In this document: one piece after another, positions 1 through 64,000 of the stretch
Layout of the letters: the number at the start of each line of letters is the position of its first letter
How positions within the stretch are numbered: position 1 is the stretch's first letter
DNA from: Dethiobacter sp.
GTDB lineage: Bacteria > Bacillota > Dethiobacteria > Dethiobacterales > Dethiobacteraceae
Assembly (NCBI GenBank): GCA_018333635.1
Contig: JAGXTL010000016.1
Coordinates: forward strand, 1-64,000
Length of the DNA stretch: 64,000 nt
Direction: 5' to 3'
Translations under genes and position numbers: made by a program
The notes under the pieces: model-generated
What the model was told of the DNA's origin: nothing
The model's input: only the letters and a program-made list of their open reading frames with translations
Database searches by the model: none

Positions 1-35
1 CGGGAACCGTCCCCGTGGCTTGTCCCCGTGGCTTA
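1..35. repeat. REP-like palindromic repeat, cut by the window edge
   Basis: The first bases carry CGGGAACCGTCCCCGTGGC followed by a second partial copy of the motif (TGTCCCCGTGGC). The same sequence returns as a complete hairpin at 10829-10851. Short GGGGACGGTTC-type palindromes of this kind are common dispersed repeats in Clostridia. The element lies directly after the stop of the glycosyltransferase gene, so it may also act as a 3' stem-loop for that transcript. Confidence 0.6.
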
Positions 36-49
36 AAAGACACTCTCTT

Positions 50-1462
50 TTACCTGGAGGGGGCTTCTTTGGTGCGCGGCGTCTTGACCCAGGTAGCCGG
101 TTGGCGGTGAAGGAGCTTCAAGACAAGCGAAGCGGTAAAGGGAACAATAAAGAAGAAGCCTGCAATAGGAATCAGCAGCAAATGTGAGATGGCTAAAACT
201 CTCCTAAAGCGGCCTTGCGGCGCTAGGTCAAAGTCGATAAAGGGTAAAAAATGACGGAACCGTTCGAAGGTAAAAGCGAAGTAAACTAACATGGTTATAT
301 TGATTACCACGCCCATCCCGGCAAAGAACTGCTGCGGGTCAACCCAACCGAACAAGGTAAGCAGGAAGGCAAGCGGTGGGAAAAGAATCATTGTCTGGAA
401 AAAAAGCCACTCAACCGGACCTTTCCAGTACAAGACACGCAGCATCCTGTTCGTCCTTTTTTCCTTAACTTGTGAGCGAATGCAGTCTTGGCTCAGTTTC
501 TCCATCACCTGCAGGTAGCCGCTGCCCCAACGCAGGCGCTGCCGGAAAAAAGCTCGATAGGTCGCCGGCGTCTGCTCCGTGCTGGGATAAGGAATATATT
601 CCGGCCAGGCACCTGCTTCCACATAAGCGCGAATGCCAAGTTCCAGATCCTCAGTCAGGGTGTGCTGGTCAAAACCGCCGATTTCATCGAGCAGGCTGCT
701 TGTCACAAACAGGTTGGTGCCGCCGACAAAAGGAAGCTGTCGCATTAGCGCAGGCAGGTTCCACTCATGTGAAACCGACTGGTAAATGGCGGCAACCTTA
801 TTCAGGGCGTACAACTGGAAAAAATTACGTACCTGGTAAACAGGCCCTTGCCAGAGGCGCACCTGACCTTTGCTTTCTAGGTAACGGTAAGCAACGTACA
901 ACAGCGCTTCTTTGTCCGGGCGGCTCTCGGCATCGTAAAATGCACAAATTTTAGTTTCACTGTTGCGAAACGGCAGAGCAAAATTTAATGCCCGCCCTTT
1001 TGTGGAGGGTACCGTTCTCCCCAAACGAAGGCCGTGCAGCTGACCATCAAAATCTTCAGGCACAATCAGGTGTCGAAGAAGCGGCAACCCTGCTTTTCCG
1101 GCCATCTCGGCCAGCTTCTGCTCTACGACCTGCTGCGTGCTCACACCTTCCTTGGCATGGAGCTCCTTTTCATCAGTGACAACGAGAATTTCCAGAAGTT
1201 CGGACGCATATTTCAATCTGACGAGATGCTCAATAGTGTTGCCGATAACTTCCGATTCATTGTAAGCGGGCACCAGTATAGTGAGTCGCGGCAAACCATG
1301 CTCTCCGTACAACTCCTTTAACTTCTCCACGGATAGCTGAGGCCTCTTGCGCCAATAGGTTCTCTTTGCCCACCAACCTAAAATCTGCAGGCGCACGAAA
1401 AGTAAGAGCGCCATGAAATAAACTATCACCGTTGCTATGTAAAGAGTTTGCCCTATTTCCAA
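50..1462 (-). CDS. Processive family 2 glycosyltransferase, membrane-bound
   Basis: Integral-membrane GT2 enzyme of the cellulose/hyaluronan-synthase type. With the start used here it is 470 residues: one N-terminal membrane helix (about 6-28), a cytosolic catalytic domain and about three hydrophobic segments at the C-terminus. Visible motifs in order are LVPAYNES at the nucleotide-binding start, FYDAES (the DxD-like site), LTEDLELG (the TED base) and RQRLRW (the Q-x-x-RW motif of processive enzymes). The sugar and polymer cannot be told. An upstream ATG at 1564 opens the same frame, but the TTG at 1462 has AGAGGGGG about ten bases upstream and places the first helix at the N-terminus, so I prefer it. 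The gene follows moaA after a 300-base gap in which I see nothing else, so it is probably a separate unit. Confidence 0.85.
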   Translation of the reverse strand: MEIGQTLYIATVIVYFMALLLFVRLQILGWWAKRTYWRKRPQLSVEKLKELYGEHGLPRLTILVPAYNESEVIGNTIEHLVRLKYASELLEILVVTDEKELHAKEGVSTQQVVEQKLAEMAGKAGLPLLRHLIVPEDFDGQLHGLRLGRTVPSTKGRALNFALPFRNSETKICAFYDAESRPDKEALLYVAYRYLESKGQVRLWQGPVYQVRNFFQLYALNKVAAIYQSVSHEWNLPALMRQLPFVGGTNLFVTSSLLDEIGGFDQHTLTEDLELGIRAYVEAGAWPEYIPYPSTEQTPATYRAFFRQRLRWGSGYLQVMEKLSQDCIRSQVKEKRTNRMLRVLYWKGPVEWLFFQTMILFPPLAFLLTLFGWVDPQQFFAGMGVVINITMLVYFAFTFERFRHFLPFIDFDLAPQGRFRRVLAISHLLLIPIAGFFFIVPFTASLVLKLLHRQPATWVKTPRTKEAPSR

Positions 1463-1761
1463 TGGCTGATTACCCCCTCTGTTTTTTTCTGTATTTTGAC
1501 AAACATCTGCGCAAAACAAGTCTGCAGCAAACGCAGCAAACCTCCTTTTCTGTTTAATCTGCATACTCTGAAATGATATTCTTTGCCTGCCAAATTTTCC
1601 CTGCTGAAAAATATTATTTATTTTCCCAAAAATAACCGTCTTACTAAGAGCATGCCCTGTATTAGCATAATTTCTGCATCCTTAAAGTATTGAGGTCACA
1701 CTTTTTTTTACGCAGCTTGTTATTGTCAGAAAACAGCTACAGAATCAGCTCATTATCCACT

Positions 1762-2748
1762 CTATCCCCCAATTTCAACCATACCCCTGGGACCGCATCT
1801 TGAACCCTGCGCGGCAGGACTAGCTTCAGCGTGTTCCGGTTTTTTTTGTAAAACTTCGTAAAAAAGTGGCAGCAGATCTTCTCCTGATTTAAGTGTAGGC
1901 AACAGGTCAACTTCTTCGGCGGAAAACAAGCACGGTCTCAGTTTACCGTCACTGGTAAGACGCAGTCGGTTACACTGCGAACAAAAATGCTGGCTCACAG
2001 GAGTAATAAAACCCAATCTGCCTATGGCCTGCTGATAACGGAAGTTTCGAGCCGGTCCGCTTAAATCTTCTTGCAGCCATGGTTCCATCGGCTCTACAGC
2101 CTCACACAACGCCATAATTTCTCGCGAAGACAGATAATGCTTTTGCCATAAATCATCCTGGCCCAACATAGGCATATACTCAATGAAGCGCACATGAACA
2201 TCCCGGTCATGTGTCAGGCGAGCAAAACTTTGCACTTCGTGGTCATTGATACCTTTCATAACCACCATATTGATTTTTATCGGAGTTAGCCCTGCCGCAA
2301 AAGCAGCATCAATCCCATCAAGTGTTGCCTGAATCTTGCCTCCGCAGGTAATCTGCTCAAAGTTTCTCCCGTCTAGAGAATCCAAAGAAATGTTAACGCG
2401 CTTCAAGCCAGCTTCACGTAAAGGTTTGGCCAGCTCCGCCAACAATGTAGCGTTTGTTGTCAGACTCAAGTCCTCAATTTCTGGTATCTTGGCAATTTCC
2501 CGCACTATTTCTACAATGTCTTTGCGTACCAACGGTTCACCGCCGGTGAGACGAACTTTACGGATGCCGGCTTTCGCAGTTGCTGCCACTACTTGGACGA
2601 TTTGTTGGCGGCTCAACTGTCCTCGAACACTGCGGGGCTTGCACAAATTCCCGGGGCGGCAGTAAAAACAACGTAAATTACAGCTGTCCACCACAGAAAC
2701 GCGCAGATACTCGATCTTTCTGCCATGTGGGTCTAGCAATACTGCCAT
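1762..2748 (-). CDS. moaA: GTP 3',8-cyclase MoaA (molybdopterin biosynthesis)
   Basis: Radical-SAM enzyme for the first step of pyranopterin cofactor synthesis, GTP to 3',8-cH2GTP. The 328-residue protein has the SAM-cluster motif CNLRCFYC near residue 23, LTGGEPL, and the second cluster as CSQCNRLRLTSDGKLRPC in the C-terminal half. It ends in IGG, the glycine tail needed for MoaA function. It starts 26 bases after the sigma-54 activator gene on the same strand and belongs to the adh/aor neighbourhood. Its likely local job is supplying the metallopterin for the tungsten or molybdenum AOR. Length is typical of the family. Confidence 0.95.
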   Translation of the reverse strand: MAVLLDPHGRKIEYLRVSVVDSCNLRCFYCRPGNLCKPRSVRGQLSRQQIVQVVAATAKAGIRKVRLTGGEPLVRKDIVEIVREIAKIPEIEDLSLTTNATLLAELAKPLREAGLKRVNISLDSLDGRNFEQITCGGKIQATLDGIDAAFAAGLTPIKINMVVMKGINDHEVQSFARLTHDRDVHVRFIEYMPMLGQDDLWQKHYLSSREIMALCEAVEPMEPWLQEDLSGPARNFRYQQAIGRLGFITPVSQHFCSQCNRLRLTSDGKLRPCLFSAEEVDLLPTLKSGEDLLPLFYEVLQKKPEHAEASPAAQGSRCGPRGMVEIGG

Positions 2749-2774
2749 TATTTTTTCCTCCGATCAATGAGAAG

Positions 2775-4643
2775 CTAGGCTTTAAGCCCTAATTCTTCGA
2801 GCTTCCTATATAGCGTAGTGCGCCCAATGCCAAGCATTCTAGCAGCCGGGGCAATTTTACCTTCTGTTTTAGCGAGAGCCTGCAAAATAGCCTGCCTAGT
2901 CTGTTGTTCTAGGAGGGAATGCTGACCGACCATCAGCTTGTCTGCACTGTGCCTTAATTCTTCAGGCAAATCATCAGCCGTTAAAAAAGAACGCTCAGCC
3001 ATAGCCACCATACTCTCGATGCAGTTTTCAAGCTCGCGGATATTACCGGGCCATTCGTACAGCATGAGATGGGTATACACCTCATCGGCAACACCCAGAG
3101 ATGGCTTACCTGCTGCTTTGCAAACCTTTTGCACAAAGTAAGGCACCAGGTCATAGATATCTTCCATCCGCTGTCGTAACGGCGGTACTTCAACCGTTAC
3201 CACTTTGAGACGGTAATAAAGGTCTAGGCGAAACTGCCCCTCATCAATCCGTGACGATAAATCCTGATTCGTGGCGGCGAGGACGCGAACATCCACCTTA
3301 CGCGAGCGGTTATCTCCGATTCTCACCACTTCCCGCTCTTGCAACACTCGCAGTAGCGAAGCCTGCACATTGTGGGGCATATCACCAATCTCGTCTAAGA
3401 GAATTGTGCCCCCTTGCGCAATTTCAAACTTGCCCGGTTGCCCACCTTTTCTAGCTCCGGTGAATGCACCTTCTGTATGCCCAAATAGTTCGCTTTCGAT
3501 GAGTGTGGCAGGAATTGCCGCACAGTTTAAGGCCACAAAAGGTCCATATGCACGGGGACTCATTTGATGAATATAGCGGGCAATAATTTCTTTGCCTGTG
3601 CCTGTTTCACCCTGTATTAAAACTGTGGAATTAGTTATAGCCGCTTTTTCAGCTCGCTTAAACACCTTTTGTGTCACATCACTGCTGCCAACCCATAACA
3701 ATTGCTCACCTGATTCACGGGGAACAGTATTCAACAAGCCCAACACACCCATAGTATAGCCGCTGGCATCAGTGACCTTTGTCATGCGAGAGATAATACT
3801 ATGCTCTTCTCTTAATTCTATATCGGAGGCATGGCCAGAAAACGACCACTGCTTGTTTCCAAATACATCTGCTGCTAGCCGACCTATAATATCACCACGT
3901 TTACGGCCAAGCAAACTGGCGCCGGCCTGGTTAATCTCAGTTACAATGCCATGGCTATTAATAGCGATAAACCCTTCACGCAGCAGCTCACCAGCCATCT
4001 CGATTCCCTGCCTGGCAAAGTGGAAACTCCGCAGCAACTCGGATAAATGAAGGTTTTGTTCGATCAGTTTAGCGCCCATGAGGACAACTTCCACAAGACG
4101 CTCTTCACCACTTCTGATTCCCGCTTCTCCGGAGATATCAATTACACCCACCACTTCACCGCGAGAGTCACAAATGGGGGCAGCCCAACAGTTGAGAAAA
4201 TGATTTTCTAGCACATAGTGCTCCCAGCCCAATATTTTCAAGGGTGCTTTTTCCACTAGCACCGTGCCGATTGCGTTTGTCCCTTTAACTTCCTCACGCC
4301 AGTTTGCGCCAGGGGAGAGATGGACCTGTTGAGCCTTGCTCATAAAAGGAGGGTCCCCCAGCGTTTCAAGCACATACCCTTCATTATCACATAGCAGGAC
4401 AATGTTATTTAGTCCTTCAAGAAACCGATATAGATATGGCAACACTGGCTTACCTGCCTGCACTAAATCCTCGTGAGCTTGACAACGCTGGAGTAGTCTT
4501 GGTGCCGGCAAAATCTCATTACTGCGAACACGCTGATAATCCACTTGCTTTTCCCTGCTACGTTGCCAAGACCGATATAGTAAAGGAGACATTTCCTGCG
4601 GCCTGGCTTCCCCGACGACAAAGCGCTGCCAAACACTGCTCAT
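2775..4643 (-). CDS. Sigma-54-dependent transcriptional activator, AcoR type
   Basis: A 622-residue bacterial enhancer-binding protein. Order of domains: N-terminal GAF-like sensor (about 60-200) with the AcoR-type [10 protein letters not shown] signature, a PAS domain (about 215-290), a AAA+ domain (about 318-550) and a Fis-type helix-turn-helix at the C-terminus ([19 protein letters not shown]). Walker A is GETGTGKE, the sigma-54 contact loop is GAFTGA and Walker B is TILLDEIGD, all intact, so it should activate sigma-54 RNA polymerase. AcoR relatives respond to acetoin or similar small metabolites; here the effector may be an alcohol or aldehyde (inference). It lies downstream of adh, aor and moaD on the same strand. 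Its likely targets are the sigma-54 promoters and paired palindromes at 8.4-8.7 kb. Confidence 0.93.
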
Positions 4644-4776
4644 AGTTGTAACTCCTCCAGCTCCGTAAGTAGTAGATGCCCTGTCAAATTGGGCGGCCGC
4701 ATTTTTGTGCGTCTACCCGCGAAAAGTGTGGACCCCTGGGTACGGCTTAGACAGAAAATCTGCCAGACTAAACATT

Positions 4777-5001
4777 TTAACCGCCTCCAACCGGCGGGAA
4801 AATAGCCAAGGTATCTCCGTCCTTAAGTGCATTGTCAACTTCAAGAGAAATCCCATTAATAAGAGTAAGCGCCAATTCCTCCTTGGGAATCTCCAGTGCT
4901 TCGGCCACTTGCAGGATAGTACTTCCCTCTGGATATTCGTGCACTTCAATTTTAAAGCGGTTGTTTCGTAGAGTAGCAAAAAGCTTCACAGTGATCTGCA
5001 T
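4777..5001 (-). CDS. moaD: MoaD/ThiS-family sulfur carrier for metallopterin synthesis
   Basis: A 74-residue ubiquitin-like protein ending in GGG, the C-terminal diglycine that is thiocarboxylated to donate sulfur to the pterin dithiolene. It has the expected ITVKLFATLR start and the GDTLAIFPPVGGG end. The ATG at 5001 has AAGAGGTGAT upstream; a GTG three codons earlier falls inside that ribosome site and is rejected. A MoaD-like gene next to aor is a common arrangement and suggests a dedicated carrier for the tungsten pterin of AOR. It follows aor after about 130 bases that include a stem-loop. Confidence 0.88.
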   Translation of the reverse strand: MQITVKLFATLRNNRFKIEVHEYPEGSTILQVAEALEIPKEELALTLINGISLEVDNALKDGDTLAIFPPVGGG

Positions 5002-5084
5002 TGGTATCACCTCTTAAAATATATTATCATACATCAAACCCACAAACAATCACCACAAATACTGGCTTAAACGCTTTCTGCTGT

Positions 5085-5115
5085 GAGAAAACAGGGCCTT
5101 CCTCACGGAAAGCCC
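5085..5115 (-). terminator. Stem-loop after aor, probable terminator or attenuator
   Basis: Read on the minus strand, GGGCTTTCC pairs with GGAAGGCCC across a GTGA loop (one G-U pair) and is followed by TGTTTTCT. It lies between the aor stop and moaD. The T-run is short, so partial read-through into moaD and the activator gene is plausible. Confidence 0.55.
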
Positions 5116-5131
5116 CCTTAACATGTAGTGA

Positions 5132-6928
5132 TTATAAACCAAGTGATTTTTTCTTGTCTGCAGTGGGTACACCAGTAGCATCCCAACCACGGACTTCATA
5201 ATACTTGGGCAACAGTTGATCAAGAGGATGAACATGACCCTTGGTGGGGCCTGCTGGCATTGGCTCATCCAGAAGACGTTTGGGCAATGTGTCATCGGCT
5301 GCAGAGTAACCTTCAGCCATGTTGAAAAGACGCTCGACGTTGTATGCGCGGTCACCGGCGGCCAGCACATCTGCGGCTGTGTAGTCTACGCCTGTAGCTG
5401 CAGTCAATAAATTGGCATAGTCGTCGGCACCCAAAGCGAAGGAAGTGAAGAGACAGAGGCCGGAGCTGTCAATAGCAGCGGTGAGGTCCTGGAAAATCCT
5501 CACCCATTCTGCTTTCCCCTCTAAGGAGAAACGATCCAGCTTTTCGGGCATGCCCAGAATTTCCGGGGAAATCATGTAACCACGGACGTGGCAGCCACCA
5601 CGGTTAGAGGTAGCATACTGCAGGCCGTGGCCCATCAGACCGCGGGGGTCATACGCTGGCAGCTCAAGCTTCTTAACAGCCATGGAAAGTTCTGGCGCGC
5701 CATAAGCTTCGGTGAGACGAGCGGAACCCATGGCCAGCTTCTTCCCAAAGCCATCAGTATCACCCATTCGCTTAACCCATTCTACTACAGCTTCAGCATT
5801 GCCCCATGCCAGTTCGGGACCGCCAGCCAACTCATCAGCCTTCACATATCCGCGCTGGTAAAGTTCCATGGCAGCAGCAATGGTAGCACCAGCAGAGATG
5901 GTATCTACGCCAATTTCGTTACAAGCATTGTTAGCTTTGATAATGGCTTTCAGATCGGAGACGCCGCAGTCGCTGCCGAAGGCCCAGATTGTTTCATATT
6001 CCGGACCACCACTGCCTACGCCATCAACTTCACAGTAGCGACCGCAAGCGATCGGACAACGGTAGCAAGGATCTTTTTTCTTCAGATACTTTTCAGCAAG
6101 AGTTTCCCCGGAGATTTCATCCGCATGCGGGAAGACACCTTCCTGGAAATTGTTAGTGGGTAAAATGCCGGCTTCGTTAATAATGTTAATAAGAACAGCG
6201 GTGCCATATGCAGGCAAACCTTGTCCGGTAACACCGTTTTCCTTAATTTTACCCATAGCAGCTTTAACATGCTCTTTAAACTTGTCGACATCTGCCGCTT
6301 CCACCTTGCCGGAACCGCGAACCACAACAGCTTTAAGGTTCTTAGATCCCATAACAGCGCCAACGCCAGAGCGACCGGCTGCACGCCAGCGATCGTTCAT
6401 GATGCAAGCGATGCGGGAAAGCTGTTCGCCAGCGGTCCCAATGTTAGCAACACGGGCTTTGTGATCACCGACTTCTGACAGCAGCATGTCAGTGGTCTCG
6501 TTGGTGTTTTTGCCCCAAACATGGTCAGCGGCCTTAATTTCAACGTCACCATCTTTAATGTTGATGTAAACAGGTGTAGCGGCTTTGCCTTCTACGATCA
6601 GCATATCGTAGCCTGCGAACTTCAGTTCGGCGCCCCAGAAACCTCCGGAGTTGGAAGATGCGATAACATTGTTTAGCGGTGACTTGGTAACAACCATGTA
6701 ACGACCGCCGGTGGGGGCAGAAGTACCGGTGAGGGGACCTGTGATAAAGAAAAGCTTATTCTCCTCGGACAGTGCATCAATACCCGCCGCAATTTCGTTG
6801 GTCAGCATTTTACCGCCTAGGCCTCTGCCACCAATGAATGATTTTGATAGTTCAGCAGATAATTCTTCAGCAGCGATGACCCCAGTGGTCAGGTTGACTC
6901 TCAGAACTTTACCTAAAACAGAACCCAT
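5132..6928 (-). CDS. aor: Aldehyde:ferredoxin oxidoreductase (tungsten type)
   Basis: Cytosolic enzyme oxidising aldehydes to carboxylic acids with ferredoxin as acceptor, using a bis-pterin tungsten cofactor and one 4Fe-4S cluster. The 598-residue protein opens with the family start GSVLGKVLRVNLTTG and has GRGLGGKML, GPLTGTSAPTGGRY and the cluster cysteines in PCYRCPIACGRYC, with a final cysteine in DSSGLCLF. The frame is open 43 codons further upstream, but the ATG at 6928 has AGGAGG just before it and gives the normal family length of about 600. It follows adh by 150 bases containing a perfect stem-loop. Together the two would convert alcohol to acid and yield reduced ferredoxin, or run in reverse. 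Confidence 0.95.
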   Translation of the reverse strand: MGSVLGKVLRVNLTTGVIAAEELSAELSKSFIGGRGLGGKMLTNEIAAGIDALSEENKLFFITGPLTGTSAPTGGRYMVVTKSPLNNVIASSNSGGFWGAELKFAGYDMLIVEGKAATPVYINIKDGDVEIKAADHVWGKNTNETTDMLLSEVGDHKARVANIGTAGEQLSRIACIMNDRWRAAGRSGVGAVMGSKNLKAVVVRGSGKVEAADVDKFKEHVKAAMGKIKENGVTGQGLPAYGTAVLINIINEAGILPTNNFQEGVFPHADEISGETLAEKYLKKKDPCYRCPIACGRYCEVDGVGSGGPEYETIWAFGSDCGVSDLKAIIKANNACNEIGVDTISAGATIAAAMELYQRGYVKADELAGGPELAWGNAEAVVEWVKRMGDTDGFGKKLAMGSARLTEAYGAPELSMAVKKLELPAYDPRGLMGHGLQYATSNRGGCHVRGYMISPEILGMPEKLDRFSLEGKAEWVRIFQDLTAAIDSSGLCLFTSFALGADDYANLLTAATGVDYTAADVLAAGDRAYNVERLFNMAEGYSAADDTLPKRLLDEPMPAGPTKGHVHPLDQLLPKYYEVRGWDATGVPTADKKKSLGL

Positions 6929-7032
6929 TAAACTATTCCTCCTGTCTCTTGATGATTTTATTATACCTATATCTAATAACACAAGTAGTGTACCAGCTTT
7001 ATCAATGTTATAAACTGAACTTGAGTTAAATA

Positions 7033-7064
7033 AATCCTGATGAGTCTTCTGACTCATCAGGATT
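7033..7064 (-). terminator. Perfect 14-bp stem-loop between adh and aor
   Basis: AATCCTGATGAGTC and its exact complement flank a 4-base loop, 15 bases after the adh stop. On the minus strand it is followed by TTTATTTAA, a weak T-run. It may be a partial terminator or an mRNA-stabilising hairpin that sets different adh and aor levels. Confidence 0.6.
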
Positions 7065-7078
7065 GTAGGAACGGTGAA

Positions 7079-8227
7079 TTACATAGCACTTTTGAACATA
7101 TTGATAACATCCTCAAGTTTAGCAGTAACCGGGTTGGTAAAGCTACAAGCATCAACCATGGCGTTTTTAGCCATAACTTCGAAATCTTTTTCTTCAACGT
7201 TTAGTTGTGTTAAACCAGCGGGGATAGCGATGTCAGCGGAGAGTTGCTGAATAGCGGTAAGAGCTTTTTCAGCACCTTCACGTACGGACAAGTGGTCTAC
7301 CTTTTCGCCCATAGCTTTAGCCATATCAACAAAACGCTGCGGGTTAGAAATAAGGTTAAAACGCTGTACATGGGGCAGCAGAATGGCGTTGCATACGCCG
7401 TGGGGCAGATCATAAAATCCGCCAAGCTGATGAGCCATAGCATGTACATAACCCAAACTAGCATTATTGAAGGCCATGCCAGCAAGAAGTTGGGCGTAGG
7501 TCATGGCGTCACGGGCTTCCATGTTGTCACCATAGGCAACTGCGCTTCGCAGATACTTAGAAATCAGCTCAATGGCTTTCAGAGCACAAGCATCGGTAAC
7601 TGGCGTAGCAATAGTAGAAACATAAGCTTCAACAGCGTGTGTCAACGCATCCATGCCAGTGGCAGCAGTGAGGCCCCGGGGCATTTTTGCCATGATTTCG
7701 GGGTCGTTGATGGAAACCTGGGGAGTTACTCTCCAGTCAACAATGGCCATTTTAACTTTGGTGTCAGTGTTGGTGATAATACAAAAACGGGTTATTTCAG
7801 AAGCAGTACCGGAAGTAGTATTCACAGCAACCATGGGAGGCATGGGCTTTGAAGACTTATCGACCCCGGCGAAGTCACGAATGTTGCCGCCGTTACCAAT
7901 GACAAGACCAATGCCTTTGGCGCAGTCATGAGAACTGCCGCCGCCGAGGGAAACGATTATGTCACACTTGTTTTCCTTATAAATCTTTTCACCGTCAGCC
8001 ACATTGAGGTCAGTAGGGTTGGGGATAGCGCCGTCAAAGATAACTGACTTCACATCAGCTTCTTTCAGCAAGCCAGCAATCATGTCAGCTAACCCTAATT
8101 TACTGAGATCTTTGTCAGTAACAATCAGAGCCTTTTTAGCACCTAAAGTTCTTGCGCGATTTCCTACTTCCTTAACACAACCGGCACCCATCAAGTTCAC
8201 TGTAGGCATAAAGAAACTGTAACTCAT
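7079..8227 (-). CDS. Iron-containing alcohol dehydrogenase
   Basis: Group III NAD(P)-dependent alcohol dehydrogenase, 382 residues with the ATG at 8227, which follows GGAGGAG; the frame extends 15 codons further without a better site. The nucleotide-binding motif is GGGSSHD. The iron ligands lie in DALTHAVEAYVS and in HAMAHQLGGFYDLPHGVCNA. It interconverts primary alcohols or diols with aldehydes in the cytosol. It is the first gene of the adh-aor-moaD-activator-moaA series, and a near-consensus sigma-54 promoter lies about 155 bases before the start codon, so induction by the adjacent AcoR-type activator is likely. The exact substrate cannot be read from the sequence. Confidence 0.95.
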   Translation of the reverse strand: MSYSFFMPTVNLMGAGCVKEVGNRARTLGAKKALIVTDKDLSKLGLADMIAGLLKEADVKSVIFDGAIPNPTDLNVADGEKIYKENKCDIIVSLGGGSSHDCAKGIGLVIGNGGNIRDFAGVDKSSKPMPPMVAVNTTSGTASEITRFCIITNTDTKVKMAIVDWRVTPQVSINDPEIMAKMPRGLTAATGMDALTHAVEAYVSTIATPVTDACALKAIELISKYLRSAVAYGDNMEARDAMTYAQLLAGMAFNNASLGYVHAMAHQLGGFYDLPHGVCNAILLPHVQRFNLISNPQRFVDMAKAMGEKVDHLSVREGAEKALTAIQQLSADIAIPAGLTQLNVEEKDFEVMAKNAMVDACSFTNPVTAKLEDVINMFKSAM

Positions 8228-8392
8228 AAATAACTCCTCCTCATTTTTATATCTCTTTGTTGGGTCTGCCACAAGATTGCTTACAAAACAATGCCTTTCT
8301 TCCCACTACCCTCCTCTTCGAGGCAATCACTTTTCCGCCTTAGCATTGAATCCAAGCCCTTTTATCTTGTTAGTGTTGATACCTAGATAACT

Positions 8393-8410
8393 AGCAAGAT
8401 CCATGCCAAA
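8393..8410 (-). promoter_or_regulatory. Near-consensus sigma-54 (-24/-12) promoter for adh
   Basis: Read on the minus strand the sequence is TTGGCATGGATCTTGCT. It matches TGGCAYRNNNNTTGCW with GG and GC ten bases apart (GG at 8406-8407, GC at 8394-8395). Transcription would begin near 8382, about 155 bases before the adh ATG. The sigma-54 activator gene is four genes downstream. Confidence 0.8.
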
Positions 8411-8562
8411 TTCAGAATTGTTAGTAAATTAACTAGTGGGTAGTCTTTCAAGTAGTTTTGTTCGTTTTCACATCTTTATTTTTGATTTCTAGCCTACTTT
8501 TCGTCAACTAGTTGCCTTTCGTGGAAATTTACGAACAAACAGACTGATTAATCATAAAAAAG

Positions 8563-8612
8563 TGTCCCAATTTGGTGCATTCTATAATATCATCTTGTTC
8601 CATATTGGGGCA
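8563..8612. promoter_or_regulatory. Two similar 17-bp palindromes, probable enhancer-binding sites
   Basis: TGTCCCAATTTGGTGCA (8563-8579) and TGTTCCATATTGGGGCA (8596-8612) are imperfect palindromes of one design, with centres 33 bp apart, about three helical turns. They lie 160-200 bp upstream of the adh sigma-54 promoter and 120-155 bp upstream of a weaker sigma-54 match facing the other way. That is the usual distance for upstream activating sequences of sigma-54 activators. Confidence 0.65.
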
Positions 8613-8723
8613 GTTAAGTATCAAGCTGGGCGTAATTAATAAAATTTTTAATATTCTAAATATTTAAGTATATTATAAACTGCCATACAGAAAATTAGGT
8701 TTTCATGTATACTAGACTTATAT

Positions 8724-8739
8724 AGGGTTGGCGTTTGCA
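8724..8739 (+). promoter_or_regulatory. Possible weak sigma-54 promoter for the RdhA-like gene
   Basis: AGGGTTGGCGTTTGCA has GG (8725-8726) and GC (8737-8738) ten bases apart and a perfect TTGCA at -12, but only GG is kept at -24. Transcription would start near 8750, about 33 bases before the GTG start. The paired palindromes lie upstream at a suitable distance. Confidence 0.4.
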
Positions 8740-8782
8740 AACCAAACTTGCTTTGGCAATTTAATTATTAGGAGGAGATTTT

Positions 8783-10003
8783 GTGATTCCGCGGGAGCAA
8801 TATACCACTGATAAACCGGTGTATGAGTTGAAAGAGAAACAATATAACCGTTTTCCGGTTTTTAAGCAGGCCTTTGTTACGGTGAGTGAAGAAGATACAG
8901 GCGAGCGGAGTTACATGGGTTTTCTAGCAAAAATGCAGGAAAACGCCGTAAAAAATATGATGTGCGATGTTTCAGGACGTACTATCGCCGATTATGCGCT
9001 TAACTTTGGCGCTAATACCATTAACCTGATTCTTGGTGAGTATGGTTTCCCCAACAGCCACTTTCTTAAATGGAGTCCGCTTTTTGTACCAGAGGTGCTA
9101 ACACAAAGACCGGCTGAGACGGATCGAGAAAAACTGACGGGACTGGTGAAAAGCACCGCAGAACTTTACGGCGCCGATCTAGTGGGAGTTACCGGCCTTG
9201 ATGAAAAGTGGGTTTATTCTCACGATTTGTTTAAGCCCTTTCTATTGGCAGACACAGATAAACCACAGGAAACAGAAGATGCTTTTGTCATTCCGAAGTC
9301 GATGAATACAGCGATTGTGCTGGCGGTAGCCATGAATACTGAGCTGATAGAAAAATCACCGAAAGTGGCCGGGGGTACAGCCGTAAACCTTGGTTATTCC
9401 CGGATGGGCATTCTGGCAGTTTCACTGGCGGAGTTTATCCGCTCCATGGGCTATCTAGCAATACCCTGCATGAATGACACCGCACTTAGTGTGCCACTAG
9501 CCATTGACGCTGGTCTCGGGGAATTGGGACGCCACGGACTTCTGATTACCCCGGAATTTGGCTCAAATGTGAGGCTATGCAAAGTATTGACCAATATGCC
9601 ATTGCTTCATGATCAACCGATCGATATGGGCATAACGGAGTTTTGTGCGCAGTGCCTGCTTTGTGCGCAGCATTGTCCTGCTAATGCTATTACAAGTGGG
9701 AAAGCTTCTTTTGAAGGCGTTTGTCAAAACAACAATCCGGGCATAAGGAAATGGCATGTTAAGTCATCCGATTGTCTGCATTTTTGGCAGCAAAACGGGG
9801 TCGACTGCGCAAATTGCATTGCGGTCTGTCCGTTTACTTACGGCTTTCACTGGTCACAATGCGTTGAATGTGTACGCTGCGACACAACCTATGGTTGTTC
9901 CTTGCATCTTGCCACCCACTTGCGTGAAAAATATGGGTTCATTAAAGAAGCTCGCTGGTGGGAGCGCTCCGTACAAACACCGCTGCCACGCAAGGGTCTC
10001 TAA
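8783..10003 (+). CDS. Cytosolic reductive-dehalogenase-like iron-sulfur protein
   Basis: A 406-residue protein of the RdhA superfamily (corrinoid and 4Fe-4S). The family core is clear: DAGLGELGRHGLLITPEFG, then the first ferredoxin cluster FCAQCLLCAQHCPANAI and a second cluster with CANCIAVCPF. An extra cysteine set (CVECVRC) follows. There is no twin-arginine signal and no rdhB anchor gene, so it is not an exported respiratory dehalogenase; it would act in the cytosol. Its substrate is unknown, and it need not be a halogenated compound. The GTG start follows GGAGGAG. It is transcribed away from adh and shares its regulatory region. Epoxyqueuosine reductase is a distant relative but fits less well. 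Confidence 0.8.
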   Translation: MIPREQYTTDKPVYELKEKQYNRFPVFKQAFVTVSEEDTGERSYMGFLAKMQENAVKNMMCDVSGRTIADYALNFGANTINLILGEYGFPNSHFLKWSPLFVPEVLTQRPAETDREKLTGLVKSTAELYGADLVGVTGLDEKWVYSHDLFKPFLLADTDKPQETEDAFVIPKSMNTAIVLAVAMNTELIEKSPKVAGGTAVNLGYSRMGILAVSLAEFIRSMGYLAIPCMNDTALSVPLAIDAGLGELGRHGLLITPEFGSNVRLCKVLTNMPLLHDQPIDMGITEFCAQCLLCAQHCPANAITSGKASFEGVCQNNNPGIRKWHVKSSDCLHFWQQNGVDCANCIAVCPFTYGFHWSQCVECVRCDTTYGCSLHLATHLREKYGFIKEARWWERSVQTPLPRKGL

Positions 10004-10167
10004 TAAGGCTGGACAGCTGTCTTATTTTTTTACCTTTTCTGGCATACTAACAAGAAGTATGCTGTAACTGCGAACATTTGGGTTGACTCGCCGCTTATGC
10101 TAACTGGTTATGATTAAGTTGTCATATTGCGTTTTGGCGAAAAGAGGAGAACCGGAGGCCTGATAAC

Positions 10168-10809
10168 TTGCCCGCTAGAGACAAAGTCGCGCGCTATGAA
10201 CGCGACCCCTTCTTAAAGGAATCATACGCCATTGACCGTAGCTCCGGCAGAATAATCATCGAGGTCTTGCTGGAAAAGCAGATCTATCTGTTTAATGAGT
10301 GGGATAACGCTTCCTACAACCGCAAAGACCTTGACCCGGATCTCATTTACTTTCTTGAGGAGTGTTTTGATGAGATCCCCTATGAGTATGAAGTGCAACT
10401 AAACATCGCCATTAACGAGAAAGAGCGCGACCCTGCGCGCGAAGCAGCGATAGCCGAGGGCATTAAGTCTCAGTTCCGACATTACCAGCGCGCGAGCAAA
10501 CGAAAACTCAAGGAGCTGTATCGCCGTGCCGCCTTTTATGTTTTAGTCTCCGCAGGGTTTCTGCTTATCGCAGGGTTGCTCGAGGGTCGCCTCATCGCAA
10601 GACCCGTCTCTGCGGCGCTGCTGCAGGGACTCTATGTGGGCGGGTGGGTGTTCTTGTGGGAAGCCATCTCAGAGGTCTCATTTAGTCGCGGCAGAGCGGC
10701 TTTGACCCACAAGATGCGCGCATACGAACGCTTTCTGCGCGCCCCGGTCGTGTTTGCCGATGTAGGACAAAAAAAGCCAGTAGAACAGACAGCAGTCATT
10801 CAAAGATAA
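10168..10809 (+). CDS. Membrane protein of unknown function
   Basis: A 213-residue protein I do not recognise. An acidic soluble N-terminal part of about 125 residues is rich in charged residues, followed by two hydrophobic helices (about 127-145 and 150-172) and a short basic tail. The TTG start follows GGAGG in an otherwise start-poor stretch. Many GCG and CGC codons give it a higher GC feel than its neighbours, and a REP-type palindrome sits 20 bases past its stop, so it may have been acquired. It is a single-gene unit converging on aroE. Confidence 0.7.
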   Translation: MPARDKVARYERDPFLKESYAIDRSSGRIIIEVLLEKQIYLFNEWDNASYNRKDLDPDLIYFLEECFDEIPYEYEVQLNIAINEKERDPAREAAIAEGIKSQFRHYQRASKRKLKELYRRAAFYVLVSAGFLLIAGLLEGRLIARPVSAALLQGLYVGGWVFLWEAISEVSFSRGRAALTHKMRAYERFLRAPVVFADVGQKKPVEQTAVIQR

Positions 10810-10824
10810 TTGCCCCAAACGATC

Positions 10825-11667
10825 CTAAGCCACGGGGACGGTTCCCGTGGCTTTGCGCATAATCTCTACAGGCGGCTCTACACCCGTAAATAAACGGAAT
10901 GCCCGGACTCCTTGATGGAGCAGCATCCCCAGGCCGTCCAAGCCCGGGCTTTTCAATTCGTCTGCATAAACGAGAAAATCTGATAACATTTTCCCATAAC
11001 GTAAATCATAAAACAAGGCGCCGGCAGCAGCAGACAAATCCAGCAACCACCCGCCGTCATCTCGCCTGAAAGGGACCGCTAAAGCATTTATAACTAACTG
11101 GGCGCCTGCTAAAGCATCTGCCGGAACGGCTGAAAGCGTAAAAATTCTAAAGTTTTGCGCTCCTAACGCTTCCGCTATTTGCTGCGCTTTACCCATTGTC
11201 CTGTTGATCAGGACAATTTGTGAAATCCCGTGCTCCTGCAAAGCGGCGGCAATGGCTCGGGCCGAACCGCCAGCGCCTAGAACTACCGCTTTTTTCCCAT
11301 TAGGTTCAAAGCCATATTCCTGCAATGAATCAATAAAACCCTCGCCGTCTGTGTTGTAGCCGGTAAGGGTGCCGCTATTATTGACGATGGTGTTGACGGC
11401 GCCGCAGCGCTTGGCTGAGCGATCCAGAAAATCAAGCTCAGGGATTACAGCTTCTTTATGGGGTACGGTGACGTTTATCCCGCTAAAGCCCAAGGAGCGG
11501 ACGGCAGAAATTGCGGCGGCAAGATTAGCGGCAGGGACATGGAAAGGCAAATAGAGATAATTTAGCGCTAGGGCCTGATAAGCAGCATTATGCATCGCCG
11601 GAGAGAGGGAATGGGTAATGGGGTCACCTATCAGACCTACTACTTTAGTCTGACCGTCGATTTGCAT
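10825..11667 (-). CDS. aroE: Shikimate dehydrogenase
   Basis: NADPH-dependent reduction of 3-dehydroshikimate to shikimate in chorismate synthesis. The 280-residue protein has the substrate motif SLSPAMHNAAY, the catalytic lysine in NVTVPHKE, NTDGEGF and the nucleotide-binding GAGGSARAI followed by NRT. The ATG at 11667 has GGAG eight bases upstream; the frame is open 17 codons further but without a good site. The last eight residues are encoded by a REP-type palindrome, so the natural C-terminus was probably altered by its insertion. The reaction-relevant core is complete. It lies downstream of yqeG and an exoD-like gene; aroE near yqeG is common in Firmicutes. Confidence 0.94.
   Translation of the reverse strand: MQIDGQTKVVGLIGDPITHSLSPAMHNAAYQALALNYLYLPFHVPAANLAAAISAVRSLGFSGINVTVPHKEAVIPELDFLDRSAKRCGAVNTIVNNSGTLTGYNTDGEGFIDSLQEYGFEPNGKKAVVLGAGGSARAIAAALQEHGISQIVLINRTMGKAQQIAEALGAQNFRIFTLSAVPADALAGAQLVINALAVPFRRDDGGWLLDLSAAAGALFYDLRYGKMLSDFLVYADELKSPGLDGLGMLLHQGVRAFRLFTGVEPPVEIMRKATGTVPVA
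10827..10853. repeat. REP-like hairpin overlapping the 3' end of aroE
   Basis: GCCACGGG and its complement CCCGTGGC flank a 7-base centre, with one more A-T pair layer on each side. It is the same repeat that opens the window. Here it sits inside a coding region: the last residues of AroE (ATGTVPVA and the stop) are read from it. It could also act as a shared stem-loop between the converging genes. Confidence 0.7.
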
Positions 11668-11701
11668 GGAAAGCACTCCTTCGCCTACTGTAACGCTCTC
11701 T

Positions 11702-12313
11702 TTACATTTTGCTGACAAAAAGCAAATTGCCGTTTGAAATGGCAGTCAGCAAAGCTAACAGCAAGACTATGACGACTGCTGCTCCGCTAAAAACTCCCAC
11801 AGCATAGAGTTTAGTATTAAAAATAGCCAAACTGATACCAATCAGCAAAATTACAGCCGCAAAAAGGGGGTTCAAAAAGGGGCTGGGCAAAACAATGAGA
11901 GATGACATCAGCACCACGACCAGGCAAGCGACTCTCACTGCCAGCTCGCCAACCTGCACGCTCCTCCCACCGCCAAAACGTTCCAGCTTTTGGATAAGAG
12001 GGACTCCCTTAGCAGCCAGACTCCTCATAAGCTGAGGAGAAAGATGACGGCGCCGCAGAAATGCAGGACACCAAGGGACTCGTATGCCCAACAAGCGCTG
12101 AAAAGACCAAACAAATAAAAGGATGCCCATTGGGCTGCCTACGCCGGGCGGCAGAGGCACCAAAAGGGGCAAAGAAAGCAAAGCCAACAGGAAACCGATC
12201 CCCTGCCTGTCAATTTTCTCCAGCAACTCCCCAAGCGTTACCCCATGCTCTGCATGACTGCAAACAATCTCTGTAATTCTCTGAGAAAGCTTCTCCAAAC
12301 AGCTTACCTCCAA
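11702..12313 (-). CDS. ExoD-family membrane protein
   Basis: A 203-residue integral membrane protein matching the exopolysaccharide-synthesis ExoD family. An N-terminal helical segment of about 40 residues is followed by LALLSLPLLVPLPPGVGSPMG and several hydrophobic helices after residue 120. The biochemical role of the family is not settled. It ends 34 bases before the aroE start, on the same strand, and is probably cotranscribed with it. Confidence 0.8.
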   Translation of the reverse strand: MEVSCLEKLSQRITEIVCSHAEHGVTLGELLEKIDRQGIGFLLALLSLPLLVPLPPGVGSPMGILLFVWSFQRLLGIRVPWCPAFLRRRHLSPQLMRSLAAKGVPLIQKLERFGGGRSVQVGELAVRVACLVVVLMSSLIVLPSPFLNPLFAAVILLIGISLAIFNTKLYAVGVFSGAAVVIVLLLALLTAISNGNLLFVSKM

Positions 12314-12387
12314 AAGCTATTTTGCCGGCTAATATAGCTGGACTTAACGCCTCCTGTTACCGCAAAAAAATCAATCTGCCCATGAAA

Positions 12388-12543
12388 CTAACTATCAAGC
12401 CATGCAGGTGTCAAGCTGCCTGCATCGAGCAGGTCAGCCAGTTTATCATTAAGTTCCTTATGCAATTTTTCATACACTAGCTTCTTTTCAGCCGTAGTCA
12501 TCTCTTTAATCAACTCTACAGCCTCCTGTGGCTTGTCTTTCAT
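12388..12543 (-). CDS. Small acidic/basic helical protein, unknown function
   Basis: A 51-residue ORF beginning MKDKPQEAVELIKEMT and predicted to be mostly helical with alternating charge. The ATG at 12543 has GGAAGGTG seven to ten bases upstream. A longer frame to 12642 would add a cysteine-rich, tryptophan-rich extension overlapping yqeG and is not credible. It lies between yqeG and the exoD-like gene on the same strand. I do not recognise the family. Confidence 0.6.
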   Translation of the reverse strand: MKDKPQEAVELIKEMTTAEKKLVYEKLHKELNDKLADLLDAGSLTPAWLDS

Positions 12544-12586
12544 TTGTCTGCACACCTTCCTGCAGCCCTTAAAGTTATTTCTAAGT

Positions 12587-13081
12587 TTACAGCATATTAC
12601 GAAGAAAGATTTTTTCCACCACGCGCATAAATTTTGTGCCAATAATTTCTTGCTTACTCATCGGTTTAACCAAAATGGTATACATGCCGCAACGATTGCC
12701 GCCCAAAATATCAGTAAAGAGTTGATCGCCGACAACTGCTATTTCGGCAGGTTGAAGGCTGAAATGAGAAGCTATTAGGCGAAACGGGCTACGGCGAGGC
12801 TTAAAAGCACCAGAAAGGGCAATAACCCCCAATTTGGAGGAAACGTCATCCACCCGGGAGTAAGTGTTATTGGAAACAATAGCAACCCTCAGACCGAAGC
12901 TTCTCGCTTTGCCTACCCATTGTAACTGCTCGTCTTTTACTTCCGAAGAGCGCCAAGGGACCAAGGTGTTGTCCAGATCAGCAATGATAGCTTTAATGCC
13001 TTGCTCTTTAAGAAAATCAAGTTTTATGTCATAGATGGAATCAACAATTTTATCTGGCCTTAAGATTTTCAGGGCGCTCAC
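12587..13081 (-). CDS. yqeG: YqeG-family HAD phosphatase
   Basis: A 164-residue member of the HAD IIIA superfamily. The nucleophile motif is IADLDNTLVPW, the second motif IVSNN, and the acidic third motif VGDQLFTDILGGNRCG. YqeG proteins are conserved in Firmicutes, usually near the GTPase gene yqeH and aroE; related enzymes act on phosphatidylglycerophosphate or on small phosphates. Here yqeH is absent but aroE lies two genes downstream. The physiological substrate is uncertain. Confidence 0.88.
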   Translation of the reverse strand: MSALKILRPDKIVDSIYDIKLDFLKEQGIKAIIADLDNTLVPWRSSEVKDEQLQWVGKARSFGLRVAIVSNNTYSRVDDVSSKLGVIALSGAFKPRRSPFRLIASHFSLQPAEIAVVGDQLFTDILGGNRCGMYTILVKPMSKQEIIGTKFMRVVEKIFLRNML

Positions 13082-13223
13082 CTCTTCTCTATAGCAAACT
13101 GAATTCCGGTCTGTACTGCTTAATTATACCATACTACGCGCACAACTAAAAGATGCTGGAAAACCGTCAGCAAAGAAAAGGTTGCCATGCTGAGTTTACC
13201 ATACATGCATGCAAGCAGGCAAT

Positions 13224-14033
13224 TTAATCAAGAATACGGGTATATAGCTCAAGCACTTCCGATAGCGGGCGGCCTTGCCCAAGAAAAGTGTTACCGTGCC
13301 AAATTTCAAAGTGCAGATGGGGCTCGTCACTTGCATTTTTAGTTTCCCCGACAATATTGGCGCGCATACCGGTATTGCCAACTTGAGCCAGAGCCTGTCC
13401 ACCTGCTACTCTGATGCCGGCAGTTATTTCAGGGTTTATGGAGGCCAAGTGGCAGTAGCGTGTTACCACCCCGTCGTCGTGGCGGATCCAGACTTGCATG
13501 CCACGAAATTTGTCTAACAGTTCCGGCGGAGTCGTCGGAGCCGCGGCTGAAAGACGAATCGCCTCCTCGTATTCAGCCAGCGTCATCTCTTGGAAGTTGT
13601 GGTCTGCACGAATGACTGTGCCATCAGCGGCGGCCAACACAATCGTGCCCCCGCTGATACCGTAATAATCCACGCCCTCATGAATGCCGTTTCTGTAGCG
13701 GCGTGGAGCGTTTGGAAGCTGGCCGGGGACAGTAGTTACTTTACGGCCTGCAATGGGGGAGGACATGTAGGATAATCTGTAGACCAGCTCGTCCACCAAG
13801 TCTGTTTGGAAGTTTATTTGCGCGGTTGGAACGGGGTTTAGTGGCTGAACCGGCAGGCCGCTTGCCGGTTCAGCAATAGGCTTTTCTTCCGCCATATCCA
13901 CTCTTTCCTGCTCCTGTGTTTGCGGCGCATCCGCCAGCTTGACCGGCTCTGCCAGAGTTTCTTCTGCAGGGTTACAGGCCGATGCAAAAAGAAGCAGCAT
14001 AATCAGCAGCAAAAAAAGCAATCTACTTTTCAT
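13224..14033 (-). CDS. M23-family metallopeptidase lipoprotein
   Basis: A 269-residue exported protein. A signal sequence with the lipobox FASAC predicts lipid attachment at Cys20, followed by an acidic/proline linker and a C-terminal LytM-type zinc peptidase domain. Zinc and catalytic residues are in HEGVDYYG (H-x3-D), HDDGVVTRYCH and HLHFE. Such enzymes cleave peptidoglycan cross-bridges or act as scaffolds in cell division and sporulation; the complete ligand set suggests activity. A 140-base gap separates it from yqeG, so it is probably a separate unit. Confidence 0.88.
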   Translation of the reverse strand: MKSRLLFLLLIMLLLFASACNPAEETLAEPVKLADAPQTQEQERVDMAEEKPIAEPASGLPVQPLNPVPTAQINFQTDLVDELVYRLSYMSSPIAGRKVTTVPGQLPNAPRRYRNGIHEGVDYYGISGGTIVLAAADGTVIRADHNFQEMTLAEYEEAIRLSAAAPTTPPELLDKFRGMQVWIRHDDGVVTRYCHLASINPEITAGIRVAGGQALAQVGNTGMRANIVGETKNASDEPHLHFEIWHGNTFLGQGRPLSEVLELYTRILD

Positions 14034-14203
14034 CTTTATCCTCCTCTAAGCTTTGCTCTTGCAGACTTAGAAAGGATTCGACATATATCTGCTTATTTCC
14101 TTTTTATGAAAATTTCAAGAATTTCGCTGTCGGCATACACAAACAAGCACAGGCAGATTATCATTACTACTGCCTATACTTGTTTGTCTTAAAGCGGGGC
14201 GTC

Positions 14204-14419
14204 TTATTCTTCTATCAACAGTTGGCGGCCTTGGCGCTTGTCCGCTTCTTGTTTAGGCACAACAAGCTCCAATACTCCATCCTTAAATTTAGCAACGGCT
14301 TTTTCCGGATCACTGTTTGGCAGGGCGATCGTTCGCATAAAAGAGCCACTTTTTCGCTCGCGCAATAAATAGCGGGCTTGACAAAGATCTAAAGGAAAGC
14401 AAAAGCGCATAGCGGGCAC
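14204..14419 (-). pseudogene. Hsp20 small heat-shock protein, 5'-truncated remnant
   Basis: The 71-residue frame carries only the last half of an alpha-crystallin domain: YLLRERKSGSF, RTIALPNSDPEKAVAKFKDG and VLELVVPK. A complete Hsp20 has about 140-150 residues; the N-terminal half that should precede it is missing and the urea-transporter stop lies 12 bases upstream. A GTG with AAGGTGA upstream, which overlaps the transporter stop, could still translate it. It is most likely debris from a rearrangement that brought the urea transporter here. Confidence 0.65.
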
Positions 14420-14431
14420 TGTCTGTTCACC

Positions 14432-15511
14432 TTAATGATTAACGGAACCCACACTGGGTCCATTTTTGGGAAATTCTAATTTACACCACGATATATGTTC
14501 TTCTGGTGTAGTCAAGGAACAATTAACCGGGATAAGCCAATTGCTGGTGCGACCAACAGAGATGAAAAGGATTGCCGCAAAACAGAATGGCAAAGTTAAA
14601 ACCGGCATGCCCCAAGGAGCCATAAAGGTTACCATAGCCCCTGCAAGCAACTGTGAACATATGGTGGCAAAAACAGCATATAGCGCTGTTTTTACATTTA
14701 GGATAAAAAAAATTCCACCGATGGCTATCGCTGTAATATATGCGTTGTACCCCCAAAGCCCCGCATAAATCGCATTTTGATCAACACCTAGCAGAATACC
14801 GGTGATCATGCCTATTGCAGAACCTACAACTGCCCAGAAAGCCATAATGCGTGAAGTAACAAACAAACCGGCAAAAACAAGTATTCCGCTAATAATGCTG
14901 TCAGCAAAGACAAGTTGGCCTATTCCGCGAAATACGGCGTTGACAATGAAATCGCTACCCAAAAAGGTCACGGTATCAACTGCGTCTACGGCAATAGGAA
15001 GTGCTGGATTAATAAGTGGCCCAACCGTAGCATGGCCATAACTCAGTGCCCCAAAGAGAAAAATTAGTGTCGTTATATTAAAGGGCAACGTAAAGGCTCC
15101 CAAGCCAAACGGTTCCATAATTCTCACCATAGCCTTCATAATTATCGTACTGAAAGCGCTAAAGACAATGATATACATCAATTGATTCATTTCTGTTCCT
15201 GCCATAAAAATTGGTGTGGCGGCGCCAACCAGAAAGCCATTGAAACCAAACAGACCAATCCGTATTTGTCCACGGTCAAAACCCATTAAATGTGCAGTCG
15301 CCGTGGCAACAACAACGCCTACAGTCGAGGCAACACCAAGCCAAAAGTCTGCGACATACATAGCGACCAATACAAAGAAGCCGGTAACCGGGTTATTTGC
15401 GATAAAAACTTCTGCAATGCCGCGCAGGCAGGAATCAATAAATGATATAAAGGGAATATTGTCCACCTTTTTGCTCATTTCTTCCATGGTTCCGTCAAGT
15501 TTTCCAAACAT
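14432..15511 (-). CDS. UT-family urea transporter
   Basis: Channel-type urea transporter of 359 residues with about ten membrane helices. The family repeats are visible: NNPVTGFFVLVA and FGFNGFLVGAATP in the first half, and GLWGYNAYITAIAIGG with TFMAPWGMPVLTLPF in the second. It would let urea pass the membrane down its gradient for urease. The gene follows ureC on the same strand after 283 bases that contain repeats and a hairpin, so its expression may be tuned separately from the enzyme genes. The ATG start follows GGAGGG. Confidence 0.92.
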   Translation of the reverse strand: MFGKLDGTMEEMSKKVDNIPFISFIDSCLRGIAEVFIANNPVTGFFVLVAMYVADFWLGVASTVGVVVATATAHLMGFDRGQIRIGLFGFNGFLVGAATPIFMAGTEMNQLMYIIVFSAFSTIIMKAMVRIMEPFGLGAFTLPFNITTLIFLFGALSYGHATVGPLINPALPIAVDAVDTVTFLGSDFIVNAVFRGIGQLVFADSIISGILVFAGLFVTSRIMAFWAVVGSAIGMITGILLGVDQNAIYAGLWGYNAYITAIAIGGIFFILNVKTALYAVFATICSQLLAGAMVTFMAPWGMPVLTLPFCFAAILFISVGRTSNWLIPVNCSLTTPEEHISWCKLEFPKNGPSVGSVNH

Positions 15512-15614
15512 TAGGTTTCCCTCCTATTTAGAATTTCGTGGCAATTTTCGGAACCCCGTGAATTAATGTCCCCACTTTTGCCTTCAATCAACCGATAAAC
15601 GGCACAAAAACATG

Positions 15615-15765
15615 AAAGAGGGAAACTTAACACGCCTCATATACAAGCTTCCCTCTTCTGCAAGAGCAAGAAAAAGACACCTCATTAAAACATTTTCTGG
15701 CTAACAGTCATTACGCCGGATCTTCAGCTGAGTCACTCAGAAAAAGACGGCCTCATGTTTTAAAA
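15615..15765 (-). promoter_or_regulatory. Structured ureC-transporter spacer: hairpin and direct repeat
   Basis: A 13-bp inverted repeat with one mismatch (AAGAGGGAAACTT at 15615, AAGCTTCCCTCTT ending 15658) lies near the transporter start. Further upstream AGAAAAAGACACCTCATT (15669) and AGAAAAAGACGGCCTCAT (15739) form an imperfect direct repeat, each followed by AAAAC. No known riboswitch consensus was recognised. The spacer probably contains a terminator or a cis-acting control element. Confidence 0.4.
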
Positions 15766-15794
15766 CTACATCCTATAGCAGTTAGCAATTATTT

Positions 15795-17513
15795 TTAGAA
15801 AAGGAAATACCGCTGAGTCATGCAAAGCTCTTTTGCCGGCTCACATGTGATCAGTTTGCCATCTACGTGCACTTCATAGGTTTCGGGATCAATCCTTATC
15901 CTTGGAGTTGCAGTATTGAGCTTCATGTCTTTTTTGCCAATATTACGGCAACCAATTACCGGCAAAAGTGTTCTATTAAGGCCATACTTTTCGGCGATAC
16001 CTGCTTCATAAGCCGCTTGCGATACAAAAATGAAACCAGACTTTACTGCTGCCATGCCGAATGCACCATACATCGGGCGGGAATAGACAGGCTGTGGAGT
16101 TGGGATAGAGGCATTAGGATCACCCATTTGTGCCCTAACAATCAACCCGTTCTTCATAACTATATCTGGCTTAATACCGAAAAACGCCGGTCGCCATAGC
16201 ACAAGGTCGGCAATTTTGCCAACTTCGACAGAACCAACATACTGTGAAATGCCGTGGGCAATTGCAGGATTAATAGTTACTTTAGCAACATACCGCTTAC
16301 AGCGGAAGTTGTCGTTGTCACCGGTTTCTTCTGGAAGAGCACCACGTTGTTTCTTCATTTTGTCGGCAGTCTGAAAAGTACGGCACCATACTTCACCAAT
16401 ACGCCCCATAGCTTGAGAGTCGGATCCAATCATGCTTATTACGCCCAAATCATGGAAAACGTCCTCAGCAGCGATAGTTTCTGGACGAATGCGGGAACCG
16501 GCAAAAGCAACATCTTCGGGGATTCTGCTGTCTAAATGATGGCAAACCATCAACATATCAAGATGTTCATCTACCGTATTGATAGTGTAAGGACGAGTTG
16601 GATTAGTTGAAGAAGGCAAACAGTTTGGTTCACCTGCTACGCGCATAATGTCAGGAGCGTGTCCACCACCAGCTCCCTCGGTATGGAAAGTGTGAATTGT
16701 GCGACCCTTAAAAGAAGCAATAGTATCCTCAACGTAGCCTGATTCGTTTAAGGTGTCTGTATGAATAAGCACCTGAACATCCATTGCATCGGCGACATTA
16801 AGGCAAGTGTCAATTGCCTGAGGTGTCGTACCCCAATCCTCATGCAATTTCATAGCGCAAGCCCCGGCTTTAATTTGCTCTAATAAGGGAGCATTAAATG
16901 AGGCATTGCCCTTAGCGAAGAAACCAAAATTCATGGGAGCGTTATCCATAGACTGCATCATGCGCATGATATTCCATGCACCGGGAGTGCATGTAGTTGC
17001 AAGAGTGCCACTATTTGGTCCGGTCCCCCCACCAAGTAAAGTTGTCAGACCACCGTCCAAACCATGATCAATATACTGTGGACAGATGAAGTGAACGTGG
17101 ACATCTATACCGCCGGCGGTCAGAATCCTGCCTTCCCCAGAGAGAGCTTCAGTAGTAGGTCCAACAACCATGTTAGGATCAACTCCGGCCATAAGGTCAG
17201 GGTTGCCAGCTTTGCCAATACCGACAATTTTACCGTCTCTGATACCCACGTCTGCTTTTACAATACCCCAGTAATCAAGAATCAAAGCATTGGTGATAAC
17301 AAGATCCAAAGCTCCCTCAGCACGTGTTGCTCGAGCCGATTGCCCCATGGCATTTCGCAGAGTTTTGCCGCCACCAAACTTTGCCTCATCACCATAGGTA
17401 CAGTAATCTTTCTCTACTTCAATAAAGAGATCCGAGTCTGCCAAACGCACTTTGTCACCGGTGGTAGGACCGTACATACTGGCATAAACTTCACGCGGAA
17501 TTTTTAAGGTCAT
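15795..17513 (-). CDS. ureC: Urease subunit alpha (catalytic)
   Basis: Nickel enzyme subunit hydrolysing urea to ammonia and carbamate in the cytosol. It has 572 residues, the normal length. The metal ligands are in place: GGIDVHVHF, the carbamylated lysine in [35 protein letters not shown], and the flap CHHLD with its catalytic histidine. The start ATG lies 3 bases after the ureB stop, so the two are translationally coupled. It is the last gene of the ureEFGDABC series before the transporter. Confidence 0.98.
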
Positions 17514-17515
17514 GA

Positions 17516-17890
17516 CTACTTAACCCCCTTAAAGCCCCATGTTTTAGCGCGGGCTAAAGCTTCTTCTTTTAAGCGACCATCGTTGCTGATGCTCCCTTGA
17601 GCAATATCATTCAAGCCATAACCCACTTTGTTGCCATCAACTTCGACAATTTCTACTTGCTTTTGCTCGCCTGGTTCAAAACGAACTGCCGTTCCGGCAG
17701 GAATGTTTAAGCGCATGCCCCAAGCTGCAGCACGGTCAAAATCAAGTGCTCTGTTCGTTTCAAAGAAATGGTAATGAGACCCTACCTGAATAGGGCGATC
17801 ACCTGTATTTGATACAAGCAATTTTGCGGTTCTGCGACCAATGTTGGCGTTAATGTCGCCACTCTTTAAAATGTATTCTCCAGGGATCAT
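17516..17890 (-). CDS. ureB: Urease subunit beta
   Basis: A 124-residue structural subunit. It begins [14 protein letters not shown] and has [19 protein letters not shown] and [20 protein letters not shown], the family signature. The ATG at 17890 follows AAAGGAGGG with good spacing; a frame open 12 codons further upstream lacks a site. It lies between ureA and ureC in the same operon. Separate A and B genes are the usual bacterial arrangement. Confidence 0.97.
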
Positions 17891-17941
17891 ACAGTTACCC
17901 TCCTTTATTATTAAATTATCAAGCAAAACCTTAAAAATCGT

Positions 17942-18244
17942 CTATTGGATTGGAGTATGAACAGTTACTAGCTTAGTGCCGTCAGGAAAAGTACATTCCA
18001 CCTGAACTTCCTGAATCATTTCTGGTATGCCAGGCATTACATCTTCCTTTTTCAAAATTTTTGTTCCTTCCTGCATTAACTGAGCAACAGACTTGCCTTC
18101 GCGGGCCCCTTCCCAAATAGCAGCGGAAATAATCGCTATAGCTTCCGGATAATTCAACTTAAGCCCTCTTTTCTTCCGATCGAGAGCCACTTGAGCAGCC
18201 GTCCATGCCAGCAGCCTATCAATTTCTCTAGGCGACAGATTCAT
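17942..18244 (-). CDS. ureA: Urease subunit gamma
   Basis: A 100-residue small subunit with [38 protein letters not shown] and [10 protein letters not shown] at the end, all diagnostic. It starts the structural half of the locus. The 179 bases separating it from ureD contain only a modest inverted repeat (ATCAGCT with AGCTGAT); no riboswitch was recognised. GGAGGG precedes the ATG. Confidence 0.97.
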
Positions 18245-18423
18245 TTTTTATTCCCTCCTTACATTTGGAATCAAATTTGCACCACTCCCCGAAAACAACC
18301 CATCCGAGGCAATTTAAAGATTTAGCCAGGCATCAGCTCCTTTCCTTAGGTTTGTAAAGCTGATATTGTCTTAGCAATGTTAGAGTGCTTGTACCAAAAA
18401 TTTTGAAGTAAAGCGCAAAAAAA

Positions 18424-19314
18424 CTAGTACTGCCGAATATTTGGCTTAGGCAAGCCAATCAGTTTGCTGCGAACTTCATCCCAAACAATACCGATAGCCT
18501 CTTCTAAATCCATACTTCGATTGCCAAGCATGCGAACAATAACACCCTTTTTATTGGAAATAACGGTGACGCCGGCAATGATCGAAGGGTATTCCGTTAA
18601 TTTCTCATGAATCTTTATAACAAGGTCTTGGTTGATACTATCACTATCGCTAAACACAAAAACACTTCCTTGGTGCGTAAACCCTTCATAAAAACCAAGC
18701 CTGCTAACATCCATAGACTGTGGCGTAATTTGCCAGTTATCCCACAAAATTAACCGGCCTTCCCAATACGCCTTTACTACTGACTGATAAGATGCATACT
18801 TAAAGAGTTCCTCACGAGCACATCTCCCCGGAGCGATAATTTCTGTAAAAATCGCCTTGCTTCCCTTGCTTAGCTCAATTGTCATTTCACTCTTAAAATT
18901 TGACTCAGCAAAAGGTATGGTAGAGTTGCTAATGTATTCTAATTCACTGTTTTCCGCCAGTCGAAAATTAGCAACTTGCATAGACCTGCCATAAGGTGTC
19001 TTATATACTTTTGTGCTGGACTGTGACGTAATTAATACTTTACTGCCTGCCCCAAGAATATAACTCTGATAAAGGTTATCGCCTCTGAATATCCCACCAC
19101 CAATTGCGATTTGCGTGAGACGTACCCGCCCAGTACCTTTTTCTAAATAAAAAGGCTTACAAATCTTCAGCGTGTTTTTATGAAAACGGTCAGCGATAAT
19201 CGTTTTGCCATCCTTAACCTCAAAGCGTAATTTTAGCTCACCATGCTGTCCTTGACTGGCACGAAAATTTTCTTCGATTTGCCTGCTTGATTTTTTTGGT
19301 TTCTGTGACATCAT
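18424..19314 (-). CDS. ureD: Urease accessory protein UreD (UreH)
   Basis: A 296-residue nickel-insertion chaperone that forms a complex with UreF and UreG on the apo-urease. Family features are [24 protein letters not shown] and [14 protein letters not shown]. Its start overlaps the ureG stop by four bases (ATGA), so the two are coupled. It is the last accessory gene before ureABC. Confidence 0.92.
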
Positions 19315-19916
19315 TTTAAATCCTCAAACAAAGCATGTTTTTTTATCCACATGATTACATCATCCAGTCCTTCGCCTTTAACTAGACTGGTAAAAATATA
19401 AGGTTTTTCACCACGCATTCTCTTGGTATCACGATCCATAACTTCCAAGCTGGCATTCACATATGGAGCAAGGTCTGTTTTATTAATGACCAACAAATCT
19501 GAGCCGCAGATGGCTGGGCCACCTTTGCGAGGAATTTTCTCGCCTTCAGCTACATCAATGACAAAGATAAACACTTCAACAAGATCCGGACTAAATGTTG
19601 AAGAAAGGTTATCACCACCGCTCTCAATAAAGAGTATCTCGATATCAGGTATTTTCTGCGTCATTTCATAAACAGCTTCTAGGTTCATTGACGCATCCTC
19701 ACGAATCGCGGTATGAGGGCAACCACCGGTCTGCACCCCCATGATTCTTTCAGGGGGAAGAACGCCTGTTTCAGTTAATATCCTAGCATCTTCTTTTGTA
19801 TAAACATCATTTGTAATAGCAGCAATATTGTATTCGGGATACATCTTGCGACAAAGGTGTTCGATTAAAGCTGTTTTCCCTGAACCAACTGGTCCTCCGA
19901 TACCGATGCGAATCAT
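19311..19916 (-). CDS. ureG: Urease accessory GTPase UreG
   Basis: A 201-residue SIMIBI-class GTPase that delivers nickel. The P-loop is [15 protein letters not shown], the metal-binding motif is [14 protein letters not shown] (CPH), followed by [16 protein letters not shown] and the guanine motif NKTDLAPYV. All the functional residues are present. It lies 38 bases downstream of ureF on the same strand. Confidence 0.97.
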
Positions 19917-19954
19917 TTTAACATCTCCTTAACATTTTATTCCCTTGAGCCTTT

Positions 19955-20680
19955 TCAAGAGGCAAACAAGCGTGAGTATAGTTGTTCATGTTGCATAGCT
20001 CTAATTTCAAGCCCAGGTGAAACAGCTCCAAGGTCATCAATTGTTAGTTCTTTACTCATCGCCGCAGCAAGCGCCACGAAACCGCCTACCCTCAAGTTCT
20101 GCAAAACATTTTGCCCTGTCGTTTGCCCCAAAGGAACAGCCCTAATTGCGTTATTCACCATTCCACTAGCAGTACTGTACATAAACGCAAGTACAGTCAA
20201 ATCCTCTCCCCAGTCGAATCCGTGTCCCAAAATGGCAAAAGCCAGAGCTTTATGCCCCTGCACTTTTCCTTCTTTGACAAGACTAATAAAAGAGTCTAGC
20301 ACGGGAGTAGTTAACAAAAGCTTAATCGTGTTTAGGAGTTGTCGGCCAATTTTTACACTTGCCTCACGCGGCTCACGCGCTAGCTTCTGAGCTTCTAAAA
20401 TCTCATCCAACTTTACGAGAATATCGATCTCGCCATTTGCAATGGCACGATAAGCCAGCCGTATTGCCAGCCCATCCGAACGCGCCGCAGATCTTGTGAG
20501 GTAAGTCGATAAAAACTCGGTCAATGATGCTTCATCTCTTACTAATCCAAGCTGAATATAAGTTTCTAAACCGTATGACTGTGTATATCCGCCGGTCGGG
20601 AAGAAACTGTCACAAACCTGCCAGAGGCTTAACAGTTTATCTTCAGTGATGGTGATGGGCGCTGCTGGTGTGAATTGCAC
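19955..20680 (-). CDS. ureF: Urease accessory protein UreF
   Basis: A 241-residue helical accessory protein that gates nickel transfer from UreG. It shows CDSFFPTGGYTQSYGLETYI, the conserved UreF start, and a C-terminal PGLEIRAMQHEQLYSRLF. The GTG start at 20680 lies inside the ureE reading frame with about 38 bases of overlap; a nearby TTG is an alternative. UreF could therefore be translated by coupling to UreE. Confidence 0.93.
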   Translation of the reverse strand: MQFTPAAPITITEDKLLSLWQVCDSFFPTGGYTQSYGLETYIQLGLVRDEASLTEFLSTYLTRSAARSDGLAIRLAYRAIANGEIDILVKLDEILEAQKLAREPREASVKIGRQLLNTIKLLLTTPVLDSFISLVKEGKVQGHKALAFAILGHGFDWGEDLTVLAFMYSTASGMVNNAIRAVPLGQTTGQNVLQNLRVGGFVALAAAMSKELTIDDLGAVSPGLEIRAMQHEQLYSRLFAS

Positions 20681-21086
20681 AACTCAATCTCCTTTCCTCT
20701 ATAGTTACAGAAAAACCTAGTTTAACTAAAAATTCTTCCAAAATATGATCATAAGGAGTGACAATTTGTCCATCTTGATAAAAAAGATTAGCATGGCGAT
20801 TGCCCAAGTGATAACATAGTATGGCCATTTCTTGCATGCTCCTGGGGTTGAGTACTAAGGACCTTGTGGGGAGTAATTCAATGACAATTATTGTTTCTTT
20901 ACCTGCATACAATACGTCTTCGTGCTGAAGGGGAGCGTCTAACGAAATGCCGACTTCTCGACCTTCACTTGTAGTTTTGCGCAGGATTCTTTTGGCCATT
21001 TCCTCCCAGGTTAAGCGCACATACTCTATTTTTTTACCTTGAACGTCGAAATCTTGGATTTTTCCCAAAACACATTTCAGAATCAA
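20643..21086 (-). CDS. ureE: Urease nickel metallochaperone UreE
   Basis: A 147-residue nickel-binding chaperone, first gene of the urease locus. It has the peptide-binding N-terminal domain (RGREVGISLD-like stretch EGREVGISLDAPLQ) and the metal domain with YHLGNRHANLF, and ends in HHHH, a short histidine tail for nickel storage. The start is TTG with AAAGAGGTG upstream. The 200 bases before it are AT-rich; I see no clear promoter or nickel-regulator site there. Confidence 0.93.
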   Translation of the reverse strand: MILKCVLGKIQDFDVQGKKIEYVRLTWEEMAKRILRKTTSEGREVGISLDAPLQHEDVLYAGKETIIVIELLPTRSLVLNPRSMQEMAILCYHLGNRHANLFYQDGQIVTPYDHILEEFLVKLGFSVTIEERRLSCAIHTSSAHHHH

Positions 21087-21285
21087 TTTTTCACCTCTTT
21101 CCTAAAATAAATAATGTTGTTTAAAGTTCTGCCTGTTATCTAAGATTTTTGCAAAGAAATATAGAGAACTTTCAGAAAATTTTTCCTTTTCGCTTAATTA
21201 TATAAAATCGCAAGCCAAATTACCTTAAAATTAGATTAATTTTTCAGAAAATGAAAAAGCAAACCGGCTACCACACAATATTTCT

Positions 21286-21990
21286 CTACAAGTTCTGCCG
21301 ATGCTGTTTAAACTCCGCAGCAATTTTTGCGATAACCTTTTTTTCTATACGGGAAACGTATGAACGTGAGATGCCAAGATTTTTGGCAATCTCCTTTTGG
21401 GTTTGACGGCGGCCCAAAGGAAGCCCAAAGCGCATAGCAAGCACTGTCCGTTCGCGTTTTTTCAGTCCAAGAATAATGTCGTATAGTTTGCCTTCAAGCA
21501 TTTTTCTGTTTACCTCTTCCAAGACTTCTTCCGGTCCGGTACCAAGGATTTCAAGCAGAGTAATCTCATTGCCCTCTTTATCTGTTCCGATGGGATCATA
21601 CAGCAAAACTTCAACTTTCCGTTTTGTAATTACACGAATATGCATAAGAATCTCATTTTCAATACAACGAGCGGCATAAGTAGCAAGTCGTGTGCCTTTA
21701 TTGCCCTTGTAGGAGTCGATAGCTTTAATCAAGCCTATTGTGCCGATGGAAATCAAATCTTCCTGCTCTTCGCCGGTGTTTTCAAACTTTTTAAGCACAT
21801 GAGCCACCAACCGCAGATTTCGCTCGATTAAAACGCTGCGTGCGCCAGAATCACCCAGGGCCATCAGTTCTAAATACTCTTCCTCTTCTTTTGCTTTTAG
21901 AGGTTGAGGAAACGAATTGTTTTTAAGGTATGAAACCAGCAGCACGATTTCTTTGGCAACAGCAGCCACACCAAAAATAAAAGGCAGCAA
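21286..21990 (-). CDS. sigK: Sporulation sigma factor, pro-sigma-K
   Basis: A 234-residue sigma-70-family factor for late mother-cell gene expression. The N-terminal 20-25 residues are hydrophobic, as in the pro-sequence that is removed by the SpoIVFB protease. Region 2 ([21 protein letters not shown], core [14 protein letters not shown]) and region 4 ([21 protein letters not shown]) are intact. The gene is not split by a skin element. The TTG start follows GGGGGAGGG. Its presence shows that the organism belongs to a spore-forming lineage. Confidence 0.93.
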
Positions 21991-22089
21991 AAAATAGCCC
22001 TCCCCCGCTCAAACTAATTTGCCGACTTTTATATCATATGCAATTACTGCTCATTTTTTGTCTAACAGTTGCCGGAAAACTACAGAAAA

Positions 22090-23727
22090 TCAATCTTCCG
22101 CCTGCATGACAATTTGCTCCATCACACTGCGAAAGATAGCGGCTGCTGAACCGTCTCGACTATCTTCCAAAAAAACTGTGACGGCAAGCTGTTTACCTTT
22201 GATTTCGGCAATCCCGGCAAACCAGGAGTGGCTGATATCTCGTTTGGCCGTTTCAGCTGTGCCGGTCTTGCCTATTGCGGCATAATATGGGCTTTGGGCG
22301 GACTGACCAGTGCCAGACTCTACCACGGCGGCTAACATACTTCTCAGGCGCCTTGCCGCAGCAGGTTGCATTACTCTGCTGCCAGTATAAGCCGGATAAC
22401 GGCGGACCCTCCTGCCTTGATTATTAATAATTTCAGATACAAGCCGCGGATAGACATCCAGCCCGTTATTCGCGATAATCGCCATCATCCGCGCTAGCTG
22501 CAGCGGAGTAGCCAACACTTGGCCCTGACCGATTGAAAAATGAGCCAGATTTCCCAAAAATGGCAGATCTGCTACTGCAGGAATGTTTCCCGCTCTTTCT
22601 TCTAATTGAATGCCTGTGCGAGAACCCAGCTTAAAGCGCTCGGCTGCGGCTGTTACCGCTTGGCGTCCTAAATTCTGACCTAACCAGATAAAATAACTGT
22701 TACAGGAAAGAGCTAAAGCCTCATGCAAATCTACTTCGCCGTGTGCTTCACCCCCAAAACAAGAAATTAGCACATCCCCTACCTCAATAGAACCTGTGCA
22801 AACATAATTCTCTTCTTTTCCGGCAAATCCAGATTCCAGGGCTGCTGCAGCTAGCACCACTTTAAAAACAGAGCCGGGCGGATATTGTTGAATTGCTTTG
22901 TTCACAAATGGAGCTCGCGGATCATTTTGCAGTTCACGCATCCGCTGACTGCTGACACCGCTATACATTTCCCAAGAATTTAGCTGCGGGTATGACGCCA
23001 TGGCTAAAATATCGCCTGTTTCTACCTCCATCACTACAACCGCAGCGCTTTTCCCTTCCCTTGTTAAGGTCTGCTCCACCACCATCTGTTTTTGACTGTC
23101 GATGGTGGTAATAATACTGTATGGCCTTGCTTGGTCAACACTCCTTAAGTCGCGGTATCCCAAGCCGGGAATCAGGTTCCCGCGGGCATCTACAAAAGCA
23201 GCCAGCGAAAAAGGTCGGCCGGCAGAAAGTTCCTCGCTAAATGATTTTTCCAAACCGGTAGGACCGCTTGCCCCACTTCTCTGGATATATCCGGTAACAT
23301 GAGACGCTAACGCATTTCTACCGTAGCGGACTTTGGAGAAGGTCGAAATTACTCCTTCTCGAGGCGAGTTGCGCAGTTCGGCAGGCAGTCTTCCATTGTC
23401 CGGCAAAGCATAAACCTGCCCTAGTCTGCTGCCTCCGAGATGCCTTCGTAAAATCTCGTTTGTTTCTTCATCCGCTAAGGAGGGAAAAACGACATGAACC
23501 GGCACCCAATGTGTATCAAGCAACGATTTTCCGTTTCTGTCCAGAATCTGTCCTCGCCCGGTAGGATAATAATCATAACGCAGCGAACGCTGCGCCACGC
23601 TCTCCCAAGCGTAGTTATCTCCCGTCACTATTTGCAAGAAGAAAACACGGCCGATTAGTATGACAGCAAAAAGGAAAAAGAGACTGAAAGTAATCAAAAT
23701 TCTTTTCTGCCGCTGAACTCTGTGCAT
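22090..23727 (-). CDS. Class B penicillin-binding protein (transpeptidase)
   Basis: A 545-residue membrane-anchored D,D-transpeptidase. One N-terminal helix (about 9-32) is followed by a dimerisation domain and the transpeptidase domain with PPGSVFKVV (SxxK nucleophile), LSCNSYF (SxN) and IGKTGTAE (KTG). It is shorter than typical PBP2 or SpoVD proteins and lacks a PASTA tail. In Bacillus the gene near the U32/mltG cluster is yrrR (pbpI), a likely counterpart. The GGGGTG ribosome site lies within a terminator-like stem after the U32 gene. Role: septal or sporulation peptidoglycan (inference). Confidence 0.9.
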   Translation of the reverse strand: MHRVQRQKRILITFSLFFLFAVILIGRVFFLQIVTGDNYAWESVAQRSLRYDYYPTGRGQILDRNGKSLLDTHWVPVHVVFPSLADEETNEILRRHLGGSRLGQVYALPDNGRLPAELRNSPREGVISTFSKVRYGRNALASHVTGYIQRSGASGPTGLEKSFSEELSAGRPFSLAAFVDARGNLIPGLGYRDLRSVDQARPYSIITTIDSQKQMVVEQTLTREGKSAAVVVMEVETGDILAMASYPQLNSWEMYSGVSSQRMRELQNDPRAPFVNKAIQQYPPGSVFKVVLAAAALESGFAGKEENYVCTGSIEVGDVLISCFGGEAHGEVDLHEALALSCNSYFIWLGQNLGRQAVTAAAERFKLGSRTGIQLEERAGNIPAVADLPFLGNLAHFSIGQGQVLATPLQLARMMAIIANNGLDVYPRLVSEIINNQGRRVRRYPAYTGSRVMQPAAARRLRSMLAAVVESGTGQSAQSPYYAAIGKTGTAETAKRDISHSWFAGIAEIKGKQLAVTVFLEDSRDGSAAAIFRSVMEQIVMQAED

Positions 23728-23776
23728 AAAAACACCCCGCTGGCTTTACTAACAATCTAGTCTGCCTTGCGGGGCT
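23728..23776 (-). terminator. Stem-loop between U32 gene and PBP gene
   Basis: GCCCCGC and GCGGGG(TG) pair across about 28 bases, with T-runs on both sides (TGTTTTT on the minus strand, CTTTTTTTT on the plus). It would end the U32 transcript. The downstream arm includes the ribosome site of the PBP gene, so folding could also reduce its translation. Confidence 0.5.
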
Positions 23777-23780
23777 TTTT

Positions 23781-25004
23781 TTATACCTTAATCTCACGTC
23801 TTAGCAGTGAATATTCAGCAACAGGGAACGGCATAGCGAGCGAGACTAGCTCCTGGACTCGGATTGCTTCCTGAATTGGTTCCCCTAAAGAGTTTTTTAA
23901 GCTGGCAACTCTGAACTCCCTCGGCTCAGTTGCAGGTCCAAATACGCTCAAGAATTCGTTTTCTGCAAAACGATTGCGCATTTCCACCACTGCCCGTTTT
24001 TTTTGACTGTCATATGCTCGGACAACACCGACAAATTCATGGCTGGCCAACTGCTGTGTACTGCTAAACTCTTGTCCATCCTCTCCGGGGTTGCCTAGCA
24101 GAAAACCGCTGGAATAGGGTCGGTGGCTAATCTTATGCAGCTCTTCGTGCCACAGGCGGTTTTCAATAAAATTTTGCGTGTCGGCAAAAAAGGCATCGAG
24201 TGCCTGCCGATAAACTCGCGTGACAGTGGCCACGTAATAAGCACTTTTCATCCGCCCCTCAATTTTAAAGCTGTTTACGCCTGCCTTGACCAAATCCGGC
24301 AGATACGCTAGCAGACAAAGGTCGCGGGCATTAAGAATATGAATGCCGCGATCATCTTCAAACACAGGCAGATATTTGCCGGGATGCTTTTCTTCCATCA
24401 GGCTATACTTCCAGCGGCAAGCCTGAGCACACTCGCCGCGGTTAGCGCTGCGGCCGGTTAGGTGATGACTGAGATAACAACGTCCGGAATACGCCCAACA
24501 CATGGCACCATGGACGAACACTTCCAGTTCTAATTCAGTACGGCTGCGAATCTCGGCAATTTCCGCCAGTGTTACTTCCCGTGCCAGCACAACCCGTTTT
24601 GCCCCGATTTCTTGCCAAAAAAGTGCGCTTCGCCAATTAGTCGTATTCGCTTGAGTGCTGATATGGATAGGAATCTCAGGAACAATTTCCCTGGCCAGAG
24701 CAAAAACGCCCGGATCGGCAATAATCAGGGCGTCTACGCCGAGCCGAGCCAATCTTTGCATATATGCAGTCAGCCGCTGGATATCATCATTATTGGCGAA
24801 AATGTTTAAAGTAACGTACACCTTGGCGCCGTGTCGATGGGCAAACGCTAAACCTTCCAGCATTTCCTCTTCAGTAAAATTGCCGGCAAAGGCGCGCATG
24901 CCAAAATGCCTTCCTGCCAGATAAACAGCATCAGCACCGTAAAGCACTGCCATCTTCAGTTTTTCCAAATCTCCTGCCGGCGCCAGGATTTCAGGCTTTT
25001 TCAT
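23781..25004 (-). CDS. U32-family protein, TrhP/YrrO-like (tRNA U34 hydroxylation)
   Basis: A 407-residue U32 family protein. It begins KKPEILAPAGDLEKLK and has the cysteine signature MCWAYSGRCYLSHHLTGRS plus NRGECAQACRW, typical of the YrrO/TrhP2 branch that takes part in 5-hydroxyuridine formation at tRNA position 34 using prephenate. The family was first described as peptidases. The ATG at 25004 follows GAGGGAAC; the open frame 41 codons upstream overlaps mltG and is not used. Position beside mltG, DUF1292 and ruvX matches the Bacillus yrr cluster. Confidence 0.9.
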   Translation of the reverse strand: MKKPEILAPAGDLEKLKMAVLYGADAVYLAGRHFGMRAFAGNFTEEEMLEGLAFAHRHGAKVYVTLNIFANNDDIQRLTAYMQRLARLGVDALIIADPGVFALAREIVPEIPIHISTQANTTNWRSALFWQEIGAKRVVLAREVTLAEIAEIRSRTELELEVFVHGAMCWAYSGRCYLSHHLTGRSANRGECAQACRWKYSLMEEKHPGKYLPVFEDDRGIHILNARDLCLLAYLPDLVKAGVNSFKIEGRMKSAYYVATVTRVYRQALDAFFADTQNFIENRLWHEELHKISHRPYSSGFLLGNPGEDGQEFSSTQQLASHEFVGVVRAYDSQKKRAVVEMRNRFAENEFLSVFGPATEPREFRVASLKNSLGEPIQEAIRVQELVSLAMPFPVAEYSLLRREIKV

Positions 25005-25017
25005 TAAGTTCCCTCTG

Positions 25018-26082
25018 TCAGCGATTTCTGCGGGCTCTGCGAATATTCGCTTGATGCTCAGCGTAGTTCCTGCCAAAATAATGGGTTCCGCTGCCATCCT
25101 CTTTGAGCACATAGAATAGGTAATCAACTTCAGCCGGGTATAAAACAGCCATAATCGACCTTTTGCCCGGTGCTGCTATCGGTCCCGGCGGCAAACCAAG
25201 ATGCCTATACGTGTTAAACGGGGAATCCACTTCCAGATCGGCATAATACAATTTATCGCGATGTTCTCCCAAAGCATAAATCACAGAAGCACAAATCTGC
25301 AAAGGCATACCTTTAGCCAGGCGATTATGGATTACCGCTGCTACCAGAGGGGCTTCCTCGGGAGACTGCACTTCACGCTCCACAAGTGAAGCTAGTGTCA
25401 TCAGCTGATGGATATCCAAACCCAACTCCCCAGCCCGCGACCTCATTGCGGGTGTTAACACTTCTTCCACTCGTGATTGCATTCGTGTTAAAATTTCCTG
25501 CGGTGTCACAGTTTCAGGAAATTCGTAAGTGTCAGGAAAAAGGTAACCTTCCAAAGCGTAGCGCTGTCCTGCTTCTATACGCCCAAACGCCGGAACAGTC
25601 TCTCTTGCCAGAAGCATAAATTCTTCAAAATTTACGAGGCCTTCTTGAGCCAAACGCTGGGCTATCTGCTCAAGCACAAAACCTTCGGGAATAGTCACAG
25701 TCACCGTCGGCCGGTAAACATTTCCGGCAGAGAGCTCTTGCAAGAGCTGGTCCATAGTCATGCCATAAGTGAGTTTATAGTCACCTGCTTGTAGCTGTTG
25801 ATCCAAGCCGTGATATTTAGCATAGAAACGAAAAACCAACGCATGACGAACCAGTCCTTTTTCCGTTAAAATGTTTGCGATATGCGCAGACGAAGAACCG
25901 GCCGGAATTGAAACAGAAACAGCTTTTTGAGCCATGGCAGGCAGTTCGACCGGTTTTAGCCAGACGCTAATTTGCATAATAAGCATCACAAATACAATAG
26001 CAAGCAGCAGTAAAACTCCTCCCGCCAGCCGAAGTAAAGTACGCTGCCTTATTCCACCGGTCTCAGCCATTTCAGTCCTCAT
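25018..26082 (-). CDS. mltG: Endolytic murein transglycosylase MltG
   Basis: A 354-residue YceG-like protein that cuts nascent glycan strands. One N-terminal membrane helix (about 15-37) precedes a LysM-like region with SVSIPAGSSSAHIANIL and the catalytic domain, where ASLVEREVQSPEE contains the active-site glutamate and FNTYRHLGLPPGPI is the conserved substrate loop. The start overlaps the DUF1292 stop (TAATG), giving translational coupling. Confidence 0.94.
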   Translation of the reverse strand: MRTEMAETGGIRQRTLLRLAGGVLLLLAIVFVMLIMQISVWLKPVELPAMAQKAVSVSIPAGSSSAHIANILTEKGLVRHALVFRFYAKYHGLDQQLQAGDYKLTYGMTMDQLLQELSAGNVYRPTVTVTIPEGFVLEQIAQRLAQEGLVNFEEFMLLARETVPAFGRIEAGQRYALEGYLFPDTYEFPETVTPQEILTRMQSRVEEVLTPAMRSRAGELGLDIHQLMTLASLVEREVQSPEEAPLVAAVIHNRLAKGMPLQICASVIYALGEHRDKLYYADLEVDSPFNTYRHLGLPPGPIAAPGKRSIMAVLYPAEVDYLFYVLKEDGSGTHYFGRNYAEHQANIRRARRNR

Positions 26083-26450
26083 TATTTCTCTTCGCCATCA
26101 TCTTCATCATCGTCATCTTCATCTCCATCATACTCATCGTCGTCTTCTTCGTCTTCTTCGTAATATTCCTCGTTATCTTCTTCGTCTATCCCGCTCATCT
26201 TTTCCCAGGCTTCCGCCACTGCTTCCCATTCATCACCTTCTTCAACAACGGTCAACATCTGCTCTCCATCATTATCATCAATGCGGAAGACAATCGCCTC
26301 TTGTTCGTCAAGCTCACTCAGCTCATCTTCCACGGGAATCATAATGGCATATTTACTCTCTTTCACCTCAATAATGTTCAGCACAATAAAACTATGTTCT
26401 TGACCTTCCTCGTCTAGTAATTTCACAATATCGTCATTAATTTCCGTCAT
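26082..26450 (-). CDS. DUF1292 (YrzB-like) protein with acidic tail
   Basis: A 122-residue protein. The first 80 residues form the DUF1292 domain (EEGQEHSFIVLNIIEVKESKYAIMIP region, with ELDEQEAIVFRI). The last 40 residues are almost entirely glutamate, aspartate and tyrosine, encoded by a GAA/GAT-rich repeat on the minus strand. Function is unknown; the gene is conserved between ruvX and mltG in Firmicutes. The acidic tail is longer than in most relatives. Confidence 0.88.
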   Translation of the reverse strand: MTEINDDIVKLLDEEGQEHSFIVLNIIEVKESKYAIMIPVEDELSELDEQEAIVFRIDDNDGEQMLTVVEEGDEWEAVAEAWEKMSGIDEEDNEEYYEEDEEDDDEYDGDEDDDDEDDGEEK

Positions 26451-26502
26451 TTTTCATCCACCTCTTTCATTAAATATCTACCCTAAAATAAATTACTTTT
26501 TT

Positions 26503-26943
26503 TCAGCTTTCCTTCTTTTCTCGGCAAGGTCGATTGGCCTGAGCTTGCAGATAGTTTTGGAGGATCAGAACTGCGGCCAGCTTATCAATTACTTTTTTTC
26601 GCTTTGCTCTGCTTACATCTGCAGTCAGCAGTGTCCGTTCAGCTTCCATGGTGGTGAGGCGTTCGTCCCAAAGCTTGAACGGCAACGATAAGGCTGCTGC
26701 CACTTTTTCAGCAAACTCAGCCGCCATTTCAGCCCTCGGTCCAATGGTGCCATTCATATTTTTCGGATAACCTACAACAATCAAAGCAATATCATACTCC
26801 TGCACCAGCTCACGCAGCCGTTGCAAATCTTCATCCCATTGGCTGCGGCGAATCACTGTGATGCCATTGGCTATCCAACCCAGTTCGTCACTAACTGCCA
26901 CACCGATGGTACGATCCCCCACATCCAGTCCAAGTATACGCAT
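26503..26943 (-). CDS. ruvX: YqgF/RuvX family putative Holliday-junction resolvase
   Basis: A 146-residue RNase-H-fold nuclease. It starts [19 protein letters not shown] (first catalytic aspartate), with [32 protein letters not shown] (second acidic site) and a final aspartate in [13 protein letters not shown]. YqgF is linked to 16S rRNA 5' processing in other bacteria. It lies between the aldo-keto reductase and DUF1292 genes in the same direction. Confidence 0.93.
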
Positions 26944-26956
26944 CCTACACCCCAGG

Positions 26957-27904
26957 TCAATATATTTTCAGACAAAAATCCGGGCAATGGGCGCCGCAGT
27001 AACCACACAAAAGGCAATCCTTTTCCTCTGCCTGTGCACGACCATCTTGCACTTTCAAGGCATCCTGCGGACAGTGGGCAACACAAGTGCCGCAGCCGCT
27101 ACACCACTGCTGCACCTGCAGTCGGCGCTTAGTCTGCCTGAGCTTCTCCGCTAACCCTACCGGCACGCTCTGCCCTGAGAAAATAGCGCAATTAAAGTCG
27201 ATTTCCTCAACAGTTACCATTCCTGCGGCAATGGAATCAAGATGTGGCTGTTGCTGCACAAAGCGCAATGATTCCTCATTTTTGCCAATCAGATGTCCGC
27301 CGGCGAGCGGCTTCATCGCAAAGATACCTACTCCTTTTTGGCTAAGCGAGGCAATAACTGAAAGCATTTCAGTCACCGTGCCATCGCGGATGCCCACACC
27401 GCCCATATTCACAAGCGGGTGCACTACATCAATCTCCGGCATACTGAGGGCTGAGCGCAATGCGGCCACAGTATGGCATGAAAATCCCACAGCCCGCACT
27501 AAGCCATCCCGCTTCGCCTCCAGCAAATAATCAAGAGCCTCTCTGTGGCCTTTAAGCGTATAATATGACTCCTGCTCATGAAGAAGGAAGATATCAACTG
27601 CCGGCAGATCCATGCCATCCAGTGCTCGCTGCAGGCTCAATTTCATTTTTGCCCGGGTATGTGCGTAGGATTTGGAAGCCAGTACAGGTTTACGATTCAT
27701 ATGACGGATTGCCTGGCGAATGTGCGGGTATGTGCCATAAAGTTCAGCCGTATCAATAAAATTGACCCCTTGGTCCAACGCCAGCTCTATCAGCCGAGCT
27801 CCTTTTGCGACAGACAGGTTGGCCTGAAGGGGGCCCATGGTCAAAGTGCCAAAACAGAGACGGGAAACCCTTAGTGAGGTTTTCCCTAAGATACGATATT
27901 CCAT
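26957..27904 (-). CDS. Aldo/keto reductase with C-terminal ferredoxin domain
   Basis: A 315-residue fusion. The aldo-keto reductase barrel (1-265) has the catalytic tetrad region with FIDTAELYG and LLHEQ where the typical HxxD part lies. The C-terminus carries two 4Fe-4S motifs, [12 protein letters not shown] and [12 protein letters not shown]. Such proteins are common in anaerobes and may couple carbonyl reduction to ferredoxin; the substrate is unknown. It sits between ireB and ruvX, which are neighbours in Bacillus, so it is an insertion into an otherwise conserved cluster. Confidence 0.88.
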
Positions 27905-27908
27905 CTTC

Positions 27909-28181
27909 CTAACTTTGCTTCTCCAATTCTCTGAGATAAGAAGCTACCAGTTCTTCCAACAATTCATCCCGCTCCAGTTTGCGAATTAACACACGGGCAT
28001 TCTGATGGCTTGTAATGTAAGCAGGGTCGCCGGACAGTAAATAGCCCACAATCTGGTTGAGGGGATTATAGCCCTTTTCTTTTAATGCCCCATAGACCAC
28101 GGAGAAAACATCTTTGGCCTGATATTTCTCCTCTTCCGCCACACGCTTAAACTTCATCGTCTGGTCAAACGAGCTTACCAT
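27909..28181 (-). CDS. ireB: IreB-family regulatory phosphoprotein (DUF965, YrzL)
   Basis: A 90-residue helical protein with [20 protein letters not shown] and [19 protein letters not shown], diagnostic of the IreB family. In enterococci IreB is phosphorylated on N-terminal threonines by the PASTA kinase IreK and affects cephalosporin resistance; an equivalent threonine is at position 8 here. It follows alaS after about 55 bases, as in Bacillus (alaS-yrzL). Confidence 0.92.
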
Positions 28182-28237
28182 TTCCTCACCTCCGGCTGGT
28201 TATCATATTGTTATTCTACCCACTCAAGACAATTCCT

Positions 28238-30856
28238 TTAATTTTTCTGACTTTCCACCAGTTTGTCCACTTTCCCCAGAGCATCAAGCAGCTTCGCCGG
28301 CTCCTTTCCCCCAGCCTGGGCCATATCGGGCCGGCCGCCGCCGCCGCCGCCTGTCAGTTTAGCCACCTCACCCACCAATCTGCCGGCATGGTAGCCTTCT
28401 TTAAGCAAATCTGCAGTAACTGCCCCTACCAGGAAAACCTTGCCTGCGGAGACTGCTCCCAAGACTATAATGCCGGAACCAAGCTTGTTTTTCAGCCTAT
28501 CAGCCATTTCCCGCAACGTCTCCATGTTACCGGCGCTGACGCGTGCTGAAATTACAGGCACACCGCTCTTCGTGGAAACATTGGACAAAAGCCCGTCAAC
28601 TTCCATGCCGGCCAGCTTTAACTGAAGCTGCTGGTATTCTCGCTGCAATTCTTTATATTCAGCTTGCAAACCTGTTATTTTTTCCGGCAACAGCTCAGGA
28701 GCAGATTTCATTTGCACGGCAGCAAGTTCCAGTACTTCGTTGCGCTGATTAAACCAGCGATATGCTCCGGCGCCCGTAAGAGCCTCAATCCGACGCAGTC
28801 CGGCACCGATTCCTGTTTCAGCAAGAATCTTGAAAAGACCTATCTCCCCGGCAGTCTGCACATGAGTGCCGCCGCAAAGCTCCGTACTATAGTCACCGAC
28901 GCGCACCACCCGTACATCTGCGCCATATTTCTCGGTAAAGAGAGCAGTGGCCCCAAGCTCTTTTGCTTCCTCCATACTTGTCAGCGTCACATCTACCGGC
29001 ATATTCTGCCAAATATTTTCGTTAACTTTTTCTTCCACCTCAGCCAATTGCTCCGCTGAGACAGCGTTTAGATGGGTAAAATCAAAACGCAGGCGTTCGG
29101 CCGTTACCTGAGATCCTGCCTGTTTTACATGACTGCCGAGCACTTCTTGCAGCGCACTGTGCAACAGATGCGTAGCAGTGTGATTCCGGCAGACGGCACT
29201 CCGCACCTGGGCATGGACAACCGCCTTCGCCTGATCGCCCACACTGATAGCCCCCTGTGCAACCTGGCCACGGTGAATCAGTTGTGCAAACGGAGACACC
29301 ACCACAGTGGCAACCTCCACTACTCCGTCCTCGGTTAGGATTATCCCACTATCTCCCGTCTGGCCGCCCTGTTCACCGTAGAAAGGCGTACTGTTTAAAA
29401 CAAGTTCCACCTCTTCCCCTTCGATGGCAGAACTGACCGGCTCCCCTTCTTTAAGAATAGCCAGGATTTCACCTGTAGCCTGCAGCACATCATAGCCGGT
29501 AAAGGAGGTGGAAAGCTGGCGAATTACTTCGTAGGCATTTCCCTCTTTGCTGTAAACGTTAGCGCTGCGAGCGCTGCGGGCACGCTCCCGCTGGCCTGAC
29601 AATGCGGCTTTAAAGCCTTCCTCATCGAGCAGCATTTTATTCTCCGCCAAAATCTCTTTAGTCAGATCAAGAGGAAAACCATAAGTATCATATAGCTTAA
29701 AGGCAAGCTCCCCGGGCAGGACTCCCCGCGATCCAATTTTCCACATCAGGTCATTAAGTATTTTCATCCCTTGTTCCAGCGTTTCGTGGAACCGTTCTTC
29801 CTCTATGCGTACCACCTTGCTAATGTGCTGGCGTCCTTCCAACAGTTCAGGATAAAATTCTCCATATTCATTAACTACCAGCTCAACCGCCTTGTACAAA
29901 AAAGGCTCTCCCTTACCAAGGATTTTACCGTGACGCACTGCACGGCGCAACAAGCGGCGCAAAACGTAGCCGCGGCCTTCGTTGCCAGGCAAAATCCCAT
30001 CGCCCACCATAAAAGATATGCCTCTCAAATGTTCGGTCAAAATCCGTAGGGAGACGTCCTGTGCTTCATCTTTTTGATACTCTGTGCCTGTAACCAGGCT
30101 AAAATAATCTAACAAAGGTCTTACAGTGTCGATTTCAAACAGGTTAGTCACGCCCTGCAGCACCACAGCAATTCTCTCTAAGCCAGCACCGGTATCAATA
30201 TTCTTTTTGGCGAGCGGCACATACTCACCGACGGCAGTACAATTAAACTGAGTAAATACCAAATTCCAAATTTCCAAGAAGCGGTCGCAATCACAGCCCA
30301 CCTCACAATTTGGGCGCCCACAACCTTTCTCCGCGCCTAAATCATAATAAATTTCCGAGCAGGGACCACAAGGGCCTTGGCCGATCTCCCAGAAGTTATC
30401 CTCTTTACCGAGACGGAAAATACGCTCGCGCGGAATCCCCACCTTCTTCTCCCAAATGGCAAAGGCTTCATCATCATCCAGATACACACTGACATAAAGC
30501 CTGTCTTTCGGCAGCATAAAACCTTTTGTCACAAGCTCCCAAGCCCAGCCGATAGCTTCTTCTTTAAAGTAATCGCCGAAAGAAAAATTGCCCAGCATTT
30601 CAAAAAAAGTGGCATGACGGGAAGTACGGCCTACTCGCTCGATATCCGGTGTGCGCACACATTTTTGACAGGTGGCCAGGCGTGGGTGTGGCGGTGTTTT
30701 CTCTCCTGTAAAATAAGGTTTCAGCGGAGCCATGCCGGCTCCTGTTAGCAGCAACGTAGGGTCATTCTGAGGGATTAACGAAAAACTAGGCAGAATCAGA
30801 TGATCTTTGCCCTGAAAAAATTGCAAAAAAGTTTTACGGATATCTTTGGACAGCAT
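28238..30856 (-). CDS. alaS: Alanyl-tRNA synthetase
   Basis: An 872-residue class II synthetase. The aminoacylation domain has MAPLKPYFTGEKTPPHPR and ATFFEMLGNFSFGDYFKEE; the editing domain has the zinc-binding HTATHLLH and the CGGTHV motif; a C-terminal C-Ala domain includes GGGGGGRPDMAQAGG. The ATG at 30856 follows GAGGG. A frame open 17 codons further upstream would run through a consensus sigma-A promoter, so it is rejected. No T-box is present in the short leader. Confidence 0.97.
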   Translation of the reverse strand: MLSKDIRKTFLQFFQGKDHLILPSFSLIPQNDPTLLLTGAGMAPLKPYFTGEKTPPHPRLATCQKCVRTPDIERVGRTSRHATFFEMLGNFSFGDYFKEEAIGWAWELVTKGFMLPKDRLYVSVYLDDDEAFAIWEKKVGIPRERIFRLGKEDNFWEIGQGPCGPCSEIYYDLGAEKGCGRPNCEVGCDCDRFLEIWNLVFTQFNCTAVGEYVPLAKKNIDTGAGLERIAVVLQGVTNLFEIDTVRPLLDYFSLVTGTEYQKDEAQDVSLRILTEHLRGISFMVGDGILPGNEGRGYVLRRLLRRAVRHGKILGKGEPFLYKAVELVVNEYGEFYPELLEGRQHISKVVRIEEERFHETLEQGMKILNDLMWKIGSRGVLPGELAFKLYDTYGFPLDLTKEILAENKMLLDEEGFKAALSGQRERARSARSANVYSKEGNAYEVIRQLSTSFTGYDVLQATGEILAILKEGEPVSSAIEGEEVELVLNSTPFYGEQGGQTGDSGIILTEDGVVEVATVVVSPFAQLIHRGQVAQGAISVGDQAKAVVHAQVRSAVCRNHTATHLLHSALQEVLGSHVKQAGSQVTAERLRFDFTHLNAVSAEQLAEVEEKVNENIWQNMPVDVTLTSMEEAKELGATALFTEKYGADVRVVRVGDYSTELCGGTHVQTAGEIGLFKILAETGIGAGLRRIEALTGAGAYRWFNQRNEVLELAAVQMKSAPELLPEKITGLQAEYKELQREYQQLQLKLAGMEVDGLLSNVSTKSGVPVISARVSAGNMETLREMADRLKNKLGSGIIVLGAVSAGKVFLVGAVTADLLKEGYHAGRLVGEVAKLTGGGGGGRPDMAQAGGKEPAKLLDALGKVDKLVESQKN

Positions 30857-30887
30857 GCCAAACCCTCCCTGACTCGTTTCAAAAACC

Positions 30888-30917
30888 ATTATATAAGAGG
30901 GAGGCAAAGCGTGTCAA
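30888..30917 (-). promoter_or_regulatory. Consensus sigma-A promoter of alaS
   Basis: On the minus strand TTGACA (30912-30917) and TATAAT (30888-30893) are separated by 18 bases, both hexamers perfect. Transcription would start near 30881, leaving only about 25 bases of leader, too short for a T-box. Confidence 0.85.
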
Positions 30918-30937
30918 TAAACGGAGCCACTCTGCTG

Positions 30938-31990
30938 CTACTGCTTTTGACCCTTTGCCGCCAACTCTAAGGCATATTTAATAAAGATACGCAGCATAGC
31001 AGTAAGCGGAACAGCAAAAATCAATCCGGCTACCCCAAAAAGGGTGCCTCCCAAAAATAGCGCAAAAATAACTGTCAATGGATGCAGTCCAATACTGCGA
31101 CCAATAACCTGCGGCGTAATCAATTGGCTCTCAATTTGCTGGACAATGATAACCACCGCAATCACTTTTAAAGCCAACAAAGGCGAACTGAGCAAAGCAA
31201 TCAAGACTGCGGGGACGGCTCCAATAAACGGGCCAAAATAAGGAATTATATTTGTGATACCGGAAATTAAGCCTAAGAGCAGAGCAAACTCCATCCCGAT
31301 AATCAGCAAACCGGTATAGGTCATCGCTGCCACAAGGAAACAAGTGAGCAACATGCCGCGAAAATACGCTCCCATTGTCCGATCCATTTCGCTACCCATC
31401 GCTACAACCCATTTGCGGTACTGCACAGGGAATACCAGAAGCACAGAACGTTTTAAAAGCTCCATATCCCTTAAAATATAAAAAACCAAAATGGGAATAA
31501 CAAAAATCATAAAGGTATGGGAAAAAAGTGCCACAATTCTGTGGCTTACTAACTCAACCAAATGAAGCAGCCAGTTTTGCAGCTCTGTAATATTCTGATT
31601 CAGGACATCACGCACCCCATCGGGAATATTGATGCGCTGATAATCATCCTGAACATTGATAATAAATTGGCGAACGTGACGCGTATATTCAGGAATCCCC
31701 ACTGCCAATTCCTGCAACTCCAGAATCAAAACAGGGATGGTGCTAAGGCCAATGGCTAAAAATAGAAAGAAAAAAACAGCGTAAATCAGCAAAATTCCGA
31801 GGGAGCGCGGGATGCGTTGCTTCTCCAAAAAGTCAACCAAAGGATTCAAGATATAAGCTGCAATAACGGCCAAAAAAAATGGCAGTATAACAACCAGCAA
31901 TTTATCCCCCGTTTGATAAAGCAAAAAAAGCAACAACAAAACAAAGAAGCCAATAATTAAACTGCGTCTATGGCGCAAATGTCCCTCCAT
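30938..31990 (-). CDS. AI-2E family membrane transporter/permease
   Basis: A 350-residue polytopic protein with about seven membrane helices and a central soluble segment (about 90-145). Features of the family are AAYILNPLVDFLEKQRIPR near the N-terminus, SGITNIIPYFGPFIGAVPA and QVIGRSIGLHPLTVIFALFL. Members have been reported to export AI-2 or act as sodium/proton antiporters; the function here cannot be told. It ends 21 bases before the alaS promoter. Confidence 0.88.
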   Translation of the reverse strand: MEGHLRHRRSLIIGFFVLLLLFLLYQTGDKLLVVILPFFLAVIAAYILNPLVDFLEKQRIPRSLGILLIYAVFFFLFLAIGLSTIPVLILELQELAVGIPEYTRHVRQFIINVQDDYQRINIPDGVRDVLNQNITELQNWLLHLVELVSHRIVALFSHTFMIFVIPILVFYILRDMELLKRSVLLVFPVQYRKWVVAMGSEMDRTMGAYFRGMLLTCFLVAAMTYTGLLIIGMEFALLLGLISGITNIIPYFGPFIGAVPAVLIALLSSPLLALKVIAVVIIVQQIESQLITPQVIGRSIGLHPLTVIFALFLGGTLFGVAGLIFAVPLTAMLRIFIKYALELAAKGQKQ

Positions 31991-32042
31991 ACTGCTCCCC
32001 CCTCCCGAGTATAGCTATTTAATTATAACAAAACGGTCAGCA

Positions 32043-32243
32043 CTAACCCAGCAAATCATCACCAACCAACTGATTGGCTTGAACCGATTCATTTAGCGCA
32101 ATTAAACAGCCCTCAGCATCAACATAGAATGCTGTAAAGCCTTGCTCTCCATGCAGACAGAATTCATGCAGACAATGCCAGCAATAATATTGCCCTGTTC
32201 CCACCTTGCCGGTATCAATACTATGGCATAAAGGACAGTTCAT
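32043..32243 (-). CDS. Small zinc-ribbon-like protein
   Basis: A 66-residue protein starting MNCPLCHSIDTGKVGTGQYY followed by CWHC, two CxxC pairs that would form a zinc ribbon. The rest is a short beta-rich domain ending in a hydrophobic tail. The ATG at 32243 has GAGGTGAAAGG upstream; the GTG three codons earlier falls within that site. Function is unknown; DNA, RNA or protein binding is possible. Confidence 0.7.
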   Translation of the reverse strand: MNCPLCHSIDTGKVGTGQYYCWHCLHEFCLHGEQGFTAFYVDAEGCLIALNESVQANQLVGDDLLG

Positions 32244-32296
32244 ACCTTTCACCTCGCTTTAATGCCTGATAATATAACCGCTAAACAACAAATTAT

Positions 32297-32680
32297 TCAG
32301 CTTGTATAGTTTTCAAGCAAAGCCAGCAGTTCGCTGGCATCCCGGAAAGGCACTCCCACCGCCAGTTGTCCACGCAAATCCTCCCGCACTTCGTAATCGG
32401 TAACATACTGCAGCGTCCCTTGCGGAGGCTGTCCAGAGAAAATGGCAATCCTACCGCTATAGATGCCTAGATAACCCTGAAAGATCATCTTACCCTTGTC
32501 ATCTTCCTCCGGCACAGACATTTGCTGCCTGGAGTCGGGAAGAGGTGTCTGTGCCTCAGAAGGCAAAGGCAAAGCCTCCGGGGCAGACTGTGCCAACAAA
32601 ATCATAGCTCCCGCACAGCCTATCAGCAGACCTGAAAGAAAGAGCAGAACCGCAAATAAATTTCTCTTATTTTTCCGCAC
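32297..32680 (-). CDS. BofC-like exported protein, possible lipoprotein
   Basis: With the GTG at 32680 the protein has 127 residues: a signal sequence RKNKRNLFAVLLFLSGLLIG followed by Cys (a possible lipobox, LIGC), a proline-rich linker, then a C-terminal domain GYLGIYSGRIAIFSG with VGVPFRDASELLALLENYTS. This resembles the BofC C-terminal domain that in Bacillus regulates SpoIVB-dependent sigma-K activation. GAAGGTGG lies ten bases before the GTG; an ATG at 32746 preceded by AGGAAA is an alternative start. Assignment rests on motif shape only. Confidence 0.65.
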   Translation of the reverse strand: MRKNKRNLFAVLLFLSGLLIGCAGAMILLAQSAPEALPLPSEAQTPLPDSRQQMSVPEEDDKGKMIFQGYLGIYSGRIAIFSGQPPQGTLQYVTDYEVREDLRGQLAVGVPFRDASELLALLENYTS

Positions 32681-32758
32681 CGCTGAGAAACCACCTTCAC
32701 GTTTGTTGTTAATACAATTCCCACGCAGAGGATGGTTATTCAGCATGATTTCCTAAGC

Positions 32759-33142
32759 TCAGCGTCGCCTAAGCTCAACAAGAACACAGGCACACTCTGC
32801 CAGCACACTATGTTTATCTGCTAACTCCAATGCCTCAGCACATTCCGCACCCGGTTGGAGCCATAGATACTTAATCCCTTGCTCAGCGCAGAGCGGTACA
32901 ATCGCAGCAGTCACAGCAGGCGGCACAACGCAGTTTACTACATCCGGCACTTCAGGCAGAGAGGACAACTCAGGATAAACCTGCCGGCCTTCGAGTTCCT
33001 TTAGCTTTGGGTTTACGGGATATACAGTGTACCCGGCAGCTAAAAGGCGCTTATATACCTTATAGCCAAATTTATTCTGATCTGCTGAAACTCCGACGAC
33101 AGCCCACACTTTTTTTGCCAACATTTCCTGCACCGCAGACAC
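32759..33142 (-). CDS. CoA-binding domain protein (YccU-like)
   Basis: A 127-residue single Rossmann-type domain related to the succinyl-CoA-synthetase CoA-binding fold. It has VVGVSADQNKFGYKVYKRLL, YPVNPKLKELEGRQVYP and KYLWLQPGAE, the typical series. Reported partners are few and the cellular role is unknown. It ends 13 bases before the upstream start option of the BofC-like gene, so they are probably cotranscribed. Confidence 0.85.
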   Translation of the reverse strand: MSAVQEMLAKKVWAVVGVSADQNKFGYKVYKRLLAAGYTVYPVNPKLKELEGRQVYPELSSLPEVPDVVNCVVPPAVTAAIVPLCAEQGIKYLWLQPGAECAEALELADKHSVLAECACVLVELRRR

Positions 33143-33211
33143 CTGAACACCTCCTTAAATTTGAAGCTATTATCCAGAAAATTCCCCCTTAAACCCTTGC
33201 CTGTTTCTCTC

Positions 33212-33370
33212 CCCCCTCACCCTAGCCCTCTCCCCCCAAAGGGTGGAGAGGGTATTAGGATGCCCCCTCACCCTAGCCCTCTCCCCCCAAAGGGTGGAGA
33301 GGGTATTAGGATGCCCCCTCACCCTAGCCCTCTCCCCCAAAGGGTGGAGAGGGTATTAGGATGCCCCCTC
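33212..33370. repeat. Three tandem copies of a ~51-bp palindromic repeat
   Basis: Units at 33212-33262, 33263-33313 and 33314-33363 are nearly identical (51, 51, 50 bp), followed by a 7-base partial fourth. Each has CCCTCACCCTAGCCCTCTCC and the complementary GGAGAGGG, forming an 8-bp stem. This belongs to the widespread CCCTCACCCTAACCC repeat class. Because 51 is divisible by three it creates a spurious open frame. The whole 33143-33506 gap contains no gene, only this array and the inverted copy. Confidence 0.9.
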
Positions 33371-33463
33371 TGAGTCTCTCATCCCGTCTCACCGCACACA
33401 GCTTCTGCCGTAGAAAAAATAGCAAAGTGTTCCCTCTCAGGACTGCGGAGCAGCCTGCTAATG

Positions 33464-33499
33464 TCCCCTCTCCCTCTGGGAGAGGGTTAGGGTGAGGGC
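33464..33499. repeat. Inverted single copy of the same repeat
   Basis: CCCCTCTCCC, then TCTGGGAGAGGG, then TTAGGGTGAGGGC is the reverse complement of the core of the tandem units. It ends 7 bases before the lytic transglycosylase stop and can form its own CCCTCTCCC/GGGAGAGGG hairpin, which may act as a 3' stem-loop for that gene. Confidence 0.8.
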
Positions 33500-33506
33500 A
33501 GATGGA

Positions 33507-34067
33507 TCAGTAAAGTGCTTGGTAACGATTATACGCCGCCCTGACTTTAGAAACATAGTTTCTTGTTTCAGGAAAAGGAATATTTTCCACATCTTCATAG
33601 CTGCCGGTCCAGACACCTTCAGCCAACCAACTGGCAACCTTACCCCGCCCGGCGTTATAGGCAGCCAGAACCAGCTCCCTGTTATTGTTAAACTCTGCGG
33701 CAAGATTAGCCAGGTACCAAGTTCCAAGCCTGATGTTTATCTCGGGAGTCAAAATCATCTCCTCGGTTAGGTCGGCAATGCCTAGTTGCGGAGCAATCCA
33801 GGAGGCGGTAGCAGGCATAAGTTGCATCAGACCCAAAGCACCCCTGCGGGAAACCGCATTTGGCTTGAATTTGCTTTCCACACGAATAACGGCTGCCACC
33901 AAGAGCGGGTCTACACCATAATCGGCAGCATACTTTTCGATGACTTCACGATAGAGATAAGGATATAACAAACGCCCTACTAGCGGACTGCGCAAGAAAG
34001 CAAAAAGCAGCGCAATAATGAAAATAACTGCCAGCAGATAACGCACGCTTTTTACCTGTTTAATCAT
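33507..34067 (-). CDS. Soluble lytic transglycosylase-like (SLT) protein
   Basis: A 186-residue enzyme with one N-terminal membrane helix (about 9-27) and an SLT domain. The catalytic glutamate is in AAVIRVESKFKPNAVS, followed by GALGLMQLMPATA, ILTPEINIRLGTWYLA and VLAAYNAGRGKVASWL. It would cleave peptidoglycan outside the membrane. Its start overlaps the coaE stop by eight bases, so it is cotranscribed with coaE. Confidence 0.92.
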   Translation of the reverse strand: MIKQVKSVRYLLAVIFIIALLFAFLRSPLVGRLLYPYLYREVIEKYAADYGVDPLLVAAVIRVESKFKPNAVSRRGALGLMQLMPATASWIAPQLGIADLTEEMILTPEINIRLGTWYLANLAAEFNNNRELVLAAYNAGRGKVASWLAEGVWTGSYEDVENIPFPETRNYVSKVRAAYNRYQALY

Positions 34068-34668
34068 TAGAACACTCCTGCCTCAGCAGCTGCCATATCT
34101 TCTCTGCCTGCTCTATCGTCTGAGCCGGTGGCCCGTCATTATCGATGAGATAGTCGGCACGGGCTATTTTTTCTTGCAAAGGCATTTGAGCCTCTATCCG
34201 CAGACGAGCAGCTTCTTCCGAAAGACCTTCACGATTTAGCAGGCGGGATAGTTGTGTTTTTTCTGTTGTTTTTACCACAATCACGCAATCTACTTCACAG
34301 TCAAAGCCTGCTTCATACAATAAGGGAACTTCCACCAAGACTATGCCGACGCCTTGCTTGCGAGCATGAGCCAGCTCTTCCCTTAGCAAAGTCCGCACCG
34401 CCGGATGCGTCAACTTATTCAAAACTTCCCTCTTCTCCGGCTCAGCAAAGATGATGTCAGCCAATTTTTTTCTGTCAATGCTCCCCGAAGCAGCCAACAC
34501 ACCTCTGCCAAAAGAATGGACGATTGCCTCCCAAGCCGGTTGCAGCGGCTCAACCACTACTCGAGCAAGCCTATCGGTATCGATACGGTATGCACCCAGT
34601 TCCTCAAAAATAGCGGCCACAGTCGATTTGCCGGTAGCAATACCACCGGTCAATCCCACAATCAGCAT
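34060..34668 (-). CDS. coaE: Dephospho-CoA kinase
   Basis: A 202-residue P-loop kinase for the last step of coenzyme A synthesis. Walker A is GLTGGIATGKS, followed by IDTDRLARVVVEP, and LVEVPLLYEAGF, with the lid region QLSRLLNREGLSEEEA-like. GGGAGG lies six bases before the ATG at 34668; a second ATG two codons earlier is too close to the site. It is upstream of the lytic transglycosylase with which it overlaps. Confidence 0.93.
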   Translation of the reverse strand: MLIVGLTGGIATGKSTVAAIFEELGAYRIDTDRLARVVVEPLQPAWEAIVHSFGRGVLAASGSIDRKKLADIIFAEPEKREVLNKLTHPAVRTLLREELAHARKQGVGIVLVEVPLLYEAGFDCEVDCVIVVKTTEKTQLSRLLNREGLSEEAARLRIEAQMPLQEKIARADYLIDNDGPPAQTIEQAEKIWQLLRQECSND

Positions 34669-34720
34669 CGGCATCCTCCCTTGTTATATAATTATTATAG
34701 CAGATTTAAACAAGAACTCC

Positions 34721-34746
34721 AAAAAAAACCGCCCAAATGGGCGGTT
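34721..34746 (-). terminator. Rho-independent terminator of the fad operon
   Basis: AACCGCCC pairs perfectly with GGGCGGTT across a 4-base loop, followed on the minus strand by eight T. It lies 23 bases after the fadE stop and ends the fadN-fadA-fadE transcript. Confidence 0.9.
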
Positions 34747-34768
34747 AATTGAGGAGGAGCACTCCGTG

Positions 34769-36547
34769 CTAAACAGTTACAGTATACTTATTACCCTTAA
34801 GAACAGCATCCGCAATTTCGCGCTTCAGCGCAAAGACATTTTCCTGCTCGTAGCGAGTCAGTTTGCGCAGGATGGAAAAGAGCGTGCGTCTGGTATCGCC
34901 TTCTTCCATGGCGGCAACCACTTCTTTAGCCCAAGCTTCAAATTTTGGCACCAGTTCATTTACATAGCAAACGGTCATCTTAACAGCCAGAGCGGCGGCA
35001 TCTTCTCCTTTTGCAGCGGCAATTTTCTTTGCGCGCAGCATTGCCGTTTCAGCGGAGAAAATTTCGTCAACCATATCAGCCATCCTGCCCAAGATTTCCT
35101 GTTCTTTAATCAGTTTTTCACCGTATTTTTGTGCGGCGGTGCCGGATATCAGCAGAAATATTTTCTTGAAATTCTCAATGGCCTGCACTTCTTTACCCAA
35201 AAGTTCATCAGATTCTTCCTGCATCGTCGGCATCAAAAGTTCTTCCTGAAGCTTCAACGCAGCCTGAATCAGCGGGATTTCTCCTTTTTGTGCTTTCTTG
35301 AGCAGGGTTGCAGGAATAATCAGACGGTTGATTTCATTAGTACCCTCAAAAATCCGGTTGATTCGGCTATCCCTGTAAATCCGCTCAACGGCATATTCCT
35401 GGCTGTAGCCGTAACCTCCATGAATTTGGACTGCTTCATCTGCTACGAAATCTAACGTCTCTGAACCTACAATTTTAACGATTGAGCACTCTGTGGCATA
35501 CTCTTGAATACCTTCCGCCACTTTCTGTCCCGCATCTTCAGCGTCCATATCCAAATTTTCCACCAAAGAATTGATTAAGCCGCCGGTCCGGTAGCAGATG
35601 CTTTCCGTCACATAAGTGCGAATATTCATATCGGCAATTTTACTCTTAATCAAGCCGAACTTGGCAAGCGGCAGATTAAACTGGATACGCTCCTGCGCAT
35701 AGCGAGAGGCGAGCTCCAAAGCATATTTTGCCGCACCAGAGCAGCCTACACCTAACTTATAGCGGCCGATATTGAGAATATTGAACGCTACCTGGTGTCC
35801 TTTGCCCAACTGTCCAAGCAGATTTTCCACCGGAACTTTAGCATCTTCAAATATCACAGAGCAGGTAGATGACCCTTTGATCCCCATTTTATGTTCCTCA
35901 GCACCAATGGAAACACCCGGCGCATCACGATCCACAATAAAAGCTGTGAAATGCTGCCCATCCACTTTGGCATAGGTGACAATCACATCTGCCCAGGAAG
36001 CATTCGTAATAAACTGCTTGGAACCGTTAAGAATATAATGCTTTCCGTCCTCAGACAGTACCGCTCTTGTTTTGGCATTCATGGCATCAGAGCCAGCCTC
36101 CGCCTCGGTCAGCGCATAAGCTGCCACTTTTTGGCCTGAAGCCAAGCCAGGCAGATAGCGTTTCTTTTGCTCTTCATTGCCGAAGAAAAGGATAGGTAAA
36201 GTACCGATACCGGTGTGAGCGCCGAAGGCTACGGAAAAAGAACCGCCGCGAGATACCTGTTCGGCAATTATCAAAGAAGTGATTTTGTCTGCCTCCGCAC
36301 CGCCAAACTTTTCCGGAATATCACTTCCTACAAAGCCAAGCTCGCCCATTTGCCGCAGAAGGCCAACGGTAACTCCATCTTCCATCTTTTCAATACTGTC
36401 TGTTACAGGCAGCACCTTTTCTTTAATAAAGCTAGCGACCGTATCGCTTACCATTTTATGAAAATCATTAAAATCTTCAGGCGTGTAAACCTGTTCCGGC
36501 TCAGTCTGAGAAATCAAGAAAGAACCGCCCTTGATTAATTCCGTCAT
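34769..36547 (-). CDS. fadE: Acyl-CoA dehydrogenase, FadE (YusJ) type
   Basis: A 592-residue flavoprotein for the first beta-oxidation step, about 200 residues longer than short acyl-CoA dehydrogenases owing to a helical C-terminal extension, as in Bacillus FadE. FAD and substrate motifs are YALTEAEAGSDAMN, FITNASWADV, QIHGGYGYSQEYAVERIYRD and the catalytic-glutamate motif IFEGTNEINR. It is the last gene of fadN-fadA-fadE. Electrons would go to an electron-transfer flavoprotein that is not encoded in this window. Confidence 0.94.
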   Translation of the reverse strand: MTELIKGGSFLISQTEPEQVYTPEDFNDFHKMVSDTVASFIKEKVLPVTDSIEKMEDGVTVGLLRQMGELGFVGSDIPEKFGGAEADKITSLIIAEQVSRGGSFSVAFGAHTGIGTLPILFFGNEEQKKRYLPGLASGQKVAAYALTEAEAGSDAMNAKTRAVLSEDGKHYILNGSKQFITNASWADVIVTYAKVDGQHFTAFIVDRDAPGVSIGAEEHKMGIKGSSTCSVIFEDAKVPVENLLGQLGKGHQVAFNILNIGRYKLGVGCSGAAKYALELASRYAQERIQFNLPLAKFGLIKSKIADMNIRTYVTESICYRTGGLINSLVENLDMDAEDAGQKVAEGIQEYATECSIVKIVGSETLDFVADEAVQIHGGYGYSQEYAVERIYRDSRINRIFEGTNEINRLIIPATLLKKAQKGEIPLIQAALKLQEELLMPTMQEESDELLGKEVQAIENFKKIFLLISGTAAQKYGEKLIKEQEILGRMADMVDEIFSAETAMLRAKKIAAAKGEDAAALAVKMTVCYVNELVPKFEAWAKEVVAAMEEGDTRRTLFSILRKLTRYEQENVFALKREIADAVLKGNKYTVTV

Positions 36548-36572
36548 TTTGCTTTCCTCCTTTAATCTTAGC

Positions 36573-37754
36573 TTATATCAGTTCAAAAAGACCTGCCGCA
36601 CCCATACCGCCGCCAATACACATGGATACTACGCCATAGCGGGCTTTTTGCCGCTTCATTTCAGCAAGCAATGTAACGGTAAGCTTGGAACCGGTACAAC
36701 CAAGCGGATGTCCGAGAGCGATTGCCCCACCATTTACATTGACTTTTTCCTGGTCTAAACCAAGGGTGCGTACTACCGCCAAGGCCTGGGCGGCAAAAGC
36801 TTCGTTTAGCTCAAACAGATCAATTTCTTGTTTGTCTACGCCGGCTAACGCCAACAATTTAGGAATTGCAGCCACAGGACCGATGCCCATCACTTCGGCT
36901 TCAACGCCTGCCACAGCATAGCCGCGGTAAACGGCAAGCGGAGTTAGACCCAAAGCTTCTGCTTTTTCCCGGGACATCAACAATACGGCAGCCGCGCCGT
37001 CGCTGGTTTGCGAAGAATTGCCTGCGGTGACAGAACCTCCCTGCATAAAGGCAGGCCGTAGCGAAGCTAATTTCTCTGCGGTAGTGTCGACGCGAACGCC
37101 GTCGTCCATCGTAAACACACCATTTTCCACCACAAGCCGACCTTTGCCGTCGAAAGATCTCTTCTTTAACGGTACCGGCACAACTTCGTCATTGAATTTG
37201 CCTGCCTCAATAGCAGCCGCTGCCAGTCGATGGCTCCGCTCGGCAAAAATATCTTGGTCTTCGCGGCTGATTTCATAACGGGCAGCCACACGCTCTGCAG
37301 TCAGACCCATATTCATATAAGCTTGCGGATATTCTTTCATCAATGTTGGATTCGCAGCCATCTTATTCCCGCCCATCGGCACAGCACTCATGCTTTCCAC
37401 GCCGCCCGCGATAATTACATCGACCAAGCCGGTTTGGATTTTTGCTGCGGCCAAAGCAATGCTTTCCAGGCCCGAAGAACAGAAACGATTTACCGTCAAA
37501 CCTGACACTGTCGGTGGAAACTTTGCAATCTGGGCTGCAATGCGGCCCACGTTCATCCCCTGCTCCGCCTCCGGAAAAGCGCAGCCCAAGATAACATCTT
37601 CCACGAGATCAGCTGATATCCCGGCGCGCTTCACCACTTCCTGCAGAACAAGCGCTGCCATATCGTCCGGTCGAATATCTTTTAGTCCGCCGCGCTTCGC
37701 TCTCCCTACCGGAGTGCGAGCTGCAGAAACGATTACCGCTTCTTTCACTTTCAT
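36573..37754 (-). CDS. fadA: Acetyl-CoA C-acyltransferase (thiolase)
   Basis: A 393-residue thiolase for the cleavage step of beta-oxidation. The nucleophilic cysteine is in [12 protein letters not shown], the histidine in [10 protein letters not shown] and the second cysteine in [12 protein letters not shown]. It lies between fadN and fadE with short spacers (20-25 bases), forming the fadNAE operon known from Bacillus (yusLKJ). Confidence 0.96.
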
Positions 37755-37775
37755 CCCTCCTAGCCTATAATTTAT

Positions 37776-40142
37776 TTAGTTTCGCAGCGGCTTGCCTGTT
37801 TTCAGCAAGTGCGCCATTCGCTGTTGTGTTTTCGGCTGCATACAAAGCTCCACAAATACTTCCCGCTCAAGGTCAAGCAGATATTGTTCAGTGACCCAAG
37901 TGTTAGCCGTCACGTTCCCGCCTGTCATGATATAGCCAAGCTTTTCTGCAAGGAAGGCATCATACTCGGAAATCTGAAGACCTTCCTTCATGTTGTAGAG
38001 ACCGGCTTTAAGCGTCGCCAAACCATTTTCTCCGATTACCCTTATTTTTCTGGAAACGGGAGGTTTATAGCCGGCTAGAGCCATACCAAGCACAGCTTGC
38101 TTTGCTTCAAAAATCAAGCGATCTTGATTTGGCACGAAGCCATCTGACGGGCGCATATAGCCAAACTTCACGGCCTCTTTGGCACTGGTGCTCACCTTCG
38201 CCTGAGCCACAGTCATGAAACCGGCCACAATCAACTGGGTCAGGTCGACAGCCTCATTATCCATTACCGTCTCTACGCTGCGCAAGACCATTTCCTTAGT
38301 GCCGCCGCCGGCAGGGATCACACCCACGCCCAGTTCGACCAACCCCATGTAAGTTTCCGCCGCAGCTAAAATCCGGTCTGAGTGGGCAAGCACTTCATAG
38401 CCGCCGCCAAGCGCCATGCCGTGGGGAGCAGCCACCACCGGCTTAGTGCAGTATTTGAGACGCATCAGCGAACTCTGGAAGTGACGAACCATCATGTGCA
38501 GTTCATCCCATTCTCCTGCCTGGGCTTCCATTAGAATCATCATCAGATTGGCGCCGACACAGAAATTTTTGGCATGGTTGGCAATAACTAACCCTTCCCA
38601 GTTCTTCTCCACTTCCTCAGCAGACTTGGAGATCATGGAAAGAACGTCCGCGCCGATAGCCTGACGGACAGAATGAAATTCCAGGCAGACGACTCCATCA
38701 CCGATATCAATCAGACTTGCTCCGGAGTTAGACTTTACTACGCCGCCCTTTTCTTTAAAGTTGGGGAGATATACGGTACCAAAAGCATTTGGCAACTCTT
38801 GATAAGCTTTAGTTTTAAAATCATAAAAATACGTTTTCCCGTCTTCTTTTTTATAGAAAGAAGCTATCCCTGCAGCCAGCATCTCCGTCACCATGGGTGG
38901 TACGGTACCGCCCTCAGCCGCAATGCGCTCAGCTGCTTCTCTGACGCCGATGGCATCCCATGTTTCAAAGGGGCCAAGTTCCCAGTTAAAACCCCAGCGC
39001 ATGGCTCGGTCCACAGAAAGAATATCATCGGCAATCTCTGCTGCTTTTAAGGCTGAGTAGACCATCATGCCGCGCAGTGACTTCCAAGCAAAGACGCTCC
39101 CTTTATCACCAGCTTTAAGCAAGGCGCGAACTCTCTCCGGAACGGAAGCGGCGTTTTTCGCAGCTTCCAAACTGGCAAATTTTGCTTTTTTCTGCTCGCG
39201 GTATTCCATGCTCTCCATTTCCAGAGTAAGAATCCTTTTTTCCTTGCCACTCTTTTCCTTTTTATAAAAACCCTGGCCGGTTTTCTCACCCAACCAGCGC
39301 CTCTTAATCATTTCCTCCAGAAAAGCCGGGATTTTAAACGCATCTTTCTCCCAGCCCTCTGATACTTTTTCGCCCACATTTTGTGCCACATGCATAAAAA
39401 TATCAAGACCAACCATATCTAATGTGCGAAATGTAGCACTCTTAGGGCGTCCCATAGCCGGACCGGTAACTGCGTCTACTTCTTCCGGCGTCAGCCCTTC
39501 CTCCTGCATGGCGGCAGCCGTAGACAACAAACCGTAAACCCCAATACGATTGCCTATAAAATTTGGCGTATCTTTCGCTAAAACTACACCCTTACCCAGA
39601 ACCCTGTCTCCGAAATCCTGAATAAAATCTGCAATGGCAGGGTCAGTGTGCACCCCGGGAATGATTTCAAGCAATTTCATATAGCGGGGCGGATTAAAAA
39701 AATGTGTGCCCAAAAAGTTTTTGCGAAAATCGGCTGAGCAATCCGCAACCATTTCATTGATGGAGAGTCCGGAAGTATTACTGGAAACGATCATCGCTGG
39801 ATTCCAGTATTTTTCCACCCGCGCAAAAAGATTCTTCTTGACTTCCATTTTCTCGGCCACTACCTCAATGACCCAGTCGACGCCTGCAATTTTGCTTAAA
39901 TCATCTTCCAAATTTCCATAAGTAAGCAGACTGACATCTTCCGCTTGATACAGCGGGGAAGGCTTCATTTTTTTTAGATTTTCGATTCCTTGCCTGGCCA
40001 GCTTGCTCCTGTCGCCAGTCGCGGCATCCGCCGGCACGATATCCAAGACAAGGCAAGGAATACCTACGTTAGCCAGATGGGCGGCAATACTGGCTCCCAT
40101 AGTCCCTGCCCCAAGGACAGCAGCACTTCTGATTCTTCTCAT
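37776..40142 (-). CDS. fadN: 3-hydroxyacyl-CoA dehydrogenase / enoyl-CoA hydratase fusion
   Basis: A 788-residue bifunctional enzyme. The N-terminal half is the NAD-dependent dehydrogenase (SAAVLGAGTMGASIAAHLAN, SSNTSGLSI, LGTHFFNPPRYMKLLEII, and KDTPNFIGNRIG). The C-terminal half is a crotonase domain (NHAKNFCVGANL, PHGMALGGGYEVLAHSD, VELGVGVIPAGGGTKE). This order, dehydrogenase first, is that of FadN/YusL and opposite to E. coli FadB. First gene of the operon; AGGAGGTG lies ten bases before the ATG. It faces the MarR gene across 305 bases. Confidence 0.95.
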   Translation of the reverse strand: MRRIRSAAVLGAGTMGASIAAHLANVGIPCLVLDIVPADAATGDRSKLARQGIENLKKMKPSPLYQAEDVSLLTYGNLEDDLSKIAGVDWVIEVVAEKMEVKKNLFARVEKYWNPAMIVSSNTSGLSINEMVADCSADFRKNFLGTHFFNPPRYMKLLEIIPGVHTDPAIADFIQDFGDRVLGKGVVLAKDTPNFIGNRIGVYGLLSTAAAMQEEGLTPEEVDAVTGPAMGRPKSATFRTLDMVGLDIFMHVAQNVGEKVSEGWEKDAFKIPAFLEEMIKRRWLGEKTGQGFYKKEKSGKEKRILTLEMESMEYREQKKAKFASLEAAKNAASVPERVRALLKAGDKGSVFAWKSLRGMMVYSALKAAEIADDILSVDRAMRWGFNWELGPFETWDAIGVREAAERIAAEGGTVPPMVTEMLAAGIASFYKKEDGKTYFYDFKTKAYQELPNAFGTVYLPNFKEKGGVVKSNSGASLIDIGDGVVCLEFHSVRQAIGADVLSMISKSAEEVEKNWEGLVIANHAKNFCVGANLMMILMEAQAGEWDELHMMVRHFQSSLMRLKYCTKPVVAAPHGMALGGGYEVLAHSDRILAAAETYMGLVELGVGVIPAGGGTKEMVLRSVETVMDNEAVDLTQLIVAGFMTVAQAKVSTSAKEAVKFGYMRPSDGFVPNQDRLIFEAKQAVLGMALAGYKPPVSRKIRVIGENGLATLKAGLYNMKEGLQISEYDAFLAEKLGYIMTGGNVTANTWVTEQYLLDLEREVFVELCMQPKTQQRMAHLLKTGKPLRN

Positions 40143-40167
40143 CCCAAATTAGCACCTCCTGTTAATA

Positions 40168-40197
40168 TTTCTACTTGTAAAATATTTATGTTGTCAA
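40168..40197 (-). promoter_or_regulatory. Probable promoter of the fad operon
   Basis: TTGACA (40192-40197) and TAGAAA (40168-40173) are 18 bases apart on the minus strand. The spacer, AT-rich with imperfect symmetry (TTGACAAC and TTTACAAG), is a possible site for the divergent MarR regulator. No other feature was recognised in the 40143-40447 gap apart from the facing promoter. Confidence 0.4.
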
Positions 40198-40360
40198 TTT
40201 CGTTATTTAACCTGAAACTCCTGCTAATTTGCAAATATTTTAAAAATATTTTTTATTCCCTTAAAGACAAGAAGCTCTTTTTATCAGAGCATTATTTTAG
40301 CAACATTTTGCTGTAAACCTTATTGATTATGCAATTTTCAGTAAAATAAAATAATAATTC

Positions 40361-40389
40361 TGGCAATCTTGTACGGTTGATGATATACT
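40361..40389 (+). promoter_or_regulatory. Possible promoter of the MarR gene
   Basis: TGGCAA (40361-40366) and TATACT (40384-40389) are 17 bases apart. The -10 is good, the -35 weak, as expected if expression is low or controlled. Confidence 0.35.
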
Positions 40390-40447
40390 CGACAGGAAAG
40401 TTTTATCTTTGCCCCCATGAGAGAGAATAGGTTATGGAGGGATCAAC

Positions 40448-40954
40448 TTGAGCGAATTTAAAGAAACAACAGTTTTTACCACTGCTTTTCAGGAAATATT
40501 CCCCAAGTTAATGCACTATTTAGAAGCAGAAGAAATCCGAGAACTAACAGGTTTGGGGATAACCCCCGGTCAAACAAATGCTCTGCTTATCCTTTATCTG
40601 CACGATGACTTGACCATGGGAGAACTAAGTGCTGAAATTTATTTGGCGGAGAGTGCCGCCACACGTCTTGTCGATCGCTTAGTCAAAATGAATCTGGCTA
40701 AACGCAAGGGGGACGATAAAGACCGTCGGGTGGTCCGAGTTTTTCTTTCCTCATACGGCCGTCAACTTGCCGGTCTCGTCTTTGAACGGCGCTCTCAAAG
40801 ATTCCACAACCTGGCCAATCACCTCTCTCCCGAGGAACGGGATATGTTGGTTCATTCCGTAAAAGCAGTTTTAAGGGTCTTTGAAGAACTGGAAGCAGAA
40901 ACGACCATGAAGACCAAACTGCAAGAAGAAGAAACGCAAAAAAGACTGGGGTGA
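40448..40954 (+). CDS. MarR-family transcriptional regulator
   Basis: A 168-residue winged-helix regulator. The recognition region is MGELSAEIYLAESAATRLVD followed by the wing MNLAKRKGDDKDRRVVRVFL with the conserved DxRxxR-like DDKDRR. The TTG start follows GGAGGGATC. It is divergent from fadNAE, so it is a candidate repressor of beta-oxidation genes, relieved by an acyl-CoA or fatty acid (inference). Its stop codon lies within the loop of the terminator. Confidence 0.9.
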   Translation: MSEFKETTVFTTAFQEIFPKLMHYLEAEEIRELTGLGITPGQTNALLILYLHDDLTMGELSAEIYLAESAATRLVDRLVKMNLAKRKGDDKDRRVVRVFLSSYGRQLAGLVFERRSQRFHNLANHLSPEERDMLVHSVKAVLRVFEELEAETTMKTKLQEEETQKRLG

Positions 40955-40966
40955 CCCAGTCTTTTT
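40937..40966 (+). terminator. Terminator overlapping the MarR stop codon
   Basis: AAAGACTGGG and CCCAGTCTTT form a perfect 10-bp stem; the GTGA loop contains the TGA stop. A T-run follows. The last codons of the regulator are thus part of the terminator. Confidence 0.9.
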
Positions 40967-40990
40967 CTGTAAAAACTCTGGGAGGGCTTC

Positions 40991-41575
40991 ATGCGTAAAT
41001 TATTAGACTTACTATTTACTTGGCCGCCTTTTTTCTACCTACTGCTCGCTGTTAACTTTTTCGGCTCACTGTATGGTTTTTGGTGGTATCGCCATCAATT
41101 TATGGAAACAAACTTTCTTTTCTGGCCCTTCGTTCCCAATTCTCCCTTAGCCGTCCTCTACTTTTTTATCGCGCTCCTTTTTTTCCAACGCGGCAAACGC
41201 TCCGTATTCTGGGAAGGGCTGGCATATTTTGGCTTAATTAAGCACGGCCTATGGACAGTAGCCATTATCTCAACTTACTATTTAGCAGGACGCACACATC
41301 CGGAAAATATTCTGCTCTGGGCGGGACATCTTGCCATGGCATTGCAGGCAGTGCTTTTCTGGCTATACTACGGTCTTCCTCTTACTTATCCATTGGCAGC
41401 CGCAATTGCGGTCTGGTATCTTTTTGATGACTTTCTCGACTACGTCGTTGGCATTCATCCCTATGTTGACACCTCTGCCATCAGCCTAGGCGCCGTGGGG
41501 GGCATTGCCCTAACTTATAGCGTAATCCTGACAGGCGCCTATCTATATACAGCCTGGCGCCACATGAAAAGCTAG
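40991..41575 (+). CDS. DUF1405 membrane protein
   Basis: A 194-residue protein with five to six hydrophobic helices and many aromatic residues. FGSLYGFWWYRHQ, WPFVPNSPLAVLYFF and VWYLFDDFLDY with HPYVDT are features of DUF1405 (Bacillus YpjA). Its function is unknown. GGGAGGG precedes the ATG. It starts after the MarR terminator and converges with the DUF1284 gene, their ends overlapping by four bases. Confidence 0.85.
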   Translation: MRKLLDLLFTWPPFFYLLLAVNFFGSLYGFWWYRHQFMETNFLFWPFVPNSPLAVLYFFIALLFFQRGKRSVFWEGLAYFGLIKHGLWTVAIISTYYLAGRTHPENILLWAGHLAMALQAVLFWLYYGLPLTYPLAAAIAVWYLFDDFLDYVVGIHPYVDTSAISLGAVGGIALTYSVILTGAYLYTAWRHMKS

Positions 41576-41991
41576 CGTGCCGGCAAACCACTGCAAAAAT
41601 TCTGCCAATGGCAACCGGCACATGCCTCCTCCAAGAGTGCACTGTTGGCAGCCGCGGCCAACTTGACGGCAAGCTCCTGATATGACAACCTCTCTCCCGG
41701 CTGGACGTCCAATTTTTCCAGCACAATTTTGTCCCGTTCTCTCACGGAAACTTGCTCTTCAAGCGCACACCCTCCCGCAGCCTCCAGATGGGGACACAGC
41801 TGACAGATATCATCGGGCTCAGCTAAGAGTTTGACAATCTGCCACGGTTCGTCTGAGAGGCTCTTTGCAATATGCGTCATATTGTCTGCAAACTCTTTAC
41901 TATAGCCCAGACCACGAAATCGGGGCAGACAAAGCAGGTGGTGCCCCCTTATCCTAAGATCGGCCTTTTTGCTTCTGTGTTTTATGCCCAC
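41572..41991 (-). CDS. DUF1284 cysteine-containing protein
   Basis: A 139-residue protein beginning with the signature LRIRGHHLLCLPRFRGLGYS. Cysteines in DDICQLCPHL and GGCALEE, and CAGCHWQNFC near the end, suggest binding of a metal or iron-sulfur cluster; several DUF1284 proteins are annotated as iron-sulfur binding. Function is unknown. It follows bioY by nine bases on the same strand and probably shares its promoter and BirA control. Confidence 0.85.
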   Translation of the reverse strand: MGIKHRSKKADLRIRGHHLLCLPRFRGLGYSKEFADNMTHIAKSLSDEPWQIVKLLAEPDDICQLCPHLEAAGGCALEEQVSVRERDKIVLEKLDVQPGERLSYQELAVKLAAAANSALLEEACAGCHWQNFCSGLPAR

Positions 41992-42000
41992 GGCAATAAC

Positions 42001-42561
42001 TCAATTAACAGACGGGCGACATTTGCCGGGCAAGGCAAGCAGAATCCGTTGTGCCAGTAATGAAGAAACAGCAACCTTAATAAAGTCCCCGGGGAGAAAC
42101 GGCAACATAAAGCCGGCTGCTGTCTCAAGGGGGATCCCTAGCACCATGGCCATTTGCAATATACCGGGAATGTAAACAACAATCACTCCGCCAAGCAAAG
42201 CGGCAAAACTTAATGCTCGCAGGGAAGGTTCTCGCTTGTTTTCGGTTAACTTGCCGATTAAAAAGGCGCCGAGCACAAAACCTATGAGAAAGCCGCCGCT
42301 GCGCCCGACTAAAATACTCAAGCCAGACGTGCCGCCGGCAAACACAGGCAAGCCGACAACGCCAAGCAAAATGTAAATAATCTGGCTCATTGCGCCTTTA
42401 TTTGCGCCCAGCAACAATCCGGCAAGCATCACAGCAAAAGTTTGCCCTGTAATAGGCGGCAGGCCGGCGGGCATTGGCACCGCAATGTAAGCCATGATCG
42501 CAGTCAAAGCAGCAAATAAGGCAATTAATACTAAGTCACGCACAGCATATTTCTGTTTCAT
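42001..42561 (-). CDS. bioY: Biotin transporter substrate-binding (S) component BioY
   Basis: A 186-residue ECF-type S component with six helices. The signature is VPMPAGLPPITGQTFAVMLAG with a long stretch GGTSGLSILVGRSGGFLIGF. It binds biotin in the membrane and works alone or with a shared energising module, which is not encoded here. The ATG has GGAGG upstream, and a strong promoter overlapping a BirA-type operator lies 30 bases further up, so it should be shut off when biotin is plentiful. Confidence 0.95.
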   Translation of the reverse strand: MKQKYAVRDLVLIALFAALTAIMAYIAVPMPAGLPPITGQTFAVMLAGLLLGANKGAMSQIIYILLGVVGLPVFAGGTSGLSILVGRSGGFLIGFVLGAFLIGKLTENKREPSLRALSFAALLGGVIVVYIPGILQMAMVLGIPLETAAGFMLPFLPGDFIKVAVSSLLAQRILLALPGKCRPSVN

Positions 42562-42590
42562 AATCTTCCTCCTCCAAACAGTTTAGCTGG

Positions 42591-42654
42591 ATTATAGCAT
42601 AACAGCATTCCCATTGTCAACCCAACACATATGTTAGGTTGACAATGGGAATGC
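42591..42654 (-). promoter_or_regulatory. bioY promoter with BirA-type operator
   Basis: On the minus strand a perfect -35 TTGACA (42615-42620) and -10 TATAAT (42591-42596) are 18 bases apart. The -35 lies in an inverted repeat whose inner arms TTGTCAACC and GGTTGACAA, separated by 14 bases, match the BirA operator. The perfect arms extend to 18 bases each (42605-42622 and 42637-42654), longer than BirA needs. Confidence 0.88.
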
Positions 42655-42673
42655 AACTTAAGAAACTATTGTA

Positions 42674-42696
42674 GGGGCGGGTTTCAAACCCGCCCC
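42674..42696. repeat. GGGGCGGGTTT palindrome (dispersed repeat or terminator)
   Basis: GGGGCGGGTTT and its exact complement flank a single base, giving an 11-bp inverted repeat between the aldolase stop and the BirA operator. This GTAGGGGCGGGTTT sequence class is a dispersed repeat in many bacteria. It lacks a T-run but may form a 3' hairpin for the aldolase mRNA. Confidence 0.65.
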
Positions 42697-42725
42697 TTAG
42701 CTTGCCGTCCTAATAACCGACCACT

Positions 42726-43790
42726 TTATGCAATTGTCACATTCTCGTCTAAATAAACGTCCTGAATTGCATTGAGTAGTTTAACCCCTTCTGCCAGAGG
42801 GCGCTGAAAGGCTTTGCGGCCGGAAATCAAACCCATGCCTCCGGCCCGTTTATTGATGACCGCAGTACGGACTGCTTCGTTCAAATCATCTTCCCCCGCC
42901 GGTCCGCCGGAATTGATTAAACCGCTGCGTCCCATGTAACAATTCACCACCTGGTAACGGGTTAGGTCGATAGGATGGCTGCTTGTCAGTGAGCTATACA
43001 CTTTTGGATGCGACTTGCCAAACTCCTTACCCGTTTTCTCGCTTACAGCCAAATATCCGCCGTTTGTTTCCGGCATTTTTTGTTTAATGATATCAGCCTC
43101 AATCGTTACGCCTAAATGATTAGCCTGACCTGTTAAATCGGCGGCTGTATGATAATCGACACCGTCTATTTTAAACATCGCATTCCGCAAGTAACACCAA
43201 AGCACCGTGAACATCCCCAGTTCATGTGCCTGCCGAAAAGCAGCCGAAACGCTGACAATTTGCTGCCGAGACTCTTCAGAGCCAAAGTAAATCGTGGCGC
43301 CCACTCCCGCAGCCCCCAGATCGCGTGCCTGTTTAACATGGGCAAACATTACTTGGTCATAAGTATTAGGATAAGAAAGAAATTCATTGTGATTGATTTT
43401 GACAATAAACGGTATTTTATGGGCGTATTTCCGTGACACCGCACCTAATACTCCCAAGGTGGAGGCAACCGCATTGCAGCCTCCTTCTATTGCCAGCTTA
43501 ACAATATTTTCCGGGTCAAAATAGGCGGGGTTAGGGGCAAATGACGCGCCGGCGGAATGCTCAATACCCTGATCGACCGGCAAAATAGAGAGATAGCCCG
43601 TTCCTGCCAACCTGCCGTGGGAAAAAAGCTGCTGCAAACTTCTCAACACCGGTGTGGGTCTGTTTGTCTGCATAAAAACACGATCGAGAAAGTCAGGACC
43701 CGGCAAGTGCAACTGCTCTTTTTTGATTGTGCCGCAATGATAGGTCAACAAGCTCGACGCTTCAGATCCAAGCATTTCCGCAATATTCAA
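42726..43790 (-). CDS. Class I fructose-bisphosphate aldolase, FbaB/DhnA type
   Basis: A 354-residue Schiff-base aldolase of the DhnA family. [18 protein letters not shown] at the substrate loop, [16 protein letters not shown] and [11 protein letters not shown] contain the conserved lysines; [16 protein letters not shown] is the phosphate-binding end. It cleaves fructose 1,6-bisphosphate reversibly, in glycolysis or gluconeogenesis. The start is TTG with GGAGG a few bases upstream. It is a single gene bounded by a hairpin repeat. Confidence 0.92.
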
Positions 43791-43832
43791 ATGCCCTCAT
43801 CCTCCCGCTTTATTTCGCTGACTATCTCAGTA

Positions 43833-44294
43833 TTATGCCGAATTGCTCTTGGGATTATTTTTTTGTCGATATAATGCTGTTACTTGCAGACCCGCTTCCG
43901 GATTTACTCTGCTAAGATCCACTAAGTGAATTAAGATATTGCCATGGTAAGGCATCGGTTCACCTGTTAAAATTGCCTCAAGACATAAGCGCGTAATATT
44001 AATTACGCAGTCTTCCTCATGATTATCCCGACAATTTTTACACTGAAGAAGTGTTTCCGCCAGAGCCTCGACTACTTCATGCTGACTATAGAGTTTTGCG
44101 TCGGAAAGAGGCACAAGCTTTTCTCCCTGCGGAATATTGTATGTATTTTTCTCCAAAGCATAACGAATGCCTACTTTTGCAAAACCGAGCAGACATTTAA
44201 TTTTTGCACATTGTTCACACTCCGATTCCGTCAAACACACATCCTCAATTTTTTCTTTGATACCATTGAAATTTATTTCGCTCCGTTCACTCAT
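43833..44294 (-). CDS. Cysteine-rich protein of unknown function beside the sulfite-reductase-like gene
   Basis: A 153-residue protein I do not recognise. Two cysteine groups are seen, CLTESECEQCAKIKC near residue 20 and LQCKNCRDNHEEDC near residue 85, which could bind a metal or iron-sulfur cluster. There is no membrane segment. It starts 14 bases after the siroheme-reductase-like gene on the same strand, so the two probably act together. Confidence 0.7.
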   Translation of the reverse strand: MSERSEINFNGIKEKIEDVCLTESECEQCAKIKCLLGFAKVGIRYALEKNTYNIPQGEKLVPLSDAKLYSQHEVVEALAETLLQCKNCRDNHEEDCVINITRLCLEAILTGEPMPYHGNILIHLVDLSRVNPEAGLQVTALYRQKNNPKSNSA

Positions 44295-44308
44295 CCTGCT
44301 TCCTCCTT

Positions 44309-45028
44309 TTATGCCTCTCCGGCAAAAGCTAAAAAGTCTGCATTGGCATCATCCTTCTCCAACAAATGCTGATAAAGCGAGAGCGGCGGACGAAAATAAG
44401 ACAAGCCCACACGGTCTATAGTAGCGTATATTCTTTCCCCAGCCTCTCCAACCTCGCGGTAACGATCAAGCAGATAGGCCAAAACAATTTCTACCGTCTC
44501 TGCCGTCATTCCTTGCAGTAAAGGTTGACCATGCCGAGGTTTGCGCCCCCCACCTCGACCTCCTATAAATATATCAAAATCATCTCTTGCGCGCGCTATC
44601 ACACCGAAATCGGCACAAAGAGGATCGGTACATGAACGGTGGCAACCGGCGGTAGATATTTTGAAATCTTTTGGCACGCTCTCATTCATAAACCGCTTCT
44701 GCAATTTTACCCCTAAAGAATACGCGTCTCCCACAGTCCTTGGACAAAAATCTTCATGCCCGGGACAGCCTTTTACATTACGCACGACATTGCCAAATAC
44801 GCCAATTCTCAGACCCAGTTCTGTCACTCCAGCCTCAAGCGCCGCGAGCATTTCTTCAGGTATCAACATCACCAGTGTTTGCCGTGTAGTCATTTTACAA
44901 CCATGTGCCCCTGTTTTTTCCGCCAAAAGGCCTAGCCCGATAAGTTGCTGCGGTGTTACTACGCCACACTCGGAAACGATTCCCACACCAAGCACTCCAC
45001 AGCGCTGACGAAATATTGCTTTACCCAA
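44309..45028 (-). CDS. Small siroheme nitrite/sulfite reductase-like protein
   Basis: A 239-residue protein with the ferredoxin-like half domain (CGVLGVGIVSECGVVTPQQL) and the siroheme/4Fe-4S domain with cysteines in GCPGHEDFC and GCHRSCTDPLCADFG. It has only one of the two repeats of full-length assimilatory enzymes, as in the small monomeric reductases of anaerobes. Sulfite or nitrite is the likely substrate, unproven. The TTG start at 45028 follows AAGGAGG; the frame seven codons further upstream has no better site. Confidence 0.82.
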   Translation of the reverse strand: MGKAIFRQRCGVLGVGIVSECGVVTPQQLIGLGLLAEKTGAHGCKMTTRQTLVMLIPEEMLAALEAGVTELGLRIGVFGNVVRNVKGCPGHEDFCPRTVGDAYSLGVKLQKRFMNESVPKDFKISTAGCHRSCTDPLCADFGVIARARDDFDIFIGGRGGGRKPRHGQPLLQGMTAETVEIVLAYLLDRYREVGEAGERIYATIDRVGLSYFRPPLSLYQHLLEKDDANADFLAFAGEA

Positions 45029-45105
45029 ACAGAAAACCTCCTTATACAACGTCTTACGCCACAGTTCGACCTATTATACTAAAATTCCTTTAATAGGAAT
45101 CAGAA

Positions 45106-45867
45106 TTAGTACTTAATAGGAACATCTTTTTGGCTAAGGTAGCTTTTAAGTTCCGGGATACCTATTTCACCAAAATGGAAGACTGATGCTGCCAAGAGAA
45201 TATCGGCGCCCGCCTCAGCCGCTGCGAGAAAATGCTCCAAACTGCCTGCACCGCCTGAAGCAACAACCGGCACGTCTACCGCTGCTTTAATTCCACGGAT
45301 TAAGGGCAAGTCATAACCAGTTTTTGCCCCGTCACATGCTTTGCTGGTGGGAAGAATGATGGCAGCGCCGCGAGCTTCTGCTTCCTTTGCCCACTCAATA
45401 GCGTCCTTGCCCGTTTTCTTATTTCCGCCGTCAATGTATACTTCATAGCCGGAAAGCAATGCCCGGTTTTTATCTACATCAATGGCCACAACCACTTTCT
45501 CGCGACCAAGCAGCTTTACGGCCTCCTCAATCAGACTGGGGTTAAGAAAAGCGGCGCTGCTGATGGATATACGGTCAGCCCCGGCGGCCAGCACAGCTTC
45601 AGCCTCACCAACACTCTTGATTCCTCCGCCAACGGTAAAGGGAATTGTCGTGACGGCTGCTACCTCCCTGACAGTCTTTAACATGGTTTTTCTGCCTTCA
45701 ATGGTAGCGGTGATATCCAGAAAAGCCAGCTCATCTGCGCCCGCCTCACAATATGCACGCGCACACGCCACTGGATCTCCCGCATCTTTTAAGCCGACGA
45801 AATGCACCCCCTTAACTACCCGTCCATCTTTTATATCCAAGCAGGGCATAATCAACACGTTACGCAA
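45106..45867 (-). CDS. hisF: Imidazole glycerol-phosphate synthase HisF homologue (orphan)
   Basis: A 253-residue TIM-barrel protein of HisF length. RNVLIMPCLDIKDGRVVKGVHF has the first catalytic aspartate, FTVGGGI the phosphate loop, AIDVDKN the second aspartate and ASGGAGSLEHF the second phosphate loop. The usual loop with consensus TSxDRDGTKxGYD reads TSKACDGAKTGYD, with the first Asp-Arg pair lost. No hisH or other his genes are nearby. The TTG at 45867 has GGGAGATG upstream. It may be a true HisF or a paralogue with another acceptor. Confidence 0.85.
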   Translation of the reverse strand: MRNVLIMPCLDIKDGRVVKGVHFVGLKDAGDPVACARAYCEAGADELAFLDITATIEGRKTMLKTVREVAAVTTIPFTVGGGIKSVGEAEAVLAAGADRISISSAAFLNPSLIEEAVKLLGREKVVVAIDVDKNRALLSGYEVYIDGGNKKTGKDAIEWAKEAEARGAAIILPTSKACDGAKTGYDLPLIRGIKAAVDVPVVASGGAGSLEHFLAAAEAGADILLAASVFHFGEIGIPELKSYLSQKDVPIKY

Positions 45868-45884
45868 GAAAACATCTCCCTTCA

Positions 45885-46967
45885 TCAGCATGATCCCGCA
45901 GCGCGAGGGCATTCAATATATTCCCTAATCATTTCCAGGCCGGTTTTTTCACAGGGCGGCAACTCAATCTCGGCCAAACTGAGCGGCTTTACCCGTTCCC
46001 CCCAACGGATAACATGAGCGCTGTAGGTAAGGCCCGCTCCGAAAGCCGGCAAAAGAATGTGCATTCCCGGTTTTACGAAGCCTTCCTCAATGGCCTCCAC
46101 AAGTGCTACCGGTGTGGTAGCAGACGACATATTGCCATACTTATGAATGTTAATAAAAATTTTCTCCGGTGCTATTTTGAGTCGTTTACCTACGGCTTCA
46201 ATAATTCGTAAATTTGCCTGATGGGGCACTACAAGATCAATCGTCTCGGTAGTCAGGCCGGATTGGGCAATAGCTTCTTCGGCTGCCTCGCACATCCCCA
46301 AAACTGCTTTCTTGAAAATTTCTTGACCATGGAAATCCCACCAAACTCCGCCGCGCATACTCCGCCCATCAATATAACGCATACCAATCCCATGAGCACG
46401 CAATATATCACGAGATTCCGCAAAACATCCTAATTTGTCGGCCAACAAACCTTCATTTTTTTCCGTTCCCTGAACGACAAAAGCGGCGGCACCATCACCA
46501 AACAGCACGGCCACATTGCGGTCCTTCCAATCCTGGATATTGGTTATCACTTCGGCGCCGATAATCAAGGCTGTCCGTACGGCTCCTGTTTTAATCATGG
46601 CCGAAGCAACTGAAAGCGCATACATGCCGCTCGTGCAAGCTGTGTTTAAGTCAAACGCCGCGGCTTTTTTAATGCCCAGCAGCAATTGGATGTAGGATGC
46701 GTTATTTGGCACCACCTCATCTGGTGTACAGCTGCCAAAAATAATCAAATCTACATCATCGGCAGCAACTCCCGCAGCAGCCAGCGCGCGCGCCGCGGCA
46801 ATATGCGCCAATTTACTGATAGACACATGGGAAACACGCCGCTCCTTCATACCCGTGCGCGTGACAATCCACTCATCATTCGTATCAAGAAAGGTGGAAA
46901 TGTCTTCATTAGTCAAAACGGCAGGCGGCATACACTTGCCCCAACCGGTAATCGTAGCAAATTTCAT
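45885..46967 (-). CDS. 3-oxoacyl-ACP synthase III (FabH) family protein
   Basis: A 360-residue condensing enzyme. The catalytic triad is complete: cysteine in LNTACTSGMYAL, histidine in VPHQANLRIIE and asparagine in KYGNMSSATTPV. It also has DEWIVTRTGMKERRV at the N-terminus and FGDGAAAFVV. No other fatty-acid synthesis gene is adjacent; it has a C-terminal extension of about 30 residues compared with E. coli FabH. It may start branched fatty acids or make another acyl product. The hisF homologue follows after 17 bases. Confidence 0.88.
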   Translation of the reverse strand: MKFATITGWGKCMPPAVLTNEDISTFLDTNDEWIVTRTGMKERRVSHVSISKLAHIAAARALAAAGVAADDVDLIIFGSCTPDEVVPNNASYIQLLLGIKKAAAFDLNTACTSGMYALSVASAMIKTGAVRTALIIGAEVITNIQDWKDRNVAVLFGDGAAAFVVQGTEKNEGLLADKLGCFAESRDILRAHGIGMRYIDGRSMRGGVWWDFHGQEIFKKAVLGMCEAAEEAIAQSGLTTETIDLVVPHQANLRIIEAVGKRLKIAPEKIFINIHKYGNMSSATTPVALVEAIEEGFVKPGMHILLPAFGAGLTYSAHVIRWGERVKPLSLAEIELPPCEKTGLEMIREYIECPRAAGSC

Positions 46968-47171
46968 TTTTGTCCTACCATCCCCTCAGTTAATAAACCC
47001 TTAGTTAAAACATTATAACATAAATTACCTTTTGAAATCTAGCTATCAGGCTTGTATTTCGCCACTACAGGCGCTCATGCGAATTCTTCCTTAATCATGC
47101 TAAACCACACGTTTATCTAGCGAGCGTAGCGACCAAACATTTCCCGAATCATTCGCAGCTCACAGGGAAAC

Positions 47172-47200
47172 TTGACTAATTGTGTTAGCTAAGTTATGAT
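47172..47200 (+). promoter_or_regulatory. Sigma-A promoter of the Phd antitoxin gene
   Basis: TTGACT (47172-47177) and TATGAT (47195-47200) are exactly 17 bases apart, 18 bases before the ATG. Antitoxins of this family usually bind their own promoter. Confidence 0.7.
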
Positions 47201-47218
47201 AAAAACGAGGTGAAGGCA

Positions 47219-47455
47219 ATGACAATAAAAGTAAATATTCATGATGCGAAAACTAGTCTATCCAAGCTACTGACGCATGTAAAGGAAGGCAGAGAAGTTA
47301 TTATCGCTAAAAGCGGAAAACCGGTCGCCCGCCTAGTCCCGTATTCAGAGCCGGATATAAAACGCCTACCCGGCAGCGCCAAAGGGCAGGTTTTGTTTAC
47401 TAATGACATTAACGAACCACTTACCGGAGAAATACTGGAGAGTTTTGAAGTATGA
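47219..47455 (+). CDS. Phd/YefM-family antitoxin
   Basis: A 78-residue antitoxin. TIKVNIHDAKTSLSKLLTHV is the DNA-binding N-terminal domain, followed by EVIIAKSGKPVARLVPY; the C-terminal part would neutralise a PIN or Doc toxin. The ATG at 47219 follows GAGGTGAAGG. Its stop overlaps the start of a PIN toxin gene (ATGA), but that toxin is internally deleted, so the antitoxin is left as an orphan. Confidence 0.9.
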   Translation: MTIKVNIHDAKTSLSKLLTHVKEGREVIIAKSGKPVARLVPYSEPDIKRLPGSAKGQVLFTNDINEPLTGEILESFEV

Positions 47456-47565
47456 TTGCCCTGCTGGATACTCTTACTATAATCGCCCAGGCGCTGTTGG
47501 AGAACATGCCGATTGTTACAGAAGACCGCCAAATTGGCAAATATTACGTAGAAACCATCTGGTAA
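47452..47565 (+). pseudogene. Internally deleted PIN (VapC-like) toxin
   Basis: A 37-residue frame too short for most gene callers. It begins MIALLDT, the PIN-domain start with its first aspartate, then jumps to QALLENMPIVTEDRQIGKY and ends in IW, the PIN C-terminus. About 90 residues with the other catalytic acids are missing. Start overlaps the antitoxin stop, as in intact operons. An in-frame deletion is the simplest reading. Confidence 0.75.
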
Positions 47566-47571
47566 ACAAAT

Positions 47572-47798
47572 CGAGTAGAAGGTCACCCATTAGTTGAGTG
47601 ACCTTCCTCTCACACCACCGTACGTACCGTTCGGTATACGGCGGTTCTGGTTCGTTTACCTCGGTTCAGTGCTTTGCCTCTAGCTTCCTTCAGATTCCAC
47701 CTCACGATGGACTCCCTTGCTCTTGCCTAACGGTTGGTACTACCAGCCCCCGTATCGGACTTTCACCAACGAGCATGCGCCCATGCCGAGAGCATTAC
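47572..47798 (-). mobile_element. Remnant of a group IIC intron, ORF-less
   Basis: On the minus strand the 5' part (CGGCATGGGCGCATGC, AAAGTCCGATACGGGGGC, CAACCGTTAGGCAAG and TGGAATCTGAAGGAAGC) is domain I of the bacterial-C type. It runs directly into domain V at 47614-47645 (ACCGCCGTATACC-GAAC-GGTACGTACGGTGGT) and domain VI at 47579-47605 (AAGGTCACTC, AACTAAT with the branch A, GGGTGACCTT). The rest of domain I, domains II-IV and the maturase gene are gone. It starts right after a terminator hairpin, the known target of IIC introns. Confidence 0.78.
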
Positions 47799-47847
47799 AA
47801 AAAAGAGCTTGAAGATCCTTATAAACAAAGGATACTCAAGCTCTTTT
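47799..47847 (-). terminator. Terminator of the dehydratase-like operon
   Basis: AAAAGAGCTTGA and TCAAGCTCTTTT form a 12-bp stem with an inner GTATCCTT/AAGGATCT pairing, followed by a T-run on the minus strand. It lies 100 bases after the activase stop. A group IIC intron remnant begins exactly at its T-run. Confidence 0.8.
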
Positions 47848-47946
47848 ACTTGTAACAATAAACAAAAAACGCACCAATCATAGCAAATGGTACGCATAAA
47901 ATAGACAATAAATATAGATTCTCTCAACCCTGCTGAACCTTTCACC

Positions 47947-48705
47947 TCAACATGTCCGAGCCAGCATAGCCGCCCCGAGAGCACCGACAAACTGACAATA
48001 TTCCGTAATCTGTACCGGCTGACCCAGTTCTTCGGACAGCGCCCTTTGGATTCCCCTGTTCAAGGCTACACCACCGGTAAAAGCTATTTGCCCGCCCACA
48101 CCCAAACTCCTGGCCATAGTAGCGACCCGTTTGCCTATCGAGCGGTGCAGCCCGGCGATAATCCCACCTTTGGACACGCCTGAAGCCAGCAAGCCTATAA
48201 TCTCAGACTCGGCAAATACAGCACACATGCTGCTAATTTCCACTTCCAGAGCGCGATCCTCCGCATTATCCAGTTCATCCACAGCCAATCCCAATGCGGC
48301 GGCAGTTACCTGTAAAAAACGTCCCGTCCCTGCCGCACACTTATCATTCATAGCAAAATCAATCACTTTACCGCTTTGGCTTATGCGTATTACTTTGCTG
48401 TCTTGCCCGCCGATATCAACAATCGTGTCTGTCCCCGGCAGAAGCTTAGCCACCCCTTTAGCATGGCAGCTAATCTCCGTCACCACCCTATCCGCACCCT
48501 GAAAGGATACACGGCCATAACCAGTCACAATTACACGGGCTTCTTCCCGGCATTTCCCGGCTTCCGCCAACAACGCAGCCACCAGCGCCTCCCCGGCACC
48601 CCGGGGGTCCCACCCGGTTGGTAACAAACAAGTAAAGAGCCGCTCCCCGTCAAGCAGTACGCCTTTAGCAGCTACGGAACCGATATCCAAGCCGAGCGCG
48701 ATCAC
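47947..48705 (-). CDS. Acyl-CoA dehydratase activase (HgdC/YjiL-like ATPase)
   Basis: A 252-residue ASKHA-fold ATPase that drives electrons into its partner. It has GLDIGSVAAKGVLLDG, VDIGGQDSKVI, AMNDKCAAGTGRFL (cysteine of the bridging 4Fe-4S cluster), EISSMCAVFAESEIIGL (second cysteine) and FTGGVALNRGI. The homodimer binds one cluster. Its start overlaps the end of the partner gene by four bases. Confidence 0.93.
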   Translation of the reverse strand: MIALGLDIGSVAAKGVLLDGERLFTCLLPTGWDPRGAGEALVAALLAEAGKCREEARVIVTGYGRVSFQGADRVVTEISCHAKGVAKLLPGTDTIVDIGGQDSKVIRISQSGKVIDFAMNDKCAAGTGRFLQVTAAALGLAVDELDNAEDRALEVEISSMCAVFAESEIIGLLASGVSKGGIIAGLHRSIGKRVATMARSLGVGGQIAFTGGVALNRGIQRALSEELGQPVQITEYCQFVGALGAAMLARTC

Positions 48706-49835
48706 TTTTCAACCATCTCCAGCAACGCCTGGATCCTGACTCCCAGCCCTGCCAGATCAGACGTGGAATAGTCACTTTCCAGATGCAGGAACGGTACTCC
48801 TGCTTCCTTTAGCATTTTAGCAACCGCACGAGATTCAATATTATAAGTATGGCATGCTTGCCATGTCAAATCAATAACCGCGTCCGCATTGAAGTCGGAC
48901 ACCATCGCCTGCAACAGCTTCATCCTCCCCTCATTGGGGGACATACAGGAACAAGGGATTTGCAAATATTTGTGCGCCAACGCCACGATGGGGTCGTCAT
49001 ACGAAGTATCGGTCATTAACGGCAACGTCTTGTAGCCGGTACAGTTCTCAAACGCCACAACCGTACCACCCGCTTCTTCCACCAGAGTGACCACTTTCTC
49101 ACTGCCAAGGCCGATCGGGCATCCGGTGATCAACACACGGGGCTTCCCGGCAGCCACACTGCCTCCGCCGACCAACGCCTCCCGCAGTTCATCAAGCATC
49201 CGAATAGTCTCTTCCTTATTATTGTTAAACCCACGGGACCAATTCACCGTCAGCAGATCCAGACCGCTTAAAGACGGCGGCTCCTGTTGATTCAAATCAC
49301 ACACACCTTTGGCCGCAGCCGTTTCTCGGTTGACCAGATCAATGGCTCTCCAGAGCTCTTCTTCCAGGATTTCCCCACCCAGTTCTTTCTCCAACCGAGC
49401 CTGCAACCGGCGCATTTCCTGCACCCACAGTTCAAACGACGATTCGCTCTCCTTCATGTGGGGAAGCTGCATCACATGAACAGGCTTTAACTCGCTCATG
49501 TACTCGAACATCTTCTTTTTCCCGTCGCAGGTGGTCTCACCCACGATCAAATCGGAGAAGTTGAAAAACGGACATTTATCAGTTACAGCAAACCCGTATG
49601 ACGACTTAATCAAAGGGCAAAGGTTTCGCGGCAACACTTCTTCCGCCGCAGAAATTGGCTCCTCCCGGGTGCCGCAAAGACAAACCGGCACGGCACCTGC
49701 TGCAATGACCAGCTCCTGCGGAAAATAAGTGCAGTAATACCCCACCACTTTGCCGCCCTGTTCCTTCCATTCTTTCAGACGTATCACATTTTCCCCACGG
49801 ATATTAAAAAACTTCTCAATCTGCTCTTTAATCAA
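48702..49835 (-). CDS. 2-hydroxyacyl-CoA dehydratase-family / double-cubane-cluster protein
   Basis: A 377-residue iron-sulfur protein of the HgdB/FldB family. Cysteines that would bind clusters are in YYCTYFPQELVIAAGAVPVC, PRNLCPLIKSSYGFA, DKCPFFNFSD and GETTCDGKKKMFE. A single subunit next to its own activase is the arrangement of YjiM/YjiL double-cubane-cluster proteins, which reduce small molecules at very low potential. True dehydratases use two such subunits. No CoA-transferase or dehydrogenase is adjacent, so the double-cubane type is favoured. Substrate unknown. Confidence 0.85.
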   Translation of the reverse strand: MIKEQIEKFFNIRGENVIRLKEWKEQGGKVVGYYCTYFPQELVIAAGAVPVCLCGTREEPISAAEEVLPRNLCPLIKSSYGFAVTDKCPFFNFSDLIVGETTCDGKKKMFEYMSELKPVHVMQLPHMKESESSFELWVQEMRRLQARLEKELGGEILEEELWRAIDLVNRETAAAKGVCDLNQQEPPSLSGLDLLTVNWSRGFNNNKEETIRMLDELREALVGGGSVAAGKPRVLITGCPIGLGSEKVVTLVEEAGGTVVAFENCTGYKTLPLMTDTSYDDPIVALAHKYLQIPCSCMSPNEGRMKLLQAMVSDFNADAVIDLTWQACHTYNIESRAVAKMLKEAGVPFLHLESDYSTSDLAGLGVRIQALLEMVEK

Positions 49836-50087
49836 ATACTTCTCCCCTTCCGGCCAATCGTGCCGATACTCTTTTTAAGTGTATCAGAATGCCAGATAGA
49901 GCCGCTAATATATCTTGTCTATAGAAAAATCTATCTGATAGATAAAAAATATCGGTTCATGACTAGACTGCCTCGCTATACCGGCAAATTATTCAACATC
50001 AACAGAGCCGGATACTATTCAGCAGAAACTATACTATACTAAAATCAAGCCAATAAAAAACACCGACTTATTTATACACTACTTTAG

Positions 50088-50116
50088 TTGATATTTGTTT
50101 GTCCCCCTGCTACAAT
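50088..50116 (+). promoter_or_regulatory. Sigma-A promoter of the Uma2 gene
   Basis: TTGATA (50088-50093) and TACAAT (50111-50116) are 17 bases apart, 20 bases before the ATG. The gap 49836-50087 otherwise holds only AT-rich sequence with a small TATCTGATAGATA symmetry. Confidence 0.75.
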
Positions 50117-50135
50117 CAACTTGGAGGTGTATTTA

Positions 50136-50882
50136 ATGAGTTGTGAGAATGAATTAATCACCGCCCACGCTCTGGCTGCGGCACTTAACCTCTCCGTGGA
50201 AACAATTTGGCGCTACACCCGTGAAAATAAAATTCCATACATCGAACTGGGCAACAGACAGTACCGCTACAATCTGTCACAGGTGGTAGTAGCGCTTTCC
50301 GGCTCCGCTGTCCAAGAAAAAAACCCGGATTACAAAACAGACAAAAGAAAATATACATACCAGGACTACCTGGAAATGCCTGATGAGCCCGGCTACCGCT
50401 TTGAGATTCTCGACGGCGAACTAATCAAGGAACCTGCCCCAAGCGTCCCTCACCAGCGAGCCTCCCGCCGGCTCCAACGCATTCTTGAGGATTATTTCTG
50501 GTCCGTTGACCCGGAAGGCGAAATCTTTAACGCCCCACTTGACGTTACTTTCGGCAGCACAAACGTTGTCCAGCCGGACATCCTCTACGTTTCAGGCGAA
50601 CAAAAAGCCATCGTTGAACACGCGCGGGTTGACGGCCCTCCTGCCTTAATCGTCGAAATCCTTTCCCCTTCCACCATCCGTAAAGACCGCCTGAAAAAAA
50701 TGCAGATCTACCGGCACGCCGGTGTAAAACACTACTGGCTCCTCAACCCGGAAGAAAAAACCCTCGAATGCTTTTCCCTCCGCGACGGCCTCTATAGAGT
50801 CGTAGCCACCGGAATGGACGAGGAAATTGTGGAGCATCCCGAACTTACAGGGTTATCTGTCAACTTAAAGGCACTATGGTAA
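50136..50882 (+). CDS. Uma2-family putative endonuclease with N-terminal HTH
   Basis: A 248-residue protein in two parts. Residues 1-60 form an excisionase/MerR-like helix-turn-helix (AHALAAALNLSVETIWRYTR). Residues 80-248 are a Uma2 (DUF820) PD-(D/E)XK domain: YRFEILDGELIKEPAPS, VVQPDILYVS, PPALIVEILSPSTIRKDR and HYWLLNPEEKTLE. Uma2 proteins are numerous and of unknown role. GGAGGTG precedes the ATG. The added DNA-binding domain suggests targeted binding. Confidence 0.85.
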   Translation: MSCENELITAHALAAALNLSVETIWRYTRENKIPYIELGNRQYRYNLSQVVVALSGSAVQEKNPDYKTDKRKYTYQDYLEMPDEPGYRFEILDGELIKEPAPSVPHQRASRRLQRILEDYFWSVDPEGEIFNAPLDVTFGSTNVVQPDILYVSGEQKAIVEHARVDGPPALIVEILSPSTIRKDRLKKMQIYRHAGVKHYWLLNPEEKTLECFSLRDGLYRVVATGMDEEIVEHPELTGLSVNLKALW

Positions 50883-50917
50883 CAAATTGCTATTAAGCTT
50901 TGATGCGCTCCTTGAAT

Positions 50918-51313
50918 TTACTTATAAAAAGTTAAGCCGTATCGTTCAAAATGTTTGTCAAAACTAAAACAACGCTTAACACCCAACCTCTCCAGAACAG
51001 CAAATGTCGTGGCATCCGTGTAAGTAAAAGATTTATCGGAATACCTGTAGATGATTTCTTTTGCTCTTATTTCGTCAGCTTCAGTAATTCTCTCTATTTC
51101 CCAACAAAAGTTTATAAGCCATTTCCTAGCTAATTCATGACCCAGCCTGCCGATAATAAGTGCGTGACATTCCGCGACAAGGAAATTTGTTAATATTACT
51201 TTTACATTTTCCATGCTTAATTTGCCTAAAATTACCTTTGCTTCCTCATGGTTATTATCTGACTGGTCCAGAAGGGCATATATGGCACTTGTATCAACCA
51301 TAATTATTTCCAT
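50918..51313 (-). CDS. PIN-domain toxin (VapC-like)
   Basis: A 131-residue ribonuclease toxin. The acidic residues are in VDTSAIYALLD, LVAECHALI, YTDATTFAVLERLG and SFDKHFERYG. All four expected acids are present, so it should be active. It starts within the last codons of the AbrB-type antitoxin gene (ten-base overlap), a typical toxin-antitoxin layout. Confidence 0.92.
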   Translation of the reverse strand: MEIIMVDTSAIYALLDQSDNNHEEAKVILGKLSMENVKVILTNFLVAECHALIIGRLGHELARKWLINFCWEIERITEADEIRAKEIIYRYSDKSFTYTDATTFAVLERLGVKRCFSFDKHFERYGLTFYK

Positions 51314-51573
51314 CTATTGACCTCATCTTCGGCTAGGTACAGGTCGTGGTTTAAGGAAACATCCCTATAATCGCTTTTACCCATACCCACCATTTCCCAC
51401 ATCGGATCTTCCTTGCTTAAGGGTATTACAGGACTGATTTTTTTAATACGGACTTCGCCTTCTTCTATTGAAATTTGCACATAATCCCCTTCACGTATAT
51501 TAAGCTTCTCCCGAATACGCACTGGAATAGTCAGTTGCCCTTTGGCCGAAACTCTCATAATCTCATGCGACAT
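51304..51573 (-). CDS. AbrB/MazE-family antitoxin
   Basis: An 89-residue swapped-hairpin DNA-binding protein: MRVSAKGQLTIPVRIREKLN with EGDYVQISIEEGEVRIKK. The C-terminal part would bind the PIN toxin encoded next. GGGAGGT lies near the ATG. The operon is intact, in contrast to the Phd/PIN pair at 47.2 kb. Confidence 0.9.
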   Translation of the reverse strand: MSHEIMRVSAKGQLTIPVRIREKLNIREGDYVQISIEEGEVRIKKISPVIPLSKEDPMWEMVGMGKSDYRDVSLNHDLYLAEDEVNRWK

Positions 51574-51768
51574 ATGAAATAACTACCTCCCGTATGATAT
51601 TCTTACTCGAAGTATACCATTTTTTCTGACCATACGCAACTCAGGGATGAACACCAAAGACGGCTACAGATTTTACGGCTGCACCAACAGGACGCAACTC
51701 AAACAAGACTAGTGTAGGCAGCCAATATTATGCTAAAATAAAGCAACTCCTCTTTGAAGGTGGTAATT

Positions 51769-52218
51769 ATGAATAAACCGGCAGGCAAGCTTTATACATC
51801 CAACCCTGGAGGTCTAAGACACCTTAACTGTGAAGCTGAAATCTGGCAGATAACCCGCAGCGGCACACTAATCCCCGGCACCATCATTGTGCGCGCCCTC
51901 GCACCTTCACAGGAACTCTTCAGTAAATACCTCACCACATGGAAAAATTTGTCTCCCACCGACTGGTGGCCCGAATACGATTCGCAGTTTCTGCAGGAAC
52001 TGGAATCTACTGAAAAAAAAGAAATTCTGCGATTATTGTATAAGAAGCTACTCTCCGGCACCAATGTAGTCCTATTATGCCTCTGCAAAGACTATAACTA
52101 CTGCCACAGAAAACTGATTGGCGAATTCTTCACTAAATATGGCCTAGAAGTACCCGAGCTAAGCTTAAACAAACCCAAAGAAGAAAAACCTGTTCAATCA
52201 ACTATTTTCTGGGAGTGA
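51769..52218 (+). CDS. DUF488-family protein
   Basis: A 149-residue protein with KLYTSNPGGLRHLNCEAEIW at the start and the family motif VLLCLCKDYNYCHRKLIGEF near residue 110. DUF488 proteins are small cysteine-containing domains of unknown function, often encoded near defence or mobile genes. The ATG at 51769 follows GAAGGTGG. Confidence 0.8.
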   Translation: MNKPAGKLYTSNPGGLRHLNCEAEIWQITRSGTLIPGTIIVRALAPSQELFSKYLTTWKNLSPTDWWPEYDSQFLQELESTEKKEILRLLYKKLLSGTNVVLLCLCKDYNYCHRKLIGEFFTKYGLEVPELSLNKPKEEKPVQSTIFWE

Positions 52219-52315
52219 TTTTAAGTCCCCGGCCTCAAGTCGTGCACAATAGCCCCGGAAGCCATGCCCAGTTTCAAGCGGAAAGAGCTTTATAAATCTG
52301 GTTACTTATCAAAAG

Positions 52316-54958
52316 TTAAGCATTATTGTTCGAAATGTCTGTCATCAACAATGTCCCTTGATTTATGATTTGTTCTGCTTTGTTTCTTTCAAAATGCAAT
52401 TCAGGCAGAACAATCTTTATCTCCTCATCTTCATATCGCCAAAAGACAATGAGATTAACTTTGGCAAATTGAGGCTCATAACCATTTTGCAAAACCCTCT
52501 CAAGTTGCTCCGTACACCTCTTTGAAAGCCTGAAAACACTCTTCCCTCTGTTCGTCAGCCACTCCCCGTCTTTATACTGCAAGATATCGCCGCTTATTAA
52601 GGATTCAACTACATATTGCCTTCCGATAAAATAATTTAGCCATACATCCCGATGACTTAACTGCATTGCCAGTTTTTCCGGCAATTCGTAGTGAGCCGAG
52701 TCTTCCAGTCTTGTCAAATCTTCCACCAGGATGTGATTCAGGTAACGTCCGTTTAGATGTACGGTTAAGTTGTTTTTTGCACGTGTCATTGCCACATATA
52801 GCTGTCTCTTCTTCTCATCTGTGCCTATATCAAAGTTTTCAAGCAAAAGAAAGACATTATCAAATTCTTTGCCTTTTGCTTTATGAATAGTTGAGACAAA
52901 AATAGTTTCTCTGGAATCTGTATAAAAATCTTCTAACTTTGATTCCTTAATAAAAACCTCAAAATCAGATAAATATTTTCTTTTCTGATAAATGGCTTCA
53001 AAATCCCGGATAATGTTTTTGCAAATACCCATGATTTCACTTTTCCCATACCTTCTAATCAATGCCCTTTTTGCCGCATTCCAGATATCATCACTGATAA
53101 TCGTTGTGGTCGGATCGACTGATAATTGTTTGAGAAAGTAGCGCAGTTCTACAAGATCGTAGAGGGAGAACCCGTCATTGGTTTGAATCAATCTTGCCGG
53201 TATTCCTCTTTGCACCAACAGGCCCGTCACCTGGAGCGCTTCATCGTTCGTCTGAGTTAACACACACGTACTTCCTACAAGCTCTCTGCCAGAAAGATCT
53301 TCTATAAAGGGAACGAGCAGATTATTATTCATGTACCGTATAACCCGTATGTCTCCGTTTTCCTGACTATGTGACACAATGTTATTTTTCTTAAGACGTT
53401 CCCGTATCAGACCGGCAAACTGATTTGAAAAATGAACCAGATTTCTTTTACTGCGATAGTTTTCCAACAGTTCATACTTCATCGCCTGCTTCTCGATCAT
53501 AAACTTTTCCATATATTTTGCACTCGAACCACGAAATTCAAATATGTTCTGATCATCATCACCAACGGCAATAACCCGCATATCTTCATTCTGCGCCATT
53601 AAGGCCTGTACCAGCCGAAACACATCCTGATCCATATCCTGTGCTTCATCAATGACAAGTACTGTCTTCGTAATCCTGCTGGGTTCTACTTCCCCATTAC
53701 TAATTTTCTCAATTGTATTGTTTACTACGTTGCCTAACTTCTCAGCATTACCGACCCTGCCAAGCAAATCAAAACAATACGAATGGAAAGTCTTAATCTC
53801 AATAAAATTAGCCGCACCGCCAACCAGTTTTGCCAGACGCTTCTTAAACTCTGTAGCTGCAGCGCGAGAGAAAGTGAGCATTAATAGCTGCTCATGCTTG
53901 ACATCTTCCATCAAAATCAGGGAAGCTAATTTGTGAACTAGCACTCTGGTTTTTCCGCTTCCCGGACCCGCTAACACTGCGATATGCTTGTTTTTGTTAT
54001 CCTTAATAATGCTTAACTGTGTCGGAGACAGTTCACCAAACAATTGTCTGAATTTGCCGGGACTAATGTTCAGTTTTATTTCTTCTCCTCTGCTCCCTTT
54101 AAAATACTTTTGCAGAAAAAAAGTGTAATTCAGGCGGAAGTAGTCTTCTACAAACTGCAGGGCTTCCCGGTAGTTATCAATCATCTTTTTGGCATATTCC
54201 CCGACAATGTGAATCTGTTGCATCTTATTTTCATAAAACTGTTCCAGCTTTTGATAATCTTCAAGTTTATAGCGTCTTTTATTATCTTCCTCCAGCCGTT
54301 CGATGGTCATAGGATTGTAAACCACCAGGAAACCACCCTCAATCTTGATGGCCTCAATACGTGACAAATAGAATAGAGTATCCTCAATATCTTTAATACT
54401 AACCTCACTTTTAAACAGCCTTATACTCTCTTCATATGCTTTCTTTAATTCATGTACCGAGAAGTCGACAAGTATTTCTTCTGCCTCGCTATTTAACCGA
54501 CTGCCCTGCGAATAAAGATATTCAATAATAAATTGGGCAAGCTCCTGCCTTTTTTTCAACCGTTCCCGGAACGTTTCTTTCGACTCCAGAGCAATGGCCC
54601 GAATATGGTTTTTTGAATACTCCAAACCTCTGTATTTAATCATCTTTTTAATCGTCCAATAATTCAAGATTACACGTATCTTATTGGGCGCTACATGATC
54701 ACAACCATATTTTTCCGCTTCTTCGTTCAATTCTTTGACATTATAGGTCGCCTCTTCTTCTTCAATTACTGTAGCCAGATACTTTTCAATACTGCTGTAG
54801 GATTCAAATAGCTGCAACGAACGGTTTGTTCTTTCCCCCTGCTTAATATAAGCCGAGAGGTCTTTGGTATGTGCCAAAATCCCTTCCTCACGCATTAGAT
54901 TCAGAGCATTAATGACGTCTTCCTTTTCAATTGCAAGCTGGTCAGATATATAATCCAC
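52316..54958 (-). CDS. UvrD-family helicase, C-terminal part of a broken RecQ-UvrD gene
   Basis: An 880-codon frame. The first 150-200 residues look like the winged-helix tail of a RecQ-type helicase (SDQLAIEKEDVINALNLMRE). From about 320 there is a complete SF1A helicase: LSPTQLSII, AGPGSGKTRVLVHKL, VIDEAQDMDQDVF, VGDDDQNIFEFRGS, LLENYRSKRNLVHFSNQF, STIHKAKGKEFDNVFL and QLYVAMTRAKNNL. The frame is open 36 codons beyond the GTG at 54958, up to the exonuclease gene, and there is no convincing ribosome site. It is probably the 3' part of one disrupted exonuclease-RecQ-UvrD gene. Confidence 0.7.
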   Translation of the reverse strand: MDYISDQLAIEKEDVINALNLMREEGILAHTKDLSAYIKQGERTNRSLQLFESYSSIEKYLATVIEEEEATYNVKELNEEAEKYGCDHVAPNKIRVILNYWTIKKMIKYRGLEYSKNHIRAIALESKETFRERLKKRQELAQFIIEYLYSQGSRLNSEAEEILVDFSVHELKKAYEESIRLFKSEVSIKDIEDTLFYLSRIEAIKIEGGFLVVYNPMTIERLEEDNKRRYKLEDYQKLEQFYENKMQQIHIVGEYAKKMIDNYREALQFVEDYFRLNYTFFLQKYFKGSRGEEIKLNISPGKFRQLFGELSPTQLSIIKDNKNKHIAVLAGPGSGKTRVLVHKLASLILMEDVKHEQLLMLTFSRAAATEFKKRLAKLVGGAANFIEIKTFHSYCFDLLGRVGNAEKLGNVVNNTIEKISNGEVEPSRITKTVLVIDEAQDMDQDVFRLVQALMAQNEDMRVIAVGDDDQNIFEFRGSSAKYMEKFMIEKQAMKYELLENYRSKRNLVHFSNQFAGLIRERLKKNNIVSHSQENGDIRVIRYMNNNLLVPFIEDLSGRELVGSTCVLTQTNDEALQVTGLLVQRGIPARLIQTNDGFSLYDLVELRYFLKQLSVDPTTTIISDDIWNAAKRALIRRYGKSEIMGICKNIIRDFEAIYQKRKYLSDFEVFIKESKLEDFYTDSRETIFVSTIHKAKGKEFDNVFLLLENFDIGTDEKKRQLYVAMTRAKNNLTVHLNGRYLNHILVEDLTRLEDSAHYELPEKLAMQLSHRDVWLNYFIGRQYVVESLISGDILQYKDGEWLTNRGKSVFRLSKRCTEQLERVLQNGYEPQFAKVNLIVFWRYEDEEIKIVLPELHFERNKAEQIINQGTLLMTDISNNNA

Positions 54959-55049
54959 CCGTGACTCTGCATCTTCATCCAGCTCTATACTATGGCTCCT
55001 GCTGGAAATGAGTCTTTTAATGATCCGTATAGCATTTTCCTTTTCTTTA

Positions 55050-55703
55050 CTATCGAAAAGCCTTTAATATCCACGGTGGTGTAACAGATAAGCGATCCTT
55101 TACATTGATGACGGCCAGAGCATAAGCCAATTCAACAGGATACTCATCAATCAATGTTCTCATATCTGCTCGTTCACAGATCTCTGAAGCAAAGTGTTTT
55201 TTAATCAGTGACACCGGCTCTACTCTTGCTTCGTACCCCAGGTATTGAAAAAAGGACCGAAATTCCTTTTGGTCCTGCAACAGCGCATAAAAAATCTGCT
55301 TCATTGAGCCTTCCAAATGATTAAACGCCATCACTTCATCAGCGAATAACTCTTTGACTTTAATTGAGTCATTTAAAGGATTATTCAGTTCATCCGTTTG
55401 CAGCTTTTCATCTTTAACAAGCGCATGGTAAGGCTTCTTGGGAAACAGCAAGGCCGATAAATACAGAGTATCTATGACCTTCTCAGTTGCTATCCTAAAG
55501 TTCTCCAAAATCGGTCGCATGTATTTCAAATCATGTTTAATGATATTATGGCCGCATAAATAGTCAGCGCCTCTAAGAAAATTTGCAAAGGCAGCTATGG
55601 ACTTAGAATGAAAAACAGCCCCGGCACCATTAATGCCGCCCATATCCAAGATCGCGCTATTCTTCGGATGCACTTCCAGATCAATATAGGCGATGGATTT
55701 CAT
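55050..55703 (-). CDS. DnaQ-like exonuclease domain, 5' part of the same broken gene
   Basis: A 217-residue frame. The N-terminal DEDD exonuclease signature IAYIDLEVHPKN and CGHNIIKHDLKYM is clear, then PKKPYHALVKDEKLQTDELN. The C-terminus ends DRLSVTPPWILKAFR, where in full-length exonuclease-RecQ-UvrD proteins (as I recall the family) a linker and the RecQ helicase domain follow. The helicase frame opens 20 bases before this stop, shifted by one base. The two frames thus look like a deletion joint. Confidence 0.65.
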   Translation of the reverse strand: MKSIAYIDLEVHPKNSAILDMGGINGAGAVFHSKSIAAFANFLRGADYLCGHNIIKHDLKYMRPILENFRIATEKVIDTLYLSALLFPKKPYHALVKDEKLQTDELNNPLNDSIKVKELFADEVMAFNHLEGSMKQIFYALLQDQKEFRSFFQYLGYEARVEPVSLIKKHFASEICERADMRTLIDEYPVELAYALAVINVKDRLSVTPPWILKAFR

Positions 55704-56068
55704 TGCTCATAGCCCCTTACACTATCTTATTGCATTTTCTTCTTAACTTTTTTCGCCACAAATATACATTTTCCTTTAAACTTCCCAAAGACATCCAATT
55801 TAAACATAGTGAAATTCTACCGGCTTATCTTCTAAGAATAAAACGATTAATTAATACACTTTTCATTATGCGGAAAGATCACATTATGCTAAGTATGTAT
55901 TATTAGAAGCTGCTTAGCGAAAGGAATTCTGAGTTGTGTATAAAAGTAAACAAGGCTAATAATATTAAAGCAGGAAAAACTTTCCTCTTTGACGAACTCT
56001 GTTAATGATTGAACATTCATGTCGCAAATTAATAGCTTAATTCGATTATTGGGAAGGAGAAAGTTAAT
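55704..56068. other. Intergenic region with no recognised feature
   Basis: About 365 AT-rich bases between the divergent exonuclease and Sir2 genes. Short frames on both strands have no ribosome sites or family motifs. It should contain promoters for both genes, but no -35/-10 pair convinced me. GGAAGGAGA near 56051 is the Sir2 ribosome site. Confidence 0.5.
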
Positions 56069-56764
56069 GTGAGTACACATAATCCTAGACAGGTAATCGA
56101 AGACTTACGTAGCCACTTGGCTGCACCTGACAGGCGACTTATTTTTCTTTTGGGAGCTGGAGCCTCTGGTGCGGTTAATATTGCACCTATAGAAAGCTCG
56201 CCCTCAAGTGAAAAGCCGAAACATGTACCGCTTATTCCAGGAATTAATGGTTTGACTGAAGAATGTGCTGCTGCTGTAAAATCTATGGGAAAGCCTCAAG
56301 CTGAAGCTTGGGATAAGTTATCTCAACAATGTGAAAAGGAAAGCCGTTCTTCAAATGTAGAAAACATACTTTCTAAGGTTAGAATGAAGATTGATGCAAT
56401 TAGTGAAGAAGAAATGTTGGTTGGCCTTAGCCGAAAACAACTTGCCGAAGTAGAGGAAAATATCTGCAAAACCATAGCTAAAACTGTATGTCCAGATGAA
56501 GATAAAATCCCGGAAAAAATACCACATGATCTTTTTGCTGATTGGGTTAAGAAAGCTAATCGTACCATCCCTCTTGAGATCTTTACTACAAATTATGATG
56601 TTTTGTTAGAACGATCTTTTGAAGCGTCAAGGATCCCGGTTTTTGATGGTTTTGTCGCTTTCTTCATGCAATGGGGGGGAATATTCATTGATGCAAGGCA
56701 GCCCGACCTTAATTGGTTGTGTGGATTCAGTAAAGGGGGCCGTAGTTACAATCCGCCTTTATGA
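56069..56764 (+). CDS. SIR2-domain protein of a Sir2-HerA defence system, truncated
   Basis: A 231-residue frame starting at GTG after GGAAGGAGA. The NAD-binding motif LIFLLGAGASGA and the core motif IFTTNYDVLLERSFEAS are present. In defence-type Sir2 proteins, about 380-400 residues long, a catalytic His-Gly motif and more than 100 further residues should follow. Here the sequence reads IPVFDGFV and then an unrelated tail that overlaps herA by 74 bases. A deletion fused the gene to the herA upstream region, so NADase activity is probably lost. The N-terminal part is otherwise intact. Confidence 0.8.
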   Translation: MSTHNPRQVIEDLRSHLAAPDRRLIFLLGAGASGAVNIAPIESSPSSEKPKHVPLIPGINGLTEECAAAVKSMGKPQAEAWDKLSQQCEKESRSSNVENILSKVRMKIDAISEEEMLVGLSRKQLAEVEENICKTIAKTVCPDEDKIPEKIPHDLFADWVKKANRTIPLEIFTTNYDVLLERSFEASRIPVFDGFVAFFMQWGGIFIDARQPDLNWLCGFSKGGRSYNPPL

Positions 56765-58469
56765 AGTGCCGACCTTCATGATGATTGATGGACGCTCCTA
56801 CAGGGTTGGGCAAATTGGAGCTTTTCTAAGGATTCCTCTGGGTTATACTCACCTCTATGCTATTTGTACACTTGTCGGGGCGGCAGCTGCACCGATTAAT
56901 AATGAAAACACAAAGCCCGGTCAACGGTGGCTTTCTGCAACGCTCTTTGGTGAGTCTATTGGTGGTGTGTTTGAAAGGGGGGTTAGTCAGTACCCAACTA
57001 TTGGGGATGAAGTTCATCTGGTCACGCCTGAAGATATGCGTGTTATTTATGCATCTACTATAGAAGAACGGTCTATTAACGTAGGCCATATTGCCGCAAC
57101 TTCTGGTATTTCCGGTAACCTAGACTTGGGTCGGTTAATTACGCGCCATTCAGCTGTAGTGGGGTCTACCGGCTCGGGCAAATCAAACTTTATGGCAGTT
57201 TTGGTTGAAGCAATTGCAACGCAAGGATATCCTGCAGCACGGGTATTAATTATCGATCCGCATGGTGAGTATGCATCTGCTGTAGGGCAATATGGCAGTG
57301 TTTTTAAGATTAATCCTGACCCAAGAAAAGAGGAAAAACAATTATACGTTCCCTATTGGGCGTTGCCATATGATGAGCTTCAGACTGTAGCTTTAGGACC
57401 TATGCAGCCCGGTGCTGAGACTGCCATTAGAGACGAAGTCACTGAACGCAAAAAAGCGGCTGCTAAGCATCTTGCAAAGCAGCCCCCTGAAACAGTAATA
57501 ACATCTGATTCTCCGATCCCTTTTAGTCTAAGAAAATTATGGTTTGATTTAGATGATTTTGAGCGGCAAACATTTAGTGACAACGCTCGTACAAATCCTA
57601 GCGAAAAAGTAAGAAATGGCAGTGCGCAAAATCTTATATCTAACCTGTACCCAGCTCCTAATCCAGGTAATAGTGCACCATTTGCCCATCCTCGCCCGAG
57701 AAACATCGCAAAACAGTTAGAACTATTAAAAAGTCGGCTTCAGGACTCCAGGTTTGCATTTCTCTTCCAACCTGGTGATGGTTTTTCACCCGATTTGGAT
57801 GGTAAGATTAATGGAGACTTAGACATTCTCGTGCAGTCTTGGGTGGGGCACGATAAACCAGTGACTGTGCTGGACGTATCTGGTCTGCCACCAGAAGTGC
57901 TATCAATTGTAGTAGGTACTTTAGTCAGGATTGTTTATGATATGTTGTTCTGGGCATACGATTTGCCGATTAGTGGACGGAATCAGCCGCTTTTGCTTAT
58001 ATTGGAAGAAGCACATATTTTCCTTCAGGAAGGACATGAATCTGCCGCACACAGGACGATATCCAGAATTGCAAAAGAAGGCCGTAAGTACGGAGTAGGG
58101 TTATGCGTGGTGACTCAACGCCCAGTCGAGATTGAGAGCACCGTCTTAAGCCAATGTGGTACAATGATTGCGTTACGACTCGCTAATTCAGCGGATCGTT
58201 CTAAAGTAGAAGCAGCTATGCCTGATGATTTGGGAGCATTATCCGGAATGCTACCCGCATTAAGAACCGGGGAAGGTATAGTATTAGGAGAAGCAATGCC
58301 AATTCCTTCACGAATTCAGTTCTTTAAAGCTCGTAGTCGCCTTCGTGGCGACGATCCCGATGTGCCGCAGGCTTGGCGTCAATCCCGCCCGGATGGTTTG
58401 TACTATGAATCAGCGTTAAACAACTGGCGGCAACAAACAGATGTTAGAGGGGAGAACGGTGATGGTTGA
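56691..58469 (+). CDS. herA: HerA-family ATPase (Sir2-HerA anti-phage system)
   Basis: A 592-residue DNA-translocase ATPase. An N-terminal HAS-barrel (SPTLIGCVDSVKGAVVTIRL) is followed by the ATPase with Walker A VVGSTGSGKSNF, IDPHGEYASAVG, Walker B LLILEEAHIFL and the sensor regions VVTQRPVEIE and RLANSADRSKVEAAMPDDLG. The ATG at 56691 has GGGGGGGA ten bases upstream; a frame 24 codons longer lies within the Sir2 gene. HerA forms hexamers with Sir2 in known systems that deplete NAD on infection. The enzyme is intact. Confidence 0.9.
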   Translation: MQGSPTLIGCVDSVKGAVVTIRLYEVPTFMMIDGRSYRVGQIGAFLRIPLGYTHLYAICTLVGAAAAPINNENTKPGQRWLSATLFGESIGGVFERGVSQYPTIGDEVHLVTPEDMRVIYASTIEERSINVGHIAATSGISGNLDLGRLITRHSAVVGSTGSGKSNFMAVLVEAIATQGYPAARVLIIDPHGEYASAVGQYGSVFKINPDPRKEEKQLYVPYWALPYDELQTVALGPMQPGAETAIRDEVTERKKAAAKHLAKQPPETVITSDSPIPFSLRKLWFDLDDFERQTFSDNARTNPSEKVRNGSAQNLISNLYPAPNPGNSAPFAHPRPRNIAKQLELLKSRLQDSRFAFLFQPGDGFSPDLDGKINGDLDILVQSWVGHDKPVTVLDVSGLPPEVLSIVVGTLVRIVYDMLFWAYDLPISGRNQPLLLILEEAHIFLQEGHESAAHRTISRIAKEGRKYGVGLCVVTQRPVEIESTVLSQCGTMIALRLANSADRSKVEAAMPDDLGALSGMLPALRTGEGIVLGEAMPIPSRIQFFKARSRLRGDDPDVPQAWRQSRPDGLYYESALNNWRQQTDVRGENGDG

Positions 58470-58674
58470 TTTGATTTTTGTTGACTCTTCAAATATTGAA
58501 GCAATCGGATATGATGATGGGACTAGTGATCTCCACATTCAATTTACTTCAGGCAGTTACTATATTTTTCATAATGTACCCCGCGACATATTCGAGTCAA
58601 TACTTTACGCACCTTCTAAAGGAAGTTTCTTTAATAGAGAGGTAAAGGGTATTTACACGTTTACGAGACAATGA
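58462..58674 (+). CDS. KTSC-domain small protein
   Basis: A 70-residue protein. SSNIEAIGYDDGTSDLHIQF with YYIFHNVPRDIFESIL and SKGSFFNREVKG match the KTSC domain (named after a Lys-Thr-Ser-Cys motif in lysyl-tRNA synthetases and phage proteins). The ATG overlaps the herA end by eight bases and follows GGGGAG, so it is translationally coupled to herA. It may be a third part of the defence operon or a partner in RNA or nucleotide binding. Confidence 0.75.
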   Translation: MVDLIFVDSSNIEAIGYDDGTSDLHIQFTSGSYYIFHNVPRDIFESILYAPSKGSFFNREVKGIYTFTRQ

Positions 58675-58901
58675 TGCCGCAAATTTTCCCGCAAGCATCC
58701 AGACCCACGGGAGTATCCCTTTTAAAATAATTAACCGTAGCTTCACTTTTCCCCTTGCTTTCAGGGTCGCCGCTACGGCAAAGATAGACATCAACAGTAA
58801 TAGATGGTTATAAACATAATGAAAAGTGCGAAACTCCTTTAGCGATAATTAAGTTTAGTTGCTGCTTTTCATTTAACAGATGTAAAGCTGACTCTCATTC
58901 G

Positions 58902-59252
58902 TTATAAAATATCAGCGTATAATCCTTCTTTTGTCTTAGTAAACACAACTTTAGACGGAAATAAGTTCTCTCCCATATCGGCGAAACCAACTAAAGTCAT
59001 TGCCCATTCTGATAACTCGATTGGAAGTCGGTAGCATTTTACATTACCTGCTTCCGCTATTGTAATTAATGGAATCATCTCTTGACTACAACCGACTGCC
59101 AAAGCATCGCAGACAATTCGGTCTTTTGTTATTTCGAGCAAAGGTTGCTTATTGATGTCAAAATAAACCTTTGCTCCTCGTTGATTCAAAAAGTAATCCT
59201 TTGAGGGTATAATGTACACAGATACCTCTAAATGTTTGCACATCTTCTCCAC
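58902..59252 (-). CDS. Unknown protein fused to an IS3 orfB fragment
   Basis: A 116-residue frame. The first 11 residues (VEKMCKHLEVS) are from the N-terminus of an IS3-type orfB transposase, and the frame stays open upstream through more orfB sequence. The rest, YIIPSKDYFLNQRGAKVYFD and MTLVGFADMGENLFPSKVVF, is a protein I do not recognise. It is probably the 3' part of a gene cut by the insertion element. Expression is uncertain. Confidence 0.5.
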   Translation of the reverse strand: MEKMCKHLEVSVYIIPSKDYFLNQRGAKVYFDINKQPLLEITKDRIVCDALAVGCSQEMIPLITIAEAGNVKCYRLPIELSEWAMTLVGFADMGENLFPSKVVFTKTKEGLYADIL

Positions 59253-59670
59253 CGAAAATTTGGAGCTGTTATAACCTGTGCCACGCTTGTCCTGAGTAGC
59301 ACGTATATGCTGATAAACTATTTCCGGTTGGTTTCCAAGAAGAGTGCTGTAGCCTTTTTTAATATTAGAACGGCCTCCTTGAGTTCGGCAGTCCTGCGCT
59401 TTTCTGCTTTAAGCTGTCTCTCAAGATCCTGAATCCTTACATGGTCGGGGTCTTGCTGCTGTTTATGTTCTTTAATCCAGTTGCTTAATGTTTGGGGGTT
59501 AAAAAACTGTTATAACGCTGTAAATAGACCGATTTCCCTCAAGAACCATTCTGATTGCATCCGCTTTAAACTCATCGCTGTACCGGTTTGTTGTTTTTGA
59601 CATTTTTTATCTCCTCCACAGGGTTATTATAGCCTAACCACTGTGTGTCCGGCAAACCGGGTATAGGTCA
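59220..59670 (-). mobile_element. IS3-family insertion sequence, left-end remnant
   Basis: The left end begins at 59670 with TGACCTATACCCGGTTTGCC and runs on the minus strand through orfA and the first codons of orfB. The rest of orfB with the DDE residues and the right end are missing; the sequence passes into an unknown ORF at about 59220. The left end interrupts a PIN-domain gene. Confidence 0.75.
59318..59603 (-). pseudogene. IS3 orfA transposase, frameshifted
   Basis: MSKTTNRYSDEFKADAIRMV after GGAGGAG is a standard IS3/IS911 orfA start. The frame fails at a T-run near 59500; the second half continues in another frame as NPQTLSNWIKEHKQQQDPDH and then a leucine-zipper region ending LFLETNRK. 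One base change in the T-run or a short deletion explains it. Confidence 0.8.
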
Positions 59671-59844
59671 AATATTTCTACGAGAAATATTCTTATCTCT
59701 TCTTATATCTAAAATAGAACTTGGGTGACACAATAGAGTGCAACGGTAAGTAGTGGCTAACTGGTTTACGTTAGCCATCTCGTTATTTAAAGGAGAAAAA
59801 TCCTCTAACGGTATCAAAATGTTTGTATCCAATAATCTTCTCAT
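59668..59844 (-). pseudogene. PIN-domain protein cut by the IS3 element
   Basis: A 58-residue frame starting MRRLLDTNILIPLEDFSP, the PIN N-terminus with its first aspartate, and CTLLCHPSSILDIRRDK. The stop TGA is the first three bases of the IS left end. The rest of the PIN domain is lost. It lies downstream of the ASCH-domain gene on the same strand; PIN and ASCH genes are sometimes paired in toxin-antitoxin-like loci. Confidence 0.7.
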
Positions 59845-59923
59845 TTTTCATCATCCAATAATTTACAGAGGTTCTCTTTCTACATATTTCCTCTTTTCCC
59901 TGCAAATAGTTATTGACAGGAAA

Positions 59924-59951
59924 ACAAAAAAAGGACAAAAAATTGTCCTTT
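59924..59951 (-). terminator. Terminator at the ASCH gene end
   Basis: AAAGGACA and TGTCCTTT pair across a six-base loop, followed by a T-run on the minus strand. The upstream arm includes the ASCH stop codon. Confidence 0.8.
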
Positions 59952-60388
59952 ATTGCAGATAATCTGTTAGTAATGAATATAGAGGATGACTTTCATTTAG
60001 GAAATGGAAAAATTGCGGAGGGTTGTATTGAGGCATATACTCTCTCAGAGCCTCGAGCGTAAAGGCATTCTGGTAAGTTACTATATTTTTCAACTTTAAT
60101 GCGTAGCCGGTTTCACAACCGCTAAAATAGTTTACAAAATCATTATATCCTACTGCACATTGTCCTTTTACTTTTTCCCACAAGGTATCGATTGCAGCAC
60201 CCATGATTCTATCTACTTCTGCCACTGCCACTACTTTTTTGCCGGGGCTCGTTTGATAAATGATCAGCTTATCCCCACGATTTAAACTCGGCTTTCTGCG
60301 TCTTAACTCATACGTTTTATATCCTTCAATAATCGCTTCAACATGTTCGGGCTTAATATTTCGCAGCTTTTTTATTTGCCTCTTTCAT
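59950..60388 (-). pseudogene. ASCH-domain protein with one-base frameshift
   Basis: An ATG at 60388 after AGAGGT opens MKEANKK and then fails. Removing one A from the run of six A restores a single 145-residue frame: MKEANKKLRNIKPEHVEAII, then YELRRRKPSLNRGDKLIIYQ, AEVDRIMGAAIDTLWEKVKG and NPPQFFHFLNESHPLY, a clear ASCH domain (RNA-binding fold). The 439-base span less one is divisible by three. The run length could also be a sequencing error. Confidence 0.75.
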
Positions 60389-60438
60389 ATCTATACCTCT
60401 ATTATATTAGAACACTTGTTCCGACTCAATGACTTGCT

Positions 60439-61449
60439 TTAGCTTTTTCTGTGCACGTCATCATCATCATGGCATACAGTGCAAAGGGTTACCAAATTGT
60501 CCTCGGTATTTTTTCCACCTTTTGCGTGCTCTTTAACATGGTGGAGTTCGAGATGCCTGGGGTCGGACCTATCCCATAGGCTTTTATTCCACTGACATCT
60601 TACACATGTATAATTGTCTCTACGTAATACGCGACCACGTACCGGGTCGGGTATTATTCTATCGTGTTCAGGGCTTTGGCGGGTTGATTCCAGGAGGTAT
60701 GTACCTACGGGTAGATCCGGTTTGCCTGTGGTTTTGGTAACGATGGGCCAGCCGTATTCCGTTCTTAATTCTCTTACTCTTCTTGCCCATTCGGTTTTAT
60801 CTTTTGCAACGTAGCGGAGTTCTTCGCCGGTTACCGGTTCACCTACGTTTTGTTTAAGGTACTCTAGAATTTTGTTTCGAACCGACTCATTACTGTTACG
60901 TATATTCTTGGCCAGGTTCCAGCGGAAAGCTGCTTGCTTGTCTTGCTCCGACGATAGGAGTATATAATCGTCGGGCTTAATATTTTGTATGTTCTCGAGA
61001 GGGAAATCCTCTTCCTGGTACATTTCCTTTGCTGCTGTACCACTGATAATTGCCCATCCATATTCGACCCGTAACTCACGCACTCTTCTTGCATATTCCT
61101 GAATACCGGAAATTACAGACAGTTCATCGCCGTTAATTATGGTAAGAGGATACTTGAGGAAATATTGGAGTATTCTTTGCCGTGCGCTTACCGTACTACC
61201 TTCCGGTGCAAGAGAAATACCAAGTGCTCTTAAAGTGTGAAGTACCGGGACAAGGGAAAGAACTTTTGGCCGGAGCTCTTCCTTTTGCAGCTCCAGCTCA
61301 AAATTATTTAACAGCCTATGGAGTTCTTGTATAATTTGCTCCGGCTCGGCTTTCAATGGTCGGTTCTCCCTTTCCATTTCTAGAAATGCACCTTTTAGCA
61401 CGATGTCGGGCTTGCCGGGTAAATCGGGGTTACCACTAATCCGAGCCAT
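60439..61449 (-). CDS. HNH endonuclease of a type II restriction system
   Basis: A 336-residue protein. The C-terminal HNH nuclease has zinc cysteines in YTCVRCQ and TLCTVCHDDDD and the core LELHHVKEHAKGG with NTEDNLVTLC. Before it are two copies of a ~50-residue winged-helix-like unit: RQRILQYFLKYPLTIINGDE with RRVRELRVEYGWAIIS, and RNKILEYLKQNVGEPVTGEE with RRVRELRTEYGWPIVT. The start overlaps the methyltransferase stop by one base (TAATG). It is the probable restriction enzyme partner; the duplicated part may read DNA. Confidence 0.85.
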   Translation of the reverse strand: MARISGNPDLPGKPDIVLKGAFLEMERENRPLKAEPEQIIQELHRLLNNFELELQKEELRPKVLSLVPVLHTLRALGISLAPEGSTVSARQRILQYFLKYPLTIINGDELSVISGIQEYARRVRELRVEYGWAIISGTAAKEMYQEEDFPLENIQNIKPDDYILLSSEQDKQAAFRWNLAKNIRNSNESVRNKILEYLKQNVGEPVTGEELRYVAKDKTEWARRVRELRTEYGWPIVTKTTGKPDLPVGTYLLESTRQSPEHDRIIPDPVRGRVLRRDNYTCVRCQWNKSLWDRSDPRHLELHHVKEHAKGGKNTEDNLVTLCTVCHDDDDVHRKS

Positions 61450-62807
61450 TACCCGGCTTCGTTTGTTTTAATCGAAGACATCCATGCACATTCTTCTTCC
61501 TGTGTTAGGAGTACATACACAATATCGGCAATGCGGGCGGCCAAAAGGGGCGGTACAGCGTTACCGATTTGCTTGGCGATTTCGATTTTCGTGCCGGTAA
61601 AAATAAACGCATCGGGGAAGCTCTGCAAGCGTGCCGCTTCCCGGTGGGTAATCGGCCTGTGCTGCTCAGGATGTAGGTAGCGGCCTTTTTCCGGCTTAAA
61701 GAATTCCGTACGAATGGTAAAGGCGGGGCGGTCCCACCACAATCTGCCGAATAAATCTGTTCCGCCTGTTTTCTTTCTGATCCAACAGTCGGGGGTCAGT
61801 TCGGGGGCTATTCGTTGCAGGTCGAAACGGTTCATCCCCTCTTCCGGAATAGCCTTGTATCTTTTTACACTAAGCGGTGTCGGGGACCGGCCGAAATGTA
61901 AATCCAAAGGAGGCGGAACATCTCGGATACCGGCACCTTCAGGCTCAGGCAAGTCTGAGATTGCGTCTTTTACCGTTCTCCACCTCTGAGGCGAGTGCAA
62001 ATACGCCTCGTTTTGTATGGTAATGCCTATAGTATTTTGAATTCCGCCTTTTTCCGGGTTGTAGTGAGTTTTTCTTGGCGGGAAAATTATCGACGGGTCT
62101 ATTTTTGAGCCGATGATGACGGCTCTGGTTCGTGTTTGGGGAACTCCGTAATCCGCCGCACAAAGCTTGTCCGAAACAACCTTAAAGCCCAACATTTCGG
62201 CGGTTTCCACGATTTGCTTATGTTCTTCCGACCCTAATAATTGAGGTACGTTTTCTATTACAAATACCTTTGCCCCGCAGCGCTTTACCACTTCCAGATA
62301 AGGACGCCATAATTGGTTTCTTGGATCCCCTTCACGGTTTTTGTTCAGTAAACTAAAACCCTGGCAAGGAGGTCCGCCAATCACCACGTCGGCCGACGGA
62401 ATCTTAACACTCCTATCGCTTAGGATTTCGCTTATATCACCGAGAACACAGTGGTTGCCAAAGTTAGCGTTATACGTATCCACGCAATACTTATTAAAAT
62501 CATTGGCCCATACTGAAGTAAAATTATGCCCGAACGATTTGGAAAAACCTAGCGACATTCCGCCTGCACCGCTGAATAAGTCGATGAGTTTGAAATCGCG
62601 ATTTTTTCGTGTTGACTGTCCACATGTACGATGATTGTAGGCAGCCTCATCTTCTTTCAGCAATAGTGCGGCGTACTCATTTTTTTTGGCATATTTCTTC
62701 ATATCTGCCCAACCCTCAAATCCGGAATATAGCATTCCTTTTAATTTTTCAATAGTAAATAGCAAATTCCTGCAAGTGCACCCAGACTGAGCCAAATCAT
62801 TTTGCAT
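61449..62807 (-). CDS. DNA (cytosine-5-)-methyltransferase
   Basis: A 452-residue C5 methyltransferase. Motif I is LIDLFSGAGGMSLGFS, motif IV VVIGGPPCQGFSLLN (catalytic cysteine), motif VI VFIENVPQLLGS, motif VIII QTRTRAVIIGS and motif X KQIGNAVPPLLA. An N-terminal part of about 85 residues precedes motif I. The ATG at 62807 follows GAGGTGAT; a frame 14 codons longer has no site. Together with the HNH gene it makes a complete type II restriction-modification system. The target sequence is not predictable. Confidence 0.94.
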   Translation of the reverse strand: MQNDLAQSGCTCRNLLFTIEKLKGMLYSGFEGWADMKKYAKKNEYAALLLKEDEAAYNHRTCGQSTRKNRDFKLIDLFSGAGGMSLGFSKSFGHNFTSVWANDFNKYCVDTYNANFGNHCVLGDISEILSDRSVKIPSADVVIGGPPCQGFSLLNKNREGDPRNQLWRPYLEVVKRCGAKVFVIENVPQLLGSEEHKQIVETAEMLGFKVVSDKLCAADYGVPQTRTRAVIIGSKIDPSIIFPPRKTHYNPEKGGIQNTIGITIQNEAYLHSPQRWRTVKDAISDLPEPEGAGIRDVPPPLDLHFGRSPTPLSVKRYKAIPEEGMNRFDLQRIAPELTPDCWIRKKTGGTDLFGRLWWDRPAFTIRTEFFKPEKGRYLHPEQHRPITHREAARLQSFPDAFIFTGTKIEIAKQIGNAVPPLLAARIADIVYVLLTQEEECAWMSSIKTNEAG

Positions 62808-62910
62808 TATCACCTCTACCGTCACCCCTGACTTTAGATATTTCTTCAATAACTATATCCGAATCTATGTTATAATTTTATTTAGTGCAAAGATGTAATG
62901 GAGGGAACTT

Positions 62911-63333
62911 ATGGCACGGAATATTGTTTACCAGTCAAGGGCCTGGCATGACTTTCCCGGTGAGATTAACTGTGCGGAATCTGCAGTTGTCGTAATTCCT
63001 GAGCATGAGGACAAGCGACATGTTGCCAAAGCTATGACCTGTATAAAAACGGACTCTATCTTTACTATACCTGAACTAATTGCCCGTTTTATCCACAGCA
63101 ACGGCGGACGGCTCGTTTCGCCGCATACGGTTGAATCAATGCTCACTTCAATTACCGCTGAGAGCTTTATCCCCTACTTAAAAATCGAGAATCACCGGCA
63201 AAGTTATATCCGGGCGCTGGCCGGTACCATAGGAGTAGGCGAATGTACCCGTAATTTTCAATTTAACATTAAAGGCTGTCCGCCTAATGCCAAAGACATT
63301 GTTTCCGGTCTTGTGGAATGGCTAAATAAGTAG
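62911..63333 (+). CDS. Unknown protein divergent from the restriction system
   Basis: A 140-residue protein I do not recognise. GGAGGG precedes the ATG. It has ARNIVYQSRAWHDFPGEINC near the start and TRNFQFNIKGCPPNAKDIVS near the end, no membrane segment, and no clear DNA-binding motif. It faces away from the methyltransferase across about 100 bases. It might be a controller or an accessory protein of the system, but nothing in its sequence proves it. Confidence 0.65.
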   Translation: MARNIVYQSRAWHDFPGEINCAESAVVVIPEHEDKRHVAKAMTCIKTDSIFTIPELIARFIHSNGGRLVSPHTVESMLTSITAESFIPYLKIENHRQSYIRALAGTIGVGECTRNFQFNIKGCPPNAKDIVSGLVEWLNK

Positions 63334-63339
63334 GGGAAT

Positions 63340-63663
63340 TTACCCTGTGGTGGTGAGAATAATTATTCCCACCAGGATTGCGACAAATGCAAAAACTCCG
63401 CCGAAAATCATAAAGACAAGTCTGGCATCTGAGATCCCTACCTGAGTACGGTAGGGGTCAATTTCTGCGCATGAATCCTGTTGGCGTTTCTCAATGCGGC
63501 GTTTGAAGCGAATGCGGTAGTCGTCAAACTTTTCTACCTGCTCCCAGCCGTTTTTTGCTTCCTCTGCAATTAGTTCCTGAAATTTGTCTCCGATGATTTT
63601 ACCGTTGGAGCGGACAATTTTAAATTCCCAGCCTTCAAGGTCGTTTTGAGTGTATGTAGTCAA
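63340..63663 (-). CDS. Small membrane-anchored protein of unknown function
   Basis: A 107-residue protein. The N-terminal 60 residues (LEGWEFKIVRSNGKIIGDKF, NGWEQVEKFDDYRIRFKR) form a small beta-rich domain; a C-terminal membrane helix (about 82-104) anchors it with the domain inside. The TTG at 63663 follows AGGAGG at eight bases; the frame extends to 63861 but through proline-rich sequence without relatives. It converges on the unknown gene at 62.9 kb. Confidence 0.65.
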   Translation of the reverse strand: MTTYTQNDLEGWEFKIVRSNGKIIGDKFQELIAEEAKNGWEQVEKFDDYRIRFKRRIEKRQQDSCAEIDPYRTQVGISDARLVFMIFGGVFAFVAILVGIIILTTTG

Positions 63664-63667
63664 CCTT

Positions 63668-63742
63668 TCATCCTCCTCCCTTTGCTTTGCACTGTTGGGC
63701 GGCAGCGGCAGCGGTTGTGGCTGCTGCTCCGGGGTTATACAT
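63668..63742 (-). CDS. Tiny alanine-rich ORF coupled to the membrane protein
   Basis: A 24-residue frame, MYNPGAAATTAAAAAQQCKA plus KGGG, with GGGAGGT seven bases before the ATG. Its stop lies four bases before the next start, and its last codons form that gene's ribosome site. It may be a real micropeptide or only a leader for translation coupling. Confidence 0.35.
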   Translation of the reverse strand: MYNPGAAATTAAAAAQQCKAKGGG

Positions 63743-63793
63743 GGCCATACCTCCCTAGGGTTTAATGGATAATTATCCTGGATTCCCGCCAAC

Positions 63794-64000
63794 TCATAAC
63801 GAGGCAGGTGGCTCAACGCCCAGCGCGTGATAGATCTCCTTTTGCTTCTCAAGCAATTCACCTACACGCAGCTGCTGGCCGGGAGATTCAAAACATTCAA
63901 TGACATCCAGCTTGTCCAGAACTCCCTGAATGGTGTACTTCTTGAATAAATCCGACACCTGCATCTGCTTTTTGATGTAAGACAGGTAAATCAATGCCAC
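63794..64000 (-). CDS. IS1634-type transposase, 3' end only
   Basis: The last 68 codons of a transposase running in from beyond the window. LFKKYTIQGVLDKLDVIECF and PGQQLRVGELLEKQKEIYHA with GVEPPASL at the end are the characteristic C-terminus of IS1634-family transposases. The DDE core lies outside the window. It marks the accessory region as continuing to the right. Confidence 0.75.
   Translation of the reverse strand: MALIYLSYIKKQMQVSDLFKKYTIQGVLDKLDVIECFESPGQQLRVGELLEKQKEIYHALGVEPPASL

Follow-up and report, generated by a model that had tools for sequence, protein, structure and literature searches.

What controls the adh gene of a Dethiobacter sp. in which an alcohol dehydrogenase, a tungsten enzyme and a sigma-54 activator are encoded side by side? 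The stretch of DNA analysed here, hereafter the window, comprises positions 1-64,000 of contig JAGXTL010000016.1 (assembly GCA_018333635.1). The minus-strand gene order at the locus is adh, aor, moaD, the sigma-54 activator gene and moaA (Table 1). The same enzyme pair in Solidesulfovibrio fructosivorans makes ethanol during pyruvate fermentation and oxidizes ethanol with sulfate (PMC10084766). The original prediction, made on the window alone, was that a sigma-54 promoter precedes adh, that two palindromes lie upstream of it, and that the AcoR-type activator binds these and switches on adh and aor. We assessed these proposals in the genome carrying the window (G000; 2.39 Mb in 137 contigs) and across the 20 genomes of its order, Dethiobacterales, labelled G0xx (G005, G006, G008, G018 etc.).

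Table 1. Coordinates of genes and of predicted or observed elements at the adh locus (strand '.', no orientation assigned).
Feature	Position	Strand	Remarks
moaA, molybdopterin/tungstopterin synthesis	1762..2748	-	
AcoR-type sigma-54 activator gene (GAF-PAS-AAA+-Fis helix-turn-helix)	2775..4643	-	proposed palindrome binder
ThiF/MoeB-like gene remnant	4713..4775	-	20 codons; in relatives whole, 272 aa, between moaD and activator
moaD-like sulfur carrier gene	4777..5001	-	74 aa, GG at C-terminal end
Intrinsic terminator, aor/moaD gap	5093..5116	-	hairpin kept in relatives
aor, tungsten-type aldehyde ferredoxin oxidoreductase	5132..6928	-	
Decayed -24/-12-like element of aor, CTGGTACACTACTTGTG	6980..6996	-	GC of -12 changed to GT
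Terminator-like hairpin, adh/aor gap	7033..7064	-	14-bp stem, T-rich tail, -22.6 kcal/mol; also in G006
adh, iron-containing alcohol dehydrogenase	7079..8230	-	ORF extendable to GTG at 8272
Sigma-54 promoter of adh, -24/-12 elements TTGGCATGGATCTTGCT	8393..8409	-	exact consensus match; kept in three other genomes
Probable Rex operator, TTGTTAGTAAATTAACTA	8418..8435	.	agrees with consensus at 12 of 14 positions; 8 bp before -24 element
Proximal upstream activator site (predicted), TGTCCCAATTTGGTGCA	8563..8579	.	position kept in G006 and G008
Distal upstream activator site (predicted), TGTTCCATATTGGGGCA	8596..8612	.	33 bp from proximal
Soluble reductive-dehalogenase-like Fe-S protein	8783-10003		divergent from adh

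Promoter and palindromes upstream of adh

The element upstream of adh matches the -24/-12 consensus TTGGCAYGNNNNTTGCW exactly, with the GG-N10-GC core intact. A pattern search of the whole 2.39-Mb genome yields just one other exact match, C40:5219, which was rejected as a promoter, lying as it does within a 1108-aa ORF on the other strand. Only an exact match is informative here, because consensus matches with up to three mismatches are no more frequent in the window than chance would give (59 seen against approximately 73 expected). The corresponding place upstream of the adh orthologues is occupied by ATGGCACGGTCCTTGCT in G006, CTGGCACGTTTCTTGCT in G008 and ATGGCACGGTTTTTGCT in G005, each with a single mismatch. 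The promoter originally proposed is thus sustained by exactness, rarity and conservation alike, and rpoN, whose absence from the genome would have told against it, was sought and found as a single PF04552 match (E 7e-60).

The two palindromes have centres 33 bp apart and near ends 154 and 187 bp from the -24 box. Their symmetrical core, TGYNCC-N5-GGNRCA, is present at six places genome-wide, of which they account for two, and their symmetry is imperfect, in that half-site positions 3 and 4 vary and the distal site has one broken central pair. The palindrome match at C111:11555, within an ORF, was rejected as a regulatory site. When the 510-nt upstream region was put through 3000 dinucleotide shuffles, a single core site arose once, and neither two core sites nor an exact -24/-12 element arose at all. 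The rarity of the core and the shuffles bear out the earlier description of two 17-bp palindromes of one design, allowing for the imperfections mentioned.

Comparison across genomes was made with a wider pattern, TGYNYC-N5-GRNRCA, allowing one mismatch. Relative to the -24 box, palindrome pairs lie at -203/-170 in the window, -175/-144 in G006 and -199/-166 in G008, a spacing of 31-33 bp, and shuffles reproduce these three pairs in no more than 0.3% of cases. By the same comparison, the promoter is present at G005:C53 and a matching palindrome pair is absent; no palindromes lie upstream of the six aor orthologues that are not accompanied by an activator. A single site, TGTTTCAGAATGAAACA, is found at G005:C9, where the activator gene is downstream of aor. 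The search of related genomes suggested at the outset therefore located pairs in three of the four genomes that have both adh and activator.

An Rfam scan of the adh leader for riboswitches and other known RNAs gave no match up to E=1 in the window region and none over threshold at the four adh loci, and control by such an RNA was rejected.

The activator and its distribution

Four activators in which the sigma-54 AAA+ domain scores strongly are encoded in the genome. The product of the activator gene at the locus matches PF00158 (1.6e-69) and PF02954 (3e-11) and has GAFTGA in its translation, as expected of a bacterial enhancer-binding protein. A PAS domain was found; the GAF domain scores below the cut-off here and above it in a 70% orthologue (8e-10), and a structure model has an alpha/beta arrangement in the region corresponding to GAF. 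The protein thus belongs to the AcoR/DhaR-like class, with GAF then PAS as sensor, an architecture that hints at possible induction by a small molecule.

Close relatives of adh (83-89% identity) and close relatives of the activator (57-70%) occur in an identical four of the 20 genomes, a coincidence of 1 in 4845 were they independent; aor is more widespread, being present in 11 of 20 genomes of the order. In G018, where adh is absent, the activator gene is broken to fragments between moaD and moaA, and aor retains a palindrome pair with altered bases, TGTGTCAAAATGGGACA and TGTTTCAGTTTGGTGCA, plus a -24/-12 element with three mismatches. The pattern looks like that of a circuit whose parts may be decaying together.

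A wider test employed 78 aor loci from public genomes, an activator being counted if on the same strand and within 5 kb (18 loci with, 60 without). The -24/-12 sites occur at 16 of the 18 aor loci with an activator and at one of the 60 lacking it (Fisher P 1.5e-13), palindromes at 14 of the 18 and three of the 60 (Fisher P 1.7e-9), and, when loci are divided by recognition helix, palindromes at 13/16 with the type R[NTS]TLYRK, to which the window helix belongs, vs 3/17 with other helices (Fisher P 3e-4), P values that overstate independence because genomes and loci share descent. When the 18 activator-linked regions were shuffled, a mean of 0.6 palindromes was obtained against 27 seen. The predicted binding of the palindromes by the AcoR-type activator, as originally put forward, is consequently supported by genome comparison, through co-occurrence and conserved sites.

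Transcription units

Terminator-like hairpins occupy both the gap between adh and aor and that between aor and the moaD-activator-moaA group. On this evidence the promoter at 8393 would serve adh, reaching aor at best by read-through, and transcription of the activator gene and moaA probably starts elsewhere. The same two hairpins weaken the idea that all five genes form one operon in which the activator raises expression of its own gene. Of the proposal that the activator 'switches on adh-aor', then, the adh half is supported by the conserved promoter and sites, and the aor half is called into question by the intervening hairpin. An aor element of its own, -24/-12-like (TGGYA...TTGCA) with GG/GC intact and 2-3 mismatches, is found in G006, at both G005 loci and in G018; its window counterpart is decayed.

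The adh/aor gap of G008 (L123:4880-4935) contains a perfect 16-bp hairpin that is not followed by a T tail, unlike the terminator-like hairpins of the window and G006. A second aor gene in the genome (G000:C85:43682-45475, L242), with 83% identity to the first, lacks an adjoining activator, a -24/-12 site and a palindrome.

Alternative explanations

The palindromes might belong, wholly or partly, to a different protein, the hydrogenase-linked sigma-54 activator encoded at C90:97752-99977, whose promoter has upstream of it TGTCCGAATTTGGAACA (93 bp start to start), a sequence with three mismatches relative to the proximal site of the window. We consider this improbable: the conserved site of that activator is a distinct 21-mer, ACTGTYYCAAATTYGGACAGT, found also in G007 and G008; G007 has both this activator and its site yet neither adh nor the window-type activator; and the recognition helices differ, LHRSTFYEK in the hydrogenase-linked protein against IGRTTLYRK in the window. 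Service to the divergent reductive-dehalogenase-like gene, alone or with adh, through a weak -24/-12 element at 8723-8739 (+), is likewise unlikely. This element, 111 bp from the distal palindrome and in the right place and strand, combines GG-N10-GC with a perfect TTGCA, and the presence in G015 of a dehalogenase-like homologue just downstream of aor-moaD makes a functional link with AOR possible. Its three mismatches nevertheless put it among matches as frequent in the window as expected by chance, a -24/-12 site is missing from the homologues of the gene in four other genomes, of which only that in G018 has one palindrome-like match, and the paired sites are retained by adh in G006 and G008 though the dehalogenase-like gene does not adjoin it there.

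It is scarcely credible that the promoter and palindromes are both chance matches and that transcription of adh depends on the housekeeping sigma factor: the elements are rare genome-wide, shuffles hardly ever produce them, and both are conserved along with their spacing, although adh may also have a housekeeping-type promoter. We accordingly prefer control of adh through the palindromes by the activator encoded at the locus.

The hydrogenase-linked activator (L073) is a fusion protein that also contains ferredoxin-type Fe-S domains and [FeFe]-hydrogenase large-subunit domains. Its gene adjoins genes for hydrogenase-type Fe-S proteins and has the promoter TTGGCATAGTTATTGCT, the 21-mer palindrome being conserved in three genomes of the genus; the protein may sense hydrogen or redox state.

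A probable Rex box and the proposed circuit

An addition to the original picture is the sequence between the palindromes and the promoter, which resembles the Rex box consensus TTGTTAANNNNTTAACAA (PMC5367854). Rex-box matches are also present at -26 and -27 in G006 and G008, that of G008 having GTTAATATTTTAACA in common with the Rex box before the window genome's own rex gene, so that two of the three orthologues have one; no match was found in the adh region of G005. Genome-wide, matches with up to two mismatches number 16, compared to 20 in a control, and are thus not enriched. On balance we lean towards regarding 8418-8435 as an operator for Rex, the NADH/NAD sensor.

It is observed that the sites exist, that they are conserved and that they occur together with activator and adh; the circuit that would link promoter, palindromes, activator and adh is, judged from these, likely. 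RNA polymerase with sigma-54 would sit at the promoter before adh, and the activator would bind the palindromes as side-by-side dimers approximately three helical turns apart. On sensing a signal through its GAF-PAS part, the activator would loop over, its AAA+ ATPase opening the promoter so that adh is transcribed and some read-through may reach aor. When NADH is scarce, a Rex dimer probably blocks the promoter. The locus offers for study one defined promoter, two sites and a candidate protein, and, with the likely Rex box, approximately 230 bp of DNA would suffice to test the idea of two signals, substrate and redox state.

Comparison with known systems

In Clostridium beijerinckii, mutation, reporter and gel shift experiments have shown that AdhR controls adhA1/adhA2 with sigma-54 (SigL) via upstream sites, and the Rex regulon includes both genes as well (PMC7017808). 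The window resembles this system in having a sigma-54 promoter and several upstream sites before an iron-containing adh, in its GAF and PAS activator and in its probable Rex box; it differs in having two sites rather than three and in that aor, moaD and moaA are not named at the C. beijerinckii locus. AorR, predicted along with aor-moaD in Clostridium and Geosporobacter, has TGT-N10-12-ACA sites, and the sites of such sigma-54 activators are usually 100-250 bp from the promoter (PMC6615313). Here too a sigma-54 activator gene lies by aor-moaD and the inverted repeat is of the TGT-N10-12-ACA class. In the AorR-like loci read here, unlike the window, the activator is directly upstream of aor, usually with no adh adjoining. 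Moreover, the window sites are farther from the promoter, and in the activator tree the window's protein falls in a clade of six, separate from 13 AOR-adjacent activators (both 100% bootstrap). The activator of the window would act in the same way as AdhR and AorR, and may or may not belong to either orthologous group.

Some likeness extends to the NtrC-type enhancer, TGCACC-N5-GGTGCA, with which the palindromes share 17-bp symmetry and an inner CC-N5-GG, the recognition helices also being similar; the window activator, however, has no receiver domain and is of the GAF-PAS (AcoR/DhaR-like) class.

A literature search combining tungsten AOR, sigma-54 and adh gave no match. It is well supported that the type of control is one already known from clostridia (AorR, AdhR), the novelty being a Dethiobacter-lineage example whose activator falls in a clade of its own. 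The use of sigma-54 to control how alcohols and aldehydes are metabolized, described in solvent-producing Clostridium, would thereby extend to this lineage. More speculatively, and in our opinion rather doubtfully, a separate Dethiobacter-like lineage of sigma-54 activators may have taken over control of adh and tungsten aor independently of clostridial AorR/AdhR, arriving at the same palindrome type and integrating an alcohol/aldehyde signal, through the activator, with the NADH/NAD ratio, through Rex beside the -24 box.

A related activator clade (L208:11036-11070, L218:625-659, L215:215-317) has tandem TGCTCC-N5-GGARCA or similar sites, 18 bp apart, upstream of -24/-12 elements.

Follow-up and report, generated by a model that had tools for sequence, protein, structure and literature searches.

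We found that the gene at 8783-10003 (+) of the window, by which we mean the whole 64,000-nucleotide stretch of DNA analysed here, encodes a protein of the reductive dehalogenase (RdhA) type on the PceA branch, neither QueG nor BhbA/NpRdhA-like, and that it belongs to a clade distinguished by a conserved four-cysteine tail. Our best reading, to which we give a probability of roughly 55%, is that the protein is a cytosolic, ferredoxin-fed, PceA-like reductive dehalogenase serving detoxification or catabolism, not respiration. The coordinates of the gene, its motifs and its neighbours are collected in Table 1.

Table 1. Features of the reductase gene and its surroundings (positions in the window)
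Feature	Position	Strand	Basis
moaA, Mo/W cofactor biosynthesis	1762..2748	-	TIGR02666, 356.5 bits vs cut-off 284.05
Sigma-54 activator (AAA+ and Fis-type HTH), which may regulate ADH-AOR	2775..4643	-	
Aldehyde:ferredoxin oxidoreductase (AOR)	5132..7057	-	
Iron-containing alcohol dehydrogenase (Fe-ADH), divergent neighbour	7079..8272	-	
Sigma-54 (-24/-12) promoter-like site facing ADH-AOR	8393..8408	-	Pattern scan
17-bp partial palindrome, candidate activator site 1	8563..8579	.	Pattern derived from the two sites themselves
17-bp partial palindrome, candidate activator site 2	8596..8612	.	Pattern derived from the two sites themselves
Ribosome-binding site AGGAGGAG	8770..8777	+	Read directly; five bases 5′ of the GTG start
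RdhA-type corrinoid/FeS reductase gene, 406 aa, Tat-less	8783..10003	+	TIGR02486 score, structure matches, tree, Tat/rdhB scan
Trp97, equivalent of PceA Trp96	9071..9073	+	Alignment to PceA
Tyr205, equivalent of PceA proton donor Tyr246	9395..9397	+	Alignment; role from accessible text of PMC10624902 and PMC7565698
Asn231, equivalent of PceA Asn272	9473..9475	+	Alignment
Arg264, equivalent of PceA Arg305	9572..9574	+	Alignment; role from accessible text of PMC10624902
First ferredoxin motif CxxCxxCxxxCP, Cys288-291-294-298	9644..9676	+	Alignment
Second ferredoxin motif, invariant Cys331 and Cys342-345-349	9773..9829	+	Alignment
Clade-specific C-terminal CxxCxxCx5C, Cys360/363/366/372; proposed third metal site	9860..9898	+	Motif count in clade

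Identity of the reductase

The reading frame is intact from its GTG start, and its 406-aa product scores above the cut-off of the NCBIfam RDH model TIGR02486 (199.8 versus 160.35 bits) and far below that of the QueG model TIGR00276 (51.5 versus 200 bits). Pfam PF13486 (Dehalogenase) gave a borderline result, with 23.8 bits in the protein search and 24.9 bits in the genome search against a cut-off of 24.3 bits, and a Pfam search at E 1 returned no domains other than Dehalogenase and Fer4 types, with no fused reductase domain. Within the source genome (2.39 Mb in 137 contigs), the gene is the sole match above the PF13486 cut-off; two further weak matches (E 2e-11 and 4e-10) are both short QueG-like frames.

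The first-pass annotation had described an orphan protein with an RdhA core, two ferredoxin motifs, no twin-arginine (Tat) signal and no rdhB, and each part of this description held: the two cysteine sets align, a sequence scan found no Tat motif in the protein, and no RdhB-like gene was recognisable within 1.5 kb. A hidden or missed signal peptide is excluded because only six open codons precede the GTG start before a stop codon is reached. As any signal is absent, the sequence indicates that the reductase is probably cytosolic.

Clade placement

A 51-row maximum-likelihood tree places the reductase within a clade of 21 (support 100/99), whose members come from the window's phylum or are named Bacillota. 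The sister group of seven rows (100/93) includes Sulfurospirillum PceA, a Desulfobacteraceae RdhA (L017), an Archaeoglobi RdhA (L016) and others, and the clade and its sister group are joined with support of 99/99, while BhbA/NpRdhA-like and QueG rows lie at a distance, the latter as outgroup. The comparison with RdhA, BhbA-type and QueG proteins that had been proposed at the outset puts the reductase outside QueG and its clade sister to PceA-type enzymes; a position within QueG, which would have refuted the first-pass reading, did not result. QueG identity was ruled out by the TIGR00276 score, by residues (Asp and Tyr in QueG) and by the tree, and BhbA/NpRdhA membership by residues (Lys, not Arg, in that group) and by the tree.

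None of the 20 clade members having an N-terminus carries a Tat motif. No RdhB was recognisable within 1.5 kb on either side of the 21 loci, in a scan that was judged by eye, is crude for such small two-helix proteins, and was shortened by contig ends at L003, L009, L084 and L085. Small hydrophobic ORFs do occur near six clade loci (L052, L053, L003, L056, L011 and the window, where the ORF lies inside the ADH gene), and none of them recurs or carries the ExE motif present in L017 and L086. The sister group is mixed, with Tat in three of six genes tested and an RdhB-like gene in two of six: L017 and L086 have both, the RdhB-like gene lying directly downstream, L018 has Tat, and neither feature was found for L016, L019 or L020. 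Absence of Tat is therefore not unique to the clade, as half of the tested sister-group genes also lack it; what is unique to the clade among the rows compared is the four-cysteine tail.

Outside the clade, L078 (1375-3447) encodes an RdhA relative of roughly 690 aa that extends far past its second ferredoxin motif and may be a fusion. Two short RdhA-like proteins from the window's class (L030, 1066-2070; L031, 1057-2106) pair on a very long branch; they carry Gly at the Asn column and have nothing aligned at that of Trp.

Active-site residues and the four-cysteine tail

Trp96, Asn272 and Thr242 of PceA are positions that we take to have functional roles in that enzyme. In a 52-row alignment, all 21 clade rows retain the equivalents of the PceA Tyr, Asn and Arg, and all 20 that reach the region retain that of Trp. 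The Thr242 column holds Val201 in the window protein and varies among Thr, Ala, Val and Ser in the clade, so the substrate pocket need not fit the substrates of PceA. For PceA, a part in proton transfer has been suggested for Tyr246 and the stabilisation of a tyrosyl intermediate for Arg305, and mutations of these residues lower or abolish activity (PMC10624902); a second account likewise gives Tyr246 as the presumed proton donor (PMC7565698).

Additional cysteines towards the C-terminus had been reported by the first-pass annotation as three in number and as a possible further cluster. Upon inspection, we counted four, within CVECVRCDTTYGC (residues 360-372), with ten residues between Cys349, the last ferredoxin cysteine, and Cys360. 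They are a real conserved trait: C-x2-C-x2-C-x4-6-C follows the second ferredoxin motif in 21 of 21 clade rows, compared with 0 of 30 other RdhA/QueG rows. Judging by its cysteine pattern, the tail probably forms a third metal site, and that site probably holds a [4Fe-4S] cluster, while zinc could be bound there instead. Searched alone against solved structures, the tail gave a best E of 0.021, to zinc fingers, with no convincing relative, and we rejected a zinc-finger reading of the segment since these matches (E 0.02) lean on histidines that are not kept in the clade.

Genomic contexts in the clade

Two clade loci, L008 (646-5604) and L009 (6463-9224), share a run of ArsR, ACR3 and reductase genes, in which ACR3 scores 384.1 and 377.8 bits respectively (cut-off 282.8) and the reductase gene begins 80 and 45 nt later; at a third, L013 (6191-9218), ArsR and ArsP_1 genes lie upstream of the reductase gene. 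These arrangements, together with remaining contexts that are mixed and without an organohalide-specific partner, could mean that a PceA-fold enzyme has been repurposed for a non-halogen substrate, for example the reductive cleavage of carbon-metalloid bonds in organoarsenicals, or for another low-potential detoxifying reduction. We consider this possible but unlikely: the Tyr, Arg, Asn and Trp of PceA are kept throughout the clade, the arsenic context occurs at only three of 20 loci, with L008 and L009 sharing one five-row subclade, and PF03773 permeases are not all arsenical exporters, that of L008 also matching SaoE and Cu/Zn models below their cut-offs. A candidate ArsI-type C-As lyase beside L010 was rejected, the neighbour being GloA, a lactoylglutathione lyase (200.4 bits, cut-off 165).

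Molybdate-binding ModA is encoded upstream of the reductase gene in L082 (8012-10177; 224 bits versus a cut-off of 62.5) and, by likeness only, in L083 (7871-10515), EamA transporter genes precede the reductase gene in L052 and L053, and a divergent TetR gene adjoins it in L007 and L011; in the sister group, MoeA precedes L016. The contexts as a whole are suggestive of a portable enzyme for detoxification or a side pathway, and Mo/W and arsenic themes recur among them.

An AOR gene lies within 2.5 kb of the reductase gene at four of 20 clade loci (the window, L054, L005 and L015), where L054 and L004 are one and the same stretch, as are L053 and L002. Against an expectation of 0.19 this count gives P 3e-5, with a mean density assumed for 12 of the loci, and for the eight genomes whose AOR genes were counted, adjacency in two against 0.08 expected gives P 0.002; the AOR test was picked after the data had been seen and treats loci as independent, which is untrue of L005 and L015. 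The link to AOR drawn by the first-pass annotation is partly borne out: AOR was not seen near the other 16 loci, and the gene orders differ, with ADH-AOR divergent in the window and AOR upstream on the same strand in L054, L005 and L015. AOR does not define the substrate, because other members adjoin arsenite or ArsP genes or molybdate-uptake genes, and nothing pointed to the aldehyde-related or aromatic substrate that had been envisaged.

At L005 the gene order is IclR, AOR, reductase, YcaO, two CoA-transferases, acyl-CoA dehydrogenase and a family III CoA-transferase. A cysteine-rich YcaO gene likewise lies 3′ of the reductase gene at L015 (3045-5791) and L085 (1-2071), as at L005 (3913-6570), with AOR preceding in two of these three.

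Focusing more specifically on the window, the ADH and reductase genes have a 510-bp intergenic region in common, and the first-pass annotation had supposed a regulatory link between the reductase and alcohol and aldehyde oxidation. Our results do not establish this link: on the + strand of the intergenic region, allowing at most one mismatch, no sigma-54 site faces the reductase gene, and a sigma-54 promoter for it was rejected since the only intergenic site detected points to ADH-AOR. Such sites are also no commoner in the whole window than in shuffles (12 versus a mean of 12.0 in one scan, 5 versus 3.3 in the other). A weak sigma-70-like site (8648-8676) does face the reductase gene, and sites of this kind do not exceed the shuffled level in the intergenic region. 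The sigma-54-type promoter, the two palindromes (together 8393-8612) and the activator gene (2775-4643) look like a sigma-54 circuit governing alcohol/aldehyde oxidation; the paired 17-bp sites are absent at L092, a second AOR locus in the same genome, and at L093, an AOR-reductase locus.

The AOR arrangements just described, divergent in the window and same-strand elsewhere, would also fit facilitated fermentation, with the reductase acting mainly as an electron sink that reoxidises the ferredoxin from ADH-AOR and accepts a broad range of organohalides. Given the lack of shared-promoter evidence and of a nearby AOR in 16 of 20 members, we hold this to be improbable.

Structural model

The solved structure closest in sequence is PceA of Sulfurospirillum multivorans (4UQU, E 4.3e-67), followed by 8Q4H (5.8e-51), NpRdhA (about 2e-18) and QueG (2.4e-7). 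We built an AlphaFold model from 18 sequences, comprising the window protein and related loci (mean pLDDT 73.6, pTM 0.78), in which residues 1-28 fall below pLDDT 50 and residues 351-370 reach only 57-67. Among the structural families in the match list, the model lies closest to PceA (Z 28.6, rmsd 2.7 over 272 residues), then to 8Q4H (Z 22.5, rmsd 3.7, 274 residues), NpRdhA (Z 20.6, rmsd 3.6, 274 residues) and QueG (Z 15.2, rmsd 3.0, 207 residues), and Foldseek returned structural relatives in the same order. As a member of the RdhA family the reductase is expected to bind a cobamide, and we infer a cobamide pocket from the modelled fold match and the catalytic residues; the genome encodes CobS, as do eight of the ten genomes searched.

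Weak model matches to MMACHC (Z 6.9, rmsd 3.9) and CblD (Z 5.9, rmsd 3.2), the single copy of the gene and the lack of obvious substrate genes near it in the window might instead indicate a corrinoid-handling or activating reductase that acts on a cobamide or corrinoid protein and not on a small molecule. The chance of this appears slim, as such Z values may reflect a common arrangement only, with PceA far above at 28.6, and the clade keeps the dehalogenase residues without exception.

Proposed mechanism

For the reading that we prefer, a ferredoxin-fed cytosolic dehalogenase, two [4Fe-4S] clusters would pass electrons to the core cobamide to give cob(I). The presumed substrate, an organohalide, would undergo reductive dehalogenation in which Tyr205 donates the proton and Arg264 stabilises a tyrosyl intermediate. 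Electrons from menaquinol at a membrane anchor are ruled out because the reductase is without Tat and RdhB, so electrons must reach the distal cluster from elsewhere. The four-cysteine segment, as an extension of the ferredoxin domain, would sit in a good position to carry a third cluster and to meet a soluble ferredoxin; its metal site, probably [4Fe-4S], could accept electrons from reduced ferredoxin and so replace the anchor, with AOR as one likely source of that ferredoxin in this organism. A more far-reaching idea is that the clade forms a class apart, made up of cytosolic cobamide reductases with three clusters that are driven by ferredoxin, act in nature on toxic organometalloids (such as organoarsenicals, by anaerobic C-As cleavage) and in some hosts have come to draw that ferredoxin from AOR. 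We offer it as speculation with long odds against it.

Distribution, maintenance and significance

Close relatives are patchily distributed, with occurrences in 1 of 4 genomes of the window's genus, 5 of 19 of its family, 6 of 97 of its class and 8 of 398 sampled from its phylum. Compared with a 72% identical relative (L052), the gene has a pN of 0.17 with a saturated pS of 0.76, which argues for purifying selection and a maintained gene. A decaying or non-functional remnant, as patchiness in the genus might suggest, is already contradicted by this ratio, the intact frame, the ribosome site and the kept catalytic and cluster residues, and has next to no probability.

Downstream, 10168-10809 encodes a protein of 213 aa that matched no NCBIfam model at 1e-10 and has a 79% relative in a genome of the same genus (G003). 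As that relative sits in an unrelated neighbourhood, G003 was rejected as an empty site and an insertion boundary could not be drawn.

To our knowledge, the Bacillota hosts of the clade are not regarded as organohalide respirers, and the clade would place reductive dehalogenation, or chemistry derived from it, in Bacillota outside the recognised respirers. By seemingly swapping the membrane anchor for a cysteine cluster of its own, the clade would show how the electron supply of an RdhA can be switched from quinol to ferredoxin, and the neighbouring AOR, molybdate-uptake and arsenic-resistance genes offer concrete candidate substrates and donors. Respiratory RdhAs are hard to study, being oxygen-sensitive and membrane-associated (PMC10463259), and the soluble RdhAs characterised belong to the distant catabolic branch; a soluble clade neighbouring PceA could offer a convenient system in which to study how PceA works.

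Comparison with known systems

The reductase has the marks of an RdhA, namely a TIGR02486 score above cut-off, both ferredoxin motifs and the Tyr/Arg pair of PceA, and neither the Tat signal nor the linked rdhB of a respiratory one. It resembles the respiratory PceA of S. multivorans, a TIGR02486 member, in its fold, both ferredoxin motifs and the equivalents of Tyr246, Asn272, Arg305 and Trp96, and differs in lacking Tat and a detected RdhB and in having the four-cysteine tail in place of the C-terminal segment of PceA. For the D. hafniense PceA, distances of 8.3 Å from the catalytic site to the proximal cluster and 9.9 Å between the proximal and distal clusters have been described, the distal one lining up with menaquinol (PMC10624902).

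The catabolic BhbA/NpRdhA enzymes are Tat-less and cytosolic (PMC6797604), as is probably the reductase, which carries no Tat motif, and NpRdhA contains a cobamide and two clusters (PMC7565698). None of the catabolic hallmarks was found, whether placement with BhbA/NpRdhA, the Tyr/Lys pair or the fused reductase domain of some members: these enzymes form a distant branch, with Asp and Lys where the reductase has Asn and Arg, and the BhbA and NpRdhA coding sequences compared are far longer (3042 and 3219 nt). With QueG (epoxyqueuosine reductase) it shares a related core and a dicluster ferredoxin domain, whereas Asp and Tyr occupy the Asn and Arg columns in the two QueG rows aligned.

Tat-less RdhAs have been known before. 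The Smkt1 cluster from marine sediments, compared here by its published description, has two FeS motifs in 12 of 12 members and Tat in 0 of 12, with an adjacent rdhB at one gene and no mention of a four-cysteine tail in the accessible text, which also cites earlier Tat-less cases (PMC3939436). Elsewhere, 9 of 88 expressed genes had incomplete or missing Tat motifs (PMC12090745), and RdhAs with N-terminal helices have been described along with cytoplasmic catabolic ones (PMC6797604). The accessible parts of the literature searched, whose scope did not extend to the ortholog-group survey of Molenda et al. 2020, held no description of a PceA-branch clade with a conserved four-cysteine tail, an outcome that concerns those texts and makes no claim of absence from print. 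Thus, while a Tat-less RdhA is not new, the conserved four-cysteine tail sets this PceA-branch clade apart among the rows compared.

What the first reader, a model, noticed from the sequence alone, without database searches (positions are those of the whole stretch)
56069..58469. Sir2-HerA anti-phage operon with truncated Sir2
HerA is complete. Sir2 keeps the NAD-binding GAGAS and TTNYD motifs but ends soon after VFDGFV, before the expected His-Gly catalytic motif and the C-terminal half, in a tail that overlaps herA. The deletion appears to join the Sir2 middle to the herA ribosome site. The herA start, promoter side and neighbours were kept. Either the system is dead or HerA has a new use with the adjacent KTSC protein.
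Basis: partly seen in the sequence, partly recalled or inferred. Interest (0 to 1): 0.66.

Follow-up and report, generated by a model that had tools for sequence, protein, structure and literature searches.

The report
Broken Sir2-HerA-KTSC phage-defence operon
A bacterial anti-phage operon has lost the catalytic half of its NAD-destroying gene through one out-of-frame internal deletion, so it is most likely an ordinary disabled copy of a known defence system, and the small KTSC gene beside it is a normal part of that system.

Summary
The Sir2 ORF (56069-56764) keeps GAGAS and TTNYD, has no His-Gly motif, and runs 74 bases into a complete herA (56691-58469). In frame +2 the DNA before herA still encodes the family's Sir2 C-terminus (FCRFLHAMGGNIH, then TGATG stop/start), the best-scoring octamer of 90,851 in the window's six frames. 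One deletion of about 190-225 codons, length 1 mod 3, perhaps between copies of TTTTGTCG, explains everything. It removed all 25 invariant residues of the distal half, including the catalytic His.

All 28 intact related operon records (about 25 distinct) have a full-length Sir2; no short-Sir2 subfamily appeared. KTSC follows herA in all of them, fused to HerA in one and in the solved HerA 8wiv. So 'new use with KTSC' is not supported. The genome also has an intact Sir2-HerA-KTSC operon on contig C8. The same broken allele, 100% identical over 7,009 bp, occurs in a second MAG whose core is only about 87-92% identical.

The divergent neighbour, a RecQ-family helicase gene, also has an internal out-of-frame deletion (55059-55063) that removed its RecQ core: a decaying defence island.

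Interest low; a disabled member of a known kind.

The parts
56069..56764 (+). Truncated sir2 ORF (231 aa, GTG start): intact N-terminal part to FDGFV, then an out-of-frame tail overlapping herA
56650..56657 (+). Deletion junction: TTTTGTCG can be read as GFV(G) in frame 0 (left side) and as FC(R) in frame +2 (right side); inferred short direct repeat
   Evidence: repeat in the parent inferred from protein conservation, parent sequence not available
56650..56691 (+). Remnant of the Sir2 C-terminus in frame +2: FCRFLHAMGGNIH stop, with TGATG stop/start overlap to herA
   Evidence: top octamer of 90,851; FCRFL also in Rhizobium johnstonii and L059
56691..58469 (+). herA, complete (592 aa; Walker A GSTGSGKS at 158, LLLILEEAH at 434, RIAKEGRK at 459)
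58462..58674 (+). KTSC-domain gene (70 aa), overlaps the herA end by 8 bases; conserved third component of this clade
   Evidence: (PF13619, 1.1e-21)
55059..55703 (-). N-terminal (exonuclease-like) part of a divergent RecQ-family helicase gene, relative residues about 34-242
52316..55063 (-). C-terminal (UvrD-helicase) part of the same RecQ-family gene, relative residues about 727 to end; about 484 residues (the RecQ core) are missing between the two parts and the frame is shifted
59380..59615 (-). Degenerate IS-type transposase remnant (HTH_Tnp_1) split over two frames
   Evidence: E 9.1e-5 and 5.1e-3, below gathering cut-off

Best explanation
This is a Sir2-HerA-KTSC anti-phage operon disabled by one internal deletion in sir2. 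In the intact kind (established for characterised Sir2-HerA/Nezha systems), a Sir2 dodecamer sits on a HerA hexamer, phage infection triggers NAD hydrolysis by Sir2, and infection aborts. Here an out-of-frame deletion of about 190-225 codons (shown by comparison), probably slippage between short repeats (inferred), removed the catalytic His, the distal half of the NAD-binding fold and the C-terminal region. It left an N-terminal fragment with a nonsense tail. The fragment cannot hydrolyse NAD (inferred from known active-site mutants). HerA and KTSC are still encoded but lack their effector, and translational coupling of herA to the sir2 stop codon is probably weakened (inferred). The allele is probably recent, because HerA has not decayed. 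The loss may be tolerable because the genome keeps an intact second operon on contig C8 and because the island itself is decaying: the neighbouring RecQ-family helicase gene is broken in the same way.
For: Sir2 matches only the first 179 of 395 profile positions. Across 15 aligned intact relatives, all 25 invariant residues of the distal half, including HGS, lie in the missing part. The frame +2 remnant of the C-terminus is exactly where expected. The missing Sir2 part is not elsewhere in the genome except as the C8 paralogue. All 28 intact relative records (about 25 distinct) have a full-length Sir2 with HGS. In V. cholerae Nezha, SIR2 N168A or H227A abolishes immunity (PMC11559045); in DSR2 the equivalent H171A mutant loses NADase activity (PMC11263360). 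A second out-of-frame internal deletion lies in the adjacent gene.
Against: HerA and KTSC are intact, which a long-dead operon would not predict; this needs a recent deletion or residual function. The same allele sits in two MAGs that otherwise differ by about 8-13%, so it may have been transferred in the broken state, though mis-binning of the 7-kb contig is possible. No read data were available, so an assembly error cannot be excluded formally.
Confidence: 0.85

Rival explanations
1. HerA and KTSC are retained for a use of their own (DNA translocase plus putative DNA-binding partner), with Sir2 dispensable or replaced by another effector.
For: HerA and KTSC are intact. HerA-KTSC pairs with an endoDNase instead of Sir2 have been reported (PMC9503650). 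HerA-KTSC fusions exist.
Against: No nuclease gene has taken Sir2's place in the operon; the Sir2 promoter side and N-terminal fragment remain; KTSC is equally present in all intact Sir2 operons of the clade; only one allele is known, so retention may just be recency.
Confidence: 0.07
2. The N-terminal Sir2 fragment is a functional product, for example an inhibitor or modulator of HerA or of the intact C8 Sir2-HerA complex.
For: The ORF is open, keeps its start and the GAGAS and TTNYD motifs, and 20 of 23 invariant N-part residues are unchanged.
Against: The fragment lacks half the fold and ends in an out-of-frame tail; it is only about 32% identical to the C8 Sir2; G001 carries the fragment but no C8-type operon; no conserved short form was found.
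Confidence: 0.03
3. The junction is an assembly artefact and the real operon is intact.
For: Both copies are metagenome-type contigs (the G001 record is titled MAG); two internal deletions lie within 1.6 kb of each other, which is unusual.
Against: Same 7,009 bp, zero differences, in a second assembly with different contig ends; a 7-8 base overlap is far below usual assembly k-mers (own knowledge); the missing segment is nowhere else in either assembly, although an intact allele should leave a contig.
Confidence: 0.05

Closest known systems
Sir2-HerA system with solved structures 8w9l (Sir2, 381 aa) and 8wiv/8wld/8woc (HerA, 696 aa)
   Same: Closest solved relatives: window HerA matches 8wiv at E 2.7e-141, Sir2 N-part matches 8w9l at E 2.1e-15; HerA of 8wiv carries a C-terminal KTSC domain (residues 632-695)
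   Different: Here KTSC is a separate gene and Sir2 lacks its distal half
Nezha / SIR2-HerA of E. coli and V. cholerae (8uaf and relatives; PMC11559045)
   Same: Sir2 NADase plus HerA, same gene order
   Different: A more distant HerA clade (8j4u_M, E 3e-31); no KTSC found next to herA in the more distant-clade loci examined; the window's Sir2 is broken
Sir2-HerA-KTSC operon on contig C8 of the same genome
   Same: Same three genes in the same order; HerA 46% identical
   Different: Sir2 intact (433 aa, HGS at 218)

Membership tests
Sir2-HerA (Nezha-type) defence operon, KTSC clade | HerA ATPase of the anti-phage clade, complete | tested here: met
   PADLOC HerA 1.3e-151, 8wiv match 2.7e-141
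Sir2-HerA (Nezha-type) defence operon, KTSC clade | Sir2 gene directly upstream, same strand, overlapping or abutting herA | tested here: met
   Sir2 homology restricted to the N-terminal 196 residues
Sir2-HerA (Nezha-type) defence operon, KTSC clade | Complete Sir2 NADase with catalytic Asn (TTNYD) and His (HGS) | tested here: not met
   TTNYD present, HGS and all distal invariant residues absent
Sir2-HerA (Nezha-type) defence operon, KTSC clade | KTSC gene after herA or fused to it | tested here: met
Sir2-HerA (Nezha-type) defence operon, KTSC clade | Phage protection through NAD depletion | not testable with these tools
   needs expression and infection assays
Conserved short-Sir2 HerA subfamily | Same truncated Sir2 in diverged genomes | tested here: not met
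   about 900 genomes, plasmids and viral contigs searched; only the identical allele in G001

The most novel reading that the evidence does not exclude
HerA-KTSC works without an active Sir2 in this host, alone or with the C8 Sir2, so that the broken operon still senses or processes phage DNA.
Probability: 0.07. Interest if true: 0.55.

Novelty: new member of a known kind. Interest (0 to 1): 0.22.

Why it matters
It shows one way a Sir2-HerA operon is switched off in nature: a single internal deletion in the NADase while HerA and KTSC stay whole. The comparison also shows that KTSC is a constant third component of one Sir2-HerA clade, sometimes fused to HerA, which I did not find discussed for Sir2-containing operons in the open papers searched. 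That makes the role of KTSC a testable question.

Tried and rejected
Rejected: a frameshift in the G7 run as the cause (frame 0 'FVAFFMQW' also resembles a C-terminus by eye, but frame +2 scored far higher and ends at the expected TGATG); relocation of the missing Sir2 part (not found); a conserved short-Sir2 subfamily (none found). In one search the line scoring 'FCRFLHAM' itself is out of register by one column and is not used; the octamer in register is CRFLHAMG. Led nowhere: viral-contig scan with the single HerA sequence; an 81%-identical HerA end in L065 (only the last 167 residues, at a contig end, no Sir2); E. coli genomes (one record only); structural papers on Sir2-HerA (PMC11514289, PMC11472057, PMC11418745 not held).

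Full report
WHAT IS THERE. The window lies on contig C95 of a 2.39-Mb, 137-contig genome (98.1% complete). Sir2 is a GTG-started ORF at 56069-56764 (231 aa), HerA 56691-58469 (592 aa), and a KTSC gene 58462-58674 (70 aa) overlaps the end of herA. Sir2 matches only positions 1-179 of a 395-position PADLOC SIR2 profile (E 3.9e-50), while HerA matches nearly the whole HerA profile (E 1.3e-151). KTSC matches PF13619 at 1.1e-21.

WHAT IS MISSING. I collected 15 intact relatives (contig C8 of the same genome, four other genomes of the same phylum, ten plasmids) and aligned their Sir2 proteins. They are 357-433 aa long, and all carry TTNYD and HGS. The window Sir2 aligns up to FDGFV. Everything after it is gone: all 25 residues that are invariant in the distal half, among them L-W-K-x-H-G-S, K-Y, R-L and G-x-S-x-x-D-x-H. 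HerA in contrast keeps 92 of 98 invariant columns with mild replacements in the other six; when intact relatives are left out in turn they lose 0-8, so HerA shows no decay.

HOW IT WAS LOST. After FDGFV the open frame reads AFFMQWGGIFIDAR..., which looks like nothing. In frame +2 the same DNA reads FCRFLHAMGGNIH-stop, and the stop overlaps the herA start as TGATG. A profile of the family's C-terminal helix ranks CRFLHAMG first among 90,851 stop-free octamers in the six frames of the whole window. Rhizobium johnstonii (FCRFLALS) and L059 (FCRFLAIS) have the same motif, and TGATG overlaps between sir2 and herA recur in relatives. One deletion, length 1 mod 3 and about 187-226 codons by comparison, therefore explains the truncation, the odd tail and the overlap. 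The eight bases 56650-56657 (TTTTGTCG) fit both the left side (G-F-V-G) and the right side (F-C-R), which suggests slippage between short repeats. This last step is inferred, since no parent allele was found. The missing part is not elsewhere in this genome or in three congeners, except as the intact C8 paralogue.

SECOND COPY OF THE ALLELE. A MAG of the same genus (G001; record JAGXRV010000021.1, 'Clostridium sp. isolate CROMO_A_128') holds a 7,009-bp contig 100% identical to window 54878-61886, while its syntenic core is only 87-92% identical. Either the broken island moved recently between species or the contig is mis-binned; an overlapping 96%-identical contig (C26) makes mis-binning a real possibility. 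In either case the junction appears in two assemblies.

KTSC IS A STANDARD PART. In every operon of the clade whose HerA is about 36-48% identical to the window's (28 intact records, about 25 distinct), a KTSC gene follows herA; in L059 it is fused to HerA. In the solved HerA 8wiv, residues 632-695 match the window's KTSC protein. In the more distant-clade loci no KTSC was found by the same profile. PMC9503650 mentions HerA-KTSC with an endoDNase in place of sirtuin and calls KTSC DNA-binding.

THE NEIGHBOURHOOD IS DECAYING. The divergent neighbour looks like two ORFs (55050-55703 and 52316-54958, minus strand). They are the two ends of one RecQ-family helicase: Bacteroides finegoldii WP_022275194.1 (1,624 aa) aligns with residues 35-243 and 728-1624 at 41-45% identity, and the residues between (about 244-726, the whole RecQ core at 275-670) are missing, with a frame change at 55059-55063. 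A degenerate transposase remnant lies downstream at about 59380-59615. So two neighbouring, divergent genes of defence-island type each lost their middle.

MECHANISM. In characterised systems Sir2 forms a dodecamer on a HerA hexamer and hydrolyses NAD on infection (PMC11559045 and PMC12198126). Changing the catalytic Asn or His abolishes immunity (V. cholerae N168A, H227A). A protein lacking His and half the fold cannot be an active NADase. This is an inference from those mutants, not a test of this protein. HerA is still encoded, but its start, formerly coupled to the sir2 stop, now lies 74 bases inside the frame-shifted ORF, so its expression may be reduced (inference).

VERDICT. Observation confirmed and refined. 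The 'dead system' reading is well supported (0.85), the 'new use' reading is not. The locus is a disabled member of a known kind.

Noticed in passing
window 52316-55703 (-): A RecQ-family helicase gene (exonuclease-RecQ-UvrD, about 1,600 aa in relatives) with an internal out-of-frame deletion of about 480 codons that removed the RecQ core, 1.6 kb from the sir2 deletion; both junctions show a 5-8 base overlap.
   Followed up: yes
G000 contig C8 (L002, L028): Second, intact Sir2-HerA-KTSC operon in the same genome (HerA 46% identical).
   Followed up: partly
L059:1194-3242; PDB 8wiv residues 632-695: HerA-KTSC fusions, in line with KTSC acting with HerA in this clade of Sir2-HerA systems.
   Followed up: yes
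window 54878-61886 and G001:C21: 7 kb identical between two congeners whose core is 87-92% identical: recent exchange of the defence island, or a mis-binned contig.
   Followed up: partly
window 60439-62849 (-): Cytosine-5 DNA methyltransferase next to an HNH protein that resembles a type II restriction enzyme: probable restriction-modification pair in the same island.
   Followed up: no
L065:3501-4001: Fragment of a HerA 81% identical to the window's at the end of an IMG/VR contig; the sample behind it may hold a close intact relative.
   Followed up: partly
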